Assembly: GCF_016406145.1 (NCBI RefSeq)
Contig: NZ_CP066306.1
Coordinates: 2,852,001-2,916,000 of the forward strand
From: Pseudomonas putida
GTDB taxonomy: Bacteria; Pseudomonadota; Gammaproteobacteria; Pseudomonadales; Pseudomonadaceae
Reading direction: 5' to 3'
Length of the DNA stretch: 64,000 nucleotides
Each line of letters begins with the position of its first letter. Positions within the stretch are counted from its first letter, which is position 1. The translations under genes were made by a program, and so were the position numbers. Shown here piece by piece: positions 1 through 64,000 of the stretch. Under the pieces are notes generated by a model that saw only the letters and a program-made list of their open reading frames with translations, was not told the origin of the DNA and searched no databases.

Positions 1-2
1 TC

Positions 3-1157
3 ACCCCGGCGCTGTCGTCCCTGCTGGGGGCGCTGTTTTTCCTCGGGTACTTCTTCTTCCAGGTGCCTGGCGCCATCTACGCGCAAAAACGCAGCGTCAA
101 AAAGCTGATTTTCGTCAGCCTGATCCTCTGGGGTAGCCTGGCGACCCTGACCGGCATGGTCAGCAATGTCTACCTGCTGATCGGCATCCGCTTCCTGCTC
201 GGCGTGGTCGAGGCGGCGGTGATGCCGGCGATGCTGGTGTACCTGTGCCACTGGTTCACCCGCGCCGAACGCTCGCGCGCCAATACCTTCCTGATGCTGG
301 GCAACCCGGTGACCATCCTGTGGATGTCGGTGGTCTCGGGGTACCTGATCAAGCATTTCGACTGGCGCTGGATGTTCATAATCGAGGGCCTGCCTGCGGT
401 GCTCTGGGCGTTCGTCTGGTGGCGCCTGGTGGACGACCGGCCAGCTCAGGTGACGTGGTTGAGCGAGCAGGAGAAAGCCGCGCTCGAACAGGCACTGGCC
501 GCTGAACAGCAAGGCATCAAACCGGTTAAGAACTACCGCGAGGCGTTTCGCTCGCCGCAGGTCATCGTGCTGTCGCTGCAGTATTTCTGCTGGAGCATCG
601 GGGTGTACGGTTTCGTGCTGTGGCTGCCCTCGATCCTCAAGCAGGCGGCGAACGTCGACATCGTCGAGGCCGGGTGGCTGGCCTCGGTGCCTTACCTGGC
701 AGCGGTCGTGGCCATGGTCGGGGTGTCGTGGGCCTCTGACAAACTGCAGAAGCGTAAGCGTTTCGTCTGGCCGCCCTTGCTGATTGCCGCGCTGGCCTTC
801 TATGGCTCCTACGCCTTGGGCACCGAGCATTTCTGGGCGTCCTATGCGCTGCTGGTGGTCGCCGGGGCTTGTATGTACGCCCCCTATGGCCCGTTCTTCG
901 CCATCGTGCCGGAGATCCTGCCCAGCAACGTGGCCGGTGGGGCCATGGCCCTGATCAACAGCATGGGAGCGCTGGGTTCGTTTGGCGGCTCGTGGCTAGT
1001 CGGCTATCTCAACGGCGCCACCGGTGGCCCTGGCGCTTCGTACCTGTTCATGTGCGGTGCGCTGCTGACGGCAGTGGCGCTCACGGCTGTGCTGAAAACA
1101 TCACAAACCTCAGGCCAGGCCAAGCCCCGCAGCCAGCGCCTGGCAATGAGCCAATAG
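3..1157 (+). CDS. kguT: 2-ketogluconate MFS transporter, 3' part
   Basis: This is the C-terminal part of a major facilitator transporter. The reading frame is open from the first complete codon of the window, so the true start lies to the left. About ten hydrophobic segments remain, with cytoplasmic loop residues of the anion:cation symporter type (WWRLVDDRPAQ in the central loop) and a hydrophilic tail. It would import 2-ketogluconate across the inner membrane. The assignment rests on the gene that follows 9 bp downstream, a KguD-like reductase, because P. putida carries kguT and kguD adjacent at the end of the kguEKTD operon. As a stand-alone sequence it could be any sugar-acid/aromatic-acid porter of this family. 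Confidence 0.82.
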   Translation, partial: TPALSSLLGALFFLGYFFFQVPGAIYAQKRSVKKLIFVSLILWGSLATLTGMVSNVYLLIGIRFLLGVVEAAVMPAMLVYLCHWFTRAERSRANTFLMLGNPVTILWMSVVSGYLIKHFDWRWMFIIEGLPAVLWAFVWWRLVDDRPAQVTWLSEQEKAALEQALAAEQQGIKPVKNYREAFRSPQVIVLSLQYFCWSIGVYGFVLWLPSILKQAANVDIVEAGWLASVPYLAAVVAMVGVSWASDKLQKRKRFVWPPLLIAALAFYGSYALGTEHFWASYALLVVAGACMYAPYGPFFAIVPEILPSNVAGGAMALINSMGALGSFGGSWLVGYLNGATGGPGASYLFMCGALLTAVALTAVLKTSQTSGQAKPRSQRLAMSQ

Positions 1158-1166
1158 GAAACGGCT

Positions 1167-2132
1167 ATGAAAAAGCGAATCGTCCTTTACAAGCGCCTGC
1201 CCGAGGCCCTGCTGGCGCGCCTGCAACAGCAGGTCGAGGTGACCTGGGTGGATACCTCCGGCAGTGATGGCCTGGCCCGGCTGCGCGATGCCTTGCCCGG
1301 TGCCCATGGCCTGCTGGGCGCCAGTTTGCGGCTGGACAGCAGCCTGCTGGACCTGGCGCCACAGCTTGAGGTGGTGGCCAGTGTGTCGGTTGGCGTCGAC
1401 AACTACGACGTTGCCGAGCTGACCCGCCGTGGCGTGATGCTGACCAACACCCCTGATGTATTGACCGAGACCACCGCCGACACCGGCTTTGCCTTGATCC
1501 TGGCCACTGCCCGGCGGGTGGTGGAGCTGGCCGGCTGGGTACGTGACGGCCATTGGCAGGCCAACCTTGGGCCGGCGCATTTTGGCAGTGACGTGCATGG
1601 CAAGACCTTGGGCATCGTCGGCATGGGGCGCATTGGTGAGGCCTTGGCCCGCCGTGGTGCGGCCGGGTTCGGCATGCGCGTGCTGTACCACAGTTCGCGG
1701 GCCAAACCAGAGGTGGAGGCCCGCTATGGTGCCCGGTATCGCACCCTGGACGAGTTGCTGCGCGAGGCGGATTTTGTCTGTTTGACGGTGCCCTTGAGCG
1801 CCAGCACCGAAGGCCTGATCGGCGCAAGGGAGCTTTCGCTGATGAAGCCCGAGGCGATCCTGGTGAACATTGCCCGCGGGCGTGTGGTGGATGAACAGGC
1901 ACTGCTTGCGGCGTTGCAAGCCAAGCGCATCCGCGGCGCCGGGCTGGATGTGTTCGTGCAGGAGCCACTGCCGGCCCACTCGCCGCTGTTGCAACTGGAC
2001 AACGTGGTGGCCACGCCGCACATCGGCTCGGCGACCCACGAAACCCGTGAGGCCATGGCGCGCTGTGCGGTAGAGAACCTGTTGAGCGCGTTGGCGGGGC
2101 AGAGGCCGGCGAATCTGGTGAATGAGGTCTAG
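1167..2132 (+). CDS. kguD: 2-keto-6-phosphogluconate reductase (D-2-hydroxyacid dehydrogenase)
   Basis: A 321-residue NAD(P)H-dependent D-2-hydroxyacid dehydrogenase. The Rossmann motif GIVGMGRIGEA lies near residue 150, and the family's catalytic residues are visible as Arg237 (NIARGRVVDE), Glu266 (DVFVQEPLP) and His285 (TPHIGSAT). Next to kguT, the expected role is reduction of 2-keto-6-phosphogluconate to 6-phosphogluconate, which feeds the Entner-Doudoroff route in the cytoplasm. The gene begins 9 bp after kguT and is probably the last of the operon, since a perfect 10-bp hairpin follows it. By sequence alone, glyoxylate/hydroxypyruvate reductase would also fit; the context decides. Confidence 0.85.
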   Translation: MKKRIVLYKRLPEALLARLQQQVEVTWVDTSGSDGLARLRDALPGAHGLLGASLRLDSSLLDLAPQLEVVASVSVGVDNYDVAELTRRGVMLTNTPDVLTETTADTGFALILATARRVVELAGWVRDGHWQANLGPAHFGSDVHGKTLGIVGMGRIGEALARRGAAGFGMRVLYHSSRAKPEVEARYGARYRTLDELLREADFVCLTVPLSASTEGLIGARELSLMKPEAILVNIARGRVVDEQALLAALQAKRIRGAGLDVFVQEPLPAHSPLLQLDNVVATPHIGSATHETREAMARCAVENLLSALAGQRPANLVNEV

Positions 2133-2162
2133 TGGTTTTGGGGGAGTAACGCCTGGCTAAAA

Positions 2163-2186
2163 CGAGCGCCGCTCGTGCGGCGCTCG
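2163..2186. terminator. Hairpin between convergent kguD and MFS gene
   Basis: Perfect 10-bp inverted repeat CGAGCGCCGC / GCGGCGCTCG with a 4-nt loop TCGT. It sits in the 69-bp gap between the convergent genes kguD and the MFS exporter, so it probably terminates both. No long T-run follows. The right arm plus two bases (GCGGCGCTCGAT) recurs in the hairpin at 25897-25920. Confidence 0.6.
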
Positions 2187-2201
2187 ATAGGCAGTAGGCG
2201 A

Positions 2202-3389
2202 CTACTGGCCACCCTTCATCCGCCGTGCCACCGCGTAGATCCCCAGACCTACCAGCGCCGCAGCGGCACCGATATAGCCGGTGCTGGTCCAGCCCAGTCC
2301 GGCACTGATGGCCATGCCGCCAAACCAAGGCCCCAAGGCATTGGCCAGGTTGAAGGCTGCATGGTTGGACGCTGCTGCCAGGCTCGGGGCTTCGTGGGCA
2401 ATGTCCATCAGGCGGATCTGCAAGGGGGCGGCCAGTGCGATCATGGTGCCGACCAGGCCGATGCCCAGCAGCAGTGTCCACAGCGCATGGGCAGCGAAGG
2501 TGAAGAACAACAGCACGGCGGTCGACCACACCAGTACGATGCCCACGGCGCGGAATTGCAGCCGGTCGAACAGCTTGCCGCCGGCAATGTTGCCGATGAT
2601 GCCGCCGATACCGAATGCGGCCAGGCCGAAGGGGATCCACTGGGGGGCGACCTGAGTCACCTCTAGCATGGTCGGCGCGAGGTAGCTGAACACACAGAAC
2701 ATGCCGGCAAAACCGATCGAGGCGATGGCCAGCGCCATCCACACTTGCGGTAAGGTGAAGGCTTTAAGCTCCTTGCGTGGGTCACTGCGTGCTTCATCGC
2801 GACGCTGCGGCACGTACTGCCAGACCAGCGCGATGGTGCACACAGCGATCAGGCCTACCAGCAAAAACGCCGAGCGCCAGCCAAAGTACTGCCCCAGCAA
2901 TGTCGCCACGGGGTTACCCAGCAACATGGCCAGTGTGAGGCCCATCATTACCCGGGCCACGGCACCGGCGCGCTGGTTGCTCGGCACCATGCTCGAGGCA
3001 ACCACCGCGGCGATGCCGAAGTACGCCCCATGGGGCAGGCCGCTGATGAAGCGGAAGGCCACCAGGCCTGCGAACGACGGAGCGAAGGCGGTGGCCAGGT
3101 TGCCCACGGCATACAGCGCCATCAACAAAAGCAGCATGTGCTTGCGCAGCAGCTTGGCGCCAAGAATGGCGAGCGCCGGCGCACCCACCACCACGCCCAG
3201 CGCGTAAGCGCTGATCGCATGGCCTACCTGCGGTTCGCTCAATTGCAGGTTGCCGGCGATGTCCGGCATCAGCCCCATGATCGCGAATTCGCCGGTGCCA
3301 ATGGCAAAACTGCCCAAGGCCATGGCGGCTTCCATCTTGCCGATTTCGCCTTTGGAGAGGGCGACCGGCGGTATTTCCTGAACAGACAT
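2202..3389 (-). CDS. MFS exporter, DHA1 (AraJ/YdhP-like) family
   Basis: A 395-residue inner-membrane transporter with twelve predicted membrane segments. The N-terminal half carries the DHA1 sugar-efflux/multidrug pattern (FAIGTGEFAIMGLMP in TM1; RFISGLPHGAYFG in the TM4 region). Proteins of this type are proton-driven exporters of arabinose-like sugars, purine analogues or drugs, and the substrate cannot be told from sequence. The start is preceded by AGGGA at a suitable distance. The gene stands alone: kguD converges on it, and the next gene upstream is a permease ending about 90 bp away on the same strand. Confidence 0.85.
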   Translation of the reverse strand: MSVQEIPPVALSKGEIGKMEAAMALGSFAIGTGEFAIMGLMPDIAGNLQLSEPQVGHAISAYALGVVVGAPALAILGAKLLRKHMLLLLMALYAVGNLATAFAPSFAGLVAFRFISGLPHGAYFGIAAVVASSMVPSNQRAGAVARVMMGLTLAMLLGNPVATLLGQYFGWRSAFLLVGLIAVCTIALVWQYVPQRRDEARSDPRKELKAFTLPQVWMALAIASIGFAGMFCVFSYLAPTMLEVTQVAPQWIPFGLAAFGIGGIIGNIAGGKLFDRLQFRAVGIVLVWSTAVLLFFTFAAHALWTLLLGIGLVGTMIALAAPLQIRLMDIAHEAPSLAAASNHAAFNLANALGPWFGGMAISAGLGWTSTGYIGAAAALVGLGIYAVARRMKGGQ

Positions 3390-3477
3390 TGGAGTCCCTA
3401 TTGAAACATGCTGAAACGTTCAAGTCGGGATCATAGTCAATTCGCGCCCTGAGCGTCGAGGATGACGGCTTGCCGGA

Positions 3478-4851
3478 TCAGTCTGTCATCTGCAGGTCGG
3501 GCAGTTTCACCCGGAACGCGCGGGTCAGCCCCAGCAGGCAGACGAAACCTGCGGCCATCCAGCACAGGCCGATGGTGAACGACATGCTCGACAGGCTGCT
3601 CCACAGCCACAGTGTGCTCATAAAACCCAGCGCCGGCAGCGCGCCATACAGCAGGCAGTTGCGTGTGCCACGCAGCTTTTGGTCGACAAGGTAATGCTTG
3701 AGCACCGCCAGGTTGACTGCCGAGAAGGCGAACAGCGCGCCGAAGCTGATCATGTTGGCGACAGTGTCCAGGGTGATGAACAGAGCGACCAGCGACAGGG
3801 TGCTGACCAGCATGATCGCCGTGGCCGGCACGCGCTTTTTCGTCACCAGGCGGCCAAAGGCCCGCGGCAATGCGCCGTCGCGGCCCATGGCGAACAGCAC
3901 GCGGGACACGCTGGCCTGGGACACCATGGCTGAGGCGAAGCAGCCGGCCACGTAGGTAGCGGTAAAGCCGGTCACCAGCAGTTCGCCACCGACATGGCGC
4001 ATCACATCCACCGAGGCGGAGTCCGGGTCAGCGAACGAGGCCCAATCGGGGAAGACCATCTGGGCGCAATACGACACCAGCAGAAACAGCAGGCCACCGA
4101 TCACCGACACTGCCATGATTGCCTGCGGGATACGCCGGGTCGGGTCGCTGGTTTCCTCGGCCATGGTCGACACGGCGTCGAAGCCCAGAAAAGACAGGCA
4201 CAGCACCGCAGCGCCGGCCATGACCAGCGGAACGCTGAAGCCCTCATGATGGAACGGTGCCAGCAATGACACCGGCGCGCTCTGCTCGCTAAGGTTGCGC
4301 AACGACAGCGCGACGAACACGACGATGAACACCAGTTGCGCAACCACCAGTATCCAGTTGACCCGTGTGATCGACTCGATGCCGATCAGGTTGAGGAAGG
4401 TGACCAGGGCGATTGAGCCCAGCACCCACACCCACGCAGGCACCGACGGGAAATACTCGGACATGTAGATGCCGATCAGCAGGTAGCTGAGCAAGGGCAG
4501 GAAGATGTAGTCGAGCAGCAGGGTCCAGCCGGCGATGAAACCGAAGTGGCTGCCGAAGGCTTTGCGGGTGTAGGTGTAGACCGAGCCGGAGTAGGGGTGC
4601 GCCTGGACCATGCGGCCATAGCTGTAGGCCGTGAGCAACATGGCGGCGAGGGTCAGCAGGTAGGCGGTGGGCAGGTGCCCTTTGGTCATCTGGGTGACCA
4701 GCCCGTAGGTGGTGAATACGGCCAGGGGGACCATGTAGGCGAGGCCGAACAGCACCAGCGCGGTCATGCCCATGGATTTTCTGAAACGGCCTGAAGCGGT
4801 GGGGTGCGACGCAGGGTGGGGCGGATGGGCTGTATTTGTTGTTGTATGCAT
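3478..4851 (-). CDS. APC-superfamily amino acid/polyamine permease (PuuP-like)
   Basis: A 457-residue permease with about twelve membrane segments. It has a short Thr/His/Pro-rich cytoplasmic N-terminus and the APC signatures GLAYMVPLAVFTTYG in TM1 and FLGFDAVSTMAEET in the TM6-7 region. The pattern is closest to putrescine/amino-acid importers of the PuuP group; the exact substrate is inferred only. The start is set at the ATG 10 bases after AGGAG (CCAGGAGTCAGCAATG). A longer open frame to 4986 exists but has no ribosome-binding site and its N-terminus is unlike the family. It is monocistronic and shares no operon with the kinase gene ending at 5044, about 190 bp upstream. Confidence 0.85.
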   Translation of the reverse strand: MHTTTNTAHPPHPASHPTASGRFRKSMGMTALVLFGLAYMVPLAVFTTYGLVTQMTKGHLPTAYLLTLAAMLLTAYSYGRMVQAHPYSGSVYTYTRKAFGSHFGFIAGWTLLLDYIFLPLLSYLLIGIYMSEYFPSVPAWVWVLGSIALVTFLNLIGIESITRVNWILVVAQLVFIVVFVALSLRNLSEQSAPVSLLAPFHHEGFSVPLVMAGAAVLCLSFLGFDAVSTMAEETSDPTRRIPQAIMAVSVIGGLLFLLVSYCAQMVFPDWASFADPDSASVDVMRHVGGELLVTGFTATYVAGCFASAMVSQASVSRVLFAMGRDGALPRAFGRLVTKKRVPATAIMLVSTLSLVALFITLDTVANMISFGALFAFSAVNLAVLKHYLVDQKLRGTRNCLLYGALPALGFMSTLWLWSSLSSMSFTIGLCWMAAGFVCLLGLTRAFRVKLPDLQMTD

Positions 4852-5007
4852 TGCTGACTCCTGGTTCTGGATGCAGGACGCCGCAATATGCGAGCAGGCT
4901 CGATACTGTTGATGGCGTTGGATCAGGGGCAGAGCTTGAGGTGGGACGTGGGAATGCTCCCACACTCGCGGGGCACTCGAAATCACCCTTTGGGGGGAGC
5001 CCGTGCA

Positions 5008-5026
5008 GGGACCGCCGCACGGTCCC
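5008..5026. terminator. Hairpin downstream of the bacteriophytochrome gene
   Basis: Inverted repeat GGGACCG / CGGTCCC with a 5-nt loop, starting 18 bp beyond the end of the minus-strand kinase gene. It could end that transcript. There is no clear T-run, so this is a moderate call. Confidence 0.4.
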
Positions 5027-5043
5027 CTCGCGCAGGTGACGCG

Positions 5044-7578
5044 CTAGGCCAGCAGGTTTTCCAGGTTGTGCAGGATCGAGGCTGCGTCGTAGGGCTTGCG
5101 CACCACCGGCACATGCTTCAAATGGTCAGGGATGTTCAGGCTGTCGCCATAGCCGGTGGCGAACAGGAAGGGGATACCCAGGCTTGTGAGGGCTTCGGCC
5201 ACGGCAATGGAGGTGCCGGTACCCAGGTTGATGTCCAGCACTGCGACATCCGGCGTGTGGCTGGCAAGCAGCTTCAGGGCTTCGGCTTCGGAGCTTGCGG
5301 TAAGCACATCCTGCACCTGTGCATCGGCCAGAATCTGCTCAAGGCCAACCGCAATCACCAACTGGTCTTCGAGTATGAGCACACGCGCGCTGACCAGGCT
5401 GCTGCAGTCTACCTGTGGCTGCTGTGCAACCGCCGGGGTATCGCTGGCGAGCTCTTCGACCAGCGTCAGGTGCTTTGCCGGAATCCGGAAGAACCCCTGC
5501 AGGCCCTCTGGCCTGTATTCAAGGGTGCTGCTGCCACCGAGGTCGAACGGGATGCTTCGTTCGATCAGAACAGAGCCGAAGCCGCTGCGCGTCGGTGCCC
5601 GTACCGTTGGCCCGCCGCTCTCGCGCCACGTGATGTCACAGGCCCCGCCCGTGTCGACAACCCAGTCGACAGACAACCTGCCGCCCGCCCTGGACAGGGC
5701 CCCGTACTTTGCCGCGTTGGTCGCCAGCTCATGAAGCACTAAAGCCATCACCGAATAGGCGCGGGCATCGAGCAACAGCGCGGGGCCGGTGAGTACCAGT
5801 GCATCGGCGCTGGTGCGGTACGGGGACAGTTCGGCCTCCAGCAAGTTGGCAAAACGGCCACCACCGTCACCCCGGACCACCTGATCGTGTGCCAGTGACA
5901 ACGCCTGGATCCGACCCTTGAGCGTCGCCACATAGCCGTTGAGGGTCTGGTGTTCTGAGGTGGGGTGGGCCACCAACGCACCGATGAGCGAAAGAATGTT
6001 CTTCACCCGGTGGTTGAGCTCCTCGTTGAGCATGCGTTGGCGAACCTGCGCCTTGGAGCGTTCATCGGCCAGTAGCTCGCTGTTGTGCAGCGCGACCTCG
6101 ACCACCGCCGCGCGGATGGCTTCGCCAAACTGGCGGTCCTGCTCGGACCAGGGCAGGCAGTGGTGGTGGACCGTCTGCTTCCACACGGCGAAGCTCTTGC
6201 GGGGGGTGAGGCGGTCACCCAGGGGCCCGCTCTCGTAGGTCTTGTTGGGGTCGCCGGCCCAATCCAGGGTTTCGATCACCTCCTTGCGAAACAGCATGAG
6301 GTAGTCCCGTGGGTGCTGCGACATCGGGATGATCAGTACCCCCGAGACCTCCATGGCATAGTCCTGTGCTGCAGGGTGCGCCAGCGACAGGCAGTTCGAC
6401 GCCCAGGTGCGGCCCTCGGCAACACCCTCGGCGAAGCTGAGCAGCCCGGGCACCGCCTGCCTTGGCGGCGTCAGCCCGGCCACGGTCCATTGGCCTTGCA
6501 ACGACATGCCAATGCCATCGCAGGGGATGAGGGCCTGGAAGTCGCTCAAGCGAGCGCGCAGCAGTTCATCGATGTCCGTTGTGCGGTGGGCATCGTGCAG
6601 CAGGTTGTCGAGCACCTGACGGGCGTGGGCGGCGGCCTCCAGGGTTTGCCTGGCCTGCAGTGTCTGGATATGCAGGGAAAAGAACTCACCGAACATTTCT
6701 GCGGCGACCCGTTGGCCCATGCTCAGCGTGCGTGGTGCGTAATGGTGGCAGGCGATCAGCCCCCAAAGGGCACCGTCGACGATCACTGAAATGGACATGG
6801 ATGCGCCCACGCCCATGTTGTTCAGGTATTCGCAGTGAATCGGCGAAACGCTGCGCAGGTGCGCGTAGGACAGGTCGAGCGGCTCGCCAGACAAATCCAG
6901 CACCGGCTCGAGCGGCACGGTTTTGAAGTTGGCGTCGGCAATCACCCTCACAGGGTTGCGCACATACAGCGCACGGGCCTGCTGGGGAATATCCGATGCC
7001 GGAAAGTATTGCCCCAGAAAGCTTTCAAGCCCGCTACGCCGGGCTTCGGCTACAACCTTGCCAGCGCCGTCGGCGCCGAGCTGATAGATCATCACGCGGT
7101 CGTAACCCAGCAGTGCACGAACACGCTTGGCGGTATCGGCCACAAGCCTGTCGGAGCGGTCGATCTCGCGCAACTGGGCGATGACCGTGCGCACCAGTTC
7201 GATCGGTTCGGCGATGCTCTGGCTGGCGGGCTCGAATTCGAGGATGACAGTACCCTTGAACAGGTGGGCAGACACATCGAACGCCTGGCCTGAAGCCAGC
7301 GGCACGCCGAATGACAGCGCTGGCCGGGAAGCTTCCTTCACACGTGCCAGGGAGTTGCGAACCGTGTGGGCAGCCTCGATTCCGATGATCGCCTCAAGTC
7401 TCTGACCATTGACGCCGCCGGTCACGCTAAGCATTTGGGAGGTATTTACGGAGTGGCGCAGGACCAGGCTGGCAGAGGCGTCGCAAGCGAGCAGACAGCC
7501 GTGTGGCTGAATGCTGCCCGGTATCTGGATCGGTTCGCGATCACAATTGGTCAAATTGACGTCAGGTTGCAAGGTCAT
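5044..7578 (-). CDS. Bacteriophytochrome, HWE-type histidine kinase with C-terminal receiver
   Basis: An 844-residue red/far-red photoreceptor kinase. In order: PAS with the chromophore Cys12 (NCDREPIQIPGSIQPHG); GAF with PASDIP at 193-198 and the conserved His248; PHY with the tongue motif TPRKSF near 458-463; HWE/HisKA_2 kinase with phospho-acceptor His523 (ELNHRVKN), the N-box HELATNAAKYGAL at 616-628 and the WRE motif at 651-653; and a receiver domain with Asp782 (DVAVLDINLG). The N-terminal cysteine predicts biliverdin IX-alpha binding. No heme oxygenase (bphO) is adjacent, so biliverdin must come from elsewhere. The start is the ATG giving MTLQPDV; the frame is open 19 codons further. 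The fused receiver suggests intramolecular phospho-transfer or a phosphate sink. Confidence 0.93.
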   Translation of the reverse strand: MTLQPDVNLTNCDREPIQIPGSIQPHGCLLACDASASLVLRHSVNTSQMLSVTGGVNGQRLEAIIGIEAAHTVRNSLARVKEASRPALSFGVPLASGQAFDVSAHLFKGTVILEFEPASQSIAEPIELVRTVIAQLREIDRSDRLVADTAKRVRALLGYDRVMIYQLGADGAGKVVAEARRSGLESFLGQYFPASDIPQQARALYVRNPVRVIADANFKTVPLEPVLDLSGEPLDLSYAHLRSVSPIHCEYLNNMGVGASMSISVIVDGALWGLIACHHYAPRTLSMGQRVAAEMFGEFFSLHIQTLQARQTLEAAAHARQVLDNLLHDAHRTTDIDELLRARLSDFQALIPCDGIGMSLQGQWTVAGLTPPRQAVPGLLSFAEGVAEGRTWASNCLSLAHPAAQDYAMEVSGVLIIPMSQHPRDYLMLFRKEVIETLDWAGDPNKTYESGPLGDRLTPRKSFAVWKQTVHHHCLPWSEQDRQFGEAIRAAVVEVALHNSELLADERSKAQVRQRMLNEELNHRVKNILSLIGALVAHPTSEHQTLNGYVATLKGRIQALSLAHDQVVRGDGGGRFANLLEAELSPYRTSADALVLTGPALLLDARAYSVMALVLHELATNAAKYGALSRAGGRLSVDWVVDTGGACDITWRESGGPTVRAPTRSGFGSVLIERSIPFDLGGSSTLEYRPEGLQGFFRIPAKHLTLVEELASDTPAVAQQPQVDCSSLVSARVLILEDQLVIAVGLEQILADAQVQDVLTASSEAEALKLLASHTPDVAVLDINLGTGTSIAVAEALTSLGIPFLFATGYGDSLNIPDHLKHVPVVRKPYDAASILHNLENLLA

Positions 7579-7807
7579 GGGTTCCCGCCGGCAGTGCAAA
7601 GGCCGGCTGCCTGTGTGACCGCCGAGCATGTTCAAGTAAACGCAGTGTTCACAGTCGCTTTCATGGGCGAGTCTAGCCTGCGCCTATGGCTTAGTCACCT
7701 TGGCGTCGCAGAGGTTTCGCGAGCTATCGCCCAAATTGCCATCATCGGGCAGCGGTGCATTGGCGTGGATGCTCAGGCTTGAGCGAAGCACGCCGGGGCG
7801 GGCCTAC

Positions 7808-7978
7808 CTATGCCAGAAAGTCCGGTTCGTTGGGCGCATCATTGTGTGCATCCTGGCGGATGTCGAGGTATACGGCAGCTGCGCACACGCCGACCAGGCC
7901 TACCGTGGCGATCACGATGTCACCCAGCAGCATGCCAGCGAGCAGGGTCAACAAACTCAGCCTACAGAACAGCGCCAT
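7808..7978 (-). CDS. Small membrane protein of unknown function
   Basis: A 56-residue protein with a strong ribosome-binding site (AAGGAGG, 5 bases before ATG). Residues about 4-28 form one long or two short hydrophobic segments, and the C-terminal tail is acidic (QDAHNDAPNEPDF). I do not recognise a family. The excellent SD site is the main argument that it is real; the longer open frame to 8191 adds only low-complexity sequence. It probably sits in the inner membrane. Confidence 0.5.
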   Translation of the reverse strand: MALFCRLSLLTLLAGMLLGDIVIATVGLVGVCAAAVYLDIRQDAHNDAPNEPDFLA

Positions 7979-8202
7979 GGCCACCTCCTTGGCAGTTGGG
8001 TTGCGCAATGCCCCGTACCATACCGCCCAAGGCTCAAGGATGCAGCCTGGCTTGGCTGCTGTGGCACTCCTTGCGCCTGCTTTGGCAGAACGGGCGCCTT
8101 CGGGGCACAGCAGTGATGTTCCCATGTGATCCGGTATCCGGGTGGCCAACACGCCGATGCACATCATCACCGGGTGCTGCAGTTTTGCCATGAACCTTTG
8201 GT

Positions 8203-9210
8203 TCAGAAACCTTCCAGCACGACCTTGCCGCGGGCCTTACCGCTTTCGAGCAGGGCATGGGCGCGCCTGAGGTTGTCAGCGTTTATTGCGCCGAAGTGCT
8301 CGCCTACGGTGGTTTTGAGCACACCCTCGTCGACCAGGGCCGATACGCGCTCGAGCAATTGATGCTGCTTGATCATGTCTTCGGTCGTGTACAGCGAACG
8401 CGTGAACATCAGCTCCCAGTGCAGGGACAATGACTTGCGTTTGAGCGGCACGACGTCCAGTTGTACGGGGTCATCGATCAGCGCAAGCTTGCCTTGCGGC
8501 CGAAGCACTTCCACCAGTTGCGCCAGGTAAGTATCGGTGTGCGTCAGGCTGATCACGTAATCCACTGGCTCCAGCTTGAGTTCCGCCAGTTGTTGTGGAA
8601 TCGGAACCGTGTGATCGATGACATGATGGGCGCCCAGTTCGCTGACCCATTGCTGGGTTTGCGGGCGGGAGGCCGTGCCGATCACGGTCAGTTGGGTGAG
8701 CTGCCTGGCCAGTTGCACCAGGATCGAGCCGACGCCGCCACCGGCGCCAATGATCAGCAGGCTTTGCCCCTTGCCACCGTACTGCTCGACGCTCAGCCGG
8801 TCGAACAGCAACTCCCAGGCAGTGATGGACGTCAGCGGCAACGCCGCAGCGCTGGCATTGTCCAGGCTGCGGGGTTTGTGCCCGACAATGCGTTCGTCCA
8901 CCAGGTGATACTCGCTGTAGCTGCCAGGGCGGTCGATGGCGCCGGCGTAGAACACCTCGTCGCCGGGCTGGAACAGTGTCACTGCGTTGCCGACCTCGCG
9001 CACGATACCTACAGCATCCCAGCCCAGCACCTGGGGTTGCTCGGCGCTGCGTGATGCGCGCACTTTGGTATCGACCGGGTTGACCGCAATGGCCTTGATT
9101 TCGACCAACAGATCGCGGGCACCCGGGGTTGGCTTGGGCAGGTCTGCCTCATACAGCGATTGCGGGTCTTCAATGGGCAAGCCGGGCTGGTTGAATACAA
9201 TGGCCTTCAT
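8203..9210 (-). CDS. Zinc-type alcohol dehydrogenase-like / quinone oxidoreductase family protein
   Basis: A 335-residue medium-chain reductase. It has the N-terminal GroES-like fold (PTPGARDLLVEIKAIAVNPVD), the nucleotide site IIGAGGGVGSILVQLA near residue 150, and a C-terminus matching the ADH-like family that lacks structural zinc (LLESGKARGKVVLEGF). It would reduce quinones or enones with NADPH in the cytoplasm; the substrate is unknown. The start is placed at the second ATG because GAGG is then 8 bases upstream; the first ATG, 6 bases earlier, would leave only about two bases. It is monocistronic. Confidence 0.85.
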   Translation of the reverse strand: MKAIVFNQPGLPIEDPQSLYEADLPKPTPGARDLLVEIKAIAVNPVDTKVRASRSAEQPQVLGWDAVGIVREVGNAVTLFQPGDEVFYAGAIDRPGSYSEYHLVDERIVGHKPRSLDNASAAALPLTSITAWELLFDRLSVEQYGGKGQSLLIIGAGGGVGSILVQLARQLTQLTVIGTASRPQTQQWVSELGAHHVIDHTVPIPQQLAELKLEPVDYVISLTHTDTYLAQLVEVLRPQGKLALIDDPVQLDVVPLKRKSLSLHWELMFTRSLYTTEDMIKQHQLLERVSALVDEGVLKTTVGEHFGAINADNLRRAHALLESGKARGKVVLEGF

Positions 9211-9345
9211 TGCCATTACCTCGATAAGGGGGGAGTGCTGGTCAGGCTACCTGCATTGCGTTAAGTCAAAAACAGGGGGAGTGAGATAAGACTTTCACTT
9301 TTCCAGTGAAAATCCGGCGATGCCTGCATGTTTCGATCAGCGCGG

Positions 9346-10266
9346 TCAAAGCCTCTTGAGCGCTGGCGTAAGCTCACCGCATACCGACAGCACCCCTCGT
9401 TCTGGCGAGTTGAACATCGACTTGAGGTTGCTTTCGATATTGCGGCAAAAGTCTTCGGTGCGGATGCGGTGCTGGCTGTTGCCGAAAGGCGCCTGAAGGT
9501 CCGTGCCGATGCGCTCCATGGCCAGCAGCATGCAGCCCACGACCGTCGACACCACCGGTGTGAACCAGCCCAGGGAGGGGACGAGGCTCAGCGGCATGAT
9601 GATGCAGAACAGCGTGCCAAACAGCCTTGGGAAATACACATAAGGGTAGGGCAGCGGTGTATTGGCGATACGCTCCATGCCACCTTGCCAGTTTGAAAGG
9701 TCTACCAGCGTCGACTCGATGCGCGCCAGCCTGATGCTGTCCAGCCGGCCTTCGCTGAACTCGCGCGTGATCAGTTCTGCCGAACCGCTAAGAATGTCGT
9801 TGGGCAAATTGCTGGTTCCCGCCAGGCGGGCCCGCTCACTTTCAGTAAGCAACGAGGCCAGCGCTTCAGGGTTCTTGTCGCCGCCCAGGTGCATGCGCAA
9901 AGCATGCAGGTAAGCCACATGCCGCCGCATGAGTTGGGCTTTGACCGGGTTGAGGCCATGGGTATCGTCGATGAGCGTAAGCACTTGCCGGCCCAGGCTG
10001 CGGGAGCTATTGACCATCGACCCCCACAGTGTCCTGGCCTCCCACCAGCGATTGTACGCACTGGAGTTGCGAAAGCTGATGAGCACCACCAGCGCGGAGC
10101 ACAAGAGCGTCAGGGGCATCAGGGGAAGCTCAAAGCCGTAGCCTGTGACCAGCATGGCATCAAGGGTAACGACCACGTCCCACAGCAATAACCAGAGCAG
10201 CGACCAGCCGACGTATGTCACCGTCCTGGCCAGGCATTTCCATTTCATATCCAGTGCATGGGTCAT
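9346..10266 (-). CDS. Bestrophin-family chloride channel
   Basis: A 306-residue membrane protein of the bestrophin/RFP-TM family. Seen are an N-terminal membrane pair, the conserved loop SFRNSSAYNRWWEAR near residue 64, the neck segment IANTPLPYPYVYF near 202, and the calcium-clasp-like segment ERIGTDLQAPFG near 252. Bacterial homologues form pentameric ion channels in the inner membrane. The start has AAGGAG 7 bases upstream. The gene is divergent from the hybrid kinase that begins 170 bp to the right; any functional link is inference only. Confidence 0.88.
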   Translation of the reverse strand: MTHALDMKWKCLARTVTYVGWSLLWLLLWDVVVTLDAMLVTGYGFELPLMPLTLLCSALVVLISFRNSSAYNRWWEARTLWGSMVNSSRSLGRQVLTLIDDTHGLNPVKAQLMRRHVAYLHALRMHLGGDKNPEALASLLTESERARLAGTSNLPNDILSGSAELITREFSEGRLDSIRLARIESTLVDLSNWQGGMERIANTPLPYPYVYFPRLFGTLFCIIMPLSLVPSLGWFTPVVSTVVGCMLLAMERIGTDLQAPFGNSQHRIRTEDFCRNIESNLKSMFNSPERGVLSVCGELTPALKRL

Positions 10267-10435
10267 GGCAGAACTCCTTGTAAGCCCAAAAAGGCGGGGG
10301 AAAGCGCCTTTGCTGGGGACAGGTTAAGGTGCCAGACTTAATCGCAGCTTAATCTTGAGCCTAAGCATGGTGAGCCTTCCGGCGCTTGGCGCAGTTATGC
10401 GACCATGGCCGACAGTTGCCATTAAGAGACAGGTT

Positions 10436-12505
10436 ATGGATCGCGAAAGTCCTGGCATTCACAGCCCTACTGGCGCATCTGCAGCGCAGAGCCAGGAACA
10501 TGCGTTTCCAACCAATACTGCAGAGCGATTGCAGCTGGCGCTCGATGCTGGCGCGATCATCGGCACCTGGTTATGGGATATCCCCAATAATCAGGTCACA
10601 GCCGATGAACGCTTCTCCCGATCCTTCGGGCTGCCCGCCGACAGGTGCATGGCAGGCATCCCGATTGAAGAAGCGTTTGCCTCGATACACCCGCACGATC
10701 GTGAGCGTGTCTGGGCCGACATCCAGCAAGTGATGGGCCGCGGTGGTGCATTCAGGTGCGAATACCGGGTTAGACACGATGATGGCGACTATCGATGGGT
10801 CGAGGCCAATGGCCGTGCACAGCTCGACCCGCAAGGTGTGGCTGTGCGGTTCCCTGGCATACTCATGGATATCGAATCGCGCCGCTCGGCAGAGGCTGAG
10901 CGCGACAGGATGTCGGCCCTGCTGCGAACATTCACGGCAGCAGTGCCAGGGGTTGTCTATGCCAAGGACCTGGCAGGACGCATGCTGGTGGCCAATCATG
11001 GTGCCACGCGACTGATCGGCAAGCCGCCGGAGTTCTACCTGGGAAAGACCGATATCGAGTTCCTGGAGGACAAAGCCCAGGCTCGCCAGGTGATGGAAAC
11101 AGATCAGCGCATCATGCACGGTGGTGTGGCCGAGCAGATCGAGGAGCGGGTCGACATGCCCGATGGCTCGGCGACTTACTGGCTTTCCATCAAGGCCCCG
11201 CTGTTGAGCGACACCGGAGAAGTCATGGGGCTGATCGGGTCCTCCATCGATGTAACGGCCCGCAAAACTGCGGAATCCAAGTTGCTTGAGCTTAACCGCA
11301 CGCTGGAAGCTCGCATTGAGCAAGCCGTTGCCGAGCGTGAAGCGGCTCAGGCGGCGCTTCGTCAGTCACAGAAAATGGAAGCGGTCGGCCAGCTGACCGG
11401 GGGGATTGCCCACGACTTCAACAACCTGCTGGCGGGTATCACCGGCAGCCTGGACTTGATCAGGCTGCGCCTGAAGCAGGGGCATGTCGCGGACGTGGAG
11501 CGGTACTTGTCGGTGGCGCAGGGGGCGGCGCAGCGCGCTGCCTCGCTCACGCACAGGTTGCTGGCCTTCTCTCGTCGCCAGACGTTGCTGCCTGAGCATA
11601 CTGACGTGAACACCTTGATCAGCGACATGGAAGAGCTGATTCGTCGGACGGTCGGCCCTTCGATCAACCTGCGGGTGCAGCTCGATGCGAAGGCCAGCAC
11701 GTGCTTGGTCGATCCGGCGCAGGTCGAAAATGCGCTGCTCAATTTATGTATCAATAGCCGTGACGCCGGCGGCGCTGAGATATCTGTCAGTACGTTCAAC
11801 CAGGCGCTGCAGCCAGGGCCGGGCCTGGATCCGGAGCTGCCCCCCGGAACGTATTTGACGGTTTGCGTGGCTGACAATGGCATCGGGATGAATGCCGAAA
11901 CACTTAGCCGCGTATTCGAGCCCTTTTTCACGACAAAGCCGGTTGGCGCAGGCACCGGGCTGGGCTTGTCGATGATCTACGGGTTCGCCAAACAGTCAGG
12001 GGGGCAGGTGAAGATAGAATCGCAGGAGGGCGCAGGCACCCGCGTATACCTTCAGTTGCCCAGCCAAGCCGCCCGAGTTGACCGAGATGAGCCTTTGCGC
12101 ACTCCGGTCAAGGCACCACCTGCGCTTTCCGGTGCGACGGTATTGGTGGTCGACGATGAGCCCTCGGTACGGATGTTTGTAAGCGAAACCCTGGGCAGCT
12201 GTGGTTACGTGGTGATTGAAGCTGCTGACAGCCTGGCGGGCCTGCAACTGCTGCGCTCGGATACCCGCATCGATCTGTTGGTGACGGATATAGGCCTGCC
12301 AGGTGGGATTGACGGCCGGCAGATGACGAAGACGGCGCGCCTTTGTAGGCCTGGGTTGCCGGTGTTGTTCATGACCGGGTATGCGCAGCCGCACGTCCTG
12401 GACGAGGCCCCGATGGAAGCGCATACGGCAGTGCTTACCAAACCGTTTTCACTTGAAGCGCTGACCCTGAACGTCAATGCGCTGCTTAGACACTCAAGCC
12501 GATAA
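10436..12505 (+). CDS. PAS-PAS hybrid sensor histidine kinase with receiver
   Basis: A 689-residue soluble hybrid kinase. Two PAS domains occupy about residues 30-155 and 165-285, followed by a coiled coil (290-320). Then come HisKA with the acceptor His326 (GGIAHDFNNLL), an HATPase_c domain (ADNGIGM, TGLGLSMIYG) and a receiver with VVDDE and phospho-acceptor Asp618 (LLVTDIGLPGG). There is no transmembrane segment, so it senses an intracellular cue. The start is chosen at MDRESPG; in-frame codons upstream to 10355 give atypical sequence, and the SD here (AGACAGG) is weak. No response-regulator output gene is adjacent. Confidence 0.88.
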   Translation: MDRESPGIHSPTGASAAQSQEHAFPTNTAERLQLALDAGAIIGTWLWDIPNNQVTADERFSRSFGLPADRCMAGIPIEEAFASIHPHDRERVWADIQQVMGRGGAFRCEYRVRHDDGDYRWVEANGRAQLDPQGVAVRFPGILMDIESRRSAEAERDRMSALLRTFTAAVPGVVYAKDLAGRMLVANHGATRLIGKPPEFYLGKTDIEFLEDKAQARQVMETDQRIMHGGVAEQIEERVDMPDGSATYWLSIKAPLLSDTGEVMGLIGSSIDVTARKTAESKLLELNRTLEARIEQAVAEREAAQAALRQSQKMEAVGQLTGGIAHDFNNLLAGITGSLDLIRLRLKQGHVADVERYLSVAQGAAQRAASLTHRLLAFSRRQTLLPEHTDVNTLISDMEELIRRTVGPSINLRVQLDAKASTCLVDPAQVENALLNLCINSRDAGGAEISVSTFNQALQPGPGLDPELPPGTYLTVCVADNGIGMNAETLSRVFEPFFTTKPVGAGTGLGLSMIYGFAKQSGGQVKIESQEGAGTRVYLQLPSQAARVDRDEPLRTPVKAPPALSGATVLVVDDEPSVRMFVSETLGSCGYVVIEAADSLAGLQLLRSDTRIDLLVTDIGLPGGIDGRQMTKTARLCRPGLPVLFMTGYAQPHVLDEAPMEAHTAVLTKPFSLEALTLNVNALLRHSSR

Positions 12506-12536
12506 CTGTTGGACGATGCTATTGCAAGGCCGCTGA

Positions 12537-13091
12537 TCAGCGCTCGACAGGGCAAGTGCTGTTCGTCGACGAAGCAGCCTGGCTGATCAGTGCCACCAGG
12601 CGCTTGACGTTGGCTTGCTGGGCGATCACCACGTCATCAATGCTGCTGCCGGCCGCCGTCTGCAGGGTGCTGCGGCAGCTCAGCTGGGTATTGGCGTCTC
12701 GTGCTCGCAAGCGCCATCGTGCGTCCAGCAGGGCATACTGCCCGGGCACCGAATCAAAGCGTTGCACATCCACCCGCAGTGACAGCTTTCGCGCAGGACG
12801 TGTATTGCTCAGCTGGTCGACCAGGGCGCTGCGCAACTCATCCACCAGGGTAGCGCCCCACCATTGGGTTTCCAGAATGGCCAGGCTGCTGTCGCCTTGA
12901 CGGATGACCAGTTGGGGCCGGTCAACCTGCGGCGGTACGTTGACACCTTCGATGAGGATCTCGTCCGGGGCCGTGTGAAAGGAGGGTGCCGGCTGTGCCG
13001 GCGTCAGGGTATGGAACTGGATAGGGTCACTGCGGCAGGCGCCCAATGCCATCAGCGCGATCAGCAGGGTAATCCTTGGCAACGGGGTCAT
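12537..13091 (-). CDS. pqiC: PqiC-family outer-membrane lipoprotein
   Basis: A 184-residue lipoprotein: a hydrophobic signal with lipobox LMALGAC and Cys19 as the lipidated residue, followed by an ABC-transport-auxiliary/PqiC domain. In E. coli PqiC anchors the PqiB tunnel to the outer membrane. The start is the ATG preceded by ACAGGAG (spacer 7). An ATG 21 bases upstream overlaps the pqiB stop but lacks its own SD. It is the last gene of the pqiAABC operon. Confidence 0.85.
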   Translation of the reverse strand: MTPLPRITLLIALMALGACRSDPIQFHTLTPAQPAPSFHTAPDEILIEGVNVPPQVDRPQLVIRQGDSSLAILETQWWGATLVDELRSALVDQLSNTRPARKLSLRVDVQRFDSVPGQYALLDARWRLRARDANTQLSCRSTLQTAAGSSIDDVVIAQQANVKRLVALISQAASSTNSTCPVER

Positions 13092-13108
13092 GCTCAACTC
13101 TCCTGTGG

Positions 13109-14764
13109 TCATTTGCGTGGCGGCCCTTGCAGGTCCATTGGCGCGGCGTTGTCGGGGCGGCCACGGATCAGCGACTCGGGGTTACGGCCCAGGTAGTCGG
13201 CAAGTTCGCGCAGCGAGCGCGACATGCGGCCGAGCTCGTCGAGGGTTTGCGTCAGTTGCTCCCGTTGCGGCGAATCTTCTGCCAGGGTCGAGTTGGCCGA
13301 TTTGAGGGTAGTGCTGACTTCGGCCAAGGTGCTCTGTACCCCCGGCAATGTCTTGCCATTGAACTGTGTCAGGCTCTTGCGCAGCTCGACCAGGTTGGCG
13401 TCCAGGTTGCTGGCGATACGTTCCAGTGGCAGCCGGTTGACCTTGTCGACCATGGTCTGCAACTGCTCCTGCAGCAGCTCCAGGCTGCCTGGAACGGTAG
13501 GGATCATCACTGGTCGGGCAGTCGGGTCGAACGCCACTTTCTCAGCTTTGGGGAAGAAGTCCAGGGCAATGTACAGCTGGCCCGTTAGCAGGTTGCCACT
13601 GCGTGCCTGGGCTCGCAGACCGTTGTCGATGAACGTCCCCATCAGTTTGGCCGCGGACGCTTCGTCATTGGGATCGTGCTGCAGGGCCTTGAGCATCTTC
13701 TCGTGCGCCCGGCCCAGGCGCTGGGGGTAGATCACGATGCCGACATTGACCGGGAAACTGCGCTGTTTCTCATCGAAGTCCAGGTTGACCGACACGACAC
13801 GGCCAATCTCCACGCCCAGAAACTCCACAGGCGCATCCACTTTCAGGCCGCGCATCGCCTGGTCGAAACGCAGTGCCAGGTACTGCGCCTTGCCGGCAGG
13901 CGGTGCCAGCGCACTGTTCTGGTCGGCGAACAGCTCGAAGCGCTGGTCTTCGCTGGCGACGGTGTCGTTGGGGTTGAAGTCCGGTGCACGGAAGGCGATG
14001 CCGCCGACCAGAATGGAAGACAGCGATTCGGTCTTGAGCGCGAAGCCATTGGCGCCGACCTCTACGTCAATGCCACTTGCGTTCCAGAAGCGGGTGTTGG
14101 CAGTCACGAAGGCATCGTTGGGCGCGTGGACGAAGACCTCTACATCAACCCCTTTGCCATCCTTGTCCAGGGCGTAGGCGACCACCTGGCCGACCGGGAT
14201 CTTGCGGAAATACACCGGGGAGCCGATGTCCAGCGAGCCCAGGTCCTGTGTGTGCAGGGTGAAATGCTTGCCGGGCTCGCCGTAGGTGATGGGCGGGGGA
14301 TTTTCAAGGCCGGTAAAGTGCTTTACACGGCTGTTCGACTGGCCGATATCGGCACCGATATAGTCGCCTGAGAGCAAGGTGTCTATGCCCGACACGCCAC
14401 CTGCACCGATGCGTGGGCGGACCACCCAGAACTTGGAGTCCTCACGGGTGAAGCCCTCAGCCTCTTTATCGAGCTTGACGGTAGCATTGACGTTCTTCTG
14501 GTCACTGCTCAGGGCCACCTCGGTAACCTGGCCAATCACAACGTTGCGGTAGCGTACTTCGGTCTTGTTGGCCGCAAGCCCTGCGCCAGTCTTGAAGGTA
14601 AGGGTGATGGTCGGCCCTTCCTGCATGAGGTTATGCACCACCAGCGAGAGGCCGACCAGAACCGCCACGATTGGCACAACCCACACCAAAGAGAAGCTCA
14701 AACGCCGGGTCATGACGGGGGCCGGGCCTGGAACGGATGGGCTGTCATTGCTGGATGGGTTCAT
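13109..14764 (-). CDS. pqiB: MCE-domain intermembrane transport protein PqiB
   Basis: A 551-residue protein with one N-terminal membrane anchor (VWVVPIVAVLVGLSLVV, about 28-45), then three MCE repeats (about 50-140, 160-225, 290-385) and a long C-terminal coiled-coil region (about 430-530). This matches E. coli PqiB, a periplasm-spanning lipid tunnel. The start has AAGGAG 7 bases upstream, within the end of the preceding pqiA-like gene (20-bp overlap), which indicates translational coupling. The tail is Pro/Arg-rich. Confidence 0.92.
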   Translation of the reverse strand: MNPSSNDSPSVPGPAPVMTRRLSFSLVWVVPIVAVLVGLSLVVHNLMQEGPTITLTFKTGAGLAANKTEVRYRNVVIGQVTEVALSSDQKNVNATVKLDKEAEGFTREDSKFWVVRPRIGAGGVSGIDTLLSGDYIGADIGQSNSRVKHFTGLENPPPITYGEPGKHFTLHTQDLGSLDIGSPVYFRKIPVGQVVAYALDKDGKGVDVEVFVHAPNDAFVTANTRFWNASGIDVEVGANGFALKTESLSSILVGGIAFRAPDFNPNDTVASEDQRFELFADQNSALAPPAGKAQYLALRFDQAMRGLKVDAPVEFLGVEIGRVVSVNLDFDEKQRSFPVNVGIVIYPQRLGRAHEKMLKALQHDPNDEASAAKLMGTFIDNGLRAQARSGNLLTGQLYIALDFFPKAEKVAFDPTARPVMIPTVPGSLELLQEQLQTMVDKVNRLPLERIASNLDANLVELRKSLTQFNGKTLPGVQSTLAEVSTTLKSANSTLAEDSPQREQLTQTLDELGRMSRSLRELADYLGRNPESLIRGRPDNAAPMDLQGPPRK

Positions 14765-15389
14765 CCATGAGCTCCTTGTCAGGTGGCGTGTCCCAGATCA
14801 GGCGGGGGTCGAAACTCATCGCTGAAAGCATGGTGAACACCACCACCAGGCCAAAGAACAGAATGCCTGGGCGCGGCTCGATGTCGCCCAAGGCTTGGAA
14901 CTTCACCAGCGCCGCAACCAGAGCGACTACCAGCACATCGAGCATCGACCAATAGCCGATCAGTTCAACGAAGCGGAAGAGCTTCGAGCGCTGCTGTTGC
15001 GCCCAGGTGCTGCCACGCTGGACTGTAATCAACAGCATCGTCAATGCCATGAACTTCACACCTGGCACGGCGATGCTGGCGATGAAGATGATCAGCGCGA
15101 TGTCCCACGCGCCGTGCCCCCAGAACTCGATTACACCACTCATGATGGTGCTGTCGGCGCCGCTGCCAAGCATTGTGGTGTTCATCACCGGCAGCACGTT
15201 GGCCGGTATGTAGAAGGCCAGCGCAGCAAACAGGTAGGCCCAGGTGCGGCCCAGGGAGTTGGTCTTGCGCCGATGCAACGGGGCATCGCAGCGTGGGCAC
15301 TGATGCGGTTCGTCGCGCATGTCGCAGGCCAGCCCGCAACTGTGGCAAAGGCACAGGTTGAGCTCGGTAGCGGTTGGCGGCCGGTTCAT
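14745..15389 (-). CDS. pqiA: PqiA-type membrane protein, second half-module
   Basis: A 214-residue protein with an N-terminal zinc-ribbon (CHSCGLAC ... CPRC within the first 40 residues), followed by four membrane segments with the PqiA-module motif FYIPANVLPVM. In E. coli one PqiA polypeptide holds two such modules; here they are two genes, this one corresponding to the second. It starts with an ATGA overlap with the upstream pqiA-like gene, so the two are coupled. It works with PqiB and PqiC in envelope lipid transport. Confidence 0.88.
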   Translation of the reverse strand: MNRPPTATELNLCLCHSCGLACDMRDEPHQCPRCDAPLHRRKTNSLGRTWAYLFAALAFYIPANVLPVMNTTMLGSGADSTIMSGVIEFWGHGAWDIALIIFIASIAVPGVKFMALTMLLITVQRGSTWAQQQRSKLFRFVELIGYWSMLDVLVVALVAALVKFQALGDIEPRPGILFFGLVVVFTMLSAMSFDPRLIWDTPPDKELMDEPIQQ

Positions 15390-15985
15390 GGCACGTCCCA
15401 CAGGTCGCGAATGTCACGCCCGGCAATGCGGATCATCAGCAGGCTCAGTGCGGCCAGTGCTAGCAGGCCGATACCCGGTAGCACATCAAGCATGCCGGCG
15501 AGCTTGAACACGGCCACCATCGCGCCCAGCAGGCATACTTCGAGCATGCTCCATGGGCGCAGCGTTTCCAGCCAGCGCATGCACAGTTTGAAGGCCGGTG
15601 AGCGGCGGGCGGTGAGGGCGTAACCCAGGACCCAGATGAGCAAAAGCAGTTGGAAAGCCGGGGCGATGATGATCGAGATGGCTGCGACCATCGCCATGAA
15701 GGTGATCGGCCCCTGGCTCAGTGCCAATACCGAATCCCACAACGTGGCGCTGTTCTTCAGCCCCTTCAGGCTGATGCTCATCACTGGGTAGAAGTTGGCG
15801 AACAGCCAAAGCACTGCCGCCGTGAGCGTGAGCGCCAGGCGTTGCTCCACTGTCAGGCCGTTGTGCCGCTGCAGCACACCGCCACAGCGTGAACATAAGG
15901 TCTTCTGATGCTTGGCGAGCAACGCTTTCTCATACACACAGTCGCAGTGCTCGCAGATGATCAATTGCTCTGGTGGGGGCATCAT
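15386..15985 (-). CDS. pqiA: PqiA-type membrane protein, first half-module
   Basis: A 199-residue protein with an N-terminal four-cysteine ribbon (CEHCDCVY ... CSRCGG, residues 11-35) and four membrane segments carrying the module motif LFANFYPVMSISL. It is the first gene of the pqiAABC operon and overlaps the next by four bases. No strong SD precedes the tandem ATG codons. The 227-bp gap to the rightward lipoprotein gene would contain both promoters. Confidence 0.87.
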   Translation of the reverse strand: MMPPPEQLIICEHCDCVYEKALLAKHQKTLCSRCGGVLQRHNGLTVEQRLALTLTAAVLWLFANFYPVMSISLKGLKNSATLWDSVLALSQGPITFMAMVAAISIIIAPAFQLLLLIWVLGYALTARRSPAFKLCMRWLETLRPWSMLEVCLLGAMVAVFKLAGMLDVLPGIGLLALAALSLLMIRIAGRDIRDLWDVP

Positions 15986-16212
15986 GACGCTCTGGTCAAC
16001 TGGAAGTCAGGCCTTTGTGAATATAGAAGCGCTCCGCTATTAGGCAAATGCCCAGCGAACAATCGGTAAATCTGTCGGCCAGTTCATTCAGCTAGGTCTA
16101 TAACTACCCTTGCTAGATTGCACTGCATCAGTGGTAGGAAGTGGCCACTGCCACGTTACATTTTCATGTCTGTCACAGCTTGCGCTCGCGCGGCGATACA
16201 GGAGTTTAGAGA

Positions 16213-16890
16213 ATGAGATTAGCGTTTTTGGCAAGTACGCTGTGTATCGCTTCGCTTACGCTTGTGGGGTGTTCCAGCAACTTGACCCAGCCGGATGAAT
16301 ATTCCGGTTTTCTCAAGGACTACAGTCGCTTGAAGGAAGCGGAATCACCTACAGGCGCACCGGTGATGCGCTGGATCGATCCCCAGCTTGATATCAACAA
16401 GTACACCTCGTTCTATGTGGAACCTAGCCAGCTGTACCCCAAGCCGCAACCGACCGAAAAAATCCCACAGAGTACGCTGCAAGGCATCACCAACTACTAC
16501 GACACGGCGCTTAAACGTGAACTGGGCAAATCATTGCCGCTGGCCACTTCACCTGGTCCGGGGACCATTGTCGTCCGGCCGGCCATCACCGGGGTAAGCA
16601 GCAAGACCAAGGGTTTGCGGCCTTACGAAGTGATTCCGATCGCCCTCGTGGCGGCGGGGGTCAGCGCCGCTACCGGTATTCGCGACCAGGATACGACCAT
16701 TGCCACGGAGGTGGCGTTCATTGACGCGCAGACCAACAAGGTCATCGCTCAAGGGGTGCGCAAGGGGGCTGGGCAGCAACTGGACAACAGCAGCCAGGTC
16801 ATGCAGGCCTCGGATGCCAAGAAAGTGCTGGACAGCTGGGCATCCGACGTCCATCAGTACTATATGCAGATGAAGGCCAAGGCCAAATAA
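16213..16890 (+). CDS. DUF3313-family lipoprotein
   Basis: A 225-residue exported lipoprotein: signal peptide with lipobox LTLVGC (Cys20), then a DUF3313-like domain with the pattern DINKYTSFYVEPSQLYP and a central Gly/Ala-rich segment (IALVAAGVSAATGI). Homologues are outer-membrane lipoproteins of unknown function. The SD AGGAG lies about 8 bases before the ATG. It is divergent from the pqi operon; a role in the envelope is inferred only. Confidence 0.8.
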   Translation: MRLAFLASTLCIASLTLVGCSSNLTQPDEYSGFLKDYSRLKEAESPTGAPVMRWIDPQLDINKYTSFYVEPSQLYPKPQPTEKIPQSTLQGITNYYDTALKRELGKSLPLATSPGPGTIVVRPAITGVSSKTKGLRPYEVIPIALVAAGVSAATGIRDQDTTIATEVAFIDAQTNKVIAQGVRKGAGQQLDNSSQVMQASDAKKVLDSWASDVHQYYMQMKAKAK

Positions 16891-17015
16891 CCCGCTGCCT
16901 GCAACCTACAGGCTTGCACTGACACCGTCAGACGATGGCAGTACAGGCCTTGGGCTTGCCCGTGCGAATGTCGGGCTTGGCGCAGGGGCGTTGAGCCAAT
17001 TTCGAGGCATTTATC

Positions 17016-17438
17016 ATGCGCAGGCTGCCATTGCTGCTCATCATCACTGCAAGTGCTGGTTGTCAGGCACCCATGCCAGCGGCCAGCCCGCAGATGGCCT
17101 GGGTCGATTTTTCGATGCCCTTCCCCAATGACAGGGTGCTGATGGCTGAGCGCCTGGATAACCAGCGCCTGCGCGACGGCCGCTTTTTTCAGGTGAGCCC
17201 CGGCAGCCATGAGCTGATGGTCAGGTTCGACTATGAAGCGAACGGCGGTGGGGGCATGAGCATGATGGGGGGCACCACCGTACGCCAATGCTACCTGACC
17301 ATCCATTATGCGGATTTCGAAGCAGGCCAGCGTTATGTGCTCGAGGCGCGGTCCATGGCGTTGACGCCTGAGGCGCGGCTGTACAATGCCCAGGGGCAGG
17401 TCGTGGCGCAGGTCAGCGAGTTCTATTGCCTGATGTGA
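17016..17438 (+). CDS. Small lipoprotein, PA0061/PA0062-like
   Basis: A 140-residue predicted lipoprotein with a short signal and lipobox ITASAGC (Cys16), followed by a beta-rich domain with a Gly/Met-rich loop (GGGGMSMMGG) and two further cysteines (RQCYL, EFYCLM) that could form a disulfide. It resembles small Pseudomonas lipoproteins annotated as PA0061/PA0062 family; the function is unknown. No clear SD precedes the ATG. It lies 94 bp upstream of the kinase-like gene on the same strand. Confidence 0.68.
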   Translation: MRRLPLLLIITASAGCQAPMPAASPQMAWVDFSMPFPNDRVLMAERLDNQRLRDGRFFQVSPGSHELMVRFDYEANGGGGMSMMGGTTVRQCYLTIHYADFEAGQRYVLEARSMALTPEARLYNAQGQVVAQVSEFYCLM

Positions 17439-17531
17439 GGGGCCTGCACGCTGTAGACTGTTCATCGATGTCTTTCATGAAGGATCCAGGATGTACCGTG
17501 CAAAACCCGCCTCCCGATCGTTGTTTGCAGC

Positions 17532-18149
17532 ATGAGCCGTTCGCTTTTCGTTTCCATGGACGGGCCCAAGGGCACCGGCAAAACCACACTGTTGGAGGCT
17601 GTTACCCAGGCACTGCGTGCTGACGGCCTGAAAGTCATCCGTATTTGTGAGCGCAAGAGCGATCCCTTCAGGGCGCAAACCATGGCCCTGGTCAACCAGT
17701 TCGTCAGAAGCCCCAGCCCGGACCTTGAGCTGGCGGTTTGTGAGCGCTTTGCCCAGAGCCGTGCCTGGATATCCCAGCAGGTGCTGCCCAGACAACCGCC
17801 GGGCAGCATCATCCTGATCGACCGCTGGTACCCGTCGGAAGCCGCGTTTCGCCGGCTGATCCCGTTCCCTGAGATCTTGCGCCTGAACATCGCCAGTAAT
17901 GTGCGTGTACCCGACCTGAGTGTGGGGGTCGTCACCGCCCCGGATATTTCATGGGCGAGGGCGACGGCACGCACGCGCGGGTTGAGCAGCACGGTGATGC
18001 ACAGGTTCGAAGAGCATGTGGCCTGTACCCAGGCCTTCGAGCGAGCCGTCGCAGAGAACGGCTGGCTGTTGTGCCGCAATGAAGGGACGATCGAAGACGC
18101 TACGCTGCAGGTGGTTTCAGCGATTCAAGGCGTGCTTCGATGCCCTTAG
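17532..18149 (+). CDS. Thymidylate-kinase-like P-loop protein
   Basis: A 205-residue P-loop kinase with Walker A GPKGTGKTT at residues 11-19 and a DRWYPSEAAFRR motif near residue 97, in the place of the DRY/S-A-Y-Q region of dTMP kinase. It lacks a clear TMK LID motif, and the C-terminal half diverges from housekeeping Tmk. I therefore read it as a dTMP kinase-like paralogue rather than the essential enzyme, which in Pseudomonas sits beside holB. The substrate is uncertain. It follows the lipoprotein gene without an obvious SD. Confidence 0.68.
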   Translation: MSRSLFVSMDGPKGTGKTTLLEAVTQALRADGLKVIRICERKSDPFRAQTMALVNQFVRSPSPDLELAVCERFAQSRAWISQQVLPRQPPGSIILIDRWYPSEAAFRRLIPFPEILRLNIASNVRVPDLSVGVVTAPDISWARATARTRGLSSTVMHRFEEHVACTQAFERAVAENGWLLCRNEGTIEDATLQVVSAIQGVLRCP

Positions 18150-18162
18150 AGCGTGCCTGCTT

Positions 18163-19107
18163 TCAGGCGTCCAGCACCAGGCGCGCACTGCGCGACGCCG
18201 AGACGCACGGCGTGATCCATTCGCCGCTGCTGCGTTGAACTTCTGTCAGGCACTCGTCACGGTGCTCTGGCTCGCCCTCGATAACCCGGCACATGCACGC
18301 ACCGCAAATGCCCATCCCGCACGAGATGGGCAGGTCCACCCCGACCCGCGCAGCGGCCTGCAGCAGGCTTTCGCCGGCTTGCACCTGGACCTCACGCCCG
18401 CTGCGCTGCAACACCAGTGTGCAGCTGGAGTCGGCCTGGGCTGCAGGTTCGGCAGGCTTGAAGTGCTCGCGGTACAAGGCCGACGCTGGCCAGCCATGGG
18501 CGAAAGCGGCCTGCTCCACACTGTCCATGAACCCTGCGGGCCCACAGCAATACAGGCTGGCTTGGGGCTGCCAAACGGGCAAAAGCCCGCTCAAGGCTTG
18601 CTTGACCTGCGCGGCGCGCAAGCCGCTGAACACTTCGATCGGCAGGTTCTGGCGCTGGATCAGCGGCAGCTGTCGCGCGTCCTTGGTGAAATACAGCAGG
18701 CGCACCGCGCGCCCTTGCGCCAGGCATTGGCGGTACATCGGCAGCAGGGGCGTGATGCCGATCCCGGCCGCCAGCAATGTCACTGGGCCCGCCCCCGGTT
18801 GCAGGGCAAACAGGTTGCGCGGGGTGCCGACCTCGATCCGTGCGCCCAGACGCAGGTGCTCGTGCAACCACTGTGAACCGCCGCGCGAGGCAGGCTCACG
18901 CTTGATGCCCAGGTACAGATGGCCCTCTTCGGGCAGGCTGACCACGGAGTATTGGCGGACCAGGCCGTTGCCCAGGCGCAGGTCGACATGGGCGCCGGCC
19001 GCCCAGCTCAGCGGCAGCGGTGCGCCGCCCGGAGTGCCGAGTTCGACACCCAGCACGTCGTCAGCTTCCAGGCGCAAGGCGCGTACCTGCAACGAGGTCC
19101 AGCTCAT
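18163..19107 (-). CDS. Rieske-oxygenase reductase, phthalate-dioxygenase-reductase type
   Basis: A 314-residue three-domain reductase: an FMN-binding beta-barrel (about 1-100, with RQYSVVSLP), an NAD-binding domain (about 105-215, with LLAAGIGITPLLPM), and a C-terminal plant-type [2Fe-2S] domain whose ligands are visible in SCGMGICGACMC plus a later Cys. It would pass electrons from NADH to the Rieske oxygenase encoded by the same operon. It starts within the stop codon of the deaminase gene (ATGA overlap) and is the last gene of the leftward operon. Confidence 0.92.
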   Translation of the reverse strand: MSWTSLQVRALRLEADDVLGVELGTPGGAPLPLSWAAGAHVDLRLGNGLVRQYSVVSLPEEGHLYLGIKREPASRGGSQWLHEHLRLGARIEVGTPRNLFALQPGAGPVTLLAAGIGITPLLPMYRQCLAQGRAVRLLYFTKDARQLPLIQRQNLPIEVFSGLRAAQVKQALSGLLPVWQPQASLYCCGPAGFMDSVEQAAFAHGWPASALYREHFKPAEPAAQADSSCTLVLQRSGREVQVQAGESLLQAAARVGVDLPISCGMGICGACMCRVIEGEPEHRDECLTEVQRSSGEWITPCVSASRSARLVLDA

Positions 19108-20534
19108 GCGCGCACCCCCGCAGCCCGCTGCAGGCGCAGCACGGCCTCACGGGCTTGGCTACCCAGTTCGGCGAGGTCCAGGCCGGGGATCGTGTCGTTG
19201 TCCACGCTCAGGCGCCCACCTACCAACAAGGCGCACAAGGTCGGCCGGCCACCGCCCACGACGGGCGCAATTCCCGGGTCGTGCAAGCCGAAGTAGCGGG
19301 GCTGGTCCAGGCGGTAAACTGCCAGGTCCGCTGCCATGCCAACCTCCAGCGTGCCAAGCGCGTTCAGCCCCAGCACCTGCGCGCCACCGGCGGTTCCCCA
19401 ACGCACCACGTCTTCCACGCTGGCGGCATGGGCGCCGCCTTCCAGCTCGCCGCCTGCATAGGCGGGCAAAGCCCGCTCGCCAGCCTTGGCCCGCTGCATC
19501 AGCCAGGCGGCGTGGGTTTCGCTGATCATGTCGCAGGCTTCGTTGGAGGCAGCGCCGTCCACACCGATCGAAATCGGCATGCCTGCCGCTTCCATGGCCA
19601 GGATATCGGCAATACCGCTGCCCAAGCGCCCGTTGCTCTGCGGGCAGTGGGCAATGCCGGTACCGGTAGCGCCCAGTAGCCGGATTTCCTCGGGGCTGAG
19701 CTTGACCAGATGGGCGAACCACACGTCTGCGCCGAGCCACTCGTGCTCCGCGCAGAACGTCACGGGTGACAGGTTGTAGCGGCGTTGCACCTCGTTCTGG
19801 TACTCCACCGTTTCGCTCAGGTGGCTGTGCAGGCGGATGCCCAGCTTGCGTGCGGCGCGGGCGGTTTCGCGCAGGTGCTCTGGCGGCATCGAGTAAGGCG
19901 GGCTGGTGGGCGCCATCACCACCCGGCGCCAGGCGTCGGGGGCTGGGTCGTGGTAACTGCGCACCAGCCGCCCAACGTCATCAAGGTACTGTTCGAGGGT
20001 TTCTGGGCCGGCACTGGCGGCGCCTTCGGCTTGGCGCACCTGGGTTGCGCCGCCCCGGCACAGCACGAAGCGCAGGCCCAGCCGTTCTGCCTCCTCGAAC
20101 AGAATCTGCGCGCTGTCGAAGGCCATGCCTGGCAGGTACAGGTAATGGTGGTCGGCGACCGTGCTGCAACCGGAGCGGGCAAGCTCTACCAGGCCGATAC
20201 GCGCGGCCAGGCGGAAACTGTGCTCATCGAACAGGCCACGGTAGCGATAGGGTACCGCGCCCAACCACGCCCCAAGGCTTTGATCGATGCCCGCCGGGAT
20301 CCCCTTGAGCAGCGACTGGAACAGATGATGGTGGGTATTCACCCAGCCTGGGTAGACCACGCAGTCGGTGGCATCGAGCACCTGCTCACCCGCCAGCGGT
20401 TGCAGGGCACCGAGGGCAGCGATGCGCCCGTGGCTGATACGGATGTCCGGCCCGGCATGGCGGGCGGCTGCCCCGCGCAGGCCGGTGAGGATGGCACTGG
20501 CGTTGCGGATCAGCCAGCTGTCTGAATGCTTCAT
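19104..20534 (-). CDS. 8-oxoguanine-deaminase-like amidohydrolase
   Basis: A 476-residue metal-dependent hydrolase of the cytosine-deaminase/TrzA-AtzA group. Metal-binding features include His68-X-His70 (VNTHHHLFQSLLKGIPAG), HSHLSET, FAHLVKL and SIGVDGAASNE. The N-terminus (NASAILTGLRGAAARH) and the motif GTGIAHCPQSNGRLGSGIA closely follow the Pseudomonas 8-oxoguanine deaminase family as I recall it (P. aeruginosa PA0142). Such an enzyme converts 8-oxoguanine to uric acid and ammonia; isoguanine or a related oxopurine is an alternative substrate. The SD GGAG lies 6 bases before the chosen ATG. It overlaps the reductase gene by four bases. Confidence 0.85.
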   Translation of the reverse strand: MKHSDSWLIRNASAILTGLRGAAARHAGPDIRISHGRIAALGALQPLAGEQVLDATDCVVYPGWVNTHHHLFQSLLKGIPAGIDQSLGAWLGAVPYRYRGLFDEHSFRLAARIGLVELARSGCSTVADHHYLYLPGMAFDSAQILFEEAERLGLRFVLCRGGATQVRQAEGAASAGPETLEQYLDDVGRLVRSYHDPAPDAWRRVVMAPTSPPYSMPPEHLRETARAARKLGIRLHSHLSETVEYQNEVQRRYNLSPVTFCAEHEWLGADVWFAHLVKLSPEEIRLLGATGTGIAHCPQSNGRLGSGIADILAMEAAGMPISIGVDGAASNEACDMISETHAAWLMQRAKAGERALPAYAGGELEGGAHAASVEDVVRWGTAGGAQVLGLNALGTLEVGMAADLAVYRLDQPRYFGLHDPGIAPVVGGGRPTLCALLVGGRLSVDNDTIPGLDLAELGSQAREAVLRLQRAAGVRA

Positions 20535-20550
20535 AAGGAGCTCCAAGGGC

Positions 20551-21354
20551 TTAACCCAGTTCACTTTCGTGCCAGTGGCGCAGGCTCAAGCGTGCCAGCA
20601 GGGCCATCAGGCTGAACAATGCGACGCCGGTCAGGGCGATCAGCACCAAGGCGGCGAACAGCCGCGGAATGTTGAGCTGAAAGCCCGCTTGCAGGATCTG
20701 GTACGCCAGCCCGGCGCCGGTGCCACCGGTGCCGGCCACGAACTCGGCCACCACGGCGCCGATCAATGCCAGGCCACTGGCGATCCGCAGGCCGGCGAAG
20801 AAGCACGGCAAGGCACTGGGAATACGCAGGCGCAGCAGCACCTGCCAGCGGCTTGCGCGATTGAGGCGGAACAGGTTGAGCAGCCCCGGGTTGACGCTGC
20901 GCAGGCCCAGCACGGTATTGGCGATGATCGGAAATACTGCGACCAGGGTGGCACAGATCACCAGCGCCAGGGTGGTGTCGCTGCACCAGATGATGATCAG
21001 CGGTGCAATCGCCACCACGGGCGTCACCTGCAGCAATATCGCGTAGGGGAACAGGCTGGCTTCCACCAGCCGGCTCTGCACGAACACGAATGCGGCCAAG
21101 GTGCCGATGACGACTGCGAGGGCAAATGAGAGGAAGGTGATCTTCAGGGTCATCCACAGCGCCCCGAGCAGCATCGGGCCGTCTGTGATAAGCGTGCGGC
21201 CAATGTCGGCCGGTGATGGCACCAGGTAAACCGGCACTTGCCAGGCAATGCAGGCCAGCTGCCAGAGGCCCAGCAGCACGGCGCCGACCAGCAGCGGCGA
21301 AGCGATGCGCAGCACCGTGGGGTTGTTTAGCCAGGGGGTAGAAGGTCGACTCAT
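20551..21354 (-). CDS. ABC transporter permease, nitrate/taurine/pyrimidine type
   Basis: A 267-residue inner-membrane permease with about six membrane segments and the BPD_transp_1 EAA-like loop (LRLRIPSALPCFFAGLRIASGLALIGAVVAE is its region, about 185-215). The family moves thiamine precursors, taurine, nitrate or oxidised pyrimidines and purines. It pairs with the ATPase gene 36 bp upstream and the binding protein at 23377. It starts at an ATG with GAGAG seven bases before it. Confidence 0.9.
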   Translation of the reverse strand: MSRPSTPWLNNPTVLRIASPLLVGAVLLGLWQLACIAWQVPVYLVPSPADIGRTLITDGPMLLGALWMTLKITFLSFALAVVIGTLAAFVFVQSRLVEASLFPYAILLQVTPVVAIAPLIIIWCSDTTLALVICATLVAVFPIIANTVLGLRSVNPGLLNLFRLNRASRWQVLLRLRIPSALPCFFAGLRIASGLALIGAVVAEFVAGTGGTGAGLAYQILQAGFQLNIPRLFAALVLIALTGVALFSLMALLARLSLRHWHESELG

Positions 21355-21390
21355 GTCAGGGCTCTCAGGTTGTGCTCTGAAGTTGGGCGC

Positions 21391-22245
21391 TCAAGCAGGT
21401 TCGCCGTTGGCCTGGGCCAGCAGCCGGGACAGGTGGGCGCACTGCGCGATGAAGGCCGGGGAGGTGCGGTAGGCCTCGTCCCGCTCCAGCGGGCCGTCGA
21501 TGGGCACATCGGCGATCACCCGCCCGGGCCGGGCGCCCATCACCACCACCCGCGACGACAGGTACACCGCCTCGAAGATGCTGTGGGTGACGAATACCAC
21601 GGTCAGGTCGCGCTGGGCCCAGAGCTGACGCAGGTCGCTGTCGAGCTTGTTGCGGGTGAACTCGTCCAGGGCGCCGAACGGCTCGTCCATCAGCAGCAGG
21701 TTGGGCTCGGTGGCCAGCGCCCGGGCGATCGATGCGCGCATCTGCATGCCGCCAGACAACTCGCGCGGGTAGGCCTGGCCGAACGCGCCCAAGCCAACCA
21801 GCTCCAGCGCAGCCTGTACCTTGGGCTGGCTGTGGGCTTTGGGCATGCCCACAAGGTCCAGCGGCAGGCGCACGTTGTCCTGCACCCTGGCCCAGGGCAT
21901 CAAGGTCGCCTCCTGGAACACCATCGCCAGGCTGCGGCCAGCACCGCTGGCCAGTGGATCGCTGCCTGGGGCATCCTTGCCCCACCAGCGCACGTGGCCG
22001 GCCGAGGGCTGTTCGAGGCCGGCGAACATTTTCAACAAAGTGCTTTTGCCGCAGCCGGACGGGCCCAGCAACGACACGAACTCGCCGCGCTGGATCGCCA
22101 GCTTGACGCGGTGCAAGGCGACAGTGCCGTTGCTGTAGGTCTTCTCGACCTGGTTGGCGAACAGTGGCGTGTCGCTACCCAAGGCGTTGGCGTTGGGTGG
22201 TGCCTGCAGCTGGGCGCAGGTTTCGGACAGGGTCTGCATCAACAT
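21391..22245 (-). CDS. ABC transporter ATP-binding protein
   Basis: A 284-residue ATPase with Walker A GPSGCGKST, Q-loop FQEATLMPW, signature LSGGMQMRASIARAL, Walker B LLLMDEPFGALD and the switch His in FVTHSI. The N-terminal 40 residues are a non-conserved extension. The start is the ATG preceded by GGGGAG (spacer 6); the frame is open 15 codons further up. It energises the permease of the same operon, for a purine- or pyrimidine-like substrate by context. Confidence 0.9.
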   Translation of the reverse strand: MLMQTLSETCAQLQAPPNANALGSDTPLFANQVEKTYSNGTVALHRVKLAIQRGEFVSLLGPSGCGKSTLLKMFAGLEQPSAGHVRWWGKDAPGSDPLASGAGRSLAMVFQEATLMPWARVQDNVRLPLDLVGMPKAHSQPKVQAALELVGLGAFGQAYPRELSGGMQMRASIARALATEPNLLLMDEPFGALDEFTRNKLDSDLRQLWAQRDLTVVFVTHSIFEAVYLSSRVVVMGARPGRVIADVPIDGPLERDEAYRTSPAFIAQCAHLSRLLAQANGEPA

Positions 22246-22311
22246 GGCGCTCTCCCCAAAGGTCATGAGCGGTTGCGTATGCCCCGGCACACCAGGGCGC
22301 GGAACAGGCGG

Positions 22312-23337
22312 TCAGTGGCTGGCGAACACTTCGCTTTCGCCATGGGCTTCGAGCAGGCCCAACAGTTGCCGGCGGATCACCAGGCCTGGCTTGTCCGAGG
22401 GCATGTGCAGCTCGACACGCCGCCGGGTATCGACGCAGGCGTCCGGGTCGGTGGCTTCGAGGATGTCACGGTCTTCGGCGGTGATCGCTGCGTCCCAGTC
22501 GATCAGCGCCTGGGTCGGGCAGTCAGCCTCGCTGTCGTTGCGATAGAGCCACTGCACCAGCATCAGCCGGCCGTCATCGATCGGTGTGGCGCAGTTGTAG
22601 ATGATGTGGTGGATGCCGCTGTCCGGGTACATGCAGCCGAAGCGTCGGGAGAACGGCAGGTAGTAGCGATTGACCAGGTGACGCTCGGTGATCGGCGCGC
22701 GGGTGCCGGTAATGGCAAAGCTTTCTTCAGGGTTGCGGATAGGCACGCGGGTTTCGGCTTCAAAGCCGTAATCGGTTTCGCGAAACTCATAGCTGGCCGG
22801 TTGCGGCTGGTCGAACAGGCCGAAGTTGGCCTTGTGCACGAAGGAGAAATGCGAGTTGTCGAAAGAGTTCTCCATCACCCGCAGCGGGCTGGTTTTCCAC
22901 TCTTCGTAGAACTGGAAGATGCGCCGGTAGCCGGGGGCGCCGTCTTCCGGGAAGTCCGGGATCGGCTGCAGCGGATCGTCCAGCGCGACCCAGGCATAGC
23001 CATACTTTTCCTGGCAATGGTAGGCCTTGACGGCCGCGCCCGGCGGTATCGCCCCCGTCGGGTTCTGCGGGATCTTCACGCAGGCGCCGCTGCAGTCATA
23101 TTCCCAGCCGTGGTAGCCGCAGGCGATATTGCCGTCTTCGCTGACGAAGCCCTTGGACAGTTTGGCGGTGCGGTGGCAGCAACGGTCGCGCATCGCTACC
23201 GGTGTGCCATCGGGGCGCTTCCAAAGGACCAGGGCTTCACCGAGCAAGGTGAAGGGTTTTGGCCCGTCGTCCAGGGCTGCCATGGGCAGCAGGGCGTACC
23301 AGAAGCGTCGCAATACAGGTTGTTTGGTGACCAGCAT
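22312..23337 (-). CDS. Rieske non-heme iron oxygenase, large subunit
   Basis: A 341-residue oxygenase. The Rieske [2Fe-2S] ligands are Cys53/His55 (RCCHRTAKLSKG) and Cys73/His76 (CGYHGWEYD). The mononuclear iron site in the second domain is seen as Asp160, His163 and His168 (NSFDNSHFSFVH). Length and pattern fit single-subunit oxygenases of the phthalate/vanillate O-demethylase group, which hydroxylate or demethylate. With a purine-type deaminase and transporter in the same operon, a modified (for example N-methylated or oxidised) purine is a reasonable but unproven substrate. GAGGAAA precedes the ATG. Confidence 0.92.
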   Translation of the reverse strand: MLVTKQPVLRRFWYALLPMAALDDGPKPFTLLGEALVLWKRPDGTPVAMRDRCCHRTAKLSKGFVSEDGNIACGYHGWEYDCSGACVKIPQNPTGAIPPGAAVKAYHCQEKYGYAWVALDDPLQPIPDFPEDGAPGYRRIFQFYEEWKTSPLRVMENSFDNSHFSFVHKANFGLFDQPQPASYEFRETDYGFEAETRVPIRNPEESFAITGTRAPITERHLVNRYYLPFSRRFGCMYPDSGIHHIIYNCATPIDDGRLMLVQWLYRNDSEADCPTQALIDWDAAITAEDRDILEATDPDACVDTRRRVELHMPSDKPGLVIRRQLLGLLEAHGESEVFASH

Positions 23338-23376
23338 GATCCAGTTTCCTCACGGTATTAAGTGTTGTTATAAGGC

Positions 23377-24390
23377 TCAGCGGCTGGCGGCCTGGACAGT
23401 GTCGGGCTGCACGTTCAGGCCTTGCACGAAGCGGGTGGTATAGGCCTTTTGCCAAGGGGCGGCGGCGCCGAGCAGGCCGGCCTGGACCATGAAGTCGCGG
23501 GTGGCTTGCCAGCGGGCGTCGTTCATCGTGCCGATGCCGTGGCTGGCAGCGTCGCCCCCTGTGACCAGCTGGTATTGCTTGAGCGTCGAGACGCCCCACG
23601 CCAGCAGCTCATCACTCATGTTGGGGTTGTCGCGCTTGATCAGCGCATTGCCCGCAGCGGGATTGGCCAGGTAGCGTTTCCAGCCCTCGAGCGAGGCGCG
23701 GACAAACCCGGCGACGCGCTCGGGATGCTGGTCGATGACGTCCTGGCGGGTGACCACGGTGGAGCCGTAGGGCGGGTAACCTGCATCGGCGAACAGGAAG
23801 AAGTTGGGTTTCTGGCCTGCCTTGATGGCCTGGAACAGTTCCGAACTGGCGTAGGCCTGCTGGGTGGTGTCGGCGCCGGCGAGGAAGGGCTGCAGGTTGA
23901 AGGTGTACGGCCGTGCCTGGCTGTCCTGAAGCTGGTACTTGCCTTTGAGCCAGGGCCACCAGGTTTGCTGGCCGGACGTGGACACCAGCACCTGCTTGTT
24001 TTGCAGGCCGTCCAGGCCATTGACATCGGCGTGCGTCATCAAGCCCTGCGGGTCGCCCTGAAATGGCGCAGCCACCGCGACCACCGGCAGCCCTTGCTCC
24101 ACGCTCTTGAGGATCTGCAGGTCGTAGTTGACGATGAAGTCGGCTTGCTTGCTGACCAGCAACTGCATGCCATTGACCTGCGGGCCGCCCATGCGGATGG
24201 ACACATCCAGGCCTTCTTTCTCATACAAGCCATCGGCCACAGCTTGGTAAAAGCCGCCCTGTTCTGCCTGGGCGTACCAGGAGGTGAGCAACACGACCTT
24301 GTCGTTGGCCATGGCCAGGGAGGCGCAGCTGAACACTGCTGCGCCAAGCAGCGAGCGAAGCGGGTAAGTCAAAGCAAAGCGGTTTTTCAT
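23377..24390 (-). CDS. NMT1/THI5-like ABC substrate-binding protein
   Basis: A 337-residue periplasmic binding protein. The signal peptide ends near ASLAMA (residue 28). The mature N-terminus has the NMT1/THI5 motif LTSWYAQAEQGGFYQAVADG, and the Trp/Tyr-rich pocket positions (TWWPW) are visible. Family members bind thiamine precursors, pyrimidines, taurine and oxidised purines. It is the first gene of the leftward operon, 195 nt downstream of the structured leader at 24585-24630. The start has GGAGAA 6 bases upstream; a longer frame to 24492 is non-coding in character. Confidence 0.92.
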   Translation of the reverse strand: MKNRFALTYPLRSLLGAAVFSCASLAMANDKVVLLTSWYAQAEQGGFYQAVADGLYEKEGLDVSIRMGGPQVNGMQLLVSKQADFIVNYDLQILKSVEQGLPVVAVAAPFQGDPQGLMTHADVNGLDGLQNKQVLVSTSGQQTWWPWLKGKYQLQDSQARPYTFNLQPFLAGADTTQQAYASSELFQAIKAGQKPNFFLFADAGYPPYGSTVVTRQDVIDQHPERVAGFVRASLEGWKRYLANPAAGNALIKRDNPNMSDELLAWGVSTLKQYQLVTGGDAASHGIGTMNDARWQATRDFMVQAGLLGAAAPWQKAYTTRFVQGLNVQPDTVQAASR

Positions 24391-24584
24391 GATTGTTCTC
24401 CACCTCGATTCGAAATGCGCCAGGTGTTCGGGAACACGCCAGCGAAAACCGAGCGGAGAGAGAACGCAGCAAGAGGAGGGTGCACACAGCATGCAGCAGC
24501 CACGGCCGACATTTCTCTACTTGCCCAGGGCCGTCAGGCCGCGCGCAAATCATCCGCTCGGATGTACGCCCAATCCAAGGCGCA

Positions 24585-24630
24585 AGAGCAATGCCCCATG
24601 CCATTTCTGGCACTGACCGCTTCTACTCGA
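24585..24630 (-). ncRNA. Structured 5' leader, candidate NMT1-motif (xanthine) riboswitch, copy 1
   Basis: This 46-nt minus-strand segment begins at the predicted sigma-54 start (about 24630) and is 45/46 identical to the plus-strand segment at 24869-24914. It folds as a hairpin: short outer AGC/GCU helix, asymmetric internal loop, GUC/GGC helix, second internal loop, then UGCCA/UGGCA capped by GAAA. Relative to the other copy, A is replaced by G (plus-strand C24594), changing a U-A to a U-G pair and keeping the fold. It precedes an NMT1/THI5-type gene, the context from which the NMT1 motif is named; that RNA is reported to bind xanthine and uric acid. The family assignment is from memory, not from a covariance search. 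Confidence 0.72.
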
Positions 24631-24639
24631 AGGCAGATG

Positions 24640-24657
24640 AAGCGAGAAGCGTGCCAA
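24640..24657 (-). promoter_or_regulatory. Sigma-54 promoter of the ABC/Rieske/deaminase operon
   Basis: The minus strand reads TTGGCACGCTTCTCGCTT: GG of the -24 element at 24655-24654 and GC of the -12 element at 24643-24642, with the required 12-bp separation. The -24 half is perfect; the -12 half is TCGC instead of TTGC. The predicted start is about 24630, exactly the inner edge of the inverted-repeat arm. Confidence 0.72.
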
Positions 24658-24744
24658 TGTACGCAAACCGCCAAAGCCGGGCTGTTCAAGCCCAGCCGGG
24701 CATTGCAAGGGCAGGACAGTGATCCGGGAAGGTGCAAGGCAGGA

Positions 24745-24768
24745 GCGCACGGCGCTATTAAAGTGCGC
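24745..24768. promoter_or_regulatory. Palindrome between the divergent sigma-54 promoters
   Basis: GCGCAC and GTGCGC separated by 12 bp (ggcgctattaaa). It lies about 75-90 bp from each -12/-24 element, where an enhancer-binding protein could serve both promoters. The spacing does not match a canonical NtrC site, so the binding protein is unknown. Confidence 0.35.
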
Positions 24769-24842
24769 AATGCTGAGTCGGCCTGGTGCTCACTAATTCA
24801 TTAAATTGGCCACAATCACCTATCTAGACTGTATTCGATCAG

Positions 24843-24860
24843 TTGGCACGCCCCCTGCTA
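24843..24860 (+). promoter_or_regulatory. Sigma-54 promoter of the Tsx-like gene
   Basis: TTGGCACGCCCCCTGCTA: GG of -24 at 24845-24846 and GC of -12 at 24857-24858, at exact sigma-54 spacing and close to the TTGGCACG-N4-TTGCA consensus. The predicted start is about 24870, the inner edge of the right inverted-repeat arm. Sigma-54 use suggests expression under nitrogen limitation. Confidence 0.85.
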
Positions 24861-24868
24861 GGGCACAG

Positions 24869-24914
24869 TCGAGTAGAAGCGGTCAGTGCCAGAAATGGCA
24901 TGGGACATTGCTCT
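24869..24914 (+). ncRNA. Structured 5' leader, candidate NMT1-motif (xanthine) riboswitch, copy 2
   Basis: Plus-strand copy of the 46-nt leader. Pairings seen: AGC 24878-24880 with GCT 24910-24912; GTC 24882-24884 with GAC 24904-24906; TGCCA 24887-24891 with TGGCA 24896-24900; loop GAAA 24892-24895. The internal loops (A85/G86 opposite T901-G903, and G81 opposite A907-T909) are identical in the other copy, as expected for a ligand pocket. It lies at +1 of the sigma-54 promoter and 122 nt before the Tsx-like start codon. Confidence 0.72.
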
Positions 24915-24948
24915 GGCGGCATCACGCCGCACACCCGGCAAGGGTGGC

Positions 24949-24968
24949 GCCACGGTTCGTACCGTGGC
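24949..24968 (+). promoter_or_regulatory. Leader hairpin upstream of the Tsx-like gene
   Basis: Perfect 8-bp stem GCCACGGT / ACCGTGGC with loop TCGT, 35 nt after the candidate aptamer. No T-run follows, so it is not an obvious intrinsic terminator. It may be part of an expression platform or only stabilise the leader. Confidence 0.45.
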
Positions 24969-24991
24969 CAGAGGAGAGGTCTGTCCGCTGA

Positions 24992-25032
24992 ATCCCTTGC
25001 TGGTGAACCTCACCGACCTCGACCCAAGGGAT
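24992..25032 (+). promoter_or_regulatory. Shine-Dalgarno-sequestering hairpin of the Tsx-like gene
   Basis: ATCCCTTG (24992-24999) is perfectly complementary to CAAGGGAT (25025-25032), which contains the Shine-Dalgarno AAGGG of the Tsx-like gene. The loop holds a second hairpin, GGTGA/TCACC (25002-25006/25010-25014). When folded, the ribosome site is hidden, a plausible translational expression platform. Confidence 0.55.
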
Positions 25033-25036
25033 GCAC

Positions 25037-25843
25037 ATGAAACTCAACCCTCTTGCCTGCCTAAGCTACTGCTTCCTGCCCCTCTGCGCCCTGGCCAGTG
25101 CCGGCGCGCAGGCCAGTCCGCTGATGTGGTACGACAACAGCCTGAGCTACCTGTACGGCCACAACTACAAAGTCGACGGCACCGGCAACGACATCCAGCA
25201 GACCGTCACCTTCGAACACGCCAGCGGCTGGACCTGGGGGGATGTGTTTATGTTCGTCGACAACAAGTGGTCCAACGGCTTGTCGGGCAATGACGGGCAT
25301 AGCTACTACGGTGAGTTCTCCCCGCGGTTGTCGCTGGGTAAGGTCAGCGGTCAGAACCTGCGTTTTGGCATCGTCAAGGACGTACTGATTGCCGCTACCT
25401 ACGAGCGCGGCGAGGGGCGCACTCGCAGATACCTGTTGGGGCCTGCCGTGGACTTGACTATCCCGGGGTTCGATCGCTTCTCGCTCAATACCTATTACCG
25501 CAAGCCTGACGGGATTACCGGCAAGGCATCGGGGCAATGGCAGATCAACCCGACCTGGGCAATGACCATACCGCTAGGGCGATCGGACATCCTGTTTGAC
25601 GGATACCTGGAGTGGTATGTGAATGACGTTGGCAGCAAGGGCACGTCGGATTACGTGGCCAAGAGTTTCCACTTCAATCCGCAGTTCAAGTACGACGTGG
25701 GCAAGGCCCTCGGGCACACGCCGAAGCGCCTTTATGCGGGGCTGGAGTGGGATTATTGGTCGGACAAGTACGGGATCGAGGATAGCCACGGATTCCCGAC
25801 AGATCAGAATGCGGTGAGCGCGTTGGTCAAGGCGCATTTCTAA
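25037..25843 (+). CDS. Tsx/OmpK-like nucleoside-type outer-membrane channel
   Basis: A 268-residue outer-membrane beta-barrel: signal peptide ending near AGAQA (residue 25), mature N-terminus SPLMWYDNSLSYLYG, alternating aromatic strands and a C-terminal Phe (ALVKAHF), the recognition signal of the BAM machinery. The motif WTWGDVFMFVDNKWS and overall length match the Tsx/OmpK family of nucleoside channels. It probably lets purines or nucleosides reach the periplasmic binding protein of the divergent operon. The start is the second ATG (AAGGG, spacer 6). The expression signals are described at 24843-25032. Confidence 0.88.
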   Translation: MKLNPLACLSYCFLPLCALASAGAQASPLMWYDNSLSYLYGHNYKVDGTGNDIQQTVTFEHASGWTWGDVFMFVDNKWSNGLSGNDGHSYYGEFSPRLSLGKVSGQNLRFGIVKDVLIAATYERGEGRTRRYLLGPAVDLTIPGFDRFSLNTYYRKPDGITGKASGQWQINPTWAMTIPLGRSDILFDGYLEWYVNDVGSKGTSDYVAKSFHFNPQFKYDVGKALGHTPKRLYAGLEWDYWSDKYGIEDSHGFPTDQNAVSALVKAHF

Positions 25844-25896
25844 TAAATTAGTTTAGAAAGCTTCCATATATCATTATTTTCTAAGGAAATGGAGAC

Positions 25897-25920
25897 CGAG
25901 CGTCGTCTGTGCGGCGCTCG
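25897..25920. terminator. Hairpin after the Tsx-like gene
   Basis: CGAGCGTCGT and GCGGCGCTCG with loop CTGT form a 10-bp stem with two G-U pairs on the plus-strand RNA. Its right arm is the same as that of the hairpin at 2163-2186, so it is a repeated terminator-like element. It ends the Tsx-like transcript about 55 bp after the stop codon. Confidence 0.55.
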
Positions 25921-26047
25921 ATGCCTGCCACCGCAAAACCGATAATGTTCGATTATCGGGCGCTAACTCCCTTCAACCACTCAACATTGTCCTCTGCATG
26001 CCGAACGTAATGGGTAGTACATCCCACTGCCACCCGGATATGTCCTC

Positions 26048-27670
26048 ATGCGCCTGCGCCATCTCAACATCGCTACCCGCTCTTACCTGAGTTTCAGCCT
26101 GATCGCCGCCCTGGTCGTAGTGCTCGGGCTGTTTTCCATCAACAAGATCTCCAGCATGCGCGAAGCCGTGGTGTACACCGAGCAGGTGACCAACGTTGGC
26201 ACCCGCTACCTGGGTGAGGTCCGCAGCCACATGCTTGGCCTGCGCATCATCACCCTGCGCATGGCCATTGCCCGCGAGCCCGCGCAGCTGACGCCGACCC
26301 TGGCGCGCCTGGAGGTGCTCAAGGGCCTGCTCGACAAAGGTGTCGAGGGCTACGGTGCGGTAGTGCCGGCGGCGGGCAAGCCGGCTTTTGCCGAGATGCA
26401 GCGGTTGATCGACCAGTACCGTGTGCTGCTCGATCAATACAAGGGGTTGTCCGAGCAAAACCAGGTACCGCAGATGCAGGCGATGCTCAGCGGCGCCATG
26501 CAGGACATTTCCAACCGGATAGGTGAGCTGTACGACAACCTGGTCAAGTTCAGCAGCGACACCGCCGAACAGCACACCGCCCATGCCCGCGCCGAGTACC
26601 AGCGTGCGCTTTACCTGACCTTCGCTGTGATCGGCCTGGTGCTGGTGCTGACCATCGGCCTTGCCTGGTTGCTGACCCGCAGCATCGTCAGCCCGCTGCG
26701 TGAAGCCATAGGCGTGGCACAGAACATTGCTGAGGGCGACCTTTCCCACACCGTGCATGCCACTGGCCGCGACGAGGCGACCCAGTTGATGCATGCCCTG
26801 GCGGCCATGCAGGCCAGCCTCAAGGATGCCCTGCGGCTGATCGGCGATTCTTCTCATCAGCTGGCCGCGGCCAGCGAGCAGATGTCGGCGATTACCCAGC
26901 AAACCTCCCGCGACCTCAACCGCCAGAGCGACGAGATCCAGCAAGCCGCCACCGCCGTCACGCAGATGAGCGTCGCGGTGGAAGAGGTGGCGCGCAACAC
27001 CGTCAGCACCTCCGAAATCTCGCGTCAGTCCGAAGACGCGGCGCGCCGCGGTCGTCAGCGGGTGGGTGAGGCGATCAGTTCGATCGGCAAGATGAGCCAG
27101 GATGTGCATGAGGCGTCGCGGCAGATCGAAGCACTGTCGGTGCAGTCGCAGGAAGTGGGCAAGGTACTCGATGTGATCGGTGCAATTGCCGGGCAGACCA
27201 ACCTGCTGGCGCTCAACGCAGCGATCGAGGCGGCGAGGGCGGGTGAAGCGGGCCGCGGCTTTGCCGTGGTGGCTGATGAAGTCCGCGCGCTGGCGGCGCG
27301 TACCCAGAGCTCGACGCTGGAGATCGAGGAAATGATCAACGCCATTCGCAGCGGCACGGCGCGGGTGGTGGAGTCGATGCACAGCAACAGCCAGCAGGTG
27401 GGGCATACCCTGCAGGTGGCTGAGCTGGCCGGGCAGGCACTGGATGAGATCACCGATGGCGCGACCACGATCCACGAGCGCAATCTGGTGGTGGCCAGTG
27501 CCACTGAAGAACAGGCACAAGTGGCTCGAGAAGTCGATCGTAACCTGTTGAATATTCGTGATCTTGCCGTGCAGACCTCCGAGGGCGCAGACCAGATCAG
27601 CACGGCTAGCCAGGAGCTGGCCAGCTTGTCGATTGGCTTGAACGGGATGATGAAGCGGTTTCAGCTCTGA
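26048..27670 (+). CDS. Methyl-accepting chemotaxis protein
   Basis: A 540-residue chemoreceptor: TM1 (about 10-30), a periplasmic four-helix-bundle ligand domain (about 35-190), TM2 (about 191-213), HAMP (214-268) and a long signalling domain with the hairpin tip sequence IGAIAGQTNLLALNAAIEAA (near 380) that binds CheA/CheW. The periplasmic domain is about 150 residues, 4HB-like in size. The ligand is unknown. It follows the Tsx-like gene after a hairpin, so it is likely transcribed separately. Confidence 0.93.
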   Translation: MRLRHLNIATRSYLSFSLIAALVVVLGLFSINKISSMREAVVYTEQVTNVGTRYLGEVRSHMLGLRIITLRMAIAREPAQLTPTLARLEVLKGLLDKGVEGYGAVVPAAGKPAFAEMQRLIDQYRVLLDQYKGLSEQNQVPQMQAMLSGAMQDISNRIGELYDNLVKFSSDTAEQHTAHARAEYQRALYLTFAVIGLVLVLTIGLAWLLTRSIVSPLREAIGVAQNIAEGDLSHTVHATGRDEATQLMHALAAMQASLKDALRLIGDSSHQLAAASEQMSAITQQTSRDLNRQSDEIQQAATAVTQMSVAVEEVARNTVSTSEISRQSEDAARRGRQRVGEAISSIGKMSQDVHEASRQIEALSVQSQEVGKVLDVIGAIAGQTNLLALNAAIEAARAGEAGRGFAVVADEVRALAARTQSSTLEIEEMINAIRSGTARVVESMHSNSQQVGHTLQVAELAGQALDEITDGATTIHERNLVVASATEEQAQVAREVDRNLLNIRDLAVQTSEGADQISTASQELASLSIGLNGMMKRFQL

Positions 27671-27709
27671 CAAACGAAGGATGATGGTCGACATGAGTCG
27701 AACCATATG

Positions 27710-27725
27710 CTGACCCATTGGTCAG
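27710..27725. terminator. Short hairpin after the chemoreceptor gene
   Basis: CTGACC / GGTCAG with loop CATT lies 40 bp after the chemoreceptor stop and before the next gene. Short stem and no T-run; weak call. Confidence 0.3.
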
Positions 27726-27758
27726 GATAATTACCTATCCAGCATCATTGAGGTCAGC

Positions 27759-27992
27759 ATGCACACTTACAACCTGACGTACCTGTTCAAGGGCGAACCG
27801 CGTGACCACCGGTTCGAGCTCAAGCAGCCCGGGCTTTCGCCTCATGAAGCAGCGTTGCACTTGATCCTGTTGCATTACGGGGATGGCGAGAACAGCCTGG
27901 TGATGCCTGCAGCAGACGCCTCCCCGACGGAGATTCTGCAGCAGGCCAGATCGCTTGAGATTACCCGGGTCGAAGTACATCCTGGCGAGTAG
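27759..27992 (+). CDS. Small conserved-type hypothetical protein
   Basis: A 77-residue soluble protein with a TTGAGG Shine-Dalgarno a few bases before the ATG. It is mixed alpha/beta in appearance (THRFEL-like strand, ALHLILLHYGDGEN helix, ITRVEVHP end strand). No family recognised and no membrane segment or cysteines. It stands alone between the chemoreceptor and a convergent zinc-ribbon gene. Confidence 0.65.
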   Translation: MHTYNLTYLFKGEPRDHRFELKQPGLSPHEAALHLILLHYGDGENSLVMPAADASPTEILQQARSLEITRVEVHPGE

Positions 27993-28025
27993 GCCCTGTG
28001 AGCGGGTTACGGGAGAGCAGGGTGG

Positions 28026-28217
28026 TCAGCCTGCCTTCAACCCGGCCAGCTGCTGCTGAAGCTCGGCCAGCAACCGTCGACCCGCTGCTTCCAACAGGTC
28101 ACCATACTGAGCGATGGCATTGCACTCCCGACAGGTGACAATCGATTTTCTGTGGAGCCTGCCCGGCTTTACCAAATCTTGCCCATCGCACTCGAGGCAT
28201 TTCAGGGTGACACTCAT
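28026..28217 (-). CDS. Small zinc-ribbon protein
   Basis: A 63-residue protein with two CxxC pairs, CLEC (residues 7-10) and CREC (about 28-31), set to bind one zinc ion, followed by an amphipathic helix (LLEAAGRRLLAELQQQLAGL). The start follows GAGAGGAAG at good spacing; a codon five residues upstream lacks an SD. It is similar in layout to small enterobacterial/Pseudomonas putative zinc-binding proteins of unknown role. Confidence 0.65.
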   Translation of the reverse strand: MSVTLKCLECDGQDLVKPGRLHRKSIVTCRECNAIAQYGDLLEAAGRRLLAELQQQLAGLKAG

Positions 28218-28415
28218 GATCTTCCTCTCCATGGAACACGCGCAGGATCCTTCATCGCGCTTTTGAGTCGGCTGGCAATGATGATGCGGTACATGGAGTG
28301 GTCAAGTGGGTAAAACGTTCATTCCGGGGGCAACTAAAACAGGGCGGCGCCTTCAAAAGTTGCCGGCGGACGCCCTGCACGTCCCTAAACCCCCAACAGA
28401 ATCGGAGATCGCGAA

Positions 28416-28793
28416 GTGATTGACCATCTGGACCACCTGGTGCTGACCACTGTCGATGTCGACGCTTGTAAAGACTTCTATACCCGCGTGCTGGGCATGC
28501 GCTTGGAGACCTTCGGCCAAGGCCGTTTGGCGTTCTGCTACGGCAATCAGAAGATCAATGTTCATGTGCGGGGGCATGAGTTCGAGCCAAAAGCCCATCT
28601 GCCTGTTCCGGGTGCATTGGATTTGTGCTTCATCGCCAGTGTCAGCCTCGAAGAAGTTATCGCGCAGCTTGGAGGTCAGGATTGGCCAATTATTGAGGGC
28701 CCGATTCAGCGAACCGGTGCGACAGGCCCTATCCGTTCCGTGTACGTGCGCGACCCGGATCTCAACCTTATCGAGATTTCCGAGCAGTTGTGA
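28416..28793 (+). CDS. VOC-family (glyoxalase/dioxygenase-fold) protein
   Basis: A 125-residue single-module vicinal-oxygen-chelate protein. His5 (IDHLDHLVL), His49-region (INVHVRG) and Glu near the end (DPDLNLIEISE) are the usual metal ligands of the fold. Members include glyoxalase-like enzymes, fosfomycin/bleomycin-resistance-like proteins and virulence protein STM3117-like lyases; the last group starts similarly. The specific reaction cannot be assigned. It is monocistronic. Confidence 0.82.
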   Translation: MIDHLDHLVLTTVDVDACKDFYTRVLGMRLETFGQGRLAFCYGNQKINVHVRGHEFEPKAHLPVPGALDLCFIASVSLEEVIAQLGGQDWPIIEGPIQRTGATGPIRSVYVRDPDLNLIEISEQL

Positions 28794-28966
28794 CTGGACG
28801 TGGCAGCGGTTGAGGACGGCCTCACCAAGCGTGTCGAGACCAACGCCCGGCAAGGGTTAGAAGCGGTTGAAAGGGTCGCTGGAATAGCGCAGTAGGAAAC
28901 CGCTTTGGCGGCAGTGGGCATTTTCGGCCCCTTCGCCGCCAGGCGGATGCAGACAATTTGCGTGGC

Positions 28967-29608
28967 TTACTTGATCAGCGGCACACCACTGAGCTTTTGC
29001 AACTCGTCGAAGTCGATGTCAGCGCAGATCTCTACCACTTTCAGGCCGTCGGATGTCACTTCCAGCACGGCCAGGTCGGTGTAGATGCGGCTGACGCAAC
29101 CGATGCCGGTCAGCGGGTAAGTGCACTCAGGCACGATCTTGCTTTCGCCTGACTTGGTCAGGTGGTCCATCATCACGAACACCTGGCGCGCGCCGGTGGC
29201 CAGGTCCATCGCGCCGCCTACGGCCGGGATCGAACCTTCGGCGCCGGTGTGCCAGTTGGCCAGGTCGCCCTTGACCGACACCTGGAAGGCGCCCAGTACC
29301 GCGATGTCCAGGTGGCCGCCACGCATCATCGAGAAGGAGTCGGCGTGGTGGAAGAAAGCCCCACCGGTGAGCAGGGTCACGTGCTGCTTGCCGGCGTTGA
29401 TCAGGTCATCGTCTTCCTCGCCCGGCGCCGGGCTCGGGCCCATGCCCAGCAAGCCGTTTTCGCTGTGCAGAAACACTTCCTTGTCACCCAGGAAATTGGC
29501 CACCAACGTAGGCGCGCCGATGCCCAGGTTCACGTATGCGCCTTCCTGGATGTCCGCGGCCACGCGCTGGGCCATCTGGGTGCGGGAAAGTTTTGTGGTA
29601 ATGGTCAT
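28967..29608 (-). CDS. pcaJ: 3-oxoadipate CoA-transferase subunit B
   Basis: A 213-residue class I CoA-transferase beta subunit with the catalytic Glu in SENGLLGMGP and the conserved GGGHLD-like loop (MMRGGHLDIAVLG). With PcaI it moves CoA from succinyl-CoA to 3-oxoadipate, the penultimate step of the beta-ketoadipate pathway in the cytoplasm. It begins 8 bp after pcaI (GAGGCC before ATG). The length equals that of P. putida PcaJ. An acetoacetate-type transferase is the alternative, but the upstream operator supports pca. Confidence 0.93.
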   Translation of the reverse strand: MTITTKLSRTQMAQRVAADIQEGAYVNLGIGAPTLVANFLGDKEVFLHSENGLLGMGPSPAPGEEDDDLINAGKQHVTLLTGGAFFHHADSFSMMRGGHLDIAVLGAFQVSVKGDLANWHTGAEGSIPAVGGAMDLATGARQVFVMMDHLTKSGESKIVPECTYPLTGIGCVSRIYTDLAVLEVTSDGLKVVEICADIDFDELQKLSGVPLIK

Positions 29609-29616
29609 GGCAGGCC

Positions 29617-30309
29617 TCAGACAGCGTTTGCGATCGAAGAAGCAGCGCCGGTAACGGCGACCACGCGCTGCACGAAGATGCCCGGAGTGATGATGTGTTC
29701 CGGGTCCAGTTCGCCGAGTTCGACGATCTGGTCGACCTGAGCGATGGCGGTCTTGGCGGCCATGGCCATGATCGGGCCGAAGTTACGCGCGGCCTTGCGG
29801 TAGATCAGGTTGCCCCAGCGGTCACCCTTGTACGCCTTGATCAGCGCGAAGTCGGCGTGCAGCGGCATTTCCAGCACGTACTGGCGGCCATCGATCTCAC
29901 GGGTTTCCTTGCCTTCGGACAACAGAGTGCCGTAGCCGGTCGGCGAGAAGAATGCACCGATACCCGAGCCCGCTGCGCGGATGCGTTCGGCCAGGTTGCC
30001 TTGCGGTACCACTTCCAGCTCGATCTTGCCGGCCCGGTACAGTTCGTCGAAGACGTAGGAGTCGGACTGGCGCGGGAAGGAGCAGACCACCTTGCGCACA
30101 CTGCCGGCTTTGAGCAGCGCGGCCAGGCCAATTTCTCCATTGCCGGCGTTGTTGCTGATGATGGTCAGGTCGCGGGTACCGGTATCGATCAGAGCATCGA
30201 TCAGCTCGGACGGCATGCCGGCAGTGCCAAAACCACCGACCATGATGGTCGACCCGTCGGTGATGCCTTCCACCGCGCTGGCGATGGACTCATACGTTTT
30301 ATTGATCAA
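29617..30309 (-). CDS. pcaI: 3-oxoadipate CoA-transferase subunit A
   Basis: A 230-residue CoA-transferase alpha subunit with the CoA-binding motif GGFGTAGMPSELI near residue 22 and SNNAGNGEIGLAALL. The start is read as the TTG at 30309-30307 because AGGAG is 6 bases upstream and the protein then begins (M)INKTYESIASAVEG, the family N-terminus. No ATG is available there; upstream codons in the open frame are not conserved. It forms an operon with pcaJ and is preceded by a PcaR-type operator. Confidence 0.92.
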   Translation of the reverse strand: MINKTYESIASAVEGITDGSTIMVGGFGTAGMPSELIDALIDTGTRDLTIISNNAGNGEIGLAALLKAGSVRKVVCSFPRQSDSYVFDELYRAGKIELEVVPQGNLAERIRAAGSGIGAFFSPTGYGTLLSEGKETREIDGRQYVLEMPLHADFALIKAYKGDRWGNLIYRKAARNFGPIMAMAAKTAIAQVDQIVELGELDPEHIITPGIFVQRVVAVTGAASSIANAV

Positions 30310-30461
30310 AGCGAGCTCCTGGTTGTTCCTGGAGTATGGGTTGTGGGCCTGCCTGGCGCGCCCTTTGACATGGGGGCCAGTCAGCGCTTGGGAAATGTTT
30401 GCTGACTGTGCTAAGCGTGCCGCAAGATCGGGCACAAGTAGAGAGGGGGGAAGCGGATGGT

Positions 30462-30476
30462 GTGCGATTATCGAAC
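30462..30476 (-). promoter_or_regulatory. PcaR operator / -10 region of pcaIJ
   Basis: The minus strand reads GTTCGATAATCGCAC, which equals the 15-bp PcaR-binding element reported at the -10 region of pcaI in P. putida (recalled from the literature). GATAAT inside it fits a -10 hexamer. A second GATCGCAC half lies just upstream (30483-30490). PcaR, an IclR-type activator, responds to 3-oxoadipate. The rest of 30310-30739 shows no gene. Confidence 0.75.
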
Positions 30477-30739
30477 TATTGTGCGATCTACGAGCGGGTC
30501 TTTTACGCTGTGGTCCATTTCATTGAGCATTTGATCAATGGCGGCGGGCCAGGGCCTCGCTGCCATTGATGTAATGTCGCGCCTGGCCTCAATCTTTTTT
30601 GAACGGGCCGTTCAGAAAGACGTCGGCTATCACCTCTATTACCCTACACGCCGGCAGCAAACGGCTGCCTTCAAGGTGGTTCTGGAAGCGCTCCGGAGCG
30701 AGGCGGTGCCTACATGAGGGCATTACGTTCTCCGGCTCT

Positions 30740-31279
30740 TCAGTGCCGGGAGAACTCGATCTTTACGTTGCCGTGCCCGAGTACCTGAACCAAGCCATCG
30801 GGGTTTTCAATCTTCCCGATTCGCGTGTAGGAGTAGGGTGTCTGGAACGTCTTGTAGAAGACCACCAGGGTCTTCGATCCATAGAGCATGAGGTCCCCAG
30901 CGGTGATCATTCCAGGGGCTTTGGGGTTCCCGGGAAGTGACACCATGAGATCCGCATGCTTTTCGTTGCTGTTGAGGTCGGCCATTGTGAGCGTCAGTGG
31001 TGCCAACGAGGCGAAGGCACGAGCCGTTTCGGTGTCATCCAGCGTGATCGTATAAAGATGCTCGCCTACTGCCAGCTGCATACGGGGGATCCGCTGCTGT
31101 AAATTCTCTTCGCCAATCCCTACCGTTAGAGGATCAGCTGCGCTGGCCGTGTTTGCGTGCGCCAAACCCAACACTGACAATCCGTACGCTAAAACAAGGT
31201 ACCGCAGGTTAGCCCATCGAGAGGGCGCGGGTTTTTCGACTGTGAGCAGTAAAGACCTTCTGGGGATGTTCCTTGTCAT
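30740..31279 (-). CDS. Exported cyclophilin-like fold protein
   Basis: A 179-residue protein with an N-terminal hydrophobic segment ending in ANTASAA (signal peptide, somewhat long) and a C-terminal cyclophilin-like domain. The motifs ARAFASLAPLTLTMADLNSNEK, pAPGMITAGDLMLYGSKTLVVFY and TPYSYTRIGKIENPDGL are those of the Cyclophil_like family, whose function is unknown. The start has AAGG about 8 bases upstream. It lies 46 bp downstream of the AraC-type regulator on the same strand and could be cotranscribed. Confidence 0.8.
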   Translation of the reverse strand: MTRNIPRRSLLLTVEKPAPSRWANLRYLVLAYGLSVLGLAHANTASAADPLTVGIGEENLQQRIPRMQLAVGEHLYTITLDDTETARAFASLAPLTLTMADLNSNEKHADLMVSLPGNPKAPGMITAGDLMLYGSKTLVVFYKTFQTPYSYTRIGKIENPDGLVQVLGHGNVKIEFSRH

Positions 31280-31325
31280 TGCATATCCTTGCATCGCGAA
31301 TTGGACGGTTTCCTGAGCGCTGGGC

Positions 31326-32273
31326 TCAGGGCACGCTGGGTGTGGAGGCAGCTGATCTTTCCGCGCTCAGGCGCAGTTCTGCGATATCGCGCTTTGGCGG
31401 TGTGCCGAACTGGCGCCCGTACTCGCGGCTGAACTGCGAGGGGCTTTCATAGCCGACCTTGAAGGCAGCGGTGGCGGCATCCAGATGCTCGTTGAGCATC
31501 AACCGTTTCGCCTCGTTCAACCTCAGCCATTTCTGGTATTGCAGCGGGCTCATAGCGGTCAGCTGGCGGAAATGCTGGTGGAAGGTCGAGAGTCCCATCT
31601 GCACTTGGGAGGCCAGCTCGTCCACTCGCAGCGGCGCGGCGTAGTTCAGCTTCATCCAGTCGATGGCCTTGGCGATTCGGTGGCCCTTGCTGCCCACGGA
31701 GGCGATGTAGCGCAGGAGGGGGGCCTGGTCACTCAGCAGCAAACGGTAGTGGATTTCCCGCTGAATGAGTGGCCAGAGCACAGGTATCGCATCGGGCTCC
31801 TCGAGCAGCTCGATCAGGCGGCTGAAGCTCTCCAGTAACTTCGGGCTCAATTCACCCACCCCAGCGCTGGTGTGAAAGGTCTGACCACTCACCGCAAGAC
31901 GACCATCTTGTGCGATCAGTTCCGCCAGTGTGCGCAGGTCGAGCTTGAACACCAGGCCGAGGCAAGGGGCTTGCTCACTGGCCATCGTCACCGCCGAGTT
32001 AGCGGGGATGTTCAGCGAGGTGACCAGAAAGCGGCTCGTGTCGTAGGGGAAGACCTCGCTACCGATGACCATTTCCTTTGCGCCCTGCACCACCAGCACG
32101 ATACTCGGCTCGACGATACAGGTAATCGGTGGGGCCGGCGCGTTACGCCGGTAGACGCTGAGGTCTGCGATGTGTGTCGTGAAGTCGCCAGCTGTGGGCG
32201 CGTGTGCGCCGATTACCTCGCACAGCGTGGCCAGCGGGTTCGCAGGGGGGCGCGGTTGTGTGGTGGCAGGCAT
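31326..32273 (-). CDS. AraC-family transcriptional regulator
   Basis: A 315-residue regulator with an N-terminal AraC_N cupin-type sensor domain (about 30-190) and two C-terminal helix-turn-helix motifs (VDELASQVQMGLSTFHQHFRQL near 220 and ATAAFKVGYESPSQFSREYGR near 270). Such proteins often control adjacent divergent oxidoreductase/hydrolase genes. Here the divergent neighbours are the secreted hydrolase and MFS genes starting at 32494; control of these is an inference from arrangement. The coding end is Ser-rich. Confidence 0.9.
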   Translation of the reverse strand: MPATTQPRPPANPLATLCEVIGAHAPTAGDFTTHIADLSVYRRNAPAPPITCIVEPSIVLVVQGAKEMVIGSEVFPYDTSRFLVTSLNIPANSAVTMASEQAPCLGLVFKLDLRTLAELIAQDGRLAVSGQTFHTSAGVGELSPKLLESFSRLIELLEEPDAIPVLWPLIQREIHYRLLLSDQAPLLRYIASVGSKGHRIAKAIDWMKLNYAAPLRVDELASQVQMGLSTFHQHFRQLTAMSPLQYQKWLRLNEAKRLMLNEHLDAATAAFKVGYESPSQFSREYGRQFGTPPKRDIAELRLSAERSAASTPSVP

Positions 32274-32493
32274 GGGAAGCTTCCGATGATCTTGTGAAAA
32301 ACATTACGGGCGCGTTGCGTCATCTGTCCATGCCCAGCCGGTACGAACTGGAGATTTAGGCAATAAAACTACCCGTTTGCTCTACTGATGAAGCGGTTTG
32401 TGCGACGAAGATGGCTATAGGCGAGGTGGCCAGTGTGCTCAGCAGAGCATGCCCCTCGCACCATTTCCATTTCGAGCAGACAGGAATGAGTGC

Positions 32494-33522
32494 ATGAAGT
32501 CTTTGTTCGTAGCGTTTGCCTTGATGGCCAGTTCACTCACTGCAGGAGCCGCCGATATGTCCCATGGAGCCGACAATTTCTATAAGAGTGACCTGGTATC
32601 ACTCGAACGGGTGTCCTTCAAAAACCAGTTTCAGATGAATACGGTCGGCAACCTGTTCGTTCCTGAAAATCTGAAACCCAATACCCGTCATCCCGCCATC
32701 ATCGTCGGCCATCCGATGGGCGCGGTTAAGGAACAAAGCGCGAATCTCTACGCCCAGAAGCTGGCAGAGCAGGGCTTCGTCACCCTGGCAATCGATCTAT
32801 CGTTCTGGGGGGAAAGTGACGGGCGTCCGCGTAACCTGGTATCGCCGGACATCTATGCCGAAGACTTCAGTGCGGCGGTCGACTATCTCGGTGCTCAGGG
32901 TTTCGTTGATCGCAACCGCATCGGCGTGTTGGGCATCTGCGGCAGTGGCAGCTTTGCCATCAGTGCGGCGAAGATTGATCCTCGAATGAAAGCCATTGCC
33001 ACGGTCAGCATGTACGACATGGGCGCCGCCAATCGCAACGGCCTCAAGCACGCGGTAACAGTCGAGCAACGCAAGAAAGCCATTGCTGAAGCAGCAGCTC
33101 AGCGTGATGTCGAGTTTGCCGGCGGTGACACCCTGTACACCAGTGGCACGGTCGACAAGCTGACCGAGCACTCCAATGCCATCGAACGCGAGTTTTACGA
33201 CTTCTACCGCACGCCACGGGGGGAGTTCACCCCCAAAGGGTTGTCGCCGCTTCTGACGACGCATCCCACGCTGACCAGTAATGTCCGGTTCATGAACTTC
33301 TACCCGTTCAATGACATCGAGACGATCTCGCCACGCCCAATGCTGTTCATCGCGGGAGAGGGCGCACACTCCCGTGAGTTCAGTGAAGAGGCGTATCGCC
33401 TTGCCGGCGAACCCAAGGAACTGGTGATCGTACCGGACGCTGGCCACGTCGATCTCTATGACCGCGTCGCATTGATTCCCTTCGGCAAGCTGACGTCTTT
33501 CTTTGGCGAACACCTCAAGTAA
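32494..33522 (+). CDS. Exported alpha/beta hydrolase with dienelactone-hydrolase-like nucleophile
   Basis: A 342-residue alpha/beta hydrolase with a signal peptide (ASSLTAGAA, cleavage near residue 20). The nucleophile elbow reads GICGSGSF near residue 150, that is G-x-Cys-x-G as in dienelactone hydrolases, not G-x-Ser-x-G. The acid/His end is DAGHVDLYD near 320. The start is set at the ATG preceded by AGGA (spacer 8), because the frame upstream lacks a signal peptide. The substrate is unknown. It is likely the first gene of a unit divergent from the AraC regulator. Confidence 0.82.
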   Translation: MKSLFVAFALMASSLTAGAADMSHGADNFYKSDLVSLERVSFKNQFQMNTVGNLFVPENLKPNTRHPAIIVGHPMGAVKEQSANLYAQKLAEQGFVTLAIDLSFWGESDGRPRNLVSPDIYAEDFSAAVDYLGAQGFVDRNRIGVLGICGSGSFAISAAKIDPRMKAIATVSMYDMGAANRNGLKHAVTVEQRKKAIAEAAAQRDVEFAGGDTLYTSGTVDKLTEHSNAIEREFYDFYRTPRGEFTPKGLSPLLTTHPTLTSNVRFMNFYPFNDIETISPRPMLFIAGEGAHSREFSEEAYRLAGEPKELVIVPDAGHVDLYDRVALIPFGKLTSFFGEHLK

Positions 33523-33534
33523 CTGACGCCATCG

Positions 33535-33562
33535 CCAGGCCCAGCCTCTGCCCTGGGCCTGG
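33535..33562. terminator. Hairpin between hydrolase and MFS genes
   Basis: CCAGGCCCAG / CTGGGCCTGG, a perfect 10-bp stem with an 8-nt loop, starting 13 bp after the hydrolase stop codon. It may end or attenuate transcription before the MFS gene 38 bp further on. Confidence 0.5.
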
Positions 33563-33600
33563 GCACCTGCGTCTTTGAAATTGTTAAACCGAGATCCGTT

Positions 33601-34815
33601 ATGAGCAGCCCTGCAATACACCTTCAACATACAAGCCGTCAGGTCTGGAGCGCTGTCCTGGCGATGTCGCTCTGTGCCTTCGCGCTGGTGGCTTCGGAGT
33701 TCCTGCCAGTGAGCTTGCTCACTCCGATAGCGTCCGATTTGTCACTCACTGAAGGCCAGGCTGGGCAGGCCATTTCCATCTCGGGTTTCTTTGCCGTCGT
33801 AACTAGCCTGATGCTGGCGTCCATGACCCAGGGGATCGACCGTAAGCCTGTCCTGTTGGCCACAACCGCGCTGATGCTGATTTCCGGGGGGATGGTGGCA
33901 TTCGCTCCGAATTACCTGACATTGATGGTGGGGCGTGCCGTGCTAGGAATCGCGATCGGTGGGTACTGGTCGATGTCCACAGCGGTGATGATGCGCATCG
34001 CACCCGAACGGCTCGTTCCCAAGGCCATTGCCGTAATGCAGGGCGGTACCGCGTTGGCTACGGCAATCGCGGCGCCGGTCGGAAGCTACCTGGGCGGCAT
34101 GATTGGCTGGAGAGGGGCGTTCTTTTGCGTCCTGCCGTTGGCCGCATTGGCTTTGATGTGGCAAGCCTTCACGCTGCCAGCGATGCCGAGCGAGCGCAAG
34201 GCCGCCTCAGCAACCGGATCCCTGCGTTTGCTGGCAGACTCCAGGGTCGCCCTCGGCATGGCGGCAGTTGCATTCCTGTTCATGGGGCAGTTCACACTGT
34301 TCACCTATCTGCGGCCCTTCCTGGAAACGGTCACGCATGTGGATGTGCCCACGCTCTCGCTTCTGCTGCTGGTAATCGGCGCCGCAGGGCTGGTCGGTAC
34401 GATGGTAGTTGGCACGCTCGTTGGTCGATACCTGAACCGCGTTCTTCTGGGAGTACCGTTGATCATGACTGCCATCGCTTTCGCCGTGATCATGGTCGGT
34501 AGTTGGGTCGTTCCTGTCGCTGTTTTGCTCGGTATCTGGGGGCTGGTCTCTACCTGTGCTCCCGTGGGATGGTTCACCTGGTTGGCCAAGGCATTGCCGC
34601 ACCAGGCGGAGGCCGGCGGTGGCTTGATGGTCGCAGTGATTCAGTTGGCCATCACTGCGGGTGCAACTGTGGGCGGAGTGCTGTACGACGGATTCGGCTA
34701 TCAAGCCACATTCCTGGCCAGCGGTGTATTTTTGCTGGTGGCAACCGCGCTAAGTGCTGTCACTGATCGCAAGTTGCCAAGTACAAGTCCTACACCGCAT
34801 GGAGCAAGCCAGTAA
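33601..34815 (+). CDS. MFS exporter, DHA1 family
   Basis: A 404-residue transporter with twelve membrane segments. TM1 carries FALVASEFLPVSLLTPIASDL and the loop 2-3 region MTQGIDRKPVLLAT, typical of arabinose-efflux-like (AraJ/YdhP/NepI) exporters. The substrate is unknown; NepI-type members export purine ribonucleosides. It follows the exported hydrolase after a hairpin and starts with GAGAT near the ATG. The AraC regulator is the probable controller. Confidence 0.86.
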   Translation: MSSPAIHLQHTSRQVWSAVLAMSLCAFALVASEFLPVSLLTPIASDLSLTEGQAGQAISISGFFAVVTSLMLASMTQGIDRKPVLLATTALMLISGGMVAFAPNYLTLMVGRAVLGIAIGGYWSMSTAVMMRIAPERLVPKAIAVMQGGTALATAIAAPVGSYLGGMIGWRGAFFCVLPLAALALMWQAFTLPAMPSERKAASATGSLRLLADSRVALGMAAVAFLFMGQFTLFTYLRPFLETVTHVDVPTLSLLLLVIGAAGLVGTMVVGTLVGRYLNRVLLGVPLIMTAIAFAVIMVGSWVVPVAVLLGIWGLVSTCAPVGWFTWLAKALPHQAEAGGGLMVAVIQLAITAGATVGGVLYDGFGYQATFLASGVFLLVATALSAVTDRKLPSTSPTPHGASQ

Positions 34816-34864
34816 GCCGATGTGCCCGGCTTGACTTAATCGGCGGTATCCGTAGCGAATCCGA

Positions 34865-35137
34865 TCATGCAGGTCGAGAATGGGCCCCTTGCGTCCCCTT
34901 TGACGCAATTTTGTTCTTCCTCCATCCCCTCAGGTTCATGAGGCACAGCACGACCTGCAGCACGATCAAAGCCCACGCTTGAGCGTGCAAGCCCCAGACC
35001 GACCACAGCAGGTTGCTGGCGATGAAGCAGCAGAACCCCACTTTACGCCGGCCGGGACGGCGCGAGCCTATACACCACGCTGCCAACACCGTGACAGCCA
35101 TGGCGGGCCATTCCAACAAACCGATCCAGTCTTCCAT
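34865..35137 (-). CDS. Small inner-membrane protein
   Basis: A 90-residue protein with three predicted membrane segments (about 8-24, 32-50, 54-72) and a basic C-terminus (RGWRKNKIASK). The Trp-rich pattern IASNLLWSVWGLHAQAWALIVLQ is reminiscent of PnuC/YgjV-type small transport-like proteins. The SD is poor (GGGATCGGG). The function is unknown. Confidence 0.6.
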   Translation of the reverse strand: MEDWIGLLEWPAMAVTVLAAWCIGSRRPGRRKVGFCCFIASNLLWSVWGLHAQAWALIVLQVVLCLMNLRGWRKNKIASKGTQGAHSRPA

Positions 35138-35193
35138 CAGGCCCGATCCCAATCGTTTCGCTGCTGTTCACGCTCTGCGCAGGTCCGCAAAAT

Positions 35194-35736
35194 TCAGCCT
35201 GCCAACGCTTTGATCAACTGCTCATTGAAGGCGGGAATATCGTCCGGCTGGCGGCTGCTGATCAGGTTGCCATCCACCACTACCTGTTCATCCACCCACG
35301 AGCCGCCGGCGTTGCGAATATCATCCTGCAAGGTCTTGTAGCTGGTCATCCGCTTGCCTTTGGCCAACCCGCTCGATACCAGCAGCCAGGCACCGTGGCA
35401 GATGACAGCCAGCGGTCTGCCTGCTGCGTCGTGGCTTTTCACCAGCTTTTGCGCGCCGGGAATCAAGCGAATCGTGTCGGAGTTCTGAACGCCGCCGGGC
35501 AGCACCAGGGCATCGTAAAGATCGAGCTGGGCACTCTCGAAAGTGGCATCCACGGCGAATTCGTCGGCGGGCTTGTCATGGTTCCAGCCGCGTACCGTAC
35601 CTTCCTTTTCCCCCAGGATGTCGACCACCGCGCCGCTGTTTTCCAAAGCGTCACGAGGGCCGGTCAGTTCCACCTGCTCGAAGCCGTCGGTGACCAGAAA
35701 GGCCACACGCTTACCGTTCAGTTGCGCATTCATCAT
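35194..35736 (-). CDS. DJ-1/PfpI-family protein (YhbO/PfpI-like)
   Basis: A 180-residue type 1 glutamine-amidotransferase-fold protein with the nucleophile elbow VICHGAWLL (Cys near residue 108) and the Glu of TDGFEQVEL near residue 20. Family members act as stress proteins, glyoxalase III/deglycase-like enzymes or proteases. AAGGAG precedes two tandem ATG codons; either can serve (start 35736 or 35733). It lies upstream of the small membrane gene on the same strand, 56 bp away. Confidence 0.88.
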   Translation of the reverse strand: MMNAQLNGKRVAFLVTDGFEQVELTGPRDALENSGAVVDILGEKEGTVRGWNHDKPADEFAVDATFESAQLDLYDALVLPGGVQNSDTIRLIPGAQKLVKSHDAAGRPLAVICHGAWLLVSSGLAKGKRMTSYKTLQDDIRNAGGSWVDEQVVVDGNLISSRQPDDIPAFNEQLIKALAG

Positions 35737-35814
35737 TCATCTCCTTTACCGATAGACCTTCAATAGGGGCCCGCGATGGCGGGCAAAGTTCCTGCTCGAT
35801 GCTCAACGGTGTGC

Positions 35815-37140
35815 TTAACGGCGCCTGCGTTGCGAGCGGGTGACGGCCAGCCCTGCGATGACCCCGAGGGCTGCCGCCACGACCCACAACGGCATGTCGT
35901 TGCTGGATTTCCAGCCACCGTCCACGCTGCGCCGGCCACTCGGTGGCTCGAACAGGTTGCCGGAAGAAACCTCTGCATTGGGGCTGCGGCTCAAGGCCCT
36001 GCGAGTTAGCCACCCTGAAACCAGCGCCAGCCGCGGAACGACGTAGCTCGCCAGGTGGGCAAGGCGAGCGGCAGCGCCCACCGTGGTGTTGGCGCGTGGG
36101 GATATAGCGGTAGCTACCATGGCCTTGGCTACCCGCTCCGGGTCGTAGATCGGCCCGGGTGGCGTGAGCGCATGGCCGGTGTAATTGCCGCCATCCCTGA
36201 AGCCTGGGGTGTCCATGACCGCTGGATAAATGTCGCAGACGTGGATGTCGGGGAACTCCGTCAATTCTCCGCGCAGCGCTTCGGTCAGGCCGCGCAGGCC
36301 GAATTTGCTTGCCGAATAGGCCGCCGCGTAGGGCTGGGCAACCCAGCTTCCCAGGGACAGTGTGTTGATGAGGATGCCGCTGCGTTGGGCCTTGAAATAG
36401 GGAAGGGCCACGTGGGCCCCGCGCAGGTAACCGATCAGGTCGGTCTGAATGACCTGTTCATGTGCTTCCAGGGGCGTTTGCTCGAAGTTGCCCACCGCGC
36501 CAACGCCTGCGTTGTTGACCCAGATATCGATCCGGCCATGGCCAAATTCGGCCGCCTGCGTGGCCAGCGCTTGCACCTGATCGCTACGGGTGACGTCGGT
36601 GATGATTGCCACCGCGTCTGTTCCACAGTCGGTGCATTCGTCCAGCACATCGAACAACGCTTGCTCATCGCGTGCGGCGAGCACCAGCCGTGCGCCTTTG
36701 CAAGCGAAGGCATGCGCGGCAGCCCTGCCTATACCACTCGATGCGCCAGTGATGACCACGACTTTGCCGCGCAACGGGCCCTTTACCGGTGCTGGAGCTT
36801 CAGGTTCGTCAGGCTGTGAGGCTTGCTCGATGTTGCCAGCCGTAGGTAGGAGGGTATCACTGGGTGCTATCTTCGAGAGCTGCAGTGCAGTGCCGTCGAC
36901 CAGCACCAGCTTCATGCCCTCAATGGTGCCCGCCACCCGCTCCGGGAAGGCCGGTTCACCTTGCGCATCCAGACTGTCATAGATGAACTTCGTCCCTTCA
37001 AGCCATCCGACTGCCGTGAGCAGCTCGGGGCCAAGGTAATACTTGCCGTCTTGAAAGAAGCCAGGGAACTGATGAGCGCGCTCGACGTTCTCCACGCAGT
37101 AGCGTTCGCCTGGTTTCATGCCTGTCGCTTGATCGATCAT
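35815..37140 (-). CDS. SDR-family oxidoreductase with N-terminal extension and C-terminal membrane anchor
   Basis: A 441-residue protein. Residues 1-85 form a separate conserved-looking module (MKPGERYCVENVERAHQFPG; FIYDSLDAQGEPAFPERV) and 86-120 are a Pro/Glu-rich linker. The SDR core follows, with VVITGASSGIGRAAA (about 128), NNAGVGAVG (about 210) and the catalytic YSASK (about 275). The tail ends in a membrane helix (WVVAAALGVIAGLAV) and RSQRRRR. The core matches SDRs of the SDR family acting on small carbonyls; the extensions are not part of the usual 250-300-residue form. The substrate is unknown. It starts 25 bp from a low-complexity gap. Confidence 0.83.
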   Translation of the reverse strand: MIDQATGMKPGERYCVENVERAHQFPGFFQDGKYYLGPELLTAVGWLEGTKFIYDSLDAQGEPAFPERVAGTIEGMKLVLVDGTALQLSKIAPSDTLLPTAGNIEQASQPDEPEAPAPVKGPLRGKVVVITGASSGIGRAAAHAFACKGARLVLAARDEQALFDVLDECTDCGTDAVAIITDVTRSDQVQALATQAAEFGHGRIDIWVNNAGVGAVGNFEQTPLEAHEQVIQTDLIGYLRGAHVALPYFKAQRSGILINTLSLGSWVAQPYAAAYSASKFGLRGLTEALRGELTEFPDIHVCDIYPAVMDTPGFRDGGNYTGHALTPPGPIYDPERVAKAMVATAISPRANTTVGAAARLAHLASYVVPRLALVSGWLTRRALSRSPNAEVSSGNLFEPPSGRRSVDGGWKSSNDMPLWVVAAALGVIAGLAVTRSQRRRR

Positions 37141-37814
37141 GGTAGAAACCCCTTCTCATGAATGCCTGCAATGTGTTGTGTGGCTAAGGCAGCTGAATGC
37201 TGCAGAGGCAGCAAAGTTCAGAGGAGAGGGCAGGCGGTATCAGCTAACGGTTGCGCAGCGTGTGCAGCGCTGGAGACCAGACAGCCCGATGCTCTGATTA
37301 TCGAGCTGCTCGATTGCGATACCGCGCATCTGAAGTACTGGCTGAACAGCTTGGCCGCCAGCCACGCTACGGGCAGCTTGCTCTGTCAGTACCATGACCA
37401 CCTCGGGCAGCAGGGTATTTAGCGCATTGCGGCACGGGAAAGTTTTGATCATGGCCTCTGTAAAGGGTTTCTTGGAACCAGCAGCGATATCACGCAGGGC
37501 ATCAAGCGCGGTACGGGCCCATCCCCCTGAACACAGCAAGGGATAGTGCCAACCATTGCAAACTTATCCGGGCACTTGAATTGTTCACGTAATGAATTGC
37601 ACTCGCATTTCAATACACGTGGGTAAAACTGCCCAGCTGATAGCTACTCAAGACGGCTATCGTTTCACACAAGAAATGATTAGAAAAATTTTCCTTCTTG
37701 CAGTTTTTTCGTGCCCGGTAAAACCTTGTCTTGTGACGCCGGGCCCCTCTGACGGTTAGCAGCCGCCATGTCGGAGTCATAGTTGTTTTGACTACGACTA
37801 TAAAGGAGGGGCTC
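37141..37814. other. Gene-poor gap upstream of terC
   Basis: This 674-bp gap holds no convincing gene. A minus-strand frame of 70-99 codons (37240-37452 or to 37539) is described separately. The right half (about 37570-37800) is AT-rich compared with the flanks and contains T-runs and a hairpin GCCCGG / CCGGGC (37713-37718 / 37739-37744) with a 20-nt loop. It probably forms the long leader and promoter region of the terC-like gene. Confidence 0.5.
37240..37452 (-). CDS. Possible small ORF of unknown function
   Basis: A 70-residue frame beginning MIKTFPCRNALNTLL; a TTG at 37539 would extend it to 99 residues. The helix-rich composition (VVMVLTEQAARSVAGG, IAIEQLDNQSIG) is plausible for a small soluble Pseudomonas protein, but there is no convincing SD and I recognise no family. 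It may be a decayed gene. Confidence 0.28.
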   Translation of the reverse strand: MIKTFPCRNALNTLLPEVVMVLTEQAARSVAGGQAVQPVLQMRGIAIEQLDNQSIGLSGLQRCTRCATVS

Positions 37815-38798
37815 ATGTCTGCCCTTAATGCGTTTCTCTTTCAAGACGTCCTTGGCACGGACTTGTGGCTTTGGCTTTCTTTTTTTGCTGTTGTATTGAC
37901 CCTTTTGATTCTTGACTTGGGAGTCCTACATCGAGGGAGCCGGGAGATAGAAGTCAAAGAAAGCTTATTGCTGTCTGCGGGCTACATCAGCATGGGGCTT
38001 CTGTTCGCAGTCTGGGTTTACTTCCAGAAAGGAAGCGACGCCAGCATGGACTACGTGACAGGTTTCCTGATCGAGAAGTCCCTGTCCATGGATAACGTTT
38101 TCGTTATTGCGCTCATATTCAGCTTCTTGGCCATCCCTAGAGAGTTTCAACACCGAGTCCTGTTCTGGGGCATTATGGGTGTCATCGTCTTGAGGGCCAT
38201 CATGATAGGTCTCGGAGCTGCGCTCATCGCGCAGTTCAGTTGGATACTCTACCTCTTCGGCGCGTTCCTGGTTTTTACTGGAATGAAGATGCTGTTCGCG
38301 CGCGTCGATCATGCGCCTGATTTGGAAAACAATCGTTTCGTCAAGTATCTGCGCAGGCATCTACGCATAACCAAAGAATTGCATGGTCAACGTTTTGTAG
38401 TGCGTTTGCCTGACCCCTCAGGTAAAAAAGTGCTATGGGTGACACCGTTATGCCTCGCCCTCATTCTCATCGAGTGTGCGGATTTGGTTTTTGCTGTTGA
38501 TAGCGTACCTGCGATTTTTGCTATCACACAGGATCCGTTCATCGTCTACACGTCAAATATCTTTGCTATTCTCGGCTTGCGAGCACTTTACTTTGCATTG
38601 GCTGCCATGATAAATCGCTTCGCTTACCTTAAGTACGCCTTGGCTTTAGTGCTTGTCTTTATCGGCGCTAAAATCTTTCTTCATGACATCGTTGGTAAAG
38701 TGCCAGCTGAAATATCTTTGAGCGTTACAATTGGCCTTCTGGTTGGCGGGGTCTTGCTTTCGCTTTGGAAAACCAGAGAGCCCGAAAAAGCTCAGTAG
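37815..38798 (+). CDS. TerC/Alx-family membrane protein
   Basis: A 327-residue inner-membrane protein with nine hydrophobic segments. The TerC signatures are LSMDNVFVIALIFSFLAIP (about 87-105) and LIECADLVFAVDSVPAIFAIT (about 216-236), with acidic residues inside the membrane thought to handle Mn2+ or other metal ions. E. coli Alx is the nearest characterised type (manganese/alkaline-pH response). The start has a strong AAAGGAGG. The codon use is clearly more AT-rich than all neighbours, which suggests horizontal acquisition. A long AT-rich leader precedes it. Confidence 0.9.
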   Translation: MSALNAFLFQDVLGTDLWLWLSFFAVVLTLLILDLGVLHRGSREIEVKESLLLSAGYISMGLLFAVWVYFQKGSDASMDYVTGFLIEKSLSMDNVFVIALIFSFLAIPREFQHRVLFWGIMGVIVLRAIMIGLGAALIAQFSWILYLFGAFLVFTGMKMLFARVDHAPDLENNRFVKYLRRHLRITKELHGQRFVVRLPDPSGKKVLWVTPLCLALILIECADLVFAVDSVPAIFAITQDPFIVYTSNIFAILGLRALYFALAAMINRFAYLKYALALVLVFIGAKIFLHDIVGKVPAEISLSVTIGLLVGGVLLSLWKTREPEKAQ

Positions 38799-38859
38799 AT
38801 CACCCGGGGCTTTCGAACGGCTGCGCTATGGTGCTTCCGTAATTTGCCGGCAAAAGAAA

Positions 38860-38877
38860 GCCCGCTGCTAGGCGGGC
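38860..38877 (-). terminator. Terminator-like hairpin between terC and the winged-helix gene
   Basis: GCCCGC / GCGGGC with a 6-nt loop; on the minus strand it is followed by TTTCTTTTG. It lies between two convergent genes and best fits termination of minus-strand transcripts. Confidence 0.45.
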
Positions 38878-39050
38878 AAGGTCTATCACACATAGGGGTA
38901 GCTTTAGGTTCGCTCGAGCCCTGTGAAATTTAAGTGAAAGAAAAGTCCCCGCAATGTGATGCCCGATAAACAACGGCTCGGTTCACAGGGCAGCTGAAGA
39001 TGAGGCGATCAAATCACTGAAAACCTCATCCGGCACGCCAAACACCCCTG

Positions 39051-39347
39051 TCACGCCGGTCTTCCCACAGTTACCTGCAGGCAAAGGCCTTTGCCCCGAA
39101 AGGTTTTGATCTCGACCGGCGCCTGCAAGGCCTTCAGTAGCTTTCTCAGATAGCAAATCTGCACGTCGATGATCTTGGTACCAGGATCGAACTGGTACCC
39201 CCAGATTTCTCTGTAAATCGTCGGTCTGCTCACGACATGCCCTTGGTTGCGCAAAAGCAATGTCAAAATCCGGCTGGGCGTAGCTTTGACGGGGAAGTGA
39301 AGCTGATTGAAGCTCACCACACGGCGGCTGACGTCCACCGTCAGCAT
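39051..39347 (-). CDS. Stand-alone OmpR/PhoB-type winged-helix domain
   Basis: A 98-residue protein consisting only of a response-regulator C-terminal DNA-binding domain: an N-terminal strand (VDVSRRVVSFNQ), then LTLLLRNQGHVVSRPTIYREIW and recognition region GTKIIDVQICYLRKLL, with wing GKGLCLQV. No receiver domain is encoded upstream: the in-frame sequence runs back 13 codons to the stop of the glutaredoxin gene. There is no clear SD. It could be a truncated response regulator or a functional single-domain regulator translated by read-through or coupling. Confidence 0.6.
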   Translation of the reverse strand: MLTVDVSRRVVSFNQLHFPVKATPSRILTLLLRNQGHVVSRPTIYREIWGYQFDPGTKIIDVQICYLRKLLKALQAPVEIKTFRGKGLCLQVTVGRPA

Positions 39348-39386
39348 CTTAGCTGGCGCCTTAAAGACTCGCAGGCCATCGGAAAA

Positions 39387-40019
39387 TCACGCTGCTTGCC
39401 CGAACAGCAGGGGAACATTACATGACGCACTCAGCCGCTGCATGTAACCGAGCACCTGTGGCGGAAACGCTATCTGTTGGACGATGGACAGCGATCGCAA
39501 CACGGGCCAGAGGGTAATGTCGTTGATTCCGAGTGTCGCTCTATCTGCTACCAATGGGGCCAGGGCATCAAGCAGGGGTTGCATTTCAGCGGCCAGTTTC
39601 GGCGTTTGCTCCCGTAGCACCTCCAAGTCACCGAAGGCTTGCTCTTCCCGCCGGCGGTAAGCCTCCCTCGCGGTTGGCGTGGCGATCTCCGCAAACTGCC
39701 CGTGTACGAACCGCGGGATAAAAAGTTTGAGCGCGGTCGGCCAAGCTTCCTTGACCCATGCGTCGAGTGCGCGATTTTGCGGTGCGACCAGAGCGGGTGG
39801 GCCTATGCCGTCGAGATACCGAACAATGTCCAGGCTCTCGCCGATGTGACTGCCATCCTCCTTCTGCAGGATCGGCACGGCTTTCTTGCCGATCAGGCGG
39901 GTAGGTGTATCAGCATCACCCTCCATGATGACTTCAAGCCTTACCGGGAGACGCTTGAACCCAACGATCATGCGGGCGCGCGTACAGAAGGGGCAGTGTT
40001 CGTAGATATAAAGTTTCAT
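39387..40019 (-). CDS. grxB: Glutaredoxin 2
   Basis: A 210-residue GST-fold glutaredoxin. The active-site motif is EHCPFCTRARM at residues 6-16, in the CPYC position of E. coli Grx2. The glutaredoxin domain (1-75) is followed by the Grx2-specific helical C-terminal domain (about 85-205). It reduces protein or small-molecule disulfides with glutathione. The length is close to Grx2 (215). The ATG is chosen for MKLYIYEHCPFC; an adjacent in-frame GTG is possible, and the GGAGCG SD is somewhat distant. Confidence 0.88.
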   Translation of the reverse strand: MKLYIYEHCPFCTRARMIVGFKRLPVRLEVIMEGDADTPTRLIGKKAVPILQKEDGSHIGESLDIVRYLDGIGPPALVAPQNRALDAWVKEAWPTALKLFIPRFVHGQFAEIATPTAREAYRRREEQAFGDLEVLREQTPKLAAEMQPLLDALAPLVADRATLGINDITLWPVLRSLSIVQQIAFPPQVLGYMQRLSASCNVPLLFGQAA

Positions 40020-40061
40020 CACGTCGATTCTCGCTCCTAGAGCCAATACCGAGGCGGGCAC

Positions 40062-40814
40062 TCAGAATTGCACTGAGCGCGTCAGGCCACCATCGACCAG
40101 AAGGTTGGTACCGGTTGTGAAACTTGCCGCGGGACTGGCCAGGAACACCACCGCTTTAGCGACCTCTTCCGGAGTAGCCATACGCCCCATCGGGTTTTCG
40201 GCCAGGGATTTGGCGAAGGTATCGGGTTGTTCTCGTTCTATATCTCCCCACACGCCTTCAGGGAAATACACATTGCCTGGAGAAACGGAGTTAACGCGGA
40301 TACCCTCATGGGCATGGCGCACCGAGAGGGTCTTGCCGTAGTGAAGCAAGGCTGCCTTCAGAACGCCATAGGGTTCTGCGAACATATCGACCTCGCGCCC
40401 CGAGACGCTCGATATGAGCACGACCGCTGCCGCTTGTGATTGACGAAGGGCGGGCAGGGCGGCTTTGACCATCGTTGCACTGCCCAACAGGTCGGTGTCG
40501 AACGCTCGCCGCCAGGTCTCCAGGTCATCACCCCCAGCCAAAGCACTGACGTTGGGCACGACGATATCCAGCCCGCCCATATGCTGCGCTGCTTCATTGA
40601 CCCAGGCCCGGACATGCTCGGGCTGGGTAACATCCACCGCAGTGCCCCAAGCGCGCTCGCCAAACTCGAGTTGCGCGCTCTGAACGCCTGTTTGCCCCCG
40701 AGCACAGAACGCCACTTGGGCGCCTTCCTCGAGAAACAACTTCACGATAGCTCGGCCAATGCCTCGGGAGGCGCCGCTGACCAGCACCCGCTTACCCTGC
40801 AAGCCTAAATCCAT
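40062..40814 (-). CDS. SDR-family oxidoreductase
   Basis: A 250-residue classical short-chain dehydrogenase: VLVSGASRGIGRAI (about 10-23), PNVSALAGG (about 88), catalytic Ser in LISSVSG (about 137) and a YGVLK segment in place of YxxxK (about 149-153), with NSVSPGNVYFPEG and the C-terminal TGTNLLVDGGLTRS. It resembles glucose/ribitol-type or 3-oxoacyl-ACP reductase-like SDRs. AAAGGAG precedes the ATG by 7 bases. A hairpin separates it from the PQQ dehydrogenase gene upstream. It may oxidise or reduce the product of that dehydrogenase. Confidence 0.87.
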   Translation of the reverse strand: MDLGLQGKRVLVSGASRGIGRAIVKLFLEEGAQVAFCARGQTGVQSAQLEFGERAWGTAVDVTQPEHVRAWVNEAAQHMGGLDIVVPNVSALAGGDDLETWRRAFDTDLLGSATMVKAALPALRQSQAAAVVLISSVSGREVDMFAEPYGVLKAALLHYGKTLSVRHAHEGIRVNSVSPGNVYFPEGVWGDIEREQPDTFAKSLAENPMGRMATPEEVAKAVVFLASPAASFTTGTNLLVDGGLTRSVQF

Positions 40815-40843
40815 GTTCAATCTCCTTTAACGATTTTGGCGAA

Positions 40844-40865
40844 GCGGGGCCTGAACAGGCCCCGC
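40844..40865. terminator. Strong hairpin between PQQ dehydrogenase and SDR genes
   Basis: GCGGGGCCTG / CAGGCCCCGC, a perfect 10-bp match with a 2-nt centre (in practice an 8-9-bp stem). It starts 9 bp after the PQQ-dehydrogenase gene end on the minus strand. It may terminate or attenuate between the two genes. Confidence 0.6.
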
Positions 40866-40873
40866 CTTGGCGA

Positions 40874-42904
40874 TTACTTGCGCAGCTTGTATGCGATGAT
40901 TTCGTCGCTGGTTCCGGTTTCCATGAAGGCATGCCCGGAAGCAGAGACAAGGACATACTGCTCACCGTCGACTTCATAGGAAATCGGGTTTGCCTGGGCG
41001 CCCACCGTCAGCACGTCCTCCCACAGCACCTCACCCGTCGCAGTATCAATGGCACGGAACAGGTTATCGGTTGCCGCCCCGACGAACGTCAATCCACCCG
41101 CAGTCACCACAGTTCCGCCGTTGTTCGGCAAGCCGATGTTCAGCGGCAAATGCGATGGGATGCCGAATGGCCCGTTACGGCGCGCGGTACCCAGCGGCTC
41201 GTCCCAAACGGTCTTGCCTGTGTCAAGGCTGATAGCGCGGATTCCACCATAGGGCGGTGCCGAGCATGGGACGCCGGTTCCCCAGTTGCGCCAACCCGCA
41301 TTAACGCTGATCGCGTATGGGGCGTTGACTTGCGGGTAGGTCGAAGCACCGCCTTCGCCTTTGCCTGACTTGCTGCCTGCTTTGTTCAAGGCGGTTTCAT
41401 CGGGCTTCGGCGCGTAGATGGGTTTGAGCCCCATCTTGTCGGCCTGCTCGCGCGGTATCAGCTGGTTCAGGTTAGGAATGTCGTTGTAGTTGGCAATCAG
41501 CAGTCTGCGTACCGGGTCAATAGCTACTGACCCCCAATCCGACCCCCCGTTGTAGCCGGGGTACTGAATCCAGGGACGATCCACTGACGGTGGGGTCAGG
41601 TAGCCCTCGTAGTTGGCCTGACGGAACTGAATACGGCACATCAGTTGGTCCAGCGGCGAGAAGCCCCACATGTCCGCTTCTGTTTTCGGTGCCTTGCGCA
41701 GGGTGTGCCATTCGGAGGTAGGCTGGGTATCAGCCAAAAACGCCGGCTCCACCGATCCCCCTTTAGGCGCCTTGACCTCACCGATCGGAATCAGCGGCTC
41801 GCCTGTGGCACGATCCAGGATGTAGATGTCACCTTGCTTGGTCGGCAGCAACACCGCGGGTACCGGCTTACCGTCTTTGCCCGGGTAATCAAGCATCGTC
41901 GGCTGGCTGCCCAGATCGTAATCCCACACATCGTGCCGGATGGTCTGGAAGTGCCAGACGTCCTTGCCGGTCTTCACGTCCACGGCCACGAGCGAGGTCG
42001 AATATTTGTTTTCGGCCTCACTGCGGTTGGAGCCGTAATAGTCGATCGAGGAGTTGCTGATCGGCAGATAGACATAACCGAGCTGCTCATCGCCCACCGC
42101 CGCCGTCCACATGTTCGGCGTGCCCCGGGTGTAAGTGCTGCCTTCGGCAGGGCCATGGACATTGTCCGGGTTACCCAGGTCCCACGCCCAAGCCATTTTG
42201 CCGGTGATCGCATCGTAGCCACGAATTACGCCCGATGGAGCATCCTCATCCTGACCATCACGGATCTGCGCGCCGGTGACGACAACACCGTTCACGATGG
42301 TCGGCGGCGCGGTCACCGCGTACCAGCCAGGGACCTTTTTGCCCAAACCTTCCCAGAGATCGACAGTGCCGTTCTGGCCAAAGTCCTTGCAGGGCTCACC
42401 GGTGCCGAGGTCGACTGCTACCAGCCTGGCATCCAGGGTGGCCTCAACCACTCGGCTGCGGCACTGAGCCGTTTCGGGTAGCTGCGGTGCGGTATACACC
42501 GCCACCCCCCGGCAGGCTGCCGCGTGAGGAATGGCCTGATCCGGTACGCCCGGGTCATGACGCCAATTCTCTTTGCCAGTTGCCGCATTGATCGAAATCA
42601 GGATGTTTTTGGCAGAGCACATCAGCAGATCGTTGCCGACCTTAACTGGCGTAGTCTCCGGAGAATAACGGCTCCCAGGGTTCGGTAGATCCCGGGTGTG
42701 GTACACGAACGCACGCTCCAGGCGACCGACGTTCTCTGGAGTGATCTGCTTGAGGGGGCTGAAGCGCTGGGCGTTATGATCGCCCCCGTAGAATGGCCAG
42801 TCGCTTCCGACCTGGGGGATTTCCTGAGCCTTCGCGAACTGCATCTGGAGCGCGCAAGAAATCGCGAGGGCGAGGGCGCCCCCGTATTTGACGGATGTGA
42901 ACAT
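40874..42904 (-). CDS. PQQ-dependent dehydrogenase, Gcd/quinate-dehydrogenase type, catalytic subunit
   Basis: A 676-residue periplasmic quinoprotein: signal peptide (ALALAISCALQMQFAKA), then an eight-bladed propeller with WPFYGGDHNAQRFSPL, the Gcd-like block TRGTPNMWTAAVGDEQLGYVYLP, and HDVWDYDLGSQPTM. The sequence follows membrane glucose/quinate/shikimate dehydrogenases, but lacks their fused membrane domain, which is encoded by the gene 11 bp upstream (42916-43320). The start has GAGG 6 bases upstream. It oxidises a sugar, polyol or cyclitol in the periplasm and passes electrons to ubiquinone; the substrate is unassigned. Confidence 0.88.
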   Translation of the reverse strand: MFTSVKYGGALALAISCALQMQFAKAQEIPQVGSDWPFYGGDHNAQRFSPLKQITPENVGRLERAFVYHTRDLPNPGSRYSPETTPVKVGNDLLMCSAKNILISINAATGKENWRHDPGVPDQAIPHAAACRGVAVYTAPQLPETAQCRSRVVEATLDARLVAVDLGTGEPCKDFGQNGTVDLWEGLGKKVPGWYAVTAPPTIVNGVVVTGAQIRDGQDEDAPSGVIRGYDAITGKMAWAWDLGNPDNVHGPAEGSTYTRGTPNMWTAAVGDEQLGYVYLPISNSSIDYYGSNRSEAENKYSTSLVAVDVKTGKDVWHFQTIRHDVWDYDLGSQPTMLDYPGKDGKPVPAVLLPTKQGDIYILDRATGEPLIPIGEVKAPKGGSVEPAFLADTQPTSEWHTLRKAPKTEADMWGFSPLDQLMCRIQFRQANYEGYLTPPSVDRPWIQYPGYNGGSDWGSVAIDPVRRLLIANYNDIPNLNQLIPREQADKMGLKPIYAPKPDETALNKAGSKSGKGEGGASTYPQVNAPYAISVNAGWRNWGTGVPCSAPPYGGIRAISLDTGKTVWDEPLGTARRNGPFGIPSHLPLNIGLPNNGGTVVTAGGLTFVGAATDNLFRAIDTATGEVLWEDVLTVGAQANPISYEVDGEQYVLVSASGHAFMETGTSDEIIAYKLRK

Positions 42905-42915
42905 TACTAACCTCG

Positions 42916-43320
42916 TTACGCAGCAGTGCGGGTAGTGCGGCGTAGCGCCGGAGATACGATCAGGATCAAAAACAGGATGGCGGTCATGGCCACCAGGCGT
43001 GGCACCAGGCCCCACCAGTTGAGACCGACTTCCCAAAGCGCCCAGATCACCGTCAATACCCATATGAGAGCAAACAGGTAAAGGGCGCTGCGGCGTTGAC
43101 GCCATATAAGGATGGCGCTCAGTACACAACCTGCACCTGCCAGGCCGTAATACCAGCTGCCACCTAGCGCGATCAGCCAGACCCCACCCCCGAACAGAGC
43201 CAGGCCAAATACTCCAAGGGTCAACGCCAGCAGAGCAATTGCCAGGCGCCATTTACTGCCGGTACGTAAGTCAGGCTGCGCCTGGAGCTTGCTGGGGGAC
43301 ACGCTACTACGTTGATTCAT
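42916..43320 (-). CDS. Membrane subunit of the split Gcd-type PQQ dehydrogenase
   Basis: A 134-residue protein: a 25-residue hydrophilic N-terminus and five membrane segments. The motif LIALGGSWYYGLAGAGCVLSA and LIWVLTVIWALWEVGLNWWGLVPRL match residues 30-130 of the N-terminal membrane domain of glucose/quinate dehydrogenases, where they normally continue directly into the propeller. It ends 11 bp before the catalytic gene, which has its own RBS and signal peptide, so this is a two-gene layout, not a frameshift. It probably anchors the catalytic subunit and docks ubiquinone. Confidence 0.85.
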   Translation of the reverse strand: MNQRSSVSPSKLQAQPDLRTGSKWRLAIALLALTLGVFGLALFGGGVWLIALGGSWYYGLAGAGCVLSAILIWRQRRSALYLFALIWVLTVIWALWEVGLNWWGLVPRLVAMTAILFLILIVSPALRRTTRTAA

Positions 43321-43351
43321 GACGCTACTGCTTCCTTCATTTACAAGTAAT

Positions 43352-44653
43352 TCAAGCCATGGCCTGTCGACCAGGCGTGGCTATCCCGATCGGGCGACGG
43401 GTACAGAACATCGACAGGACGGCGCCAACAACCAACAGCGCGCCTACCACTACGAAAGCCAGGGCAAAGCTCCCCGAACCCGCCACCACGTAGCCGGTCA
43501 CGATCGGAGCCAGCAGGCCAAAGAGGTTGCCGACGGCAGTGATAAAGCCTGCGGCGGTGCCAACATCGTCTTCCGAGCGCACCAGGTCATTAACCAGTGA
43601 GAGGTTCAACGAGATCGCCGATGCGCACGTCGCCAATGACAGCGTGATCACAAAAAGAATTGCCCATGTGCTGTCGATCGCTGGTACCAGGAAGATCACA
43701 GAGGATGCGAGCAGCACGCTGGCCACTACCAGGCGACGTTGGCCCGTCTCGGCAGCGCCGGGGCGCATGGCCTTGTCACTCAGGCGGCCAATCACAATGG
43801 CAAGGATGGCCGCGCCCAGGTATGGGATGGCGGTATAAAGGCCACTCGACATAACCGTCAGGCCTTTCTCGGCCTGCAGGTAGCTCGGCAGCCAGGTGAG
43901 AAAGAAGTAGGTCGCGTAGACGGCACAGCCGTGGGATAGCGCGATTGCCCACATGCTGCTCGAACGGGCTAAGCCCTTGAGGCCCAGCGATACCGATTTT
44001 TCCGGGCCATCAGCGGATGACGTGCCACCCTCGGCGATTTCAGCGCGCTCGACATCGTCCAACCAAGGCGCCTTTGACGGGTGGCTGTACCATTTCAACC
44101 AAGCCGCCAACCAGATGAAGCCCAAAGCACCGGCAACGACGAAGGCGATGCGCCATCCGAAGGCACTGATCAACCAGCCAAAACCGATGGCACCGATGGC
44201 AGGGCCGACCAGGCTGCCGCTATGGAATACAGCGGTGGCCAAACCACGTTCTTTGAGGGGCATCCATTCACGAATGACCCGGGCGCCAGCGGGGTAGGTA
44301 GTCGCTTCGCCCATACCCATGATGAGCCGGCAACTGAGTAACGAGATGAAACCCGTCGACAATGCCGTGCAGGCTGTGGCCACTGACCAGACGCCGATCC
44401 CGTAGCCATTGACCTTTTTCGGGCCGAACCTGCCTACGAGATAGCCCATGGGAATGAGCGCAAGAAAGTACAGCCAGACGAAGGACGAGAACAGATAGCC
44501 CATCGCGACCGGCGAGATATCGAATTCTTCCTTAAGAACTTTGGACGCCACCGAGAGCGAGACGCGGTCGACATAGTTGATCAATGTCAGGGTGAAGAGA
44601 AACGCGTAGATCCAGACGCGTTTTTTCTTAAGAAAATGGTTGTCTTTTTGCAT
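43352..44653 (-). CDS. MFS transporter, anion:cation symporter (ACS) family
   Basis: A 433-residue transporter with twelve membrane segments. It carries the ACS-family signature LINYVDRVSLSVASKVL in TM1 and RLIMGMGEATTYPAGARVIREWMP in the TM4 region, as in glucarate, galactonate and phthalate porters. It would import an organic or sugar acid by proton symport. The start is the ATG giving MQKDNHF (AAGG, spacer 8); an ATG 6 bases up is also possible. It is downstream of the transketolase pair and upstream of the PQQ dehydrogenase on the same strand. Confidence 0.88.
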   Translation of the reverse strand: MQKDNHFLKKKRVWIYAFLFTLTLINYVDRVSLSVASKVLKEEFDISPVAMGYLFSSFVWLYFLALIPMGYLVGRFGPKKVNGYGIGVWSVATACTALSTGFISLLSCRLIMGMGEATTYPAGARVIREWMPLKERGLATAVFHSGSLVGPAIGAIGFGWLISAFGWRIAFVVAGALGFIWLAAWLKWYSHPSKAPWLDDVERAEIAEGGTSSADGPEKSVSLGLKGLARSSSMWAIALSHGCAVYATYFFLTWLPSYLQAEKGLTVMSSGLYTAIPYLGAAILAIVIGRLSDKAMRPGAAETGQRRLVVASVLLASSVIFLVPAIDSTWAILFVITLSLATCASAISLNLSLVNDLVRSEDDVGTAAGFITAVGNLFGLLAPIVTGYVVAGSGSFALAFVVVGALLVVGAVLSMFCTRRPIGIATPGRQAMA

Positions 44654-44783
44654 CGCCATCACCTTGTAGTTATTGGGACGATCCAGGGAAGAAAAGAGGA
44701 GCTTCCAGCACGAAGGCCCACTCACTTCACTCGGGCAGCGTCTATCGCGAAGTGAGCGGGGATCGCACTACTTGAGTGTTCCG

Positions 44784-45785
44784 TCAGGCCAGCCAACGCT
44801 GAATGTTTGCAACCATGACGTCTTTGGAGATGCCGTAGCGGTCGTGCAGCGTCGGCAACGCACCGGCATCGAGGAACTGATCTGGCAGCGCCACATGGCG
44901 AACTTCCGGTTGCACACGGGCTTGCAGCAAGGCCATGGCAATGGCTTCACCCAGGCCGCCAATCTGCGTGTGGTTTTCCGCAATCACCACCAACCGGCCT
45001 TCGCGACGACATTGTTCAATGATGGCCTGGACATCGAGTGGCTTGATTGTCGGCACGTGCAGGACAGCTGTGCCGATCTTGCTCTTGATCAGTTCATCAG
45101 CGACTTCTAGAGCACGCATGGTCATAAGGCCCGAGGAAATGATCAGCACATCATTACCGTCTCGTAGCAAGCGGGCTTTGCCGAGCTCAAATTTGTAGTC
45201 GTATTCGTCGAGGATCAGCGGTACGCGCCCGCGGGGGAGGCGCATGTAAACAGGACCATCGTGCTCGGCTATTGCGGCAACGCACTGTTCAGTTTCCAGC
45301 GCATCACATGGGTCAATAACCATCATCTGAGGAATTGCGCGCATCATCGCCAGGTCTTCTGTGGCCTGGTGGCTCGGGCCATAACCGGTCGTGAGGCCAG
45401 GCAGGGCCGCGCAGATCTTCACGTTCAGATTTTCTTCTGCGATCACCTGGTGGATGAAGTCATAGGCGCGACGGGTGGCAAACACCGCATAAGTGGTGGC
45501 GAAGGGTACAAAGCCCTCCTTGGCCATACCCCCCGCAGCAGCCATGAGCAGCTGTTCAGCCATACCCATCTGCAGGAAGCGCTCCGGGTAGCGCTGCGCA
45601 AAGATATGCATGTCAGTGTATTTGGCAAGGTCTGCTGTCATGCCCACGACGCGCGGATTCTTCTGGCCTGCCTTCACCAAAGCATGGCCGAACGGGGCAG
45701 AGGTAGTACGCTGCCCTTCAGTGGCGATGGAGGCGATCATGGACGAGGTGGTGAGTTTCGGTTTTGCAGCGCAAGCGTTGGTCAT
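44784..45785 (-). CDS. Transketolase-like protein, C-terminal (Pyr + C) half
   Basis: A 333-residue protein corresponding to the pyrimidine-binding and C-terminal domains of a thiamine-diphosphate transketolase. The conserved Glu of the ThDP site is in MGMAEQLLMAAAGGMA, and TTYAVFATRRAYDFIHQ is the TK core. The C domain begins near LIISSGLMTMRALEVA. It starts in an ATGA overlap with the N-terminal-half gene, so the two form one enzyme. Such two-gene transketolases act in sugar or apiose-like catabolic routes; the substrate is not clear here. Confidence 0.88.
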   Translation of the reverse strand: MTNACAAKPKLTTSSMIASIATEGQRTTSAPFGHALVKAGQKNPRVVGMTADLAKYTDMHIFAQRYPERFLQMGMAEQLLMAAAGGMAKEGFVPFATTYAVFATRRAYDFIHQVIAEENLNVKICAALPGLTTGYGPSHQATEDLAMMRAIPQMMVIDPCDALETEQCVAAIAEHDGPVYMRLPRGRVPLILDEYDYKFELGKARLLRDGNDVLIISSGLMTMRALEVADELIKSKIGTAVLHVPTIKPLDVQAIIEQCRREGRLVVIAENHTQIGGLGEAIAMALLQARVQPEVRHVALPDQFLDAGALPTLHDRYGISKDVMVANIQRWLA

Positions 45786-46639
45786 TGTGGGCTCCGGGTC
45801 GCGTAGATCTCGTCGAGGTTGGCAAGTGCTTGCTGCCACTCTTCGGGCTCGACCCGGATGAAGTGGTTCTTGTCACGCTGCTCCAGGAAGGGCACGCCCT
45901 TACCCATCAGGGTGTCGAAGAGAATCACCCGAGGTTTATCACCGGGTACCGCCCGTGCGATATCGAAGGCAGAGATCACGGCCCGCAAGTCATTACCGTC
46001 GACACGTTGCACGTGCCAACCGAACGCCGCCCATTTGTCGATAAGCGGCTCGAACTGGAGGATGTCGTGGGACGGGCCATCCGCTTGCTGGCGGTTGATG
46101 TCCACCAGGTTGATGAGGTTGCCCAGCTTGTGATGCGAGGCCGACATGGCCGCCTCCCATACCGCGCCCTCGTCCAGTTCGCCATCGGACATCGAGTTGT
46201 AGACGAACGCAGCGTTGCCCTTCATGCGCAGGCCCAGCGCCTGGCCGACGGCAATGGCCAACCCCTGGCCGAGGGAGCCGCCAGAAATTTCCATGCCGGG
46301 TGTGTAGGTGGCCATGCCGGACATTGGCAAGCGGCTGTCGTCGGAGCCATAGGTTTCCAGCTCATCTTCCGGCAGAACCCCGGCCTCCAGCAGGGCGGCA
46401 TAAAGCGCGATCGCGTAGTGCCCATGGGAAAGCAGGAAACGGTCACGACCTTCCCATTCAGGTTGATCTGCGCGGATGTTCATGGCGTGGCAGTAGGCAA
46501 CAGCCAGTACGTCGGCCCAGCCCAGCGCCTGGCCGACATAGCCTTGGCCCTGTACTTCACCCATGCGCAGGGCGAAACGTCGGATTCGCCAGGCATGGGT
46601 CGACATCCGGGCAAAGTGCTCATTGCGACTCTCGGTCAT
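45782..46639 (-). CDS. Transketolase-like protein, N-terminal (PP) half
   Basis: A 285-residue ThDP-binding subunit. The motif FLLSHGHYAIALYAAL carries the His that contacts substrate phosphate or the ThDP, GGSLGQGLAIAVGQALG binds the cofactor, and GDG-N is represented by SDGELDEGAVWEAAMSA with metal binding near LINLVDINRQQ. The start follows GGAGAA with 6-base spacing (MTESRNEHF). It is the first gene of a leftward unit (two transketolase halves, MFS), divergent from the LysR regulator 150 bp away. Confidence 0.88.
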   Translation of the reverse strand: MTESRNEHFARMSTHAWRIRRFALRMGEVQGQGYVGQALGWADVLAVAYCHAMNIRADQPEWEGRDRFLLSHGHYAIALYAALLEAGVLPEDELETYGSDDSRLPMSGMATYTPGMEISGGSLGQGLAIAVGQALGLRMKGNAAFVYNSMSDGELDEGAVWEAAMSASHHKLGNLINLVDINRQQADGPSHDILQFEPLIDKWAAFGWHVQRVDGNDLRAVISAFDIARAVPGDKPRVILFDTLMGKGVPFLEQRDKNHFIRVEPEEWQQALANLDEIYATRSPQ

Positions 46640-46789
46640 ATTATTCTCCATTGGTGACCAGCGATCCGGGGTTACTGACGCAGCGAATTCATCAGTAACC
46701 AGCCGAATTGAGTTACCCCGAGATGATCATGTAAAAATACAAGCTCGACAAAAGGTTTAAATTCGCCAGTCAATGAATTGGATTCATCA

Positions 46790-47674
46790 ATGAAGATCTT
46801 TAAAAAGGTACCTCTCTCAGCCCTGAGGGTTTTCGAAGCGGCGGGGCGTACATGCTCTTTCGTGGAGGCAGCGAAAGAACTGGATCTCTCCTCAAGCGCA
46901 GTCAGCCATGCAATACGCAAACTGGAAGTCGCAGCAGGGGTATCGCTGTTCACCCGCAGTACGCGTCACACGGCGCTGACGTCTGAGGGCTCCATGCTGC
47001 TGGATCATGTTCAACGGGGCTTCGAGGAGATGAGCCGTGGGTTGGCGATTGCGACCAATGAGCCCGCAGTGCCGCTGCGCCTTCACGTTGCGCCGACGTT
47101 CGCCAGTCAGTGGTTGGTGCCTCGCCTGGCGGGCTTCCTGCACGGTCATCCCGGCATCGACCTGCGCATATCCGCCAGTACTGACTACGCGCGGTTCGAC
47201 AACGATGATTTCGACCTGGACATCGTTTACGGCGAGCCCAGGCCTTCGTCACACGAAAAGACCCCGCTGCGGATCGAAGAGCTGACGCCGCTGTGCAGCC
47301 CTGAGGTTGCCAGGCATCTTCGTTCACCGCAGGACTTGTATTCGCTGTTCCTGATCCAGAGCGACGGGCAGTCAGTGCAGTGGAAAGGCTGGTTCGCGGC
47401 CAACGGCATGCAGCCACCGAAAAGCTACGGCTTGGCGTTCGATCGAAGCTCCATGAGTATTTCAGCGGCGGCTGGCGGCCTGGGGGTGGTGCTCGAATCT
47501 GACTTGTTAGCTGAGCAGGAGCTGGCCAGCGGTCAGCTGGTCAGCCCGCTTCGGCATGTCAGCAACAGCGTTCGCTACGTTGGCCATTATCTCGTGCATC
47601 CTCGGCGGCATCGACAACCGCATGCAGTGACTCAGTTCAAGCAATGGCTGTTCAAGGAGTTGGCTGTGCAGTGA
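46790..47674 (+). CDS. LysR-family regulator (GcvA-like)
   Basis: A 294-residue LTTR: HTH near residues 18-45 (SFVEAAKELDLSSSAVSHAIRKLE), and a substrate-binding domain from about 90 with FASQWLVPRLAGFLHGHPGIDLRIS, a pattern of the GcvA/TrpI group. It is divergent from the transketolase genes and by LTTR habit is expected to regulate them and itself from the 150-bp gap. An in-frame TTG four codons upstream is also possible; the ATG giving MKIFKKVPLSAL is preferred by family. Confidence 0.9.
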   Translation: MKIFKKVPLSALRVFEAAGRTCSFVEAAKELDLSSSAVSHAIRKLEVAAGVSLFTRSTRHTALTSEGSMLLDHVQRGFEEMSRGLAIATNEPAVPLRLHVAPTFASQWLVPRLAGFLHGHPGIDLRISASTDYARFDNDDFDLDIVYGEPRPSSHEKTPLRIEELTPLCSPEVARHLRSPQDLYSLFLIQSDGQSVQWKGWFAANGMQPPKSYGLAFDRSSMSISAAAGGLGVVLESDLLAEQELASGQLVSPLRHVSNSVRYVGHYLVHPRRHRQPHAVTQFKQWLFKELAVQ

Positions 47675-48036
47675 AGAGGAGGGGCAGGCGAAGTCCATGA
47701 CCCGGGAAAGCGTGCTGAGAGACTATTTGCAGGGCTCGGATAAGGGGCGCTTTGAAGGATGGTCATGCCCCATGAGGCGCATTCAGGCGAGCGGTTCCAC
47801 GGCAGCAGCGCCTCATAGTCTGCTACCGAATAAGCATGCGACAGCCGCTCAAGGACGTGGCGCAGCTTTGAGGATAAGTAACCCCTGAGCCTGCCGTACC
47901 TCTAAGTAGCCGCATTCGACATCATACATTTGTACAAATCAATGCTCGCAAACCTGAACATTTAACGATTTCCAGTACCGCAAAGGCGTTTTAGTCTCCT
48001 GTTCAAGCGTTGAACAATAATAAAAGGAGACACCCC
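47675..48036. other. Intergenic region with palindromes before the amine permease
   Basis: 362 bp without a convincing gene. A 63-codon frame at 47697 has no SD and no family. Two palindromes stand out: ATTTGTACAAAT at 47928-47939 and GTTCAAGCGTTGAAC at 48001-48015. The second is 6 bp before AAAGGAG, so a bound protein could block the ribosome site or the promoter. The PucR-type regulator of this cluster is a candidate ligand-responsive factor. Confidence 0.5.
48001..48015 (+). promoter_or_regulatory. Operator-like palindrome upstream of the permease gene
   Basis: Perfect inverted repeat GTTCAA-GCG-TTGAAC, 21 bp before the start codon. Its position next to the SD suggests an operator; alternatively it lies within the transcript leader. 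Confidence 0.4.
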
Positions 48037-49431
48037 ATGCCCATTCAGTCAGAGCATGATCCGCGCCTAAAACGATCACTGAAAACACGCCATATCAGCA
48101 TGCTTGCCCTTGGCGGCGTCATTGGTGCAGGTCTGTTCGTCGGTTCCAGCGCCGTCATCACCTCAACCGGCCCGGGTGCGTTCCTCACCTATGCCATCAC
48201 CGGCATCATCGTCGCTCTAGTGATGCGAATGCTCGGTGAGATGGCAGCGGCACATCCCACCAAAGGTTCTTTTGTTGACTACGCCCGAATGGCGTTTGGC
48301 CGACCGGCTGGGTACATGACCGGTTGGCTGTACTGGTATTTCTGGGTCATTGTCGTCGGCTTTGAAGCCGTGGTTGGCGGCCAGATCATCAATGGCTGGT
48401 TCCCGGATATTCCGGTCTGGGTCATTGCCCTGGGGCTCATGATCAGCATGACCTTGCTGAACATGATGTCGGTGCACTCCTTCGGTGAGGCCGAATACTG
48501 GTTCGCCGGGGTTAAAGTGGCCGCCATCGTCGTATTCCTGCTCGTGGCGGGCGCCTACGTGTTCCATCTGTGGCCGAACTCGACTGCCTCTTTTGACAAC
48601 TTGACCCAGCATGGTGGCTTCCTGCCCCACGGCGTAGGTGCACTGTTCACGGGTGTCGTCGTGGTCATTTTCTCCATGACAGGTGTCGAGGTCGCGACAC
48701 TCGCCGCGGCAGAATCGGAAGACCCTACTCGCAACATCCGCAAGGCAGTGAACACCGTCATGCTGCGCATCCTGGTGTTCTTTGTGCTGGCCACGTTCTT
48801 CATCGTTGTCGCCCAGCCATGGACCAGCCTGACCCCAGGTAAATCGCCCTTCGTGACCACGCTGGAACACATTGGCATTCCTGGTGCTGGCGAGATGCTC
48901 ACTGCGGTCATTCTGGTTGCCGTGCTGTCAGTGCTCAACGCCGGCCTCTATACCTCTTCGCGCTTGCTGTTCGTCCTGGCGTCCAATGACGAGGCGCCTC
49001 GCTGGATTGCTGGCGTGAACAAAAAAGGTGTGCCGGTTCGTGGCGTGCTTGCCTCCACCTTGGTTGGCTATGGCTGCGTGGTCATTGCAGCACTGTGGCC
49101 GGATACGGTGTTCCAGTTCCTGATCAACTCCTCGGGCACGGTGTTCTTGTTTGTCTACCTGATGATCTGCTTGTCACAGCTCAAGCTGCGCCGCAAGTGG
49201 GTAGAAGAGGGCAGCCTGAAGTTCGCCATGTGGGCCCACCCATGGCTGCCGCTGCTGGTCACCGCTTCGATCATCGCCGTCCTGGTCAGCATGGCATTCG
49301 ATCCCTCCATGCAGATGAGCCTGCTGCAGTGCGTGATAGCCATCTTCGCCATTGCTGCTTCGTACCTGGCACTGAGCCTATCTCGCAAGCGTCAGCGAGC
49401 CGTCAAAGGCCAGCCCGTCACCACTGCTTAG
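48037..49431 (+). CDS. APC-family amino acid/GABA permease
   Basis: A 464-residue amino-acid permease of the GabP/AnsP group, with twelve membrane segments. The signatures are GGVIGAGLFVGSSAVI in TM1, SFVDYARMAFGRPAGYMTGWLYWYFW, and ESEDPTRNIRKAVNTVMLRILVFF. AAAGGAG precedes the ATG by 7 bases; nine upstream codons are excluded. It is the first gene of a rightward unit with an FAD oxidase, a cupin and a CoA-acylating aldehyde dehydrogenase, so it likely imports the amine substrate. Confidence 0.9.
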   Translation: MPIQSEHDPRLKRSLKTRHISMLALGGVIGAGLFVGSSAVITSTGPGAFLTYAITGIIVALVMRMLGEMAAAHPTKGSFVDYARMAFGRPAGYMTGWLYWYFWVIVVGFEAVVGGQIINGWFPDIPVWVIALGLMISMTLLNMMSVHSFGEAEYWFAGVKVAAIVVFLLVAGAYVFHLWPNSTASFDNLTQHGGFLPHGVGALFTGVVVVIFSMTGVEVATLAAAESEDPTRNIRKAVNTVMLRILVFFVLATFFIVVAQPWTSLTPGKSPFVTTLEHIGIPGAGEMLTAVILVAVLSVLNAGLYTSSRLLFVLASNDEAPRWIAGVNKKGVPVRGVLASTLVGYGCVVIAALWPDTVFQFLINSSGTVFLFVYLMICLSQLKLRRKWVEEGSLKFAMWAHPWLPLLVTASIIAVLVSMAFDPSMQMSLLQCVIAIFAIAASYLALSLSRKRQRAVKGQPVTTA

Positions 49432-49489
49432 TCAACAACGCCGTATCAGTACACCCCGGATCCCGGGCCCTCAATGGGAAGCCAACAGC

Positions 49490-50872
49490 ATGTCAGCGAA
49501 ATACGAATTGTCCCAGTTGCCGAACAAACCGCTGTGGTTCGCGCCAAGCCCGTCGCGTGAGCGACTGGATGGTGCGGCCCAAGCCGACGTCGTTATCGTC
49601 GGAGCCGGTTACACAGGGCTGTGGACGGCCTACTACCTGCTCAAGAGTGATCCTTCTCTGCGCGTAGTTCTGCTGGAGAAAAACGAAGTCGGTTTTGGTG
49701 CCTCTGGGCGCAACGGCGGTTGGGCATCGGCAATTTTCCCGATATCGCTGCACCGCGTAGAGGAGCTGTATTCGCACAATGCGGCTCTGCATCTGCAGGC
49801 TGCAATGAACGAAACAGTCGATGAGATTGGCCGGGTACTCGCGCTGGAAGGGGTGGACGCTGACTACGCCAAGCAAGGCTTCTTGTCGCTGGCACGTAGC
49901 AAACCACAGATGGAGCGAGCCAGAGCAGCTGTCGAGTCTTCGGCACGCTTTGGGCTCCCCGATCAGTGGCGCGTGCTTGAGGCTGCTGAAGCCCAGACAC
50001 GCATTGGTGCTCAAGAAACGCTCGGCGGCCTTTATACGGAGCACTGCGCGCTGATCCACCCGGGCAAGCTGGTCCGTGGTTTGGCGAAGCTGGTTGAAGG
50101 CCTGGGTGCGAAAATTTATGAGCAGTCGGCAGTCACTCAGATGGCGCCGGGGGTGGTGCACACCGCCCATGGCTCGGTGCGCGCTGAAATGACTGTGCGT
50201 GCCACTGAGGCATTCACTTCCCAACAGCCCGGACACTCGCGTTTTGTCATTCCGCTGTACTCGTTGGTCCTGGCCACCGAGCCACTGCCTGGCGATCTGC
50301 TGGCCAAGCTCAAACTCGATCACCGCATGGCCTTCAACGACATGCGCCACCTGCGCGTTTACGGTCAGGTGACGGCGGAAGGCCGGTTGGTCTTCGGTGG
50401 TCGCGGGGCTCCCTACAACTGGGGCTCGCGCATGTCTGCCGAGGACGATTTGGTGGACAACATCCACGGCAAGATCTACGACACCCTGCTCGAGTTCTTC
50501 CCGGCGCTGCGAGATGCACGCATCACTCACCGTTGGGGCGGCGCGCTAGGCGTCTCGCGCGACTGGTGCCCGACTGTGAGCATCGATCGCAATAAGCGCA
50601 TGGCCTGGGCCGGTAACTATGTGGGTGACGGCGTAGCCACCAGCAACCTGGCCGGGCGTCTGCTGCGCAACTTCATTCTGGAGCGCGACGAGGAAATCAA
50701 CACGTTGCCTCTGGTCAACCACCGCTCGCCATCCTGGGAGCGCGAACCCTTGCGTTGGTTCGGTATCAACAGCGGCCTCGCAGCAGCCTCGCTGAGTGAT
50801 ATCGAAGAACGCTTCACCCACAAACCTTCGCGTACCGCGATGCTGCTGGAAAAGCTCACCGGCGCCCATTGA
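49490..50872 (+). CDS. FAD-dependent amine/amino-acid oxidoreductase (PuuB/DAO-like)
   Basis: A 460-residue flavoprotein with an N-terminal Rossmann motif VVIVGAGYTGLWTAYYL (residues 34-50), the second FAD segment SGRNGGW (about 73-79) and the C-terminal motif WAGNYVGDGVATSNLAGR. The layout resembles gamma-glutamylputrescine oxidase (PuuB) and other DAO-family deaminases. It probably oxidises an amine imported by the preceding permease to an aldehyde plus ammonia. The substrate is not known. The gap to the cupin gene is 15 bp, consistent with an operon. Confidence 0.88.
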   Translation: MSAKYELSQLPNKPLWFAPSPSRERLDGAAQADVVIVGAGYTGLWTAYYLLKSDPSLRVVLLEKNEVGFGASGRNGGWASAIFPISLHRVEELYSHNAALHLQAAMNETVDEIGRVLALEGVDADYAKQGFLSLARSKPQMERARAAVESSARFGLPDQWRVLEAAEAQTRIGAQETLGGLYTEHCALIHPGKLVRGLAKLVEGLGAKIYEQSAVTQMAPGVVHTAHGSVRAEMTVRATEAFTSQQPGHSRFVIPLYSLVLATEPLPGDLLAKLKLDHRMAFNDMRHLRVYGQVTAEGRLVFGGRGAPYNWGSRMSAEDDLVDNIHGKIYDTLLEFFPALRDARITHRWGGALGVSRDWCPTVSIDRNKRMAWAGNYVGDGVATSNLAGRLLRNFILERDEEINTLPLVNHRSPSWEREPLRWFGINSGLAAASLSDIEERFTHKPSRTAMLLEKLTGAH

Positions 50873-50887
50873 TAAGGAGAAAACCCT

Positions 50888-51238
50888 ATGCCTTCGTTCA
50901 CCATCATCAAGCACGCCGACATCAAGGCCCTGCCTCTTAACCCCGCCGGCCAGCGTGCAGGGGCTGACAAGGGTGACCCACAGATCGCCATCCAGACCCT
51001 TGCTCCAGAAGCAGTCGGTAATCTCGGTGTGTGGGAATGCCAACCCGGTGGCTGGCCAGTAATCGAGCGACCTGACACCGAGTTCACCTACATCATTTCC
51101 GGTAAAGCCCTGCTCACCGACAGCAGCACTGAAGAAGTCGTAGAAGTGAACGGCGGCGACCTGATCATCCTGCCGCCGGGGTGGACCGGCCGTTGGGATG
51201 TGCTCGAGACCGTACGCAAGGTCTACGCAATCTACTGA
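50888..51238 (+). CDS. Cupin-domain protein
   Basis: A 116-residue single-cupin protein. The conserved cupin 1 region is ERPDTEFTYIISGKALLTD and cupin 2 is VVEVNGGDLIILPPGWTGRWDV; a metal site is only partly conserved, with no clear HxH pair. Proteins of this DUF861/(S)-ureidoglycine-like type are often found next to DAO-type oxidases. AAGGAG lies 8 bases before the ATG. A direct catalytic role is uncertain. Confidence 0.85.
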   Translation: MPSFTIIKHADIKALPLNPAGQRAGADKGDPQIAIQTLAPEAVGNLGVWECQPGGWPVIERPDTEFTYIISGKALLTDSSTEEVVEVNGGDLIILPPGWTGRWDVLETVRKVYAIY

Positions 51239-51301
51239 AACATGAGTACGGCGAGCAAAAAATGCTCGCCACCGTAGTTACCCTTTGATGTGAGAAAGAC
51301 A

Positions 51302-52870
51302 ATGACCCAAACCATCATGAACTGGATCTCCGGCGCTCAAGCCGAGGCCACCAGCGGCCAGCAACTGCCGGTCTACAACCCAGCCACCGGCGTGGTCACT
51401 GGTCAGGTGCAACTGTCGGCGCAGAAAGACGTGAATGCTGCCGTGGCATCGGCCAAAGCTGCCTTCCCGGCCTGGAGCAATCTGTCGCCGCTGCGCCGCT
51501 CGCGGGTACTGAACAATTTCCTGGCGCTGCTGAATGAGCACAAAGACGACCTAGCGCGCATGATCACCGCCGAACACGGCAAGGTCTTCACCGACGCACA
51601 GGGCGAGGTGATGCGTGGCATCGAGATCGTCGAATTCGCCTGCGGCGCGCCGCAGCTGCTGAAAACCGATTTCACCGATCAAGTCAGCACCAACATCGAC
51701 AACTGGACCCTGCGCCAGCCATTGGGTGTAGTCACTGGCATCACTCCGTTCAACTTCCCGGTCATGGTGCCAATGTGGATGTTCCCGGTCGCTCTGGCCA
51801 CCGGCAATACCTTCGTGCTCAAGCCAAGCCCGCTGGATCCGAGCCCGAGCCTGTTCATCGCCGAGTTGCTCAAGCAAGCCGGCCTGCCAGACGGCGTGTT
51901 CAACGTGGTGCAGGGTGACAAGGATGCGGTGAATGCACTGATCGAACACCCGGATGTACAGGCCGTGTCGTTCGTAGGTTCGACCCCGATCGCCAACCAC
52001 ATCTATGAAACCGGCGCTCGCCATGGCAAGCGCGTCCAAGCACTGGGCGGCGCGAAAAACCATCTGGTAGTGATGCCCGATGCCGATATCGACCAGGTAG
52101 TCGATGCCCTGATCGGTGCGGCGTATGGTTCGGCCGGTGAGCGTTGCATGGCCATCAGCGTGGCGGTGTTTGTCGGTGACGATACCTCTGAAAAAGTCAT
52201 GCCCAAGCTGATCGAGCGCACCCGCAAGCTCAAAGTGCTCAATGGTACCAACCTCGAAGCCGAAATGGGCCCGATCGTTACCCGTGCTGCGCTGGACCGC
52301 ATCACCGGTTACATCGAGCAAGGTGTAAAAGAGGGCGCGACCATGCTGGTCGATGGTCGTGGCTTCAATGGCCAGACCGCAGGCGACGGCTGTGGCGATG
52401 GTTTCTGGCTGGGCGGCACGCTGTTCGACAATGTCACTCCAGACATGCGGATCTACAAGGAAGAGATTTTCGGCCCGGTGCTGGCGTGCATGCGAGTGAA
52501 AGACTTCGCCGAGGCCGTCGACCTGATCAACGCCCACGAATTCGGCAACGGCGTGAGCCTGTACACCCGCGACGGCCACATCGCCCGCGAGTTCGGCCGC
52601 CGTATCCAGGTGGGCATGGTCGGCATCAACGTACCGATTCCGGTGCCAATGGCCTGGCATGGCTTTGGCGGCTGGAAGAAGAGCCTGTTCGGTGACATGC
52701 ATGCTTACGGCGAGGAAGGGGTGCGCTTCTACACCAAGCAGAAGAGCATCATGCAGCGTTGGCCGCAAGCCATCGCCAAAGGCGCAGAGTTCGCGATGCC
52801 GACCCCAGAAACGTGCGATGCCACTGGTAGTTGTTGGCTTCAGCCCTGTGAGTTGTTCAACCAGCTTTAA
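51302..52870 (+). CDS. CoA-acylating methylmalonate-semialdehyde-type dehydrogenase with altered C-terminus
   Basis: A 522-residue aldehyde dehydrogenase of the MmsA type. It has [13 protein letters not shown], the catalytic Cys in [15 protein letters not shown] (about 285), and [14 protein letters not shown]. It oxidises malonate or methylmalonate semialdehyde to acetyl- or propionyl-CoA with NAD+ and CoA. The family normally ends soon after EFAMPT (here residue 498-501). From about residue 502 the reading continues 20 residues that are antisense to the pucR-like gene, because the native stop is missing. The last residues ([19 protein letters not shown]) are therefore not MmsA sequence. The enzyme core is intact. 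Confidence 0.87.
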
Positions 52871-54202
52871 TCGATAGACAAGCGTTTGGCGGTGAACATC
52901 TAGGTCGAAGGCGGTTGCTTTCCAATTGCCGTCGTTTTGCAGAAAGGTAATCAATGTGGTCAGCAGTGCCGCACCCTGGGTACGATCGTGCTCAATCAAT
53001 GGACCCAGATACCGACCTACAAGTGCACGTGCTTCAGGCATCGACTTGGGTGCCATGACCAACCCGGTTTCCGCCTCTCCATAAGCCAGGATTTCCTTGA
53101 CTATTTCCTGGGCTTGGATAAGCGCGAGCCGGGATTGTCGGAAGCTTTCCTGTAGGCCCGTTGCTGCTGAGATTGGCCCGCTAACGCCGATCACAGTGCC
53201 GACACCGAGGTTGGTGCGCAATTCCTCAAATATTGATGGCTGATTTCGACTGAGCGCCATCAATAGTCCGCTTTCGACAAACAGCAATGGTGTTAGCGCG
53301 CACAGGGAAGGGCAGTGATGAATATTGTCGATTGACCATGGGCCGGCTGGCCCTGGCATTATCGCCAAGCTGACCAATGTGCCTGTGAGCCCATGACGTT
53401 CCAGCACCGGCAACGCCAAAGAGAACTCGGTTGTACCGTCGAGCAAGCTGCGCAGCAGCGACTCACCTTCTTCGCGTTGCTGGTCGCGTTGGATCATCAG
53501 ACGCTCCAGTTCGACACCCAGCAAGCCAGCCAATGACCGAACCAATATGGAATCATCGGCAGTGCGCCTGGCGCTACCCGAGATAATGAGATTGGCACGG
53601 GCGCGACCACCAATCGGTATCCGTTCGATGTGATCGACATCTTCTGAAGATACGCCCTGGGCTTCGACAATCTTGAGCCCGCTGACAGCATCTTCGATGG
53701 CCAGACTCATACCCAATGCAGTGGCGAGGATCGAGAGCCTTCCAGCCATTTCTGGTTGCTTGCGCAGTGCCTCTGCGTAAGTCTGAAACAGCCGTTCGCT
53801 GGCATTGAACCGCTCCCGCTGTGCCTGCAGAACACTTTCAATCACTTGGTGTGAAAGCTTGACGAACTCCAGTTGGAAGCTCGCGCGCAGCACTGGAAAA
53901 TGCAGCCTGTCGGCTGCTTCCAGCAGTGCTTGCGTCAAGTCTGGGGCATCTTGCCTGGGAGCGATGACCAAGGCGCTAGGGGTGCTCTGTACGAGCTGCT
54001 CCAGCCATTCAACCTGCTCCTGCGAAGTCTTTGGTAGGCCCACGCCGGTGGTCATTACCAGATCACCCGGTGACACCCAGCGCCAAGGGTCGGGCAGGTC
54101 AACCGTATGTGCCCAGGTGATGGTCCGTCCAATACCCGCCATGCCGGCGGCAACCTGCAGTTTCAGTGGATCAATAGCAATTAGATTTTGCACCGTCAGC
54201 AT
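51551..54202 (-). pseudogene. PucR-family regulator, C-terminus fused to antisense of the dehydrogenase gene
   Basis: The protein starts MLTVQNLIAIDPLKLQ and has the PucR_1 domain (about 10-125, with RTITWAHTVDLPDPWRWVSPGD), a GGDEF-like/middle domain and the C-terminal HTH_30 helix ([19 protein letters not shown]). Native similarity ends at IARFW, whose last codon is at 52807-52805. After that the frame runs another 417 codons as antisense of the dehydrogenase. A full-length member would stop 5-20 residues after RFW. The regulator may still work or may be misfolded. By position it would regulate the divergent-facing amine cluster. Confidence 0.78.
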
Positions 54203-54329
54203 TAGAAGCTCTCGTGTCACGCGGATAAAGCAACGCACTCTGCACAGACAGGCAAGCATTGCCAGAATAAGCGGGATGATCTACAGCCAGCGGAGCCGAG
54301 CTCTGACTTCACAGCCAGAGCCTTGGCCA

Positions 54330-54602
54330 TTACCTCAGTGTGCGACACGGAGGAGGGAGAGTAAATCCAATAGTCAATGCGTTGGTCTGCTGGGAAAGCT
54401 CGGTTCTCACCGACCCCGGCAAGACCGCATTAACCCGTATGCTGTATTTTCGCGATGCCCAGTCCAGTGCAGCGGACTTTGTCATGGAGACCACTGCGGC
54501 ACGGCTCGCCGCATAGGACAGTGCAAATGCAGCGCCGCGAAGTGCACCTATGGACGCGACATTCACTACAGCTGCTTCAGAAGCGCGAAAACTTGGTCTG
54601 CT
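54330..54602 (-). pseudogene. Fragment of an SDR gene
   Basis: About 90 codons on the minus strand match the middle of a short-chain dehydrogenase: RASEAAVVNVASIGALRG, then FALSYAASRAAVVSMTKSAALDW and YSIRVNAVLPGSVRTELS. In the YxxxK motif Lys is replaced by Arg (YAASR). The start and the usual 60 C-terminal residues are absent; the frame ends in unrelated sequence (IGFTLPPPCRTLR) and a stop lies just upstream. It is an internal remnant. Confidence 0.7.
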
Positions 54603-54943
54603 GAGTTAGACAAGATCTAGGTCACTCAAGCTATTCGCGTGCATGGTGTTTTGGTTGTGATGCGGCGGCTAAGCACAAGCAAGGAGTACAGATGTGCTCC
54701 TTAGCGATTTTCATACAGTGAGTGACCTCTTTAACTACGGCGGGCAACGTAGAGGTCTGAGTACCCAGTTTCGTGCTAGCGGTAGCAGGGAGCACCAGTC
54801 GGTCAACTTCCCTCCGAATGACCTGCCTCTCGTCTATTTTGCAACACGTTTCCTGCAAGTTTCCCGAGGGGTTCAGCAACTCTCCCAGCAGCGTCCGCAC
54901 GTGAGAGAAATATTCCTCTCCGCTGGCTGAAAATGTCAGATTT

Positions 54944-55534
54944 GGAAAGTGTCCGCATTATCGTCGCGTTTGCAGGAAAATCGCTCGGAGCGTCGTTTGT
55001 GCGAAAGCTGTGTCGCTAAGGGGATCCAGGGAGCTGAATTACACGATCGAAATTGTGGGGACTGCCGTAAGGCCCGGAGCGCGTGGCTTGGAGCGTTTGT
55101 CTGCTTGGTGTTGCGGGTCTTCGGGGGGGGCGTGTATTTCAAATGGAAACTGTGGCTCGTTGAGGGCTGAAAATACGGAAAGTGTCCTGATTATGGGGTT
55201 CGCCGTGCAAGCAGGAAGGTGTCCGCATTAGGTGCAAAAAACCCTGGAGGCGTTGGATTTACTGGCTCACAGGGGGCGTTTTGGAAATCCCGCAGATTGC
55301 TAGAGTGTCCAGATAGCGCGGAAAACCGGAGCAACGGTTCAAACGAGCGTTTATTGACAAGACCCAATGGAATCAAGGGTTTGCGGGAAGCGCTCAGAGG
55401 CATAAGTGTCCGCATTTCTGCGGTTTGCTGGCGCTTGGAAGCAACCCCGAGACGCTGGAGGGCTTGTGGGCTTGTGGGCTTGTGGGCTTGTGGGCTGGGG
55501 GCTGGGGGCTGCGGGGGAAGAAGTGTCCGTGATT
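54944..55534 (+). repeat. Six dispersed AAGTGTCCGCATT-like repeats
   Basis: Copies, all on the plus strand: 54944-54960 (GGAAAGTGTCCGCATTA), 55177-55193 (GGAAAGTGTCCTGATTA), 55214-55230 (GGAAGGTGTCCGCATTA), 55301-55316 (TAGAGTGTCCAGATAG), 55402-55417 (ATAAGTGTCCGCATTT) and 55521-55534 (AAGTGTCCGTGATT). Spacings between GTGTCC cores are 233, 37, 86, 101 and 117 bp, so they are not regular iterons. They could be remnants of multi-copy ends of an insertion sequence, for example of the IS21 kind. Confidence 0.6.
55461..55492 (+). repeat. Tandem 8-bp repeat
   Basis: Four exact copies of GGCTTGTG, followed directly by degenerate GGCTGGG units up to about 55510. It lies in the non-coding scar between repeat copies five and six and is likely to be length-variable. 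Confidence 0.8.
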
Positions 55535-55709
55535 CGCGACGGCTACAAGGGAACCGGTGAATGCTGAAAACGGCGCCTGTGAATGGTGAAACTGGAGAAG
55601 TGAAGGTCAGCAACCGAAGAGCGAACATACACCATTTAACATAATATGCATTATGCGCACCTTCGTATGGAGCTACCGGGGCCGTGGGTGGGCAGATTTC
55701 AACAGAGGC

Positions 55710-56282
55710 TCACGACGGATCAGGCTCCTTTCCAGTCTTGGCCTGAAAATCAGCAGGCGTCATGCCATAGCAAACAATGAAGACATCACGGCAGCCTTGC
55801 TCTCGGTACCACTTCACAACGCTGTCAATCATAGTGCCCAGGACACGAATCAACGTGTCGCTGTAGCCTTTGCGCGAGCTGGCTTCATACGGGTACCGAG
55901 CGTTTGTGAAGACGTTGCGGTAACGCTCAATCCATTCTTCCTCCTGGTCGAATCGAAGGTGCGCCCGGATATCCGCAGGGACTGCGTGAAAAAGCGTGAG
56001 CAAATCGTGTTTGTCGACGCGCTTGTCAGCCGCAATCTTGCCGACGCGCTGCAGTTCGCGATGCGCGTCCTTGAGCAATTCGGCGTCAAGGTCGTAAGTT
56101 TCATTGACCTGGTCATGGTTGCCATTGGGCACAGCAACGAAGCTTTTCAGCAAAATTTCCATGCCAATCGCAGCGTTTACCTGGGCAGCAGCCATCATGT
56201 CGTGTCCAGTAAGCAGGTGTTTGGCAGCTTCCCAATAGCGGTAAGCGCTTTCGATCATCCATGGCGTAAGGTGCTGCTGCAT
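55710..56282 (-). CDS. HEPN-like protein of unknown function
   Basis: A 190-residue soluble, helical protein. The N-terminal half (AYRYWEAAKHLLTGHDMMAAAQVNAAIGMEILLKSF is its region, about 14-49) resembles HEPN-type helical bundles, in which Rx4-6H can be a nuclease motif; here no clear RxxxxH is seen. NARYPYEAS occurs in the second half. The start follows GGAG by 7 bases (ATG at 56282; an in-frame TTG just upstream). It is isolated between pseudogene fragments; no nucleotidyltransferase partner is adjacent. A gene brought in with the accessory scar is likely. Confidence 0.55.
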   Translation of the reverse strand: MQQHLTPWMIESAYRYWEAAKHLLTGHDMMAAAQVNAAIGMEILLKSFVAVPNGNHDQVNETYDLDAELLKDAHRELQRVGKIAADKRVDKHDLLTLFHAVPADIRAHLRFDQEEEWIERYRNVFTNARYPYEASSRKGYSDTLIRVLGTMIDSVVKWYREQGCRDVFIVCYGMTPADFQAKTGKEPDPS

Positions 56283-56424
56283 CAAAATTCTCCATCAGTT
56301 GAGCTACCCCTAGCTCAACTGATTAGCTACCCTGCCCCTACAATATGACTCCAAGGAATAGCTAAACTAAATATTCATTTAGTTTAGTTATATTCCAGCT
56401 TAACTTGTGCTGGGACTTTATTGA

Positions 56425-56676
56425 TTAAACAGTCCGTACTCGCTCAGCTGAGCATCCGCACCGAACTTGCTCGGCCTGATCCCGCGTCAGGGCAAAGTGG
56501 GCGTGGTGGCTGAGCAGGTTTGCACGGCTGATCTGGCTGCCCTCACGGCCAACAGCCATGGCCAAGGTTTGTGCCGGCCCTTCTTCGAGCATGGGCAGTA
56601 CGTCGTACATCGGCGACAAACGCCGCCCGCCGGCCACCCAGATCACTGCATGGTTGTATCGGCGCAGGCGACGGGG
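56425..56676 (-). pseudogene. C-terminal fragment of a HipA-like kinase
   Basis: About 80 codons on the minus strand resemble the end of HipA-family toxins: RRLSPMYDVLPMLEEG is the LaPlYDvLP motif of HipA_C, and QTLAMAVGREGSQISRANLLS and HAHFALTRDQAEQV follow. The rest of the kinase is missing; the open frame continues to 56916 only as antisense of paaX. It is a remnant of a HipA-type toxin gene. No hipB partner is present. Confidence 0.6.
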
Positions 56677-56698
56677 AAATTGAGGGGAAGCCCCGGCT

Positions 56699-57622
56699 TC
56701 AGCCCAAACCACCAAACCGCCTGTAGAAGCTCTCGTTAACATCCGGCAACGGCCCATCTGCCGTCTCCAGTGCGCTCCCCAGCCACGCTTCCGCCCTGCC
56801 CCACACCAGACGATAGAGGTTACGGCACAACTGGCGAGCAGCCCTGCCTTCCCAGTCCCCAGGCAGCAGCTCATCCGGCAACTGCGGGTCGCGCAGCAGC
56901 AGCCGACGGTACTCATGAATCAACAAGGTGCGCGCCAGGAAGCAGTCCTGGGCATCGAGTTCCTTCTGCTCCTTGAGTGCCTGCCACAGCGGTCGGAACA
57001 AGCGGATGAACTCGCTGTAGTGCTCGCCCAGTTCCTCGATCCGCCAGCTTTCCCTAACCTGGGCGCGCATGGCCTTTGAGGCCAGTACTTCCTGGGTGTG
57101 GGTTTCGAAGACGATGCTGTCGTCAGTGGCGTCCAGCTCGCGCAAGGTGGTCGCCAGGTCGGCACGATCAGCGCGCGGGCACCCCAGTACGTTCGGGGCG
57201 ATGGCACCGTAGCCCTGCCACTCCAGCTCCTCGCGCACGGCCTTGCGCTTGCTGGCCTCCAGCTGCGACAGCAACACCAGCGTCCAGGCGCCGTCCCAGG
57301 CTGGCAGGCTCGCGCTGTAAACACGCTTGAAAGCTTTTTCGAAACGGCGCCGGCCGGTGCCGGTGAGGCTGTAATAGCTGCGCCGGCCGACTTTCTCGGC
57401 GGTCAGCCAGCCTTCCTTGGTCAGGCGGAAGATCGAGGTGCGGATCAGCCGTTCGTTGATGCCGATCGGCTCCAGCAGGTTGATCAGGCTGCCCAGCCAG
57501 ACCGTGCCACCATGCGGCTCGATGGCGTCGCCATACAGGGTGATGATCAGCGAGCTCGCGCGGATCGGCGTCTGCTCCTGGAAGCGGGTGATCAAGGTAT
57601 TGAGGGGGGCAAGGCTGCTCAT
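56699..57622 (-). CDS. paaX: Phenylacetate catabolism repressor PaaX
   Basis: A 307-residue GntR-like regulator with an N-terminal winged HTH (SSLIITLYGDAIEPHGGTVWLGSLI, about residues 22-46; NERLIRTSIFRLTKEGWL) and a PaaX C-terminal domain. It represses paa genes and is released by phenylacetyl-CoA. The ATG giving MSSLAPLNTLITRFQEQ is the family start; no good SD is visible. The gene is 77 bp downstream of paaY on the same strand. Confidence 0.95.
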   Translation of the reverse strand: MSSLAPLNTLITRFQEQTPIRASSLIITLYGDAIEPHGGTVWLGSLINLLEPIGINERLIRTSIFRLTKEGWLTAEKVGRRSYYSLTGTGRRRFEKAFKRVYSASLPAWDGAWTLVLLSQLEASKRKAVREELEWQGYGAIAPNVLGCPRADRADLATTLRELDATDDSIVFETHTQEVLASKAMRAQVRESWRIEELGEHYSEFIRLFRPLWQALKEQKELDAQDCFLARTLLIHEYRRLLLRDPQLPDELLPGDWEGRAARQLCRNLYRLVWGRAEAWLGSALETADGPLPDVNESFYRRFGGLG

Positions 57623-57699
57623 GGGGGAACTGTAAGCCGATGGAGCCCCGACTATACCTGCCCGCCGTGCCGCCTGGCCATTGCCAGTCACCACCAGGC

Positions 57700-58299
57700 T
57701 CATGCCTGCGCCTCGCCTTTGGGGCGAAAGCCGCAATCACCCATGCGTGGGCGCTGCTCCTCGACTTCGCTCAGGGGCGGGCATTCGACCAGGGCGGCAC
57801 TGCAGCGCTGGGCCAGGCGCTGGTATTCGTCTGTGCCGCGTTGCTTCCAGGCGACCTCTTGATCGCTGAGGGTACGCTTGGCCTGTGCCGGCGCGCCCAT
57901 TACCAGGCTCTGCTCGGGGCATTCGAAGCCAGCCTTGACGAAGGCCGTGGCGCCGACGATGCAGCGTGGCGCGATGTGTGCGCCGTCCATGATTACCGCA
58001 TTCATGCCCACCAAGGCATCGGCGCCAATCCGGCAGCCGTGCAAAACCGCGCCGTGGCCCACATGACCATGGCGCTCTATCACCGTATCGCCGCCAGGGA
58101 AGCCGTGCATCACGCAGGTGTCCTGCAGGTTGGCACCCTCCTCCAGGACGATCCGGCCAAAGTCGCCACGCAACGACGCCAGGGGGCCGACGTAACACTG
58201 CGGGCCGATGATTACATCGCCGATCAGCACGGCCGTCGGGTGTACGTACGCCGTTGGGTGGATCACCGGGGTCAGGCCGTCCAGCCGATAGCAAGGCAT
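57700..58299 (-). CDS. paaY: PaaY, hexapeptide-repeat thioesterase
   Basis: A 199-residue left-handed beta-helix (gamma-carbonic-anhydrase-like) protein with hexapeptide repeats from about residue 20 ([20 protein letters not shown]) and metal-site His residues ([20 protein letters not shown]). PaaY removes CoA from dead-end phenylacetate intermediates. GAGAGG lies 6 bases before the ATG giving [15 protein letters not shown]. It is divergent from paaF and in an operon with paaX. Confidence 0.94.
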
Positions 58300-58645
58300 G
58301 TCACACCTCTCAAAATGATTCAGCAAGTGGGATGATCATGTATCACGATAAATGTAACCGTCAATTACTGATTCCTTGTATCGCTTTGCGATGCACACCA
58401 TTCAGCCTATAAAACCTGTCGTTTTCCTCGTAATTATTGGGCCTCCACAGCATCAGCCGGACTCAATTGGCAGGTAATCTTCACACAAAGAGACACGCGA
58501 CACGTTTTTATGTGTTGCAGTTGTGTATCGCATAAGGCATATACTGGACCTCATACGGGCAGGCCTCAGCGTTTTCCCCTGCCCCTGCAGACAATTCCAA
58601 TAAATGCCGGCCCATGTGCCGTGCGTGCAGCCTGAGGAAACCGAC
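58300..58645. promoter_or_regulatory. Divergent paaY-paaF promoter region
   Basis: A 346-bp AT-richer region with three similar words: TGTATCACGATA (58339-58350), TTGTATCGC (58376-58384) and TGTATCGCATA (58524-58534). TATACT at 58540-58545 could be the -10 of paaF. The repeated TGTATCRC may be a PaaX (or CRP-type) binding element; TGATTC also occurs at 58368-58373. Confidence 0.4.
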
Positions 58646-59419
58646 ATGCCTCGCTATCTCGTTGTGCAGGCGCCTGAGGACGGCGTCCGGCTGATCACCC
58701 TGCAGCGGCCCGAAGCCCTCAACGCGCTGTGTACCGAACTGCTCGCCGAGCTTGCGGCCGAGCTGGAAAGTGCCGAGCGCGACCCGGCAACCCGCGCCAT
58801 AGTGCTCACCGGCAGCCGCAAGGCCTTCGCTGCCGGCGCCGACATCCGTGAAATGGCCGAGCGCGACCTGGTCGGCATCCTCAACGACCCACGCGTCGCC
58901 TATTGGCAGCGCATCGCAGGCTTTGCCAAACCGCTGATTGCAGCGGTCAACGGCTTCGCCCTGGGCGGTGGCTGCGAGCTGGTGATGTGCGCCGATATCG
59001 TCATCGCCGGCGAAGACGCACGCTTCGGCCAGCCCGAAATCAACCTCGGCATCATCCCCGGCGCGGGCGGCACACAACGCCTGGTGCGCGCGGTCGGCAA
59101 GCCGCTGGCCATGCAGATGGTACTGACCGGCGAGCCGATCACAGCCCGGCAGGCACAGCAGGCCGGCCTGGTCAGCGAGCTGACGCAACCTGAGCTTGCC
59201 GTCGAGCGCGCCCTGCAAGTGGCGGCCAGCATCGCCCGCAAGGCCCCGCTGGCCGTGCGCCTTGCCAAAGAAGCCCTGCTCAAGGCCGGGGACACCGACC
59301 TGGCCACCGGCCTGCGCTTCGAACGCCACGCGTTCACCTTGCTGGCCGGTACCGTCGACCGCGACGAAGGCATCCGCGCCTTCCAGGAAAAACGCCCGGC
59401 GCACTTCTTGGGCCAGTAA
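58646..59419 (+). CDS. paaF: Enoyl-CoA hydratase PaaF
   Basis: A 257-residue crotonase with the oxyanion-hole segments GSRKAFAAGADIREM (about 60-75) and NGFALGGGCELVMCADI (about 100-116), and the catalytic Glu in QPEINLGIIPGAGGT. It hydrates 2,3-dehydroadipyl-CoA to 3-hydroxyadipyl-CoA. GAGGAAA precedes the ATG; 14 upstream codons are not coding. It is first in the rightward paaFGHIJK operon. Confidence 0.95.
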   Translation: MPRYLVVQAPEDGVRLITLQRPEALNALCTELLAELAAELESAERDPATRAIVLTGSRKAFAAGADIREMAERDLVGILNDPRVAYWQRIAGFAKPLIAAVNGFALGGGCELVMCADIVIAGEDARFGQPEINLGIIPGAGGTQRLVRAVGKPLAMQMVLTGEPITARQAQQAGLVSELTQPELAVERALQVAASIARKAPLAVRLAKEALLKAGDTDLATGLRFERHAFTLLAGTVDRDEGIRAFQEKRPAHFLGQ

Positions 59420-59456
59420 CCCCCTCTTCCCCACCGACTGACGGAGCGAGCCTGTC

Positions 59457-60248
59457 ATGGCTTTCGAGCACATCCTGTTTTCCATCGAGGACGGTGTCGC
59501 CCTCCTCTCGCTGAACCGGCCTGACCAGCTGAACAGCTTCAACACGCAGATGCACAAGGAAGTGCGCGAGGCGCTCAAGCAGGTGCGCCAAGACCCGCAG
59601 GTGCGCGTGTTGCTGCTGACCGGCGAAGGGCGTGGCTTTTGCGCCGGGCAAGACTTGTCTGACCGCAACGTCGCGCCTGGCGCGCAAGTGCCCGATCTGG
59701 GCGAATCGATCGAGGCGTTCTACAACCCGCTGGTGCGCGCCCTGCGCGAGCTGCCGATGCCGGTCATCTGCGCGGTCAACGGCGTGGCGGCCGGTGCGGG
59801 CGCGAACATTCCGCTGGCCTGCGACCTGGTGCTTGCGGCCCGCTCTGCCAGCTTTATCCAGGCGTTCTGCAAGATCGGCCTGGTGCCGGACTCGGGTGGT
59901 ACCTGGCAACTGCCGCGCTTGGTCGGCATGGCCCGGGCCAAAGCGCTGGCCCTGCTCGGCGATCGCCTGAGTGCGGAGAAGGCCGAGCAATGGGGTCTGA
60001 TCTATCAGGTGGTCGAGGACGCCGCACTGCGTGACGAGGCGCTGGCCCTCGCCCGCCAGTTGGCGACCCAGCCGACTTACGGGTTGGCCCTGATCAAGCG
60101 TGCGCTGAACGCCAGCTTCGACAATCACTTTGACCAGCAGCTAGAACTTGAGCGTGACCTACAGCGCCTGGCCGGGCGCAGCGAAGACTACCGCGAAGGC
60201 GTCGCAGCGTTCATGGCCAAGCGCGCACCGGCCTTCAAGGGGTGCTGA
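59457..60248 (+). CDS. paaG: PaaG, epoxy-dihydrophenylacetyl-CoA isomerase
   Basis: A 263-residue crotonase-fold isomerase with GEGRGFCAGQDLSDRN and the active-site Asp in IGLVPDSGGTWQLPRLVG (PDSGG, where a hydratase has Glu). It converts ring-1,2-epoxyphenylacetyl-CoA to the oxepin-CoA and isomerises dehydroadipyl-CoA. The gap to paaF is 37 bp and the stop overlaps paaH closely. Confidence 0.95.
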   Translation: MAFEHILFSIEDGVALLSLNRPDQLNSFNTQMHKEVREALKQVRQDPQVRVLLLTGEGRGFCAGQDLSDRNVAPGAQVPDLGESIEAFYNPLVRALRELPMPVICAVNGVAAGAGANIPLACDLVLAARSASFIQAFCKIGLVPDSGGTWQLPRLVGMARAKALALLGDRLSAEKAEQWGLIYQVVEDAALRDEALALARQLATQPTYGLALIKRALNASFDNHFDQQLELERDLQRLAGRSEDYREGVAAFMAKRAPAFKGC

Positions 60249-60249
60249 C

Positions 60250-61767
60250 ATGAGTGCACTTGAAAGTAACGCCCAGGTCGCGGTGATCGGCGCCGGTGCG
60301 ATGGGGGCCGGCATCGCCCAGGTGGCCGCCCAGGCGGGGCACCCAGTTTGCCTGTATGACAATCGCCCAGGCGCTGCGGCCTTGGCCGTGCAAGGCATCG
60401 ACCGTCAACTCGGCCGCCTGGTCGAAAAAGGCAAGCTCGACGCTGCCGCACGCCAGGCGATCAGTGCGCGCTTGCAGCCCGTGGAAACGCTCGACGCACT
60501 GGCCGATGCGCAGCTGGTAATCGAAGCGATCGTCGAAAACCTGCAGATCAAACAGGCACTCTTGCAGCAGCTTGAAGCCCTTTGCAGCGACAGCTGCATA
60601 TTGGCCAGCAACACCTCATCGCTGTCGATCACCAGCCTGGCCGCCGGCCTGCGGCGGCCAGAACGGGTGGTCGGCATGCACTTTTTCAACCCTGCGCCGC
60701 TGATGGCGTTGGTCGAGGTCGTTTCAGGCCTGGCCACTGCCCCCGCTTTGGCCGCCACGCTGTACGACACGGCCACTGCCTGGGGCAAGCAGCCGGTGCA
60801 TGCGCGTTCAACGCCGGGCTTCATCGTCAACCGGGTGGCGCGGCCGTTTTATGCCGAGAGCCTGCGCCTGTATCAGGAAGGCGCCGCCGCCTGCGCAAGC
60901 CTCGATGCGCTGATGCGTGACGCCGGTGGTTTCCGCATGGGCGCTTTCGAGCTGACCGACCTGATCGGCCACGATGTCAATTACGCCGTGACCTGCTCGG
61001 TATTCGACGCCTTTTATGGTGACTTCCGTTTCCAGCCCTCGCTTGTACAGAAAGAGCTGGTGGATGCCGGGCGTCTTGGGCGCAAGAGCGGCCAGGGTTT
61101 CTACGATTACAGCGAAGGTGCGCTGCGGCCGCAGCCCGCCGAGGTGCAAAGCACGGCGCGTGTCGAGTGCTGCGTGGTCGAAGGCAGCCTGGGCGTTATG
61201 CAGCCCTTGCTACAGCGCATCCAGGCCAGCGGCGTCCAGGTCACTGAGCGCCCGGGCAGTGGTCTGCTGCGGGTAGGTGATGCCACCCTGGCGTTGTCTG
61301 ACGGCCGCCTCGCCAGCCAACGCGCGCGTGAAGATGGGCTGCGCAACCTGGTGCTGGTGGACCTCGCGCTGGATTACAGCAAGGCCGAACGGATTGCCAT
61401 CAGCACTTGCCCCGACACCACCCCAGAGGCGTGCGAACACGCCGTGGCGTTGTTGCGCCAGGCGGGCCTGAAGGTTTGCCTGATAGCCGACCTGCCGGCC
61501 CTGGTGGTGTTGCGCACCGTCACCACACTCGCCAACGAAGCTGCCGATGCCGTGCTGCAAGGCGTCGGCTCGGCAGCCGACATCGACCTGGCCATGCGCG
61601 CTGGGGTCAATTACCCGCGCGGCCCGTTGGCCTGGGCCGAGCAGATCGGCATCGGCTACACCCTGCGCGTGCTGGACAACCTGCAGCGCTGCTACGGCGA
61701 GACCCGCTACCGCCCTTCGCTGCTGCTGCGCCGCGTACATGCCCAAGGAGGCCGACTGCATGACTGA
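60250..61767 (+). CDS. paaH: 3-hydroxyadipyl-CoA dehydrogenase PaaH
   Basis: A 505-residue 3-hydroxyacyl-CoA dehydrogenase with NAD site VAVIGAGAMGAGIAQVAAQ (about 8-26), the catalytic His in GMHFFNPAPLM, and two C-terminal 3HCDH domains (FELTDLIGHDVN; NYPRGPLAWAEQIG). It oxidises 3-hydroxyadipyl-CoA to 3-oxoadipyl-CoA. The ATG starts immediately after the paaG stop. The double C-terminal domain is typical of PaaH. Confidence 0.95.
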   Translation: MSALESNAQVAVIGAGAMGAGIAQVAAQAGHPVCLYDNRPGAAALAVQGIDRQLGRLVEKGKLDAAARQAISARLQPVETLDALADAQLVIEAIVENLQIKQALLQQLEALCSDSCILASNTSSLSITSLAAGLRRPERVVGMHFFNPAPLMALVEVVSGLATAPALAATLYDTATAWGKQPVHARSTPGFIVNRVARPFYAESLRLYQEGAAACASLDALMRDAGGFRMGAFELTDLIGHDVNYAVTCSVFDAFYGDFRFQPSLVQKELVDAGRLGRKSGQGFYDYSEGALRPQPAEVQSTARVECCVVEGSLGVMQPLLQRIQASGVQVTERPGSGLLRVGDATLALSDGRLASQRAREDGLRNLVLVDLALDYSKAERIAISTCPDTTPEACEHAVALLRQAGLKVCLIADLPALVVLRTVTTLANEAADAVLQGVGSAADIDLAMRAGVNYPRGPLAWAEQIGIGYTLRVLDNLQRCYGETRYRPSLLLRRVHAQGGRLHD

Positions 61768-62215
61768 AGCCCAACGTACCCCAGAGCAACTGGCACGCGC
61801 CTGCGCCGATGCAATGTTCTCCCGCGACCGCGCCACCCAGGCCCTGGGCGCTCGGCTGCTCGACGTCGGCCCCGGCCAGGCCCGCCTGAGCATGCCTGTG
61901 CGCGCCGACATGATTCAGGGCCACGGCAGTTGCCATGGTGGTTTCTTGTTCAGCTTGGCGGACTCGGCGTTTGCCTTCGCCTGCAACAGCTACGACGAAG
62001 CGACCGTGGCCTTGAACTGCAGCATCGACTACGTGGCACCGGCTTTCGAGCAGGACGTGCTCACCGCTACCGCCAGCGAAATCACCCGCAAGGGCCGCAC
62101 GGGGCTGTATGACGTACGCCTTGAAAACCAGCGCGGCGAACTGATTGCCCTGTTCCACGGAAAATCCTACAAAGTGCGCGGCACGGTGTTGCCGCAGGAG
62201 ACCCAGGATGACTGA
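61760..62215 (+). CDS. paaI: PaaI hotdog thioesterase
   Basis: A 151-residue hotdog-fold thioesterase with the active-site loop [19 protein letters not shown] (Asp within DSAFAFACN) and [11 protein letters not shown]. It hydrolyses hydroxyphenylacetyl-CoA and rescues trapped CoA in phenylacetate catabolism. AAGGAGG precedes the ATG within the end of paaH (8-bp overlap). Confidence 0.94.
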
Positions 62216-63428
62216 CCAGACTTTCGAACAGGCGTTGATCATCGACGCCGTGCGCACGCCGATCGGCCGTTATGGCGGCGCTTTAAGCAGCGTGCGCGCC
62301 GACGACCTCGCGGCAGTGCCGATCAGGGCGCTGATGGCCCGCCATCCCGAACTCGACTGGGCCGCCATCGATGACGTGATCCTCGGCTGCGCCAACCAGG
62401 CGGGCGAAGACAACCGTAACGTGGCTCGCATGGCTTCCCTGCTGGCCGGCCTGCCCGATGTGGTGCCGGGCACCACCCTCAATCGCCTGTGCGGTTCCGG
62501 GCTGGATGCCGTCGGCAGTGCCGCCCGCGCCCTGCGCTGCGGCGAGGCTGGGCTGATGTTGGCCGGCGGCGTCGAGTCGATGTCGCGAGCACCTTTCGTC
62601 ATGGGCAAGTCAGAGCAGGCCTTTGGTCGCAGCGCCGAGCTGTTCGACACCACCATCGGCTGGCGTTTCGTCAATAAACTGATGCAGGCGCAGTACGGCA
62701 TCGACTCGATGCCCGAGACCGCCGAGAATGTCGCCGCGCAGTTCGGTATTTCGCGTGAAGCCCAGGACGCCTTCGCCTTGCGCAGCCAGCAAAAGGCGGC
62801 TGCCGCCCAGGCAAGGGGCCGGCTGGCACGGGAGATCGTGCCGGTCGAGATCCCACAGCGCAAAGGCCCGGCCAAGCTTGTCGAGCATGATGAGCACCCC
62901 CGCGCTGACACCACCCTGGACCAGTTGACCAGGCTCGGCACGCCGTTCCGTGAAGGCGGCAGCGTGACAGCAGGCAACGCTTCGGGCGTCAACGACGGCG
63001 CTTGCGCCCTGCTGCTGGCCAGCACTAATGCGGCCCGCCGCCATGGCCTGAAGCCGCGCGGCCGGGTCCTGGGTATGGCCGCCGCTGGGGTCGAACCGCG
63101 CATCATGGGCATCGGCCCGGTCCCGGCGACCCGCAAGGTACTTGCGCAGGCCGGCCTGAGCCTGGCCGACATGGACGTCATCGAGTTGAACGAGGCATTT
63201 GCGGCCCAAGGCCTGGCGGTGCTGCGCGAGCTGGGCCTGGCTGACGACGACAAGCGCGTCAACCCCAATGGCGGTGCTATCGCCCTGGGGCATCCGCTGG
63301 GCATGAGCGGCGCACGGCTGGTGACCACCGCCCTGCACGAGCTGGAAGAACGCGGCGGCCGCTACGCCTTGTGCACCATGTGCATCGGCGTTGGCCAAGG
63401 CATTGCCCTGGTCATCGAGCGCCTCTGA
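62208..63428 (+). CDS. paaJ: 3-oxoadipyl-CoA thiolase
   Basis: A 406-residue thiolase with catalytic Cys in [15 protein letters not shown] (about 92), His in [16 protein letters not shown] (about 361) and the second Cys in [13 protein letters not shown] (about 391). It cleaves 3-oxoadipyl-CoA to succinyl-CoA and acetyl-CoA and may also act on the oxepin-derived 3-oxo-5,6-dehydrosuberyl-CoA. It overlaps paaI by 8 bp. It is called paaJ in E. coli and phaD or paaE in some P. putida schemes. Confidence 0.95.
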
Positions 63429-63464
63429 GCACATCAGACCAATGGCCTGAGACTGAACACGACA

Positions 63465-63482
63465 CGGGCAGTATGCTGCCCG
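63465..63482. terminator. Hairpin between paaJ and paaK
   Basis: CGGGCAG / CTGCCCG with loop TATG, 36 bp after the thiolase stop and 52 bp before paaK. A partial terminator or attenuator in the operon; no T-run. Confidence 0.4.
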
Positions 63483-63534
63483 CATGACACTCAAGGCCTT
63501 AGCGCCTACGTACAAGAACAATTCGAGTGAAGCC

Positions 63535-64000
63535 ATGAACATGTACCACGATGCCGACCGCGCCCTGCTTGACCCGATCGAGACCGCCAGTGTCGACGAG
63601 CTGCGCCAGCACCAGCTGGACCGCCTGCGCTGGAGCCTGAAGCACGCCTACGACAATGTACCGCTGTACCGCCAGCGTTTCGACGAGTGCGGTGCCCACC
63701 CTGACGACCTTACCGCGCTGGAAGACCTCGCCAGGTTCCCCTTTACCGGCAAGAACGACCTGCGCGACAACTACCCCTATGGCATGTTCGCCGTGCCCCA
63801 GGAAGAAGTGGTGCGCCTGCACGCCTCCAGCGGCACCACAGGCAAGCCGACCGTAGTCGGTTACACCCAGAACGACATCAATACCTGGGCCAACGTGGTC
63901 GCCCGTTCGATCCGCGCGGCCGGTGGGCGCAAGGGGGATAAGGTGCACGTGTCGTACGGCTACGGCCTGTTCACTGGCGGCCTGGGCGCGCACTATGGCG
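63535..64000 (+). CDS. paaK: Phenylacetate-CoA ligase, 5' part
   Basis: The first 155 residues of an AMP-forming phenylacetate-CoA ligase; the gene runs off the window. It starts MNMYHDADRALLDPIE and has the P-loop-like A3 motif LHASSGTTGKPTVVGYT (about residues 98-114), which binds ATP phosphates. It activates phenylacetate to phenylacetyl-CoA, the inducer and first intermediate of the pathway. Confidence 0.95.
   Translation, partial: MNMYHDADRALLDPIETASVDELRQHQLDRLRWSLKHAYDNVPLYRQRFDECGAHPDDLTALEDLARFPFTGKNDLRDNYPYGMFAVPQEEVVRLHASSGTTGKPTVVGYTQNDINTWANVVARSIRAAGGRKGDKVHVSYGYGLFTGGLGAHYG

Follow-up and report, generated by a model that had tools for sequence, protein, structure and literature searches.

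The window, by which we mean the whole 64,000-nucleotide stretch of Pseudomonas putida DNA that was analysed, contains two divergent transcription units whose products relate to the transport and oxidation of purines. Transcribed leftwards, on the minus strand, is an operon headed, as the earlier sequence-only reading of this DNA had proposed, by a gene for an NMT1/THI5-like substrate-binding protein (23377..24390; PF09084, 102.1 bits). It continues with a Rieske oxygenase (22312..23337; PF00355 and PF19112), the ATPase (21391..22290; PF00005) and the permease (20551..21354; PF00528) of an ABC transporter, the amidohydrolase PRK12393, kin of 8-oxoguanine deaminase (19104..20564; NF009059, 783.3 bits, cut-off 543), and a ferredoxin reductase (18163..19107; PF00111), the likely partner of the Rieske oxygenase. 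Transcribed rightwards, on the plus strand, is tsx, encoding a Tsx-type nucleoside outer-membrane channel (25031..25843; PF03502, 30.9 bits, cut-off 27.2); the listed open reading frame begins at ATG 25031, within the likely ribosome site, and ATG 25037 looks the better start. Two further features are noted in passing: a chemoreceptor with a four-helix-bundle sensor (PF12729) 3' of tsx, at 26048-27670 on the plus strand, and a terC RNA (RF03067, 47.5 bits, cut-off 39.9) at 37731-37783 on the same strand. A chemoreceptor follows tsx in G215 alone among the genus stretches, which reach at most about 570 nt past tsx, and a purine specificity of this receptor would be a guess.

Between the two units lies an inverted repeat with arms at 24585-24630 and 24869-24914, whose claimed near-identity holds exactly (45 of 46 positions); when the arms are extended to 24581-24630 and 24869-24918, 48 of 50 positions match. 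By comparison with the Rfam model, both arms are xanthine (NMT1) riboswitch aptamers, predicted to bind xanthine and urate. Indeed, the RF03054 covariance model (cmscan, gathering cut-off 36 bits) aligns over its full length, 1-56, with 24866..24918 on the plus strand for the tsx transcript (55.8 bits) and with 24581..24633 on the minus strand for the NMT1/Rieske/ABC/amidohydrolase operon (54.7 bits), and at the threshold used the P. putida genome holds these two matches and none elsewhere. The alignment places P1, P2a and P2b with the two conserved junctions, as well as one non-standard pair in P1 that is marked likewise in the family, and the genes downstream of both aptamers are of the purine transport and oxidation types that go with RF03054. 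The NMT1/xanthine assignment made from the letters is thereby upheld, both by the model and by the conservation of the loops among relatives. The sole difference within the 46-nt core falls in P2a, as U-A in the tsx copy and U-G in the NMT1 copy, so that the pairing is kept as had been foreseen; by hand alignment, the differing base is position 37 in the crystal-RNA numbering, P2a has G13-C38 where the crystal RNA has U13-A38, and the pocket nucleotides A6, A9, G10, C11, G35, A39, U40 and U41, taken from the relevant part of the crystal-structure report (PMC8266621), are kept in both copies. The RF03054 matches and the purine-type operon rule out a thiamin reading of the NMT1 gene, and a chance inverted repeat, a cruciform or a terminator becomes superfluous as an explanation when both arms score as full aptamers.

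How alike the two arms are was compared within the genus sample, i.e. the 18 genomes with matches out of 398 Pseudomonas-genus genomes searched. Within each of G000, G215 and G045 the P2b hairpin is common to both arms (GCCAGAAAUGGC, GCCAGACAUGGC and GCCGAAAGCGGC; arm pairs L001/L002, L007/L022 and L003/L020), and it differs from genome to genome; the arms are unlike each other in the remaining seven genus pairs. From these sequences, which come from three genomes only, the near-identity looks like gene conversion or concerted evolution within one clade. In a further genus genome, G148, two xanthine riboswitches (C24:67500 and 88758) are separated by about 21 kb and do not form a divergent pair.

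The sigma-54 consensus is TGGCACR-N4-TTGCW, and transcription starts 12 nt beyond the C of the -12 element. Elements of this kind lie just inside the two arms, at 24844..24859 on the plus strand for tsx (TGGCACGCCCCCTGCT, 11/12; TGGCACG-CCCC-CTGCT, with GG at 24845-24846 and GC at 24857-24858) and at 24641..24656 on the minus strand for the NMT1 operon (TGGCACGCTTCTCGCT, 11/12; TGGCACG-CTTC-TCGCT, read from 24656 to 24641), with 190 bp between the -24 elements; the sequence-only reading had located both to within about 1 nt. Since GG-N10-GC sites scoring at least 11/12 on either strand of the 64 kb number only two, exactly these, directly upstream of the aptamers, we do not regard the pair as a chance occurrence. 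The predicted +1 positions are 24870 (plus, tsx) and 24630 (minus, NMT1 operon), which puts them, as had been claimed, at the inner edge of each arm, P1 opening with GAG 1 and 2 nt further on (at 24871 and 24628, respectively). The genome encodes RpoN (PF04552, 236.6 bits, one match).

In both leaders the last bases of the aptamer, ...UUGCUC, make up the 3' strand of P1, and this strand has a second potential partner. In the tsx leader, CUCUGGC (24911..24917, plus), made up of the P1 3' strand and its extension, would form the 5' strand of a 7-bp alternative helix with GCCAGAG (24967..24973, plus), exclusive with P1; in the NMT1 leader the same element reads CUCUUGC (24582..24588, minus) and its partner GCAAG-U-AGAG (24515..24524, minus) has one bulged U, an ungapped search of this leader giving a 4-bp match only. 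In the relatives, CUCUGGC could pair with GCCAGAG in tsx leaders and CUCUUGC with GCAAGAG in NMT1 leaders. Forcing the alternative helix rather than P1 costs an extra 2.5 kcal/mol in the window's tsx leader and 3-5 kcal/mol in its NMT1 leader; the exclusive helix is thus supported by the matched changes seen across relatives and not by folding energy in the window. In fact, leaders pair better with their own downstream element than with permuted ones, by duplex energies, in 29 genus leaders (z -5.2, 0/2000 permutations) and in 120 GTT-type leaders, mostly from Burkholderiales (z -10.5, 0/2000), in tests that treat leaders as independent and ignore their relatedness. Control segments gave z -1.8 to 2.3 in the genus set and z -2.5 to -4.5 in the GTT set, the latter deviant yet less so than the helix itself.

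Which way the ligand would switch these leaders was considered with an equilibrium model of 163 of 197 leaders, the rest being dropped because their start or ribosome site was unclear. We hold as a closely balanced possibility, to be taken tentatively, that ligand turns expression OFF, as published, so that product feedback would be laid on top of nitrogen control. This is the direction of the Hydrogenophaga intermedia reporter and of its authors' reading in the relevant passages (PMC7373994), and the window's own NMT1 leader leans slightly the same way in the model, its ribosome site being 0.00 open with P1 and 0.12-0.16 open without; access likewise falls with P1, by 0.04-0.13, in the NMT1 arms of four relatives from its clade. 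Against it, the published result rests on a single aptamer mutant in two media, with no xanthine addition described in the passage concerned (PMC7373994), and the pairing in short-leader relatives favours the opposite direction. The ligand feedback suggested by the sequence-only reading therefore fares unevenly, the window's NMT1 leader and the published direction agreeing with it and the short-leader relatives not.

That opposite direction, in which ligand turns expression ON, is possible but on the unlikely side. On this view, in the absence of xanthine the extended P1 3' strand would cover the ribosome-binding site or shut the leader, and xanthine would capture that strand in P1; together with NtrC this would make an AND gate, open when the cell is nitrogen-starved and purine is present, which suits nitrogen-controlled genes for catabolism. 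For 45 short leaders, pairing of the P1 3' strand with the leader's own ribosome-site region comes to -7.83 kcal/mol vs -5.77 kcal/mol for those of other leaders (z -7.4; 0/5000 permutations, and the same 0/5000 on 43 distinct rows, relatedness again being ignored), and the flanks change in step (CUCUUGAAG/UUUCAGGAG, CUCUUUC/GAAGGAG, UCUGGAAA/UUUCCAGG), although a flank-only test is weaker (52/5000). Because P1 and the alternative helix share CUC, ligand should free the ribosome site in these short leaders. In agreement, forcing P1 renders the site more open by >0.2 in 39 of the 163 modelled leaders and more closed by >0.2 in 3, and at lengths of 20-50 nt the figures are 24/37 and 0/37, the two modelled states being asymmetric in that P1 is forced in one and its 5' strand is left off in the other. 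If only the sign of the change is counted, access goes up with P1 in 110 leaders and down in 53. However, 121 of the 163 leaders show no clear change, the published reporter gave OFF, and neither leader of the window nor its clade relatives behave as an ON switch would require; in two relatives of another clade, L009 and L015, access rises with P1 (by 0.15 and 0.38). The tsx ribosome site of the window is 0.00 open in every modelled state, buried in its own hairpin (AUCCCUUG...CAAGGGAU, 24992..25032, plus; minimum free energy fold, likely start codon 25037). The five outer pairs of this hairpin are identical in 9/9 aligned sequences, the window included, and RNAalifold on these nine found 9 pairs, none of them changed on both sides, so that the hairpin draws no support from covariation.

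Divergent pairs like that of the window recur widely. In a wider pattern-based set, drawn from a locus scan that is a sample of at least 120 loci, there are at least 76 distinct divergent aptamer pairs, and among the matches listed 60 of 120 named loci have one. The text pattern misses UA-for-CA variants (L010, L011, L012, L023 and the minus arms of L016 and L017), and for the same reason the genus pairs G071 and G073 lie outside the 76. Both arms have a sigma-54 site within -100..-22 in 73 of the 76 pairs and at the fixed position in 63, and in these 63 the distance between the -24 elements ranges from 9 to 575 bp. It is only 9-23 bp in five, all from Betaproteobacteria (L073, L126, L108, L040 and L047), which is too tight for two holoenzymes given the sizes of their footprints; in such pairs polymerase binding is probably mutually exclusive, with no space for an intervening activator site.

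The spacers between the arms also bear on the activator. NtrC binds sites of the consensus TGCACYA-N3-TRGTGCA. Two candidate NtrC-like sites lie between the window's promoters, at 24751..24767 (GGCGCTATTAAAGTGCG, 10/14) and at 24720..24736 (10/14), the GTGC half of the former being aligned in 9/9 Pseudomonas spacers and the GGTGC half of the latter (24731-24735) identical in 9/9; as 10/14 is attained in 21% of 238-bp segments drawn at random from the window, these sites are not significant alone. Across relatives the picture is sharper: among the 46 spacers that exceed 150 bp the top 6-mers are GCACCA (32 vs 5.2 expected) and GGTGCA (28 vs 4.7), counted without motif input, though the NtrC motif had been scanned beforehand, and with expectations from single-base shuffles. 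On their sequence, these two words are the halves of the NtrC site. The full palindrome at ≥11/14 is present in 27 of 76 spacers vs 3.4 in dinucleotide shuffles, and versions with gaps of 0-2 and 4-9 bases in 1-7 of 76, the enrichment being confined to the canonical 3-base gap. Furthermore, the sites concentrate 50-200 bp upstream of the aptamer, with 13, 34 and 22 per 50-bp bin, and 1.2, 4.8 and 2.2 for other-gap palindromes in the same three bins, in a count where a site between two arms may score once per arm.

It is improbable that these promoters are activated by a sigma-54 enhancer-binding protein different from NtrC. The weakness of the window's own sites and the 20 strong PF00158 matches in the genome leave room for one, but the most enriched words across relatives are NtrC half-sites, the palindrome is enriched at the NtrC spacing alone, and the search for a PF00158 activator gene within the 64-kb window found none. 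NtrC itself is encoded in the genome (TIGR01818, 791.1 bits, cut-off 558.6, one match above it). In Burkholderia cenocepacia, xanthine dehydrogenase and a urate oxidase cluster are given among the common NtrC/sigma-54 targets in the relevant section (PMC5491218), so that the purine-nitrogen physiology is backed independently, and the ntrC mutant of that species is described there as growing better, not worse, on uric acid (PMC5491218). The pertinent part of a regulon survey likewise has COG0402 deaminases and COG0600/COG1116/COG0715 transporters as sigma-54 regulated (PMC12316311).

The coupling of promoter to aptamer can be followed beyond the window. The genus and phylum aptamers are Rfam matches chosen without regard to promoters, and L151 and L152 (below the cut-off) and one phylum match without a locus are left out of the counts. 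In the genus, a sigma-54 site lies at -34..-27 from GTAG in 29 of 29 matches, the window's two counted; in the phylum sample it has the same place in 21 of 28, or 23 of 28 counting up to 75 nt upstream. In the pattern-based set, among the matches listed, a site of ≥9/12 occurs at -33..-28 from GTAG in 153 of 197 non-redundant aptamers and is lacking at this place in 44, eleven control windows at the same threshold yielding 0-7 of 197 each. Here, loci ≥80% identical (ungapped) over the upstream 60 nt had been removed, which reduced 226 to 197, and aptamers <140 bases from the start of a locus or <120 from its end are omitted. Chance, or carriage as passengers of a copied cassette, is an exceedingly improbable origin of these sites: the genus loci do share descent, but a single offset recurs in those 153 loci, whose upstream 60 nt are <80% identical, with the controls as just given. 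The sigma-54 promoters proposed from the letters are thus reinforced on three sides, by the genus conservation, by the fixed offset of the wider set and by the NtrC-type sites upstream.

The lineages differ in this respect. Among the matches listed, the fixed-place site is found in 103 of 105 betaproteobacterial and 9 of 21 alphaproteobacterial aptamers, and in 7 of 32 from named Gammaproteobacteria, rising in these to 26 of 32 over -75..-28, where from the control windows 2-3 of 32 would be expected by chance in the added stretch. AGT-type aptamers, 8/14 alphaproteobacterial and 4/14 named gammaproteobacterial, have the fixed-place site in 0 of 14. Other riboswitches seldom have any such site in the upstream 110 nt (FMN 0/29, TPP 2/29, glycine 4/30), and any 6-bp window holds at most 2, two of the four glycine sites sitting at -30 and -29; these control loci were 30 of 31 FMN, 30 of 48 TPP and 30 of 41 glycine matches, the incomplete L200 and L218 being omitted. 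As a separate observation, six alphaproteobacterial loci (L046, L048, L074, L085, L100 and L135) carry two aptamers on the same strand, the first with the fixed-position sigma-54 site and the second, of the AAGCAGUCA type, without; 3' of the second, in those inspected, is what we take to be a dioxygenase-like gene.

Taken together, it is quite probable that the intergenic region serves purine scavenging as a compact control region with two inputs, combining NtrC/sigma-54 with xanthine aptamers. Under nitrogen shortage, phosphorylated NtrC bound between the operons would, as the motifs suggest, activate sigma-54 polymerase at both divergent promoters, and each transcript would start within a few nucleotides of P1; from such starts, both mRNAs would therefore begin with the same purine sensor. 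Binding of xanthine or urate would stabilise P1, whose 3' strand would otherwise pair downstream, and because this strand can pair in either place, ligand and second helix would be mutually exclusive. The choice between them may then jointly set, in whichever direction, how far the uptake and oxidation operon and the Tsx channel are translated. In the beta-, gamma- and part of the alphaproteobacteria examined, promoter and aptamer would behave as one conserved cassette, often as a divergent pair. A more specific proposal is that the members with sigma-54 promoters, which form most of the class, supply the RNA side of an AND gate built with NtrC/sigma-54, with the aptamer fused to +1 and xanthine freeing the ribosome-binding site to turn expression ON, the promoters of the tightest pairs (5/63, 9-23 bp) also competing for one polymerase; as a whole this is rather unlikely.

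If the two-input region operates in this manner, it bears on a puzzle raised in the corresponding section of the original description of the class by Yu and Breaker in 2020, namely why cells should monitor xanthine when no genes for degradation of oxidised purines were under the switch (PMC7373994). The frequent link to NtrC/sigma-54 offers a possible answer, which is that the class serves to scavenge nitrogen from purines. A riboswitch class linked in this way to a single alternative sigma factor and a single activator would be undescribed in the open-licence literature, where we found no riboswitch tied to sigma-54 or NtrC in a like manner, and in both divergent mRNAs the sensor would be the structure transcribed first. 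Moreover, the leader analysis makes the published OFF direction open to a simple test.

In respect to known systems, the RNA class, its genes and its pairing are already described, and the promoter wiring of the class is apparently new. As far as the relevant passages go, the RF03054 class has the same aptamer and pocket bases as the window (PMC7373994; PMC8266621) and shares with it NMT1/tauA, a Rieske-type dioxygenase, the PRK12393 amidohydrolase and tsx (PMC7373994). A word search through PMC7373994 and PMC8266621, main texts only, found neither NtrC nor RpoN; 'sigma' occurs once in each, in the supplier Sigma-Aldrich, and 'promoter' only for the T7 and thiC reporter promoters. The sequence-only reading had held the arrangement to be undescribed, which stands for the promoters and does not for the opposed pair itself, two adjacent aptamers in opposing orientations having been drawn, as in the window, for H. 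intermedia S1 (PMC7373994, Fig. 5 legend). The same species and strain is represented in the present set by L032, both arms of which have the fixed-position sigma-54 site; the earlier report names one locus in an inset legend, without promoters, whereas here 76 pairs are described with promoters and spacings. The NtrC/sigma-54 regulons have purine genes as targets, as is proposed for the window, and unlike it carry no riboswitch link in the relevant passages (PMC5491218; PMC12316311), the word 'riboswitch' occurring 0 times in the former and once, within a reference, in the latter. Finally, tandem riboswitch logic gates resemble the window in bringing two inputs to one control region; the window would differ from them in having one RNA sensor per mRNA joined to a sigma-factor input, and two divergent mRNAs under such control.
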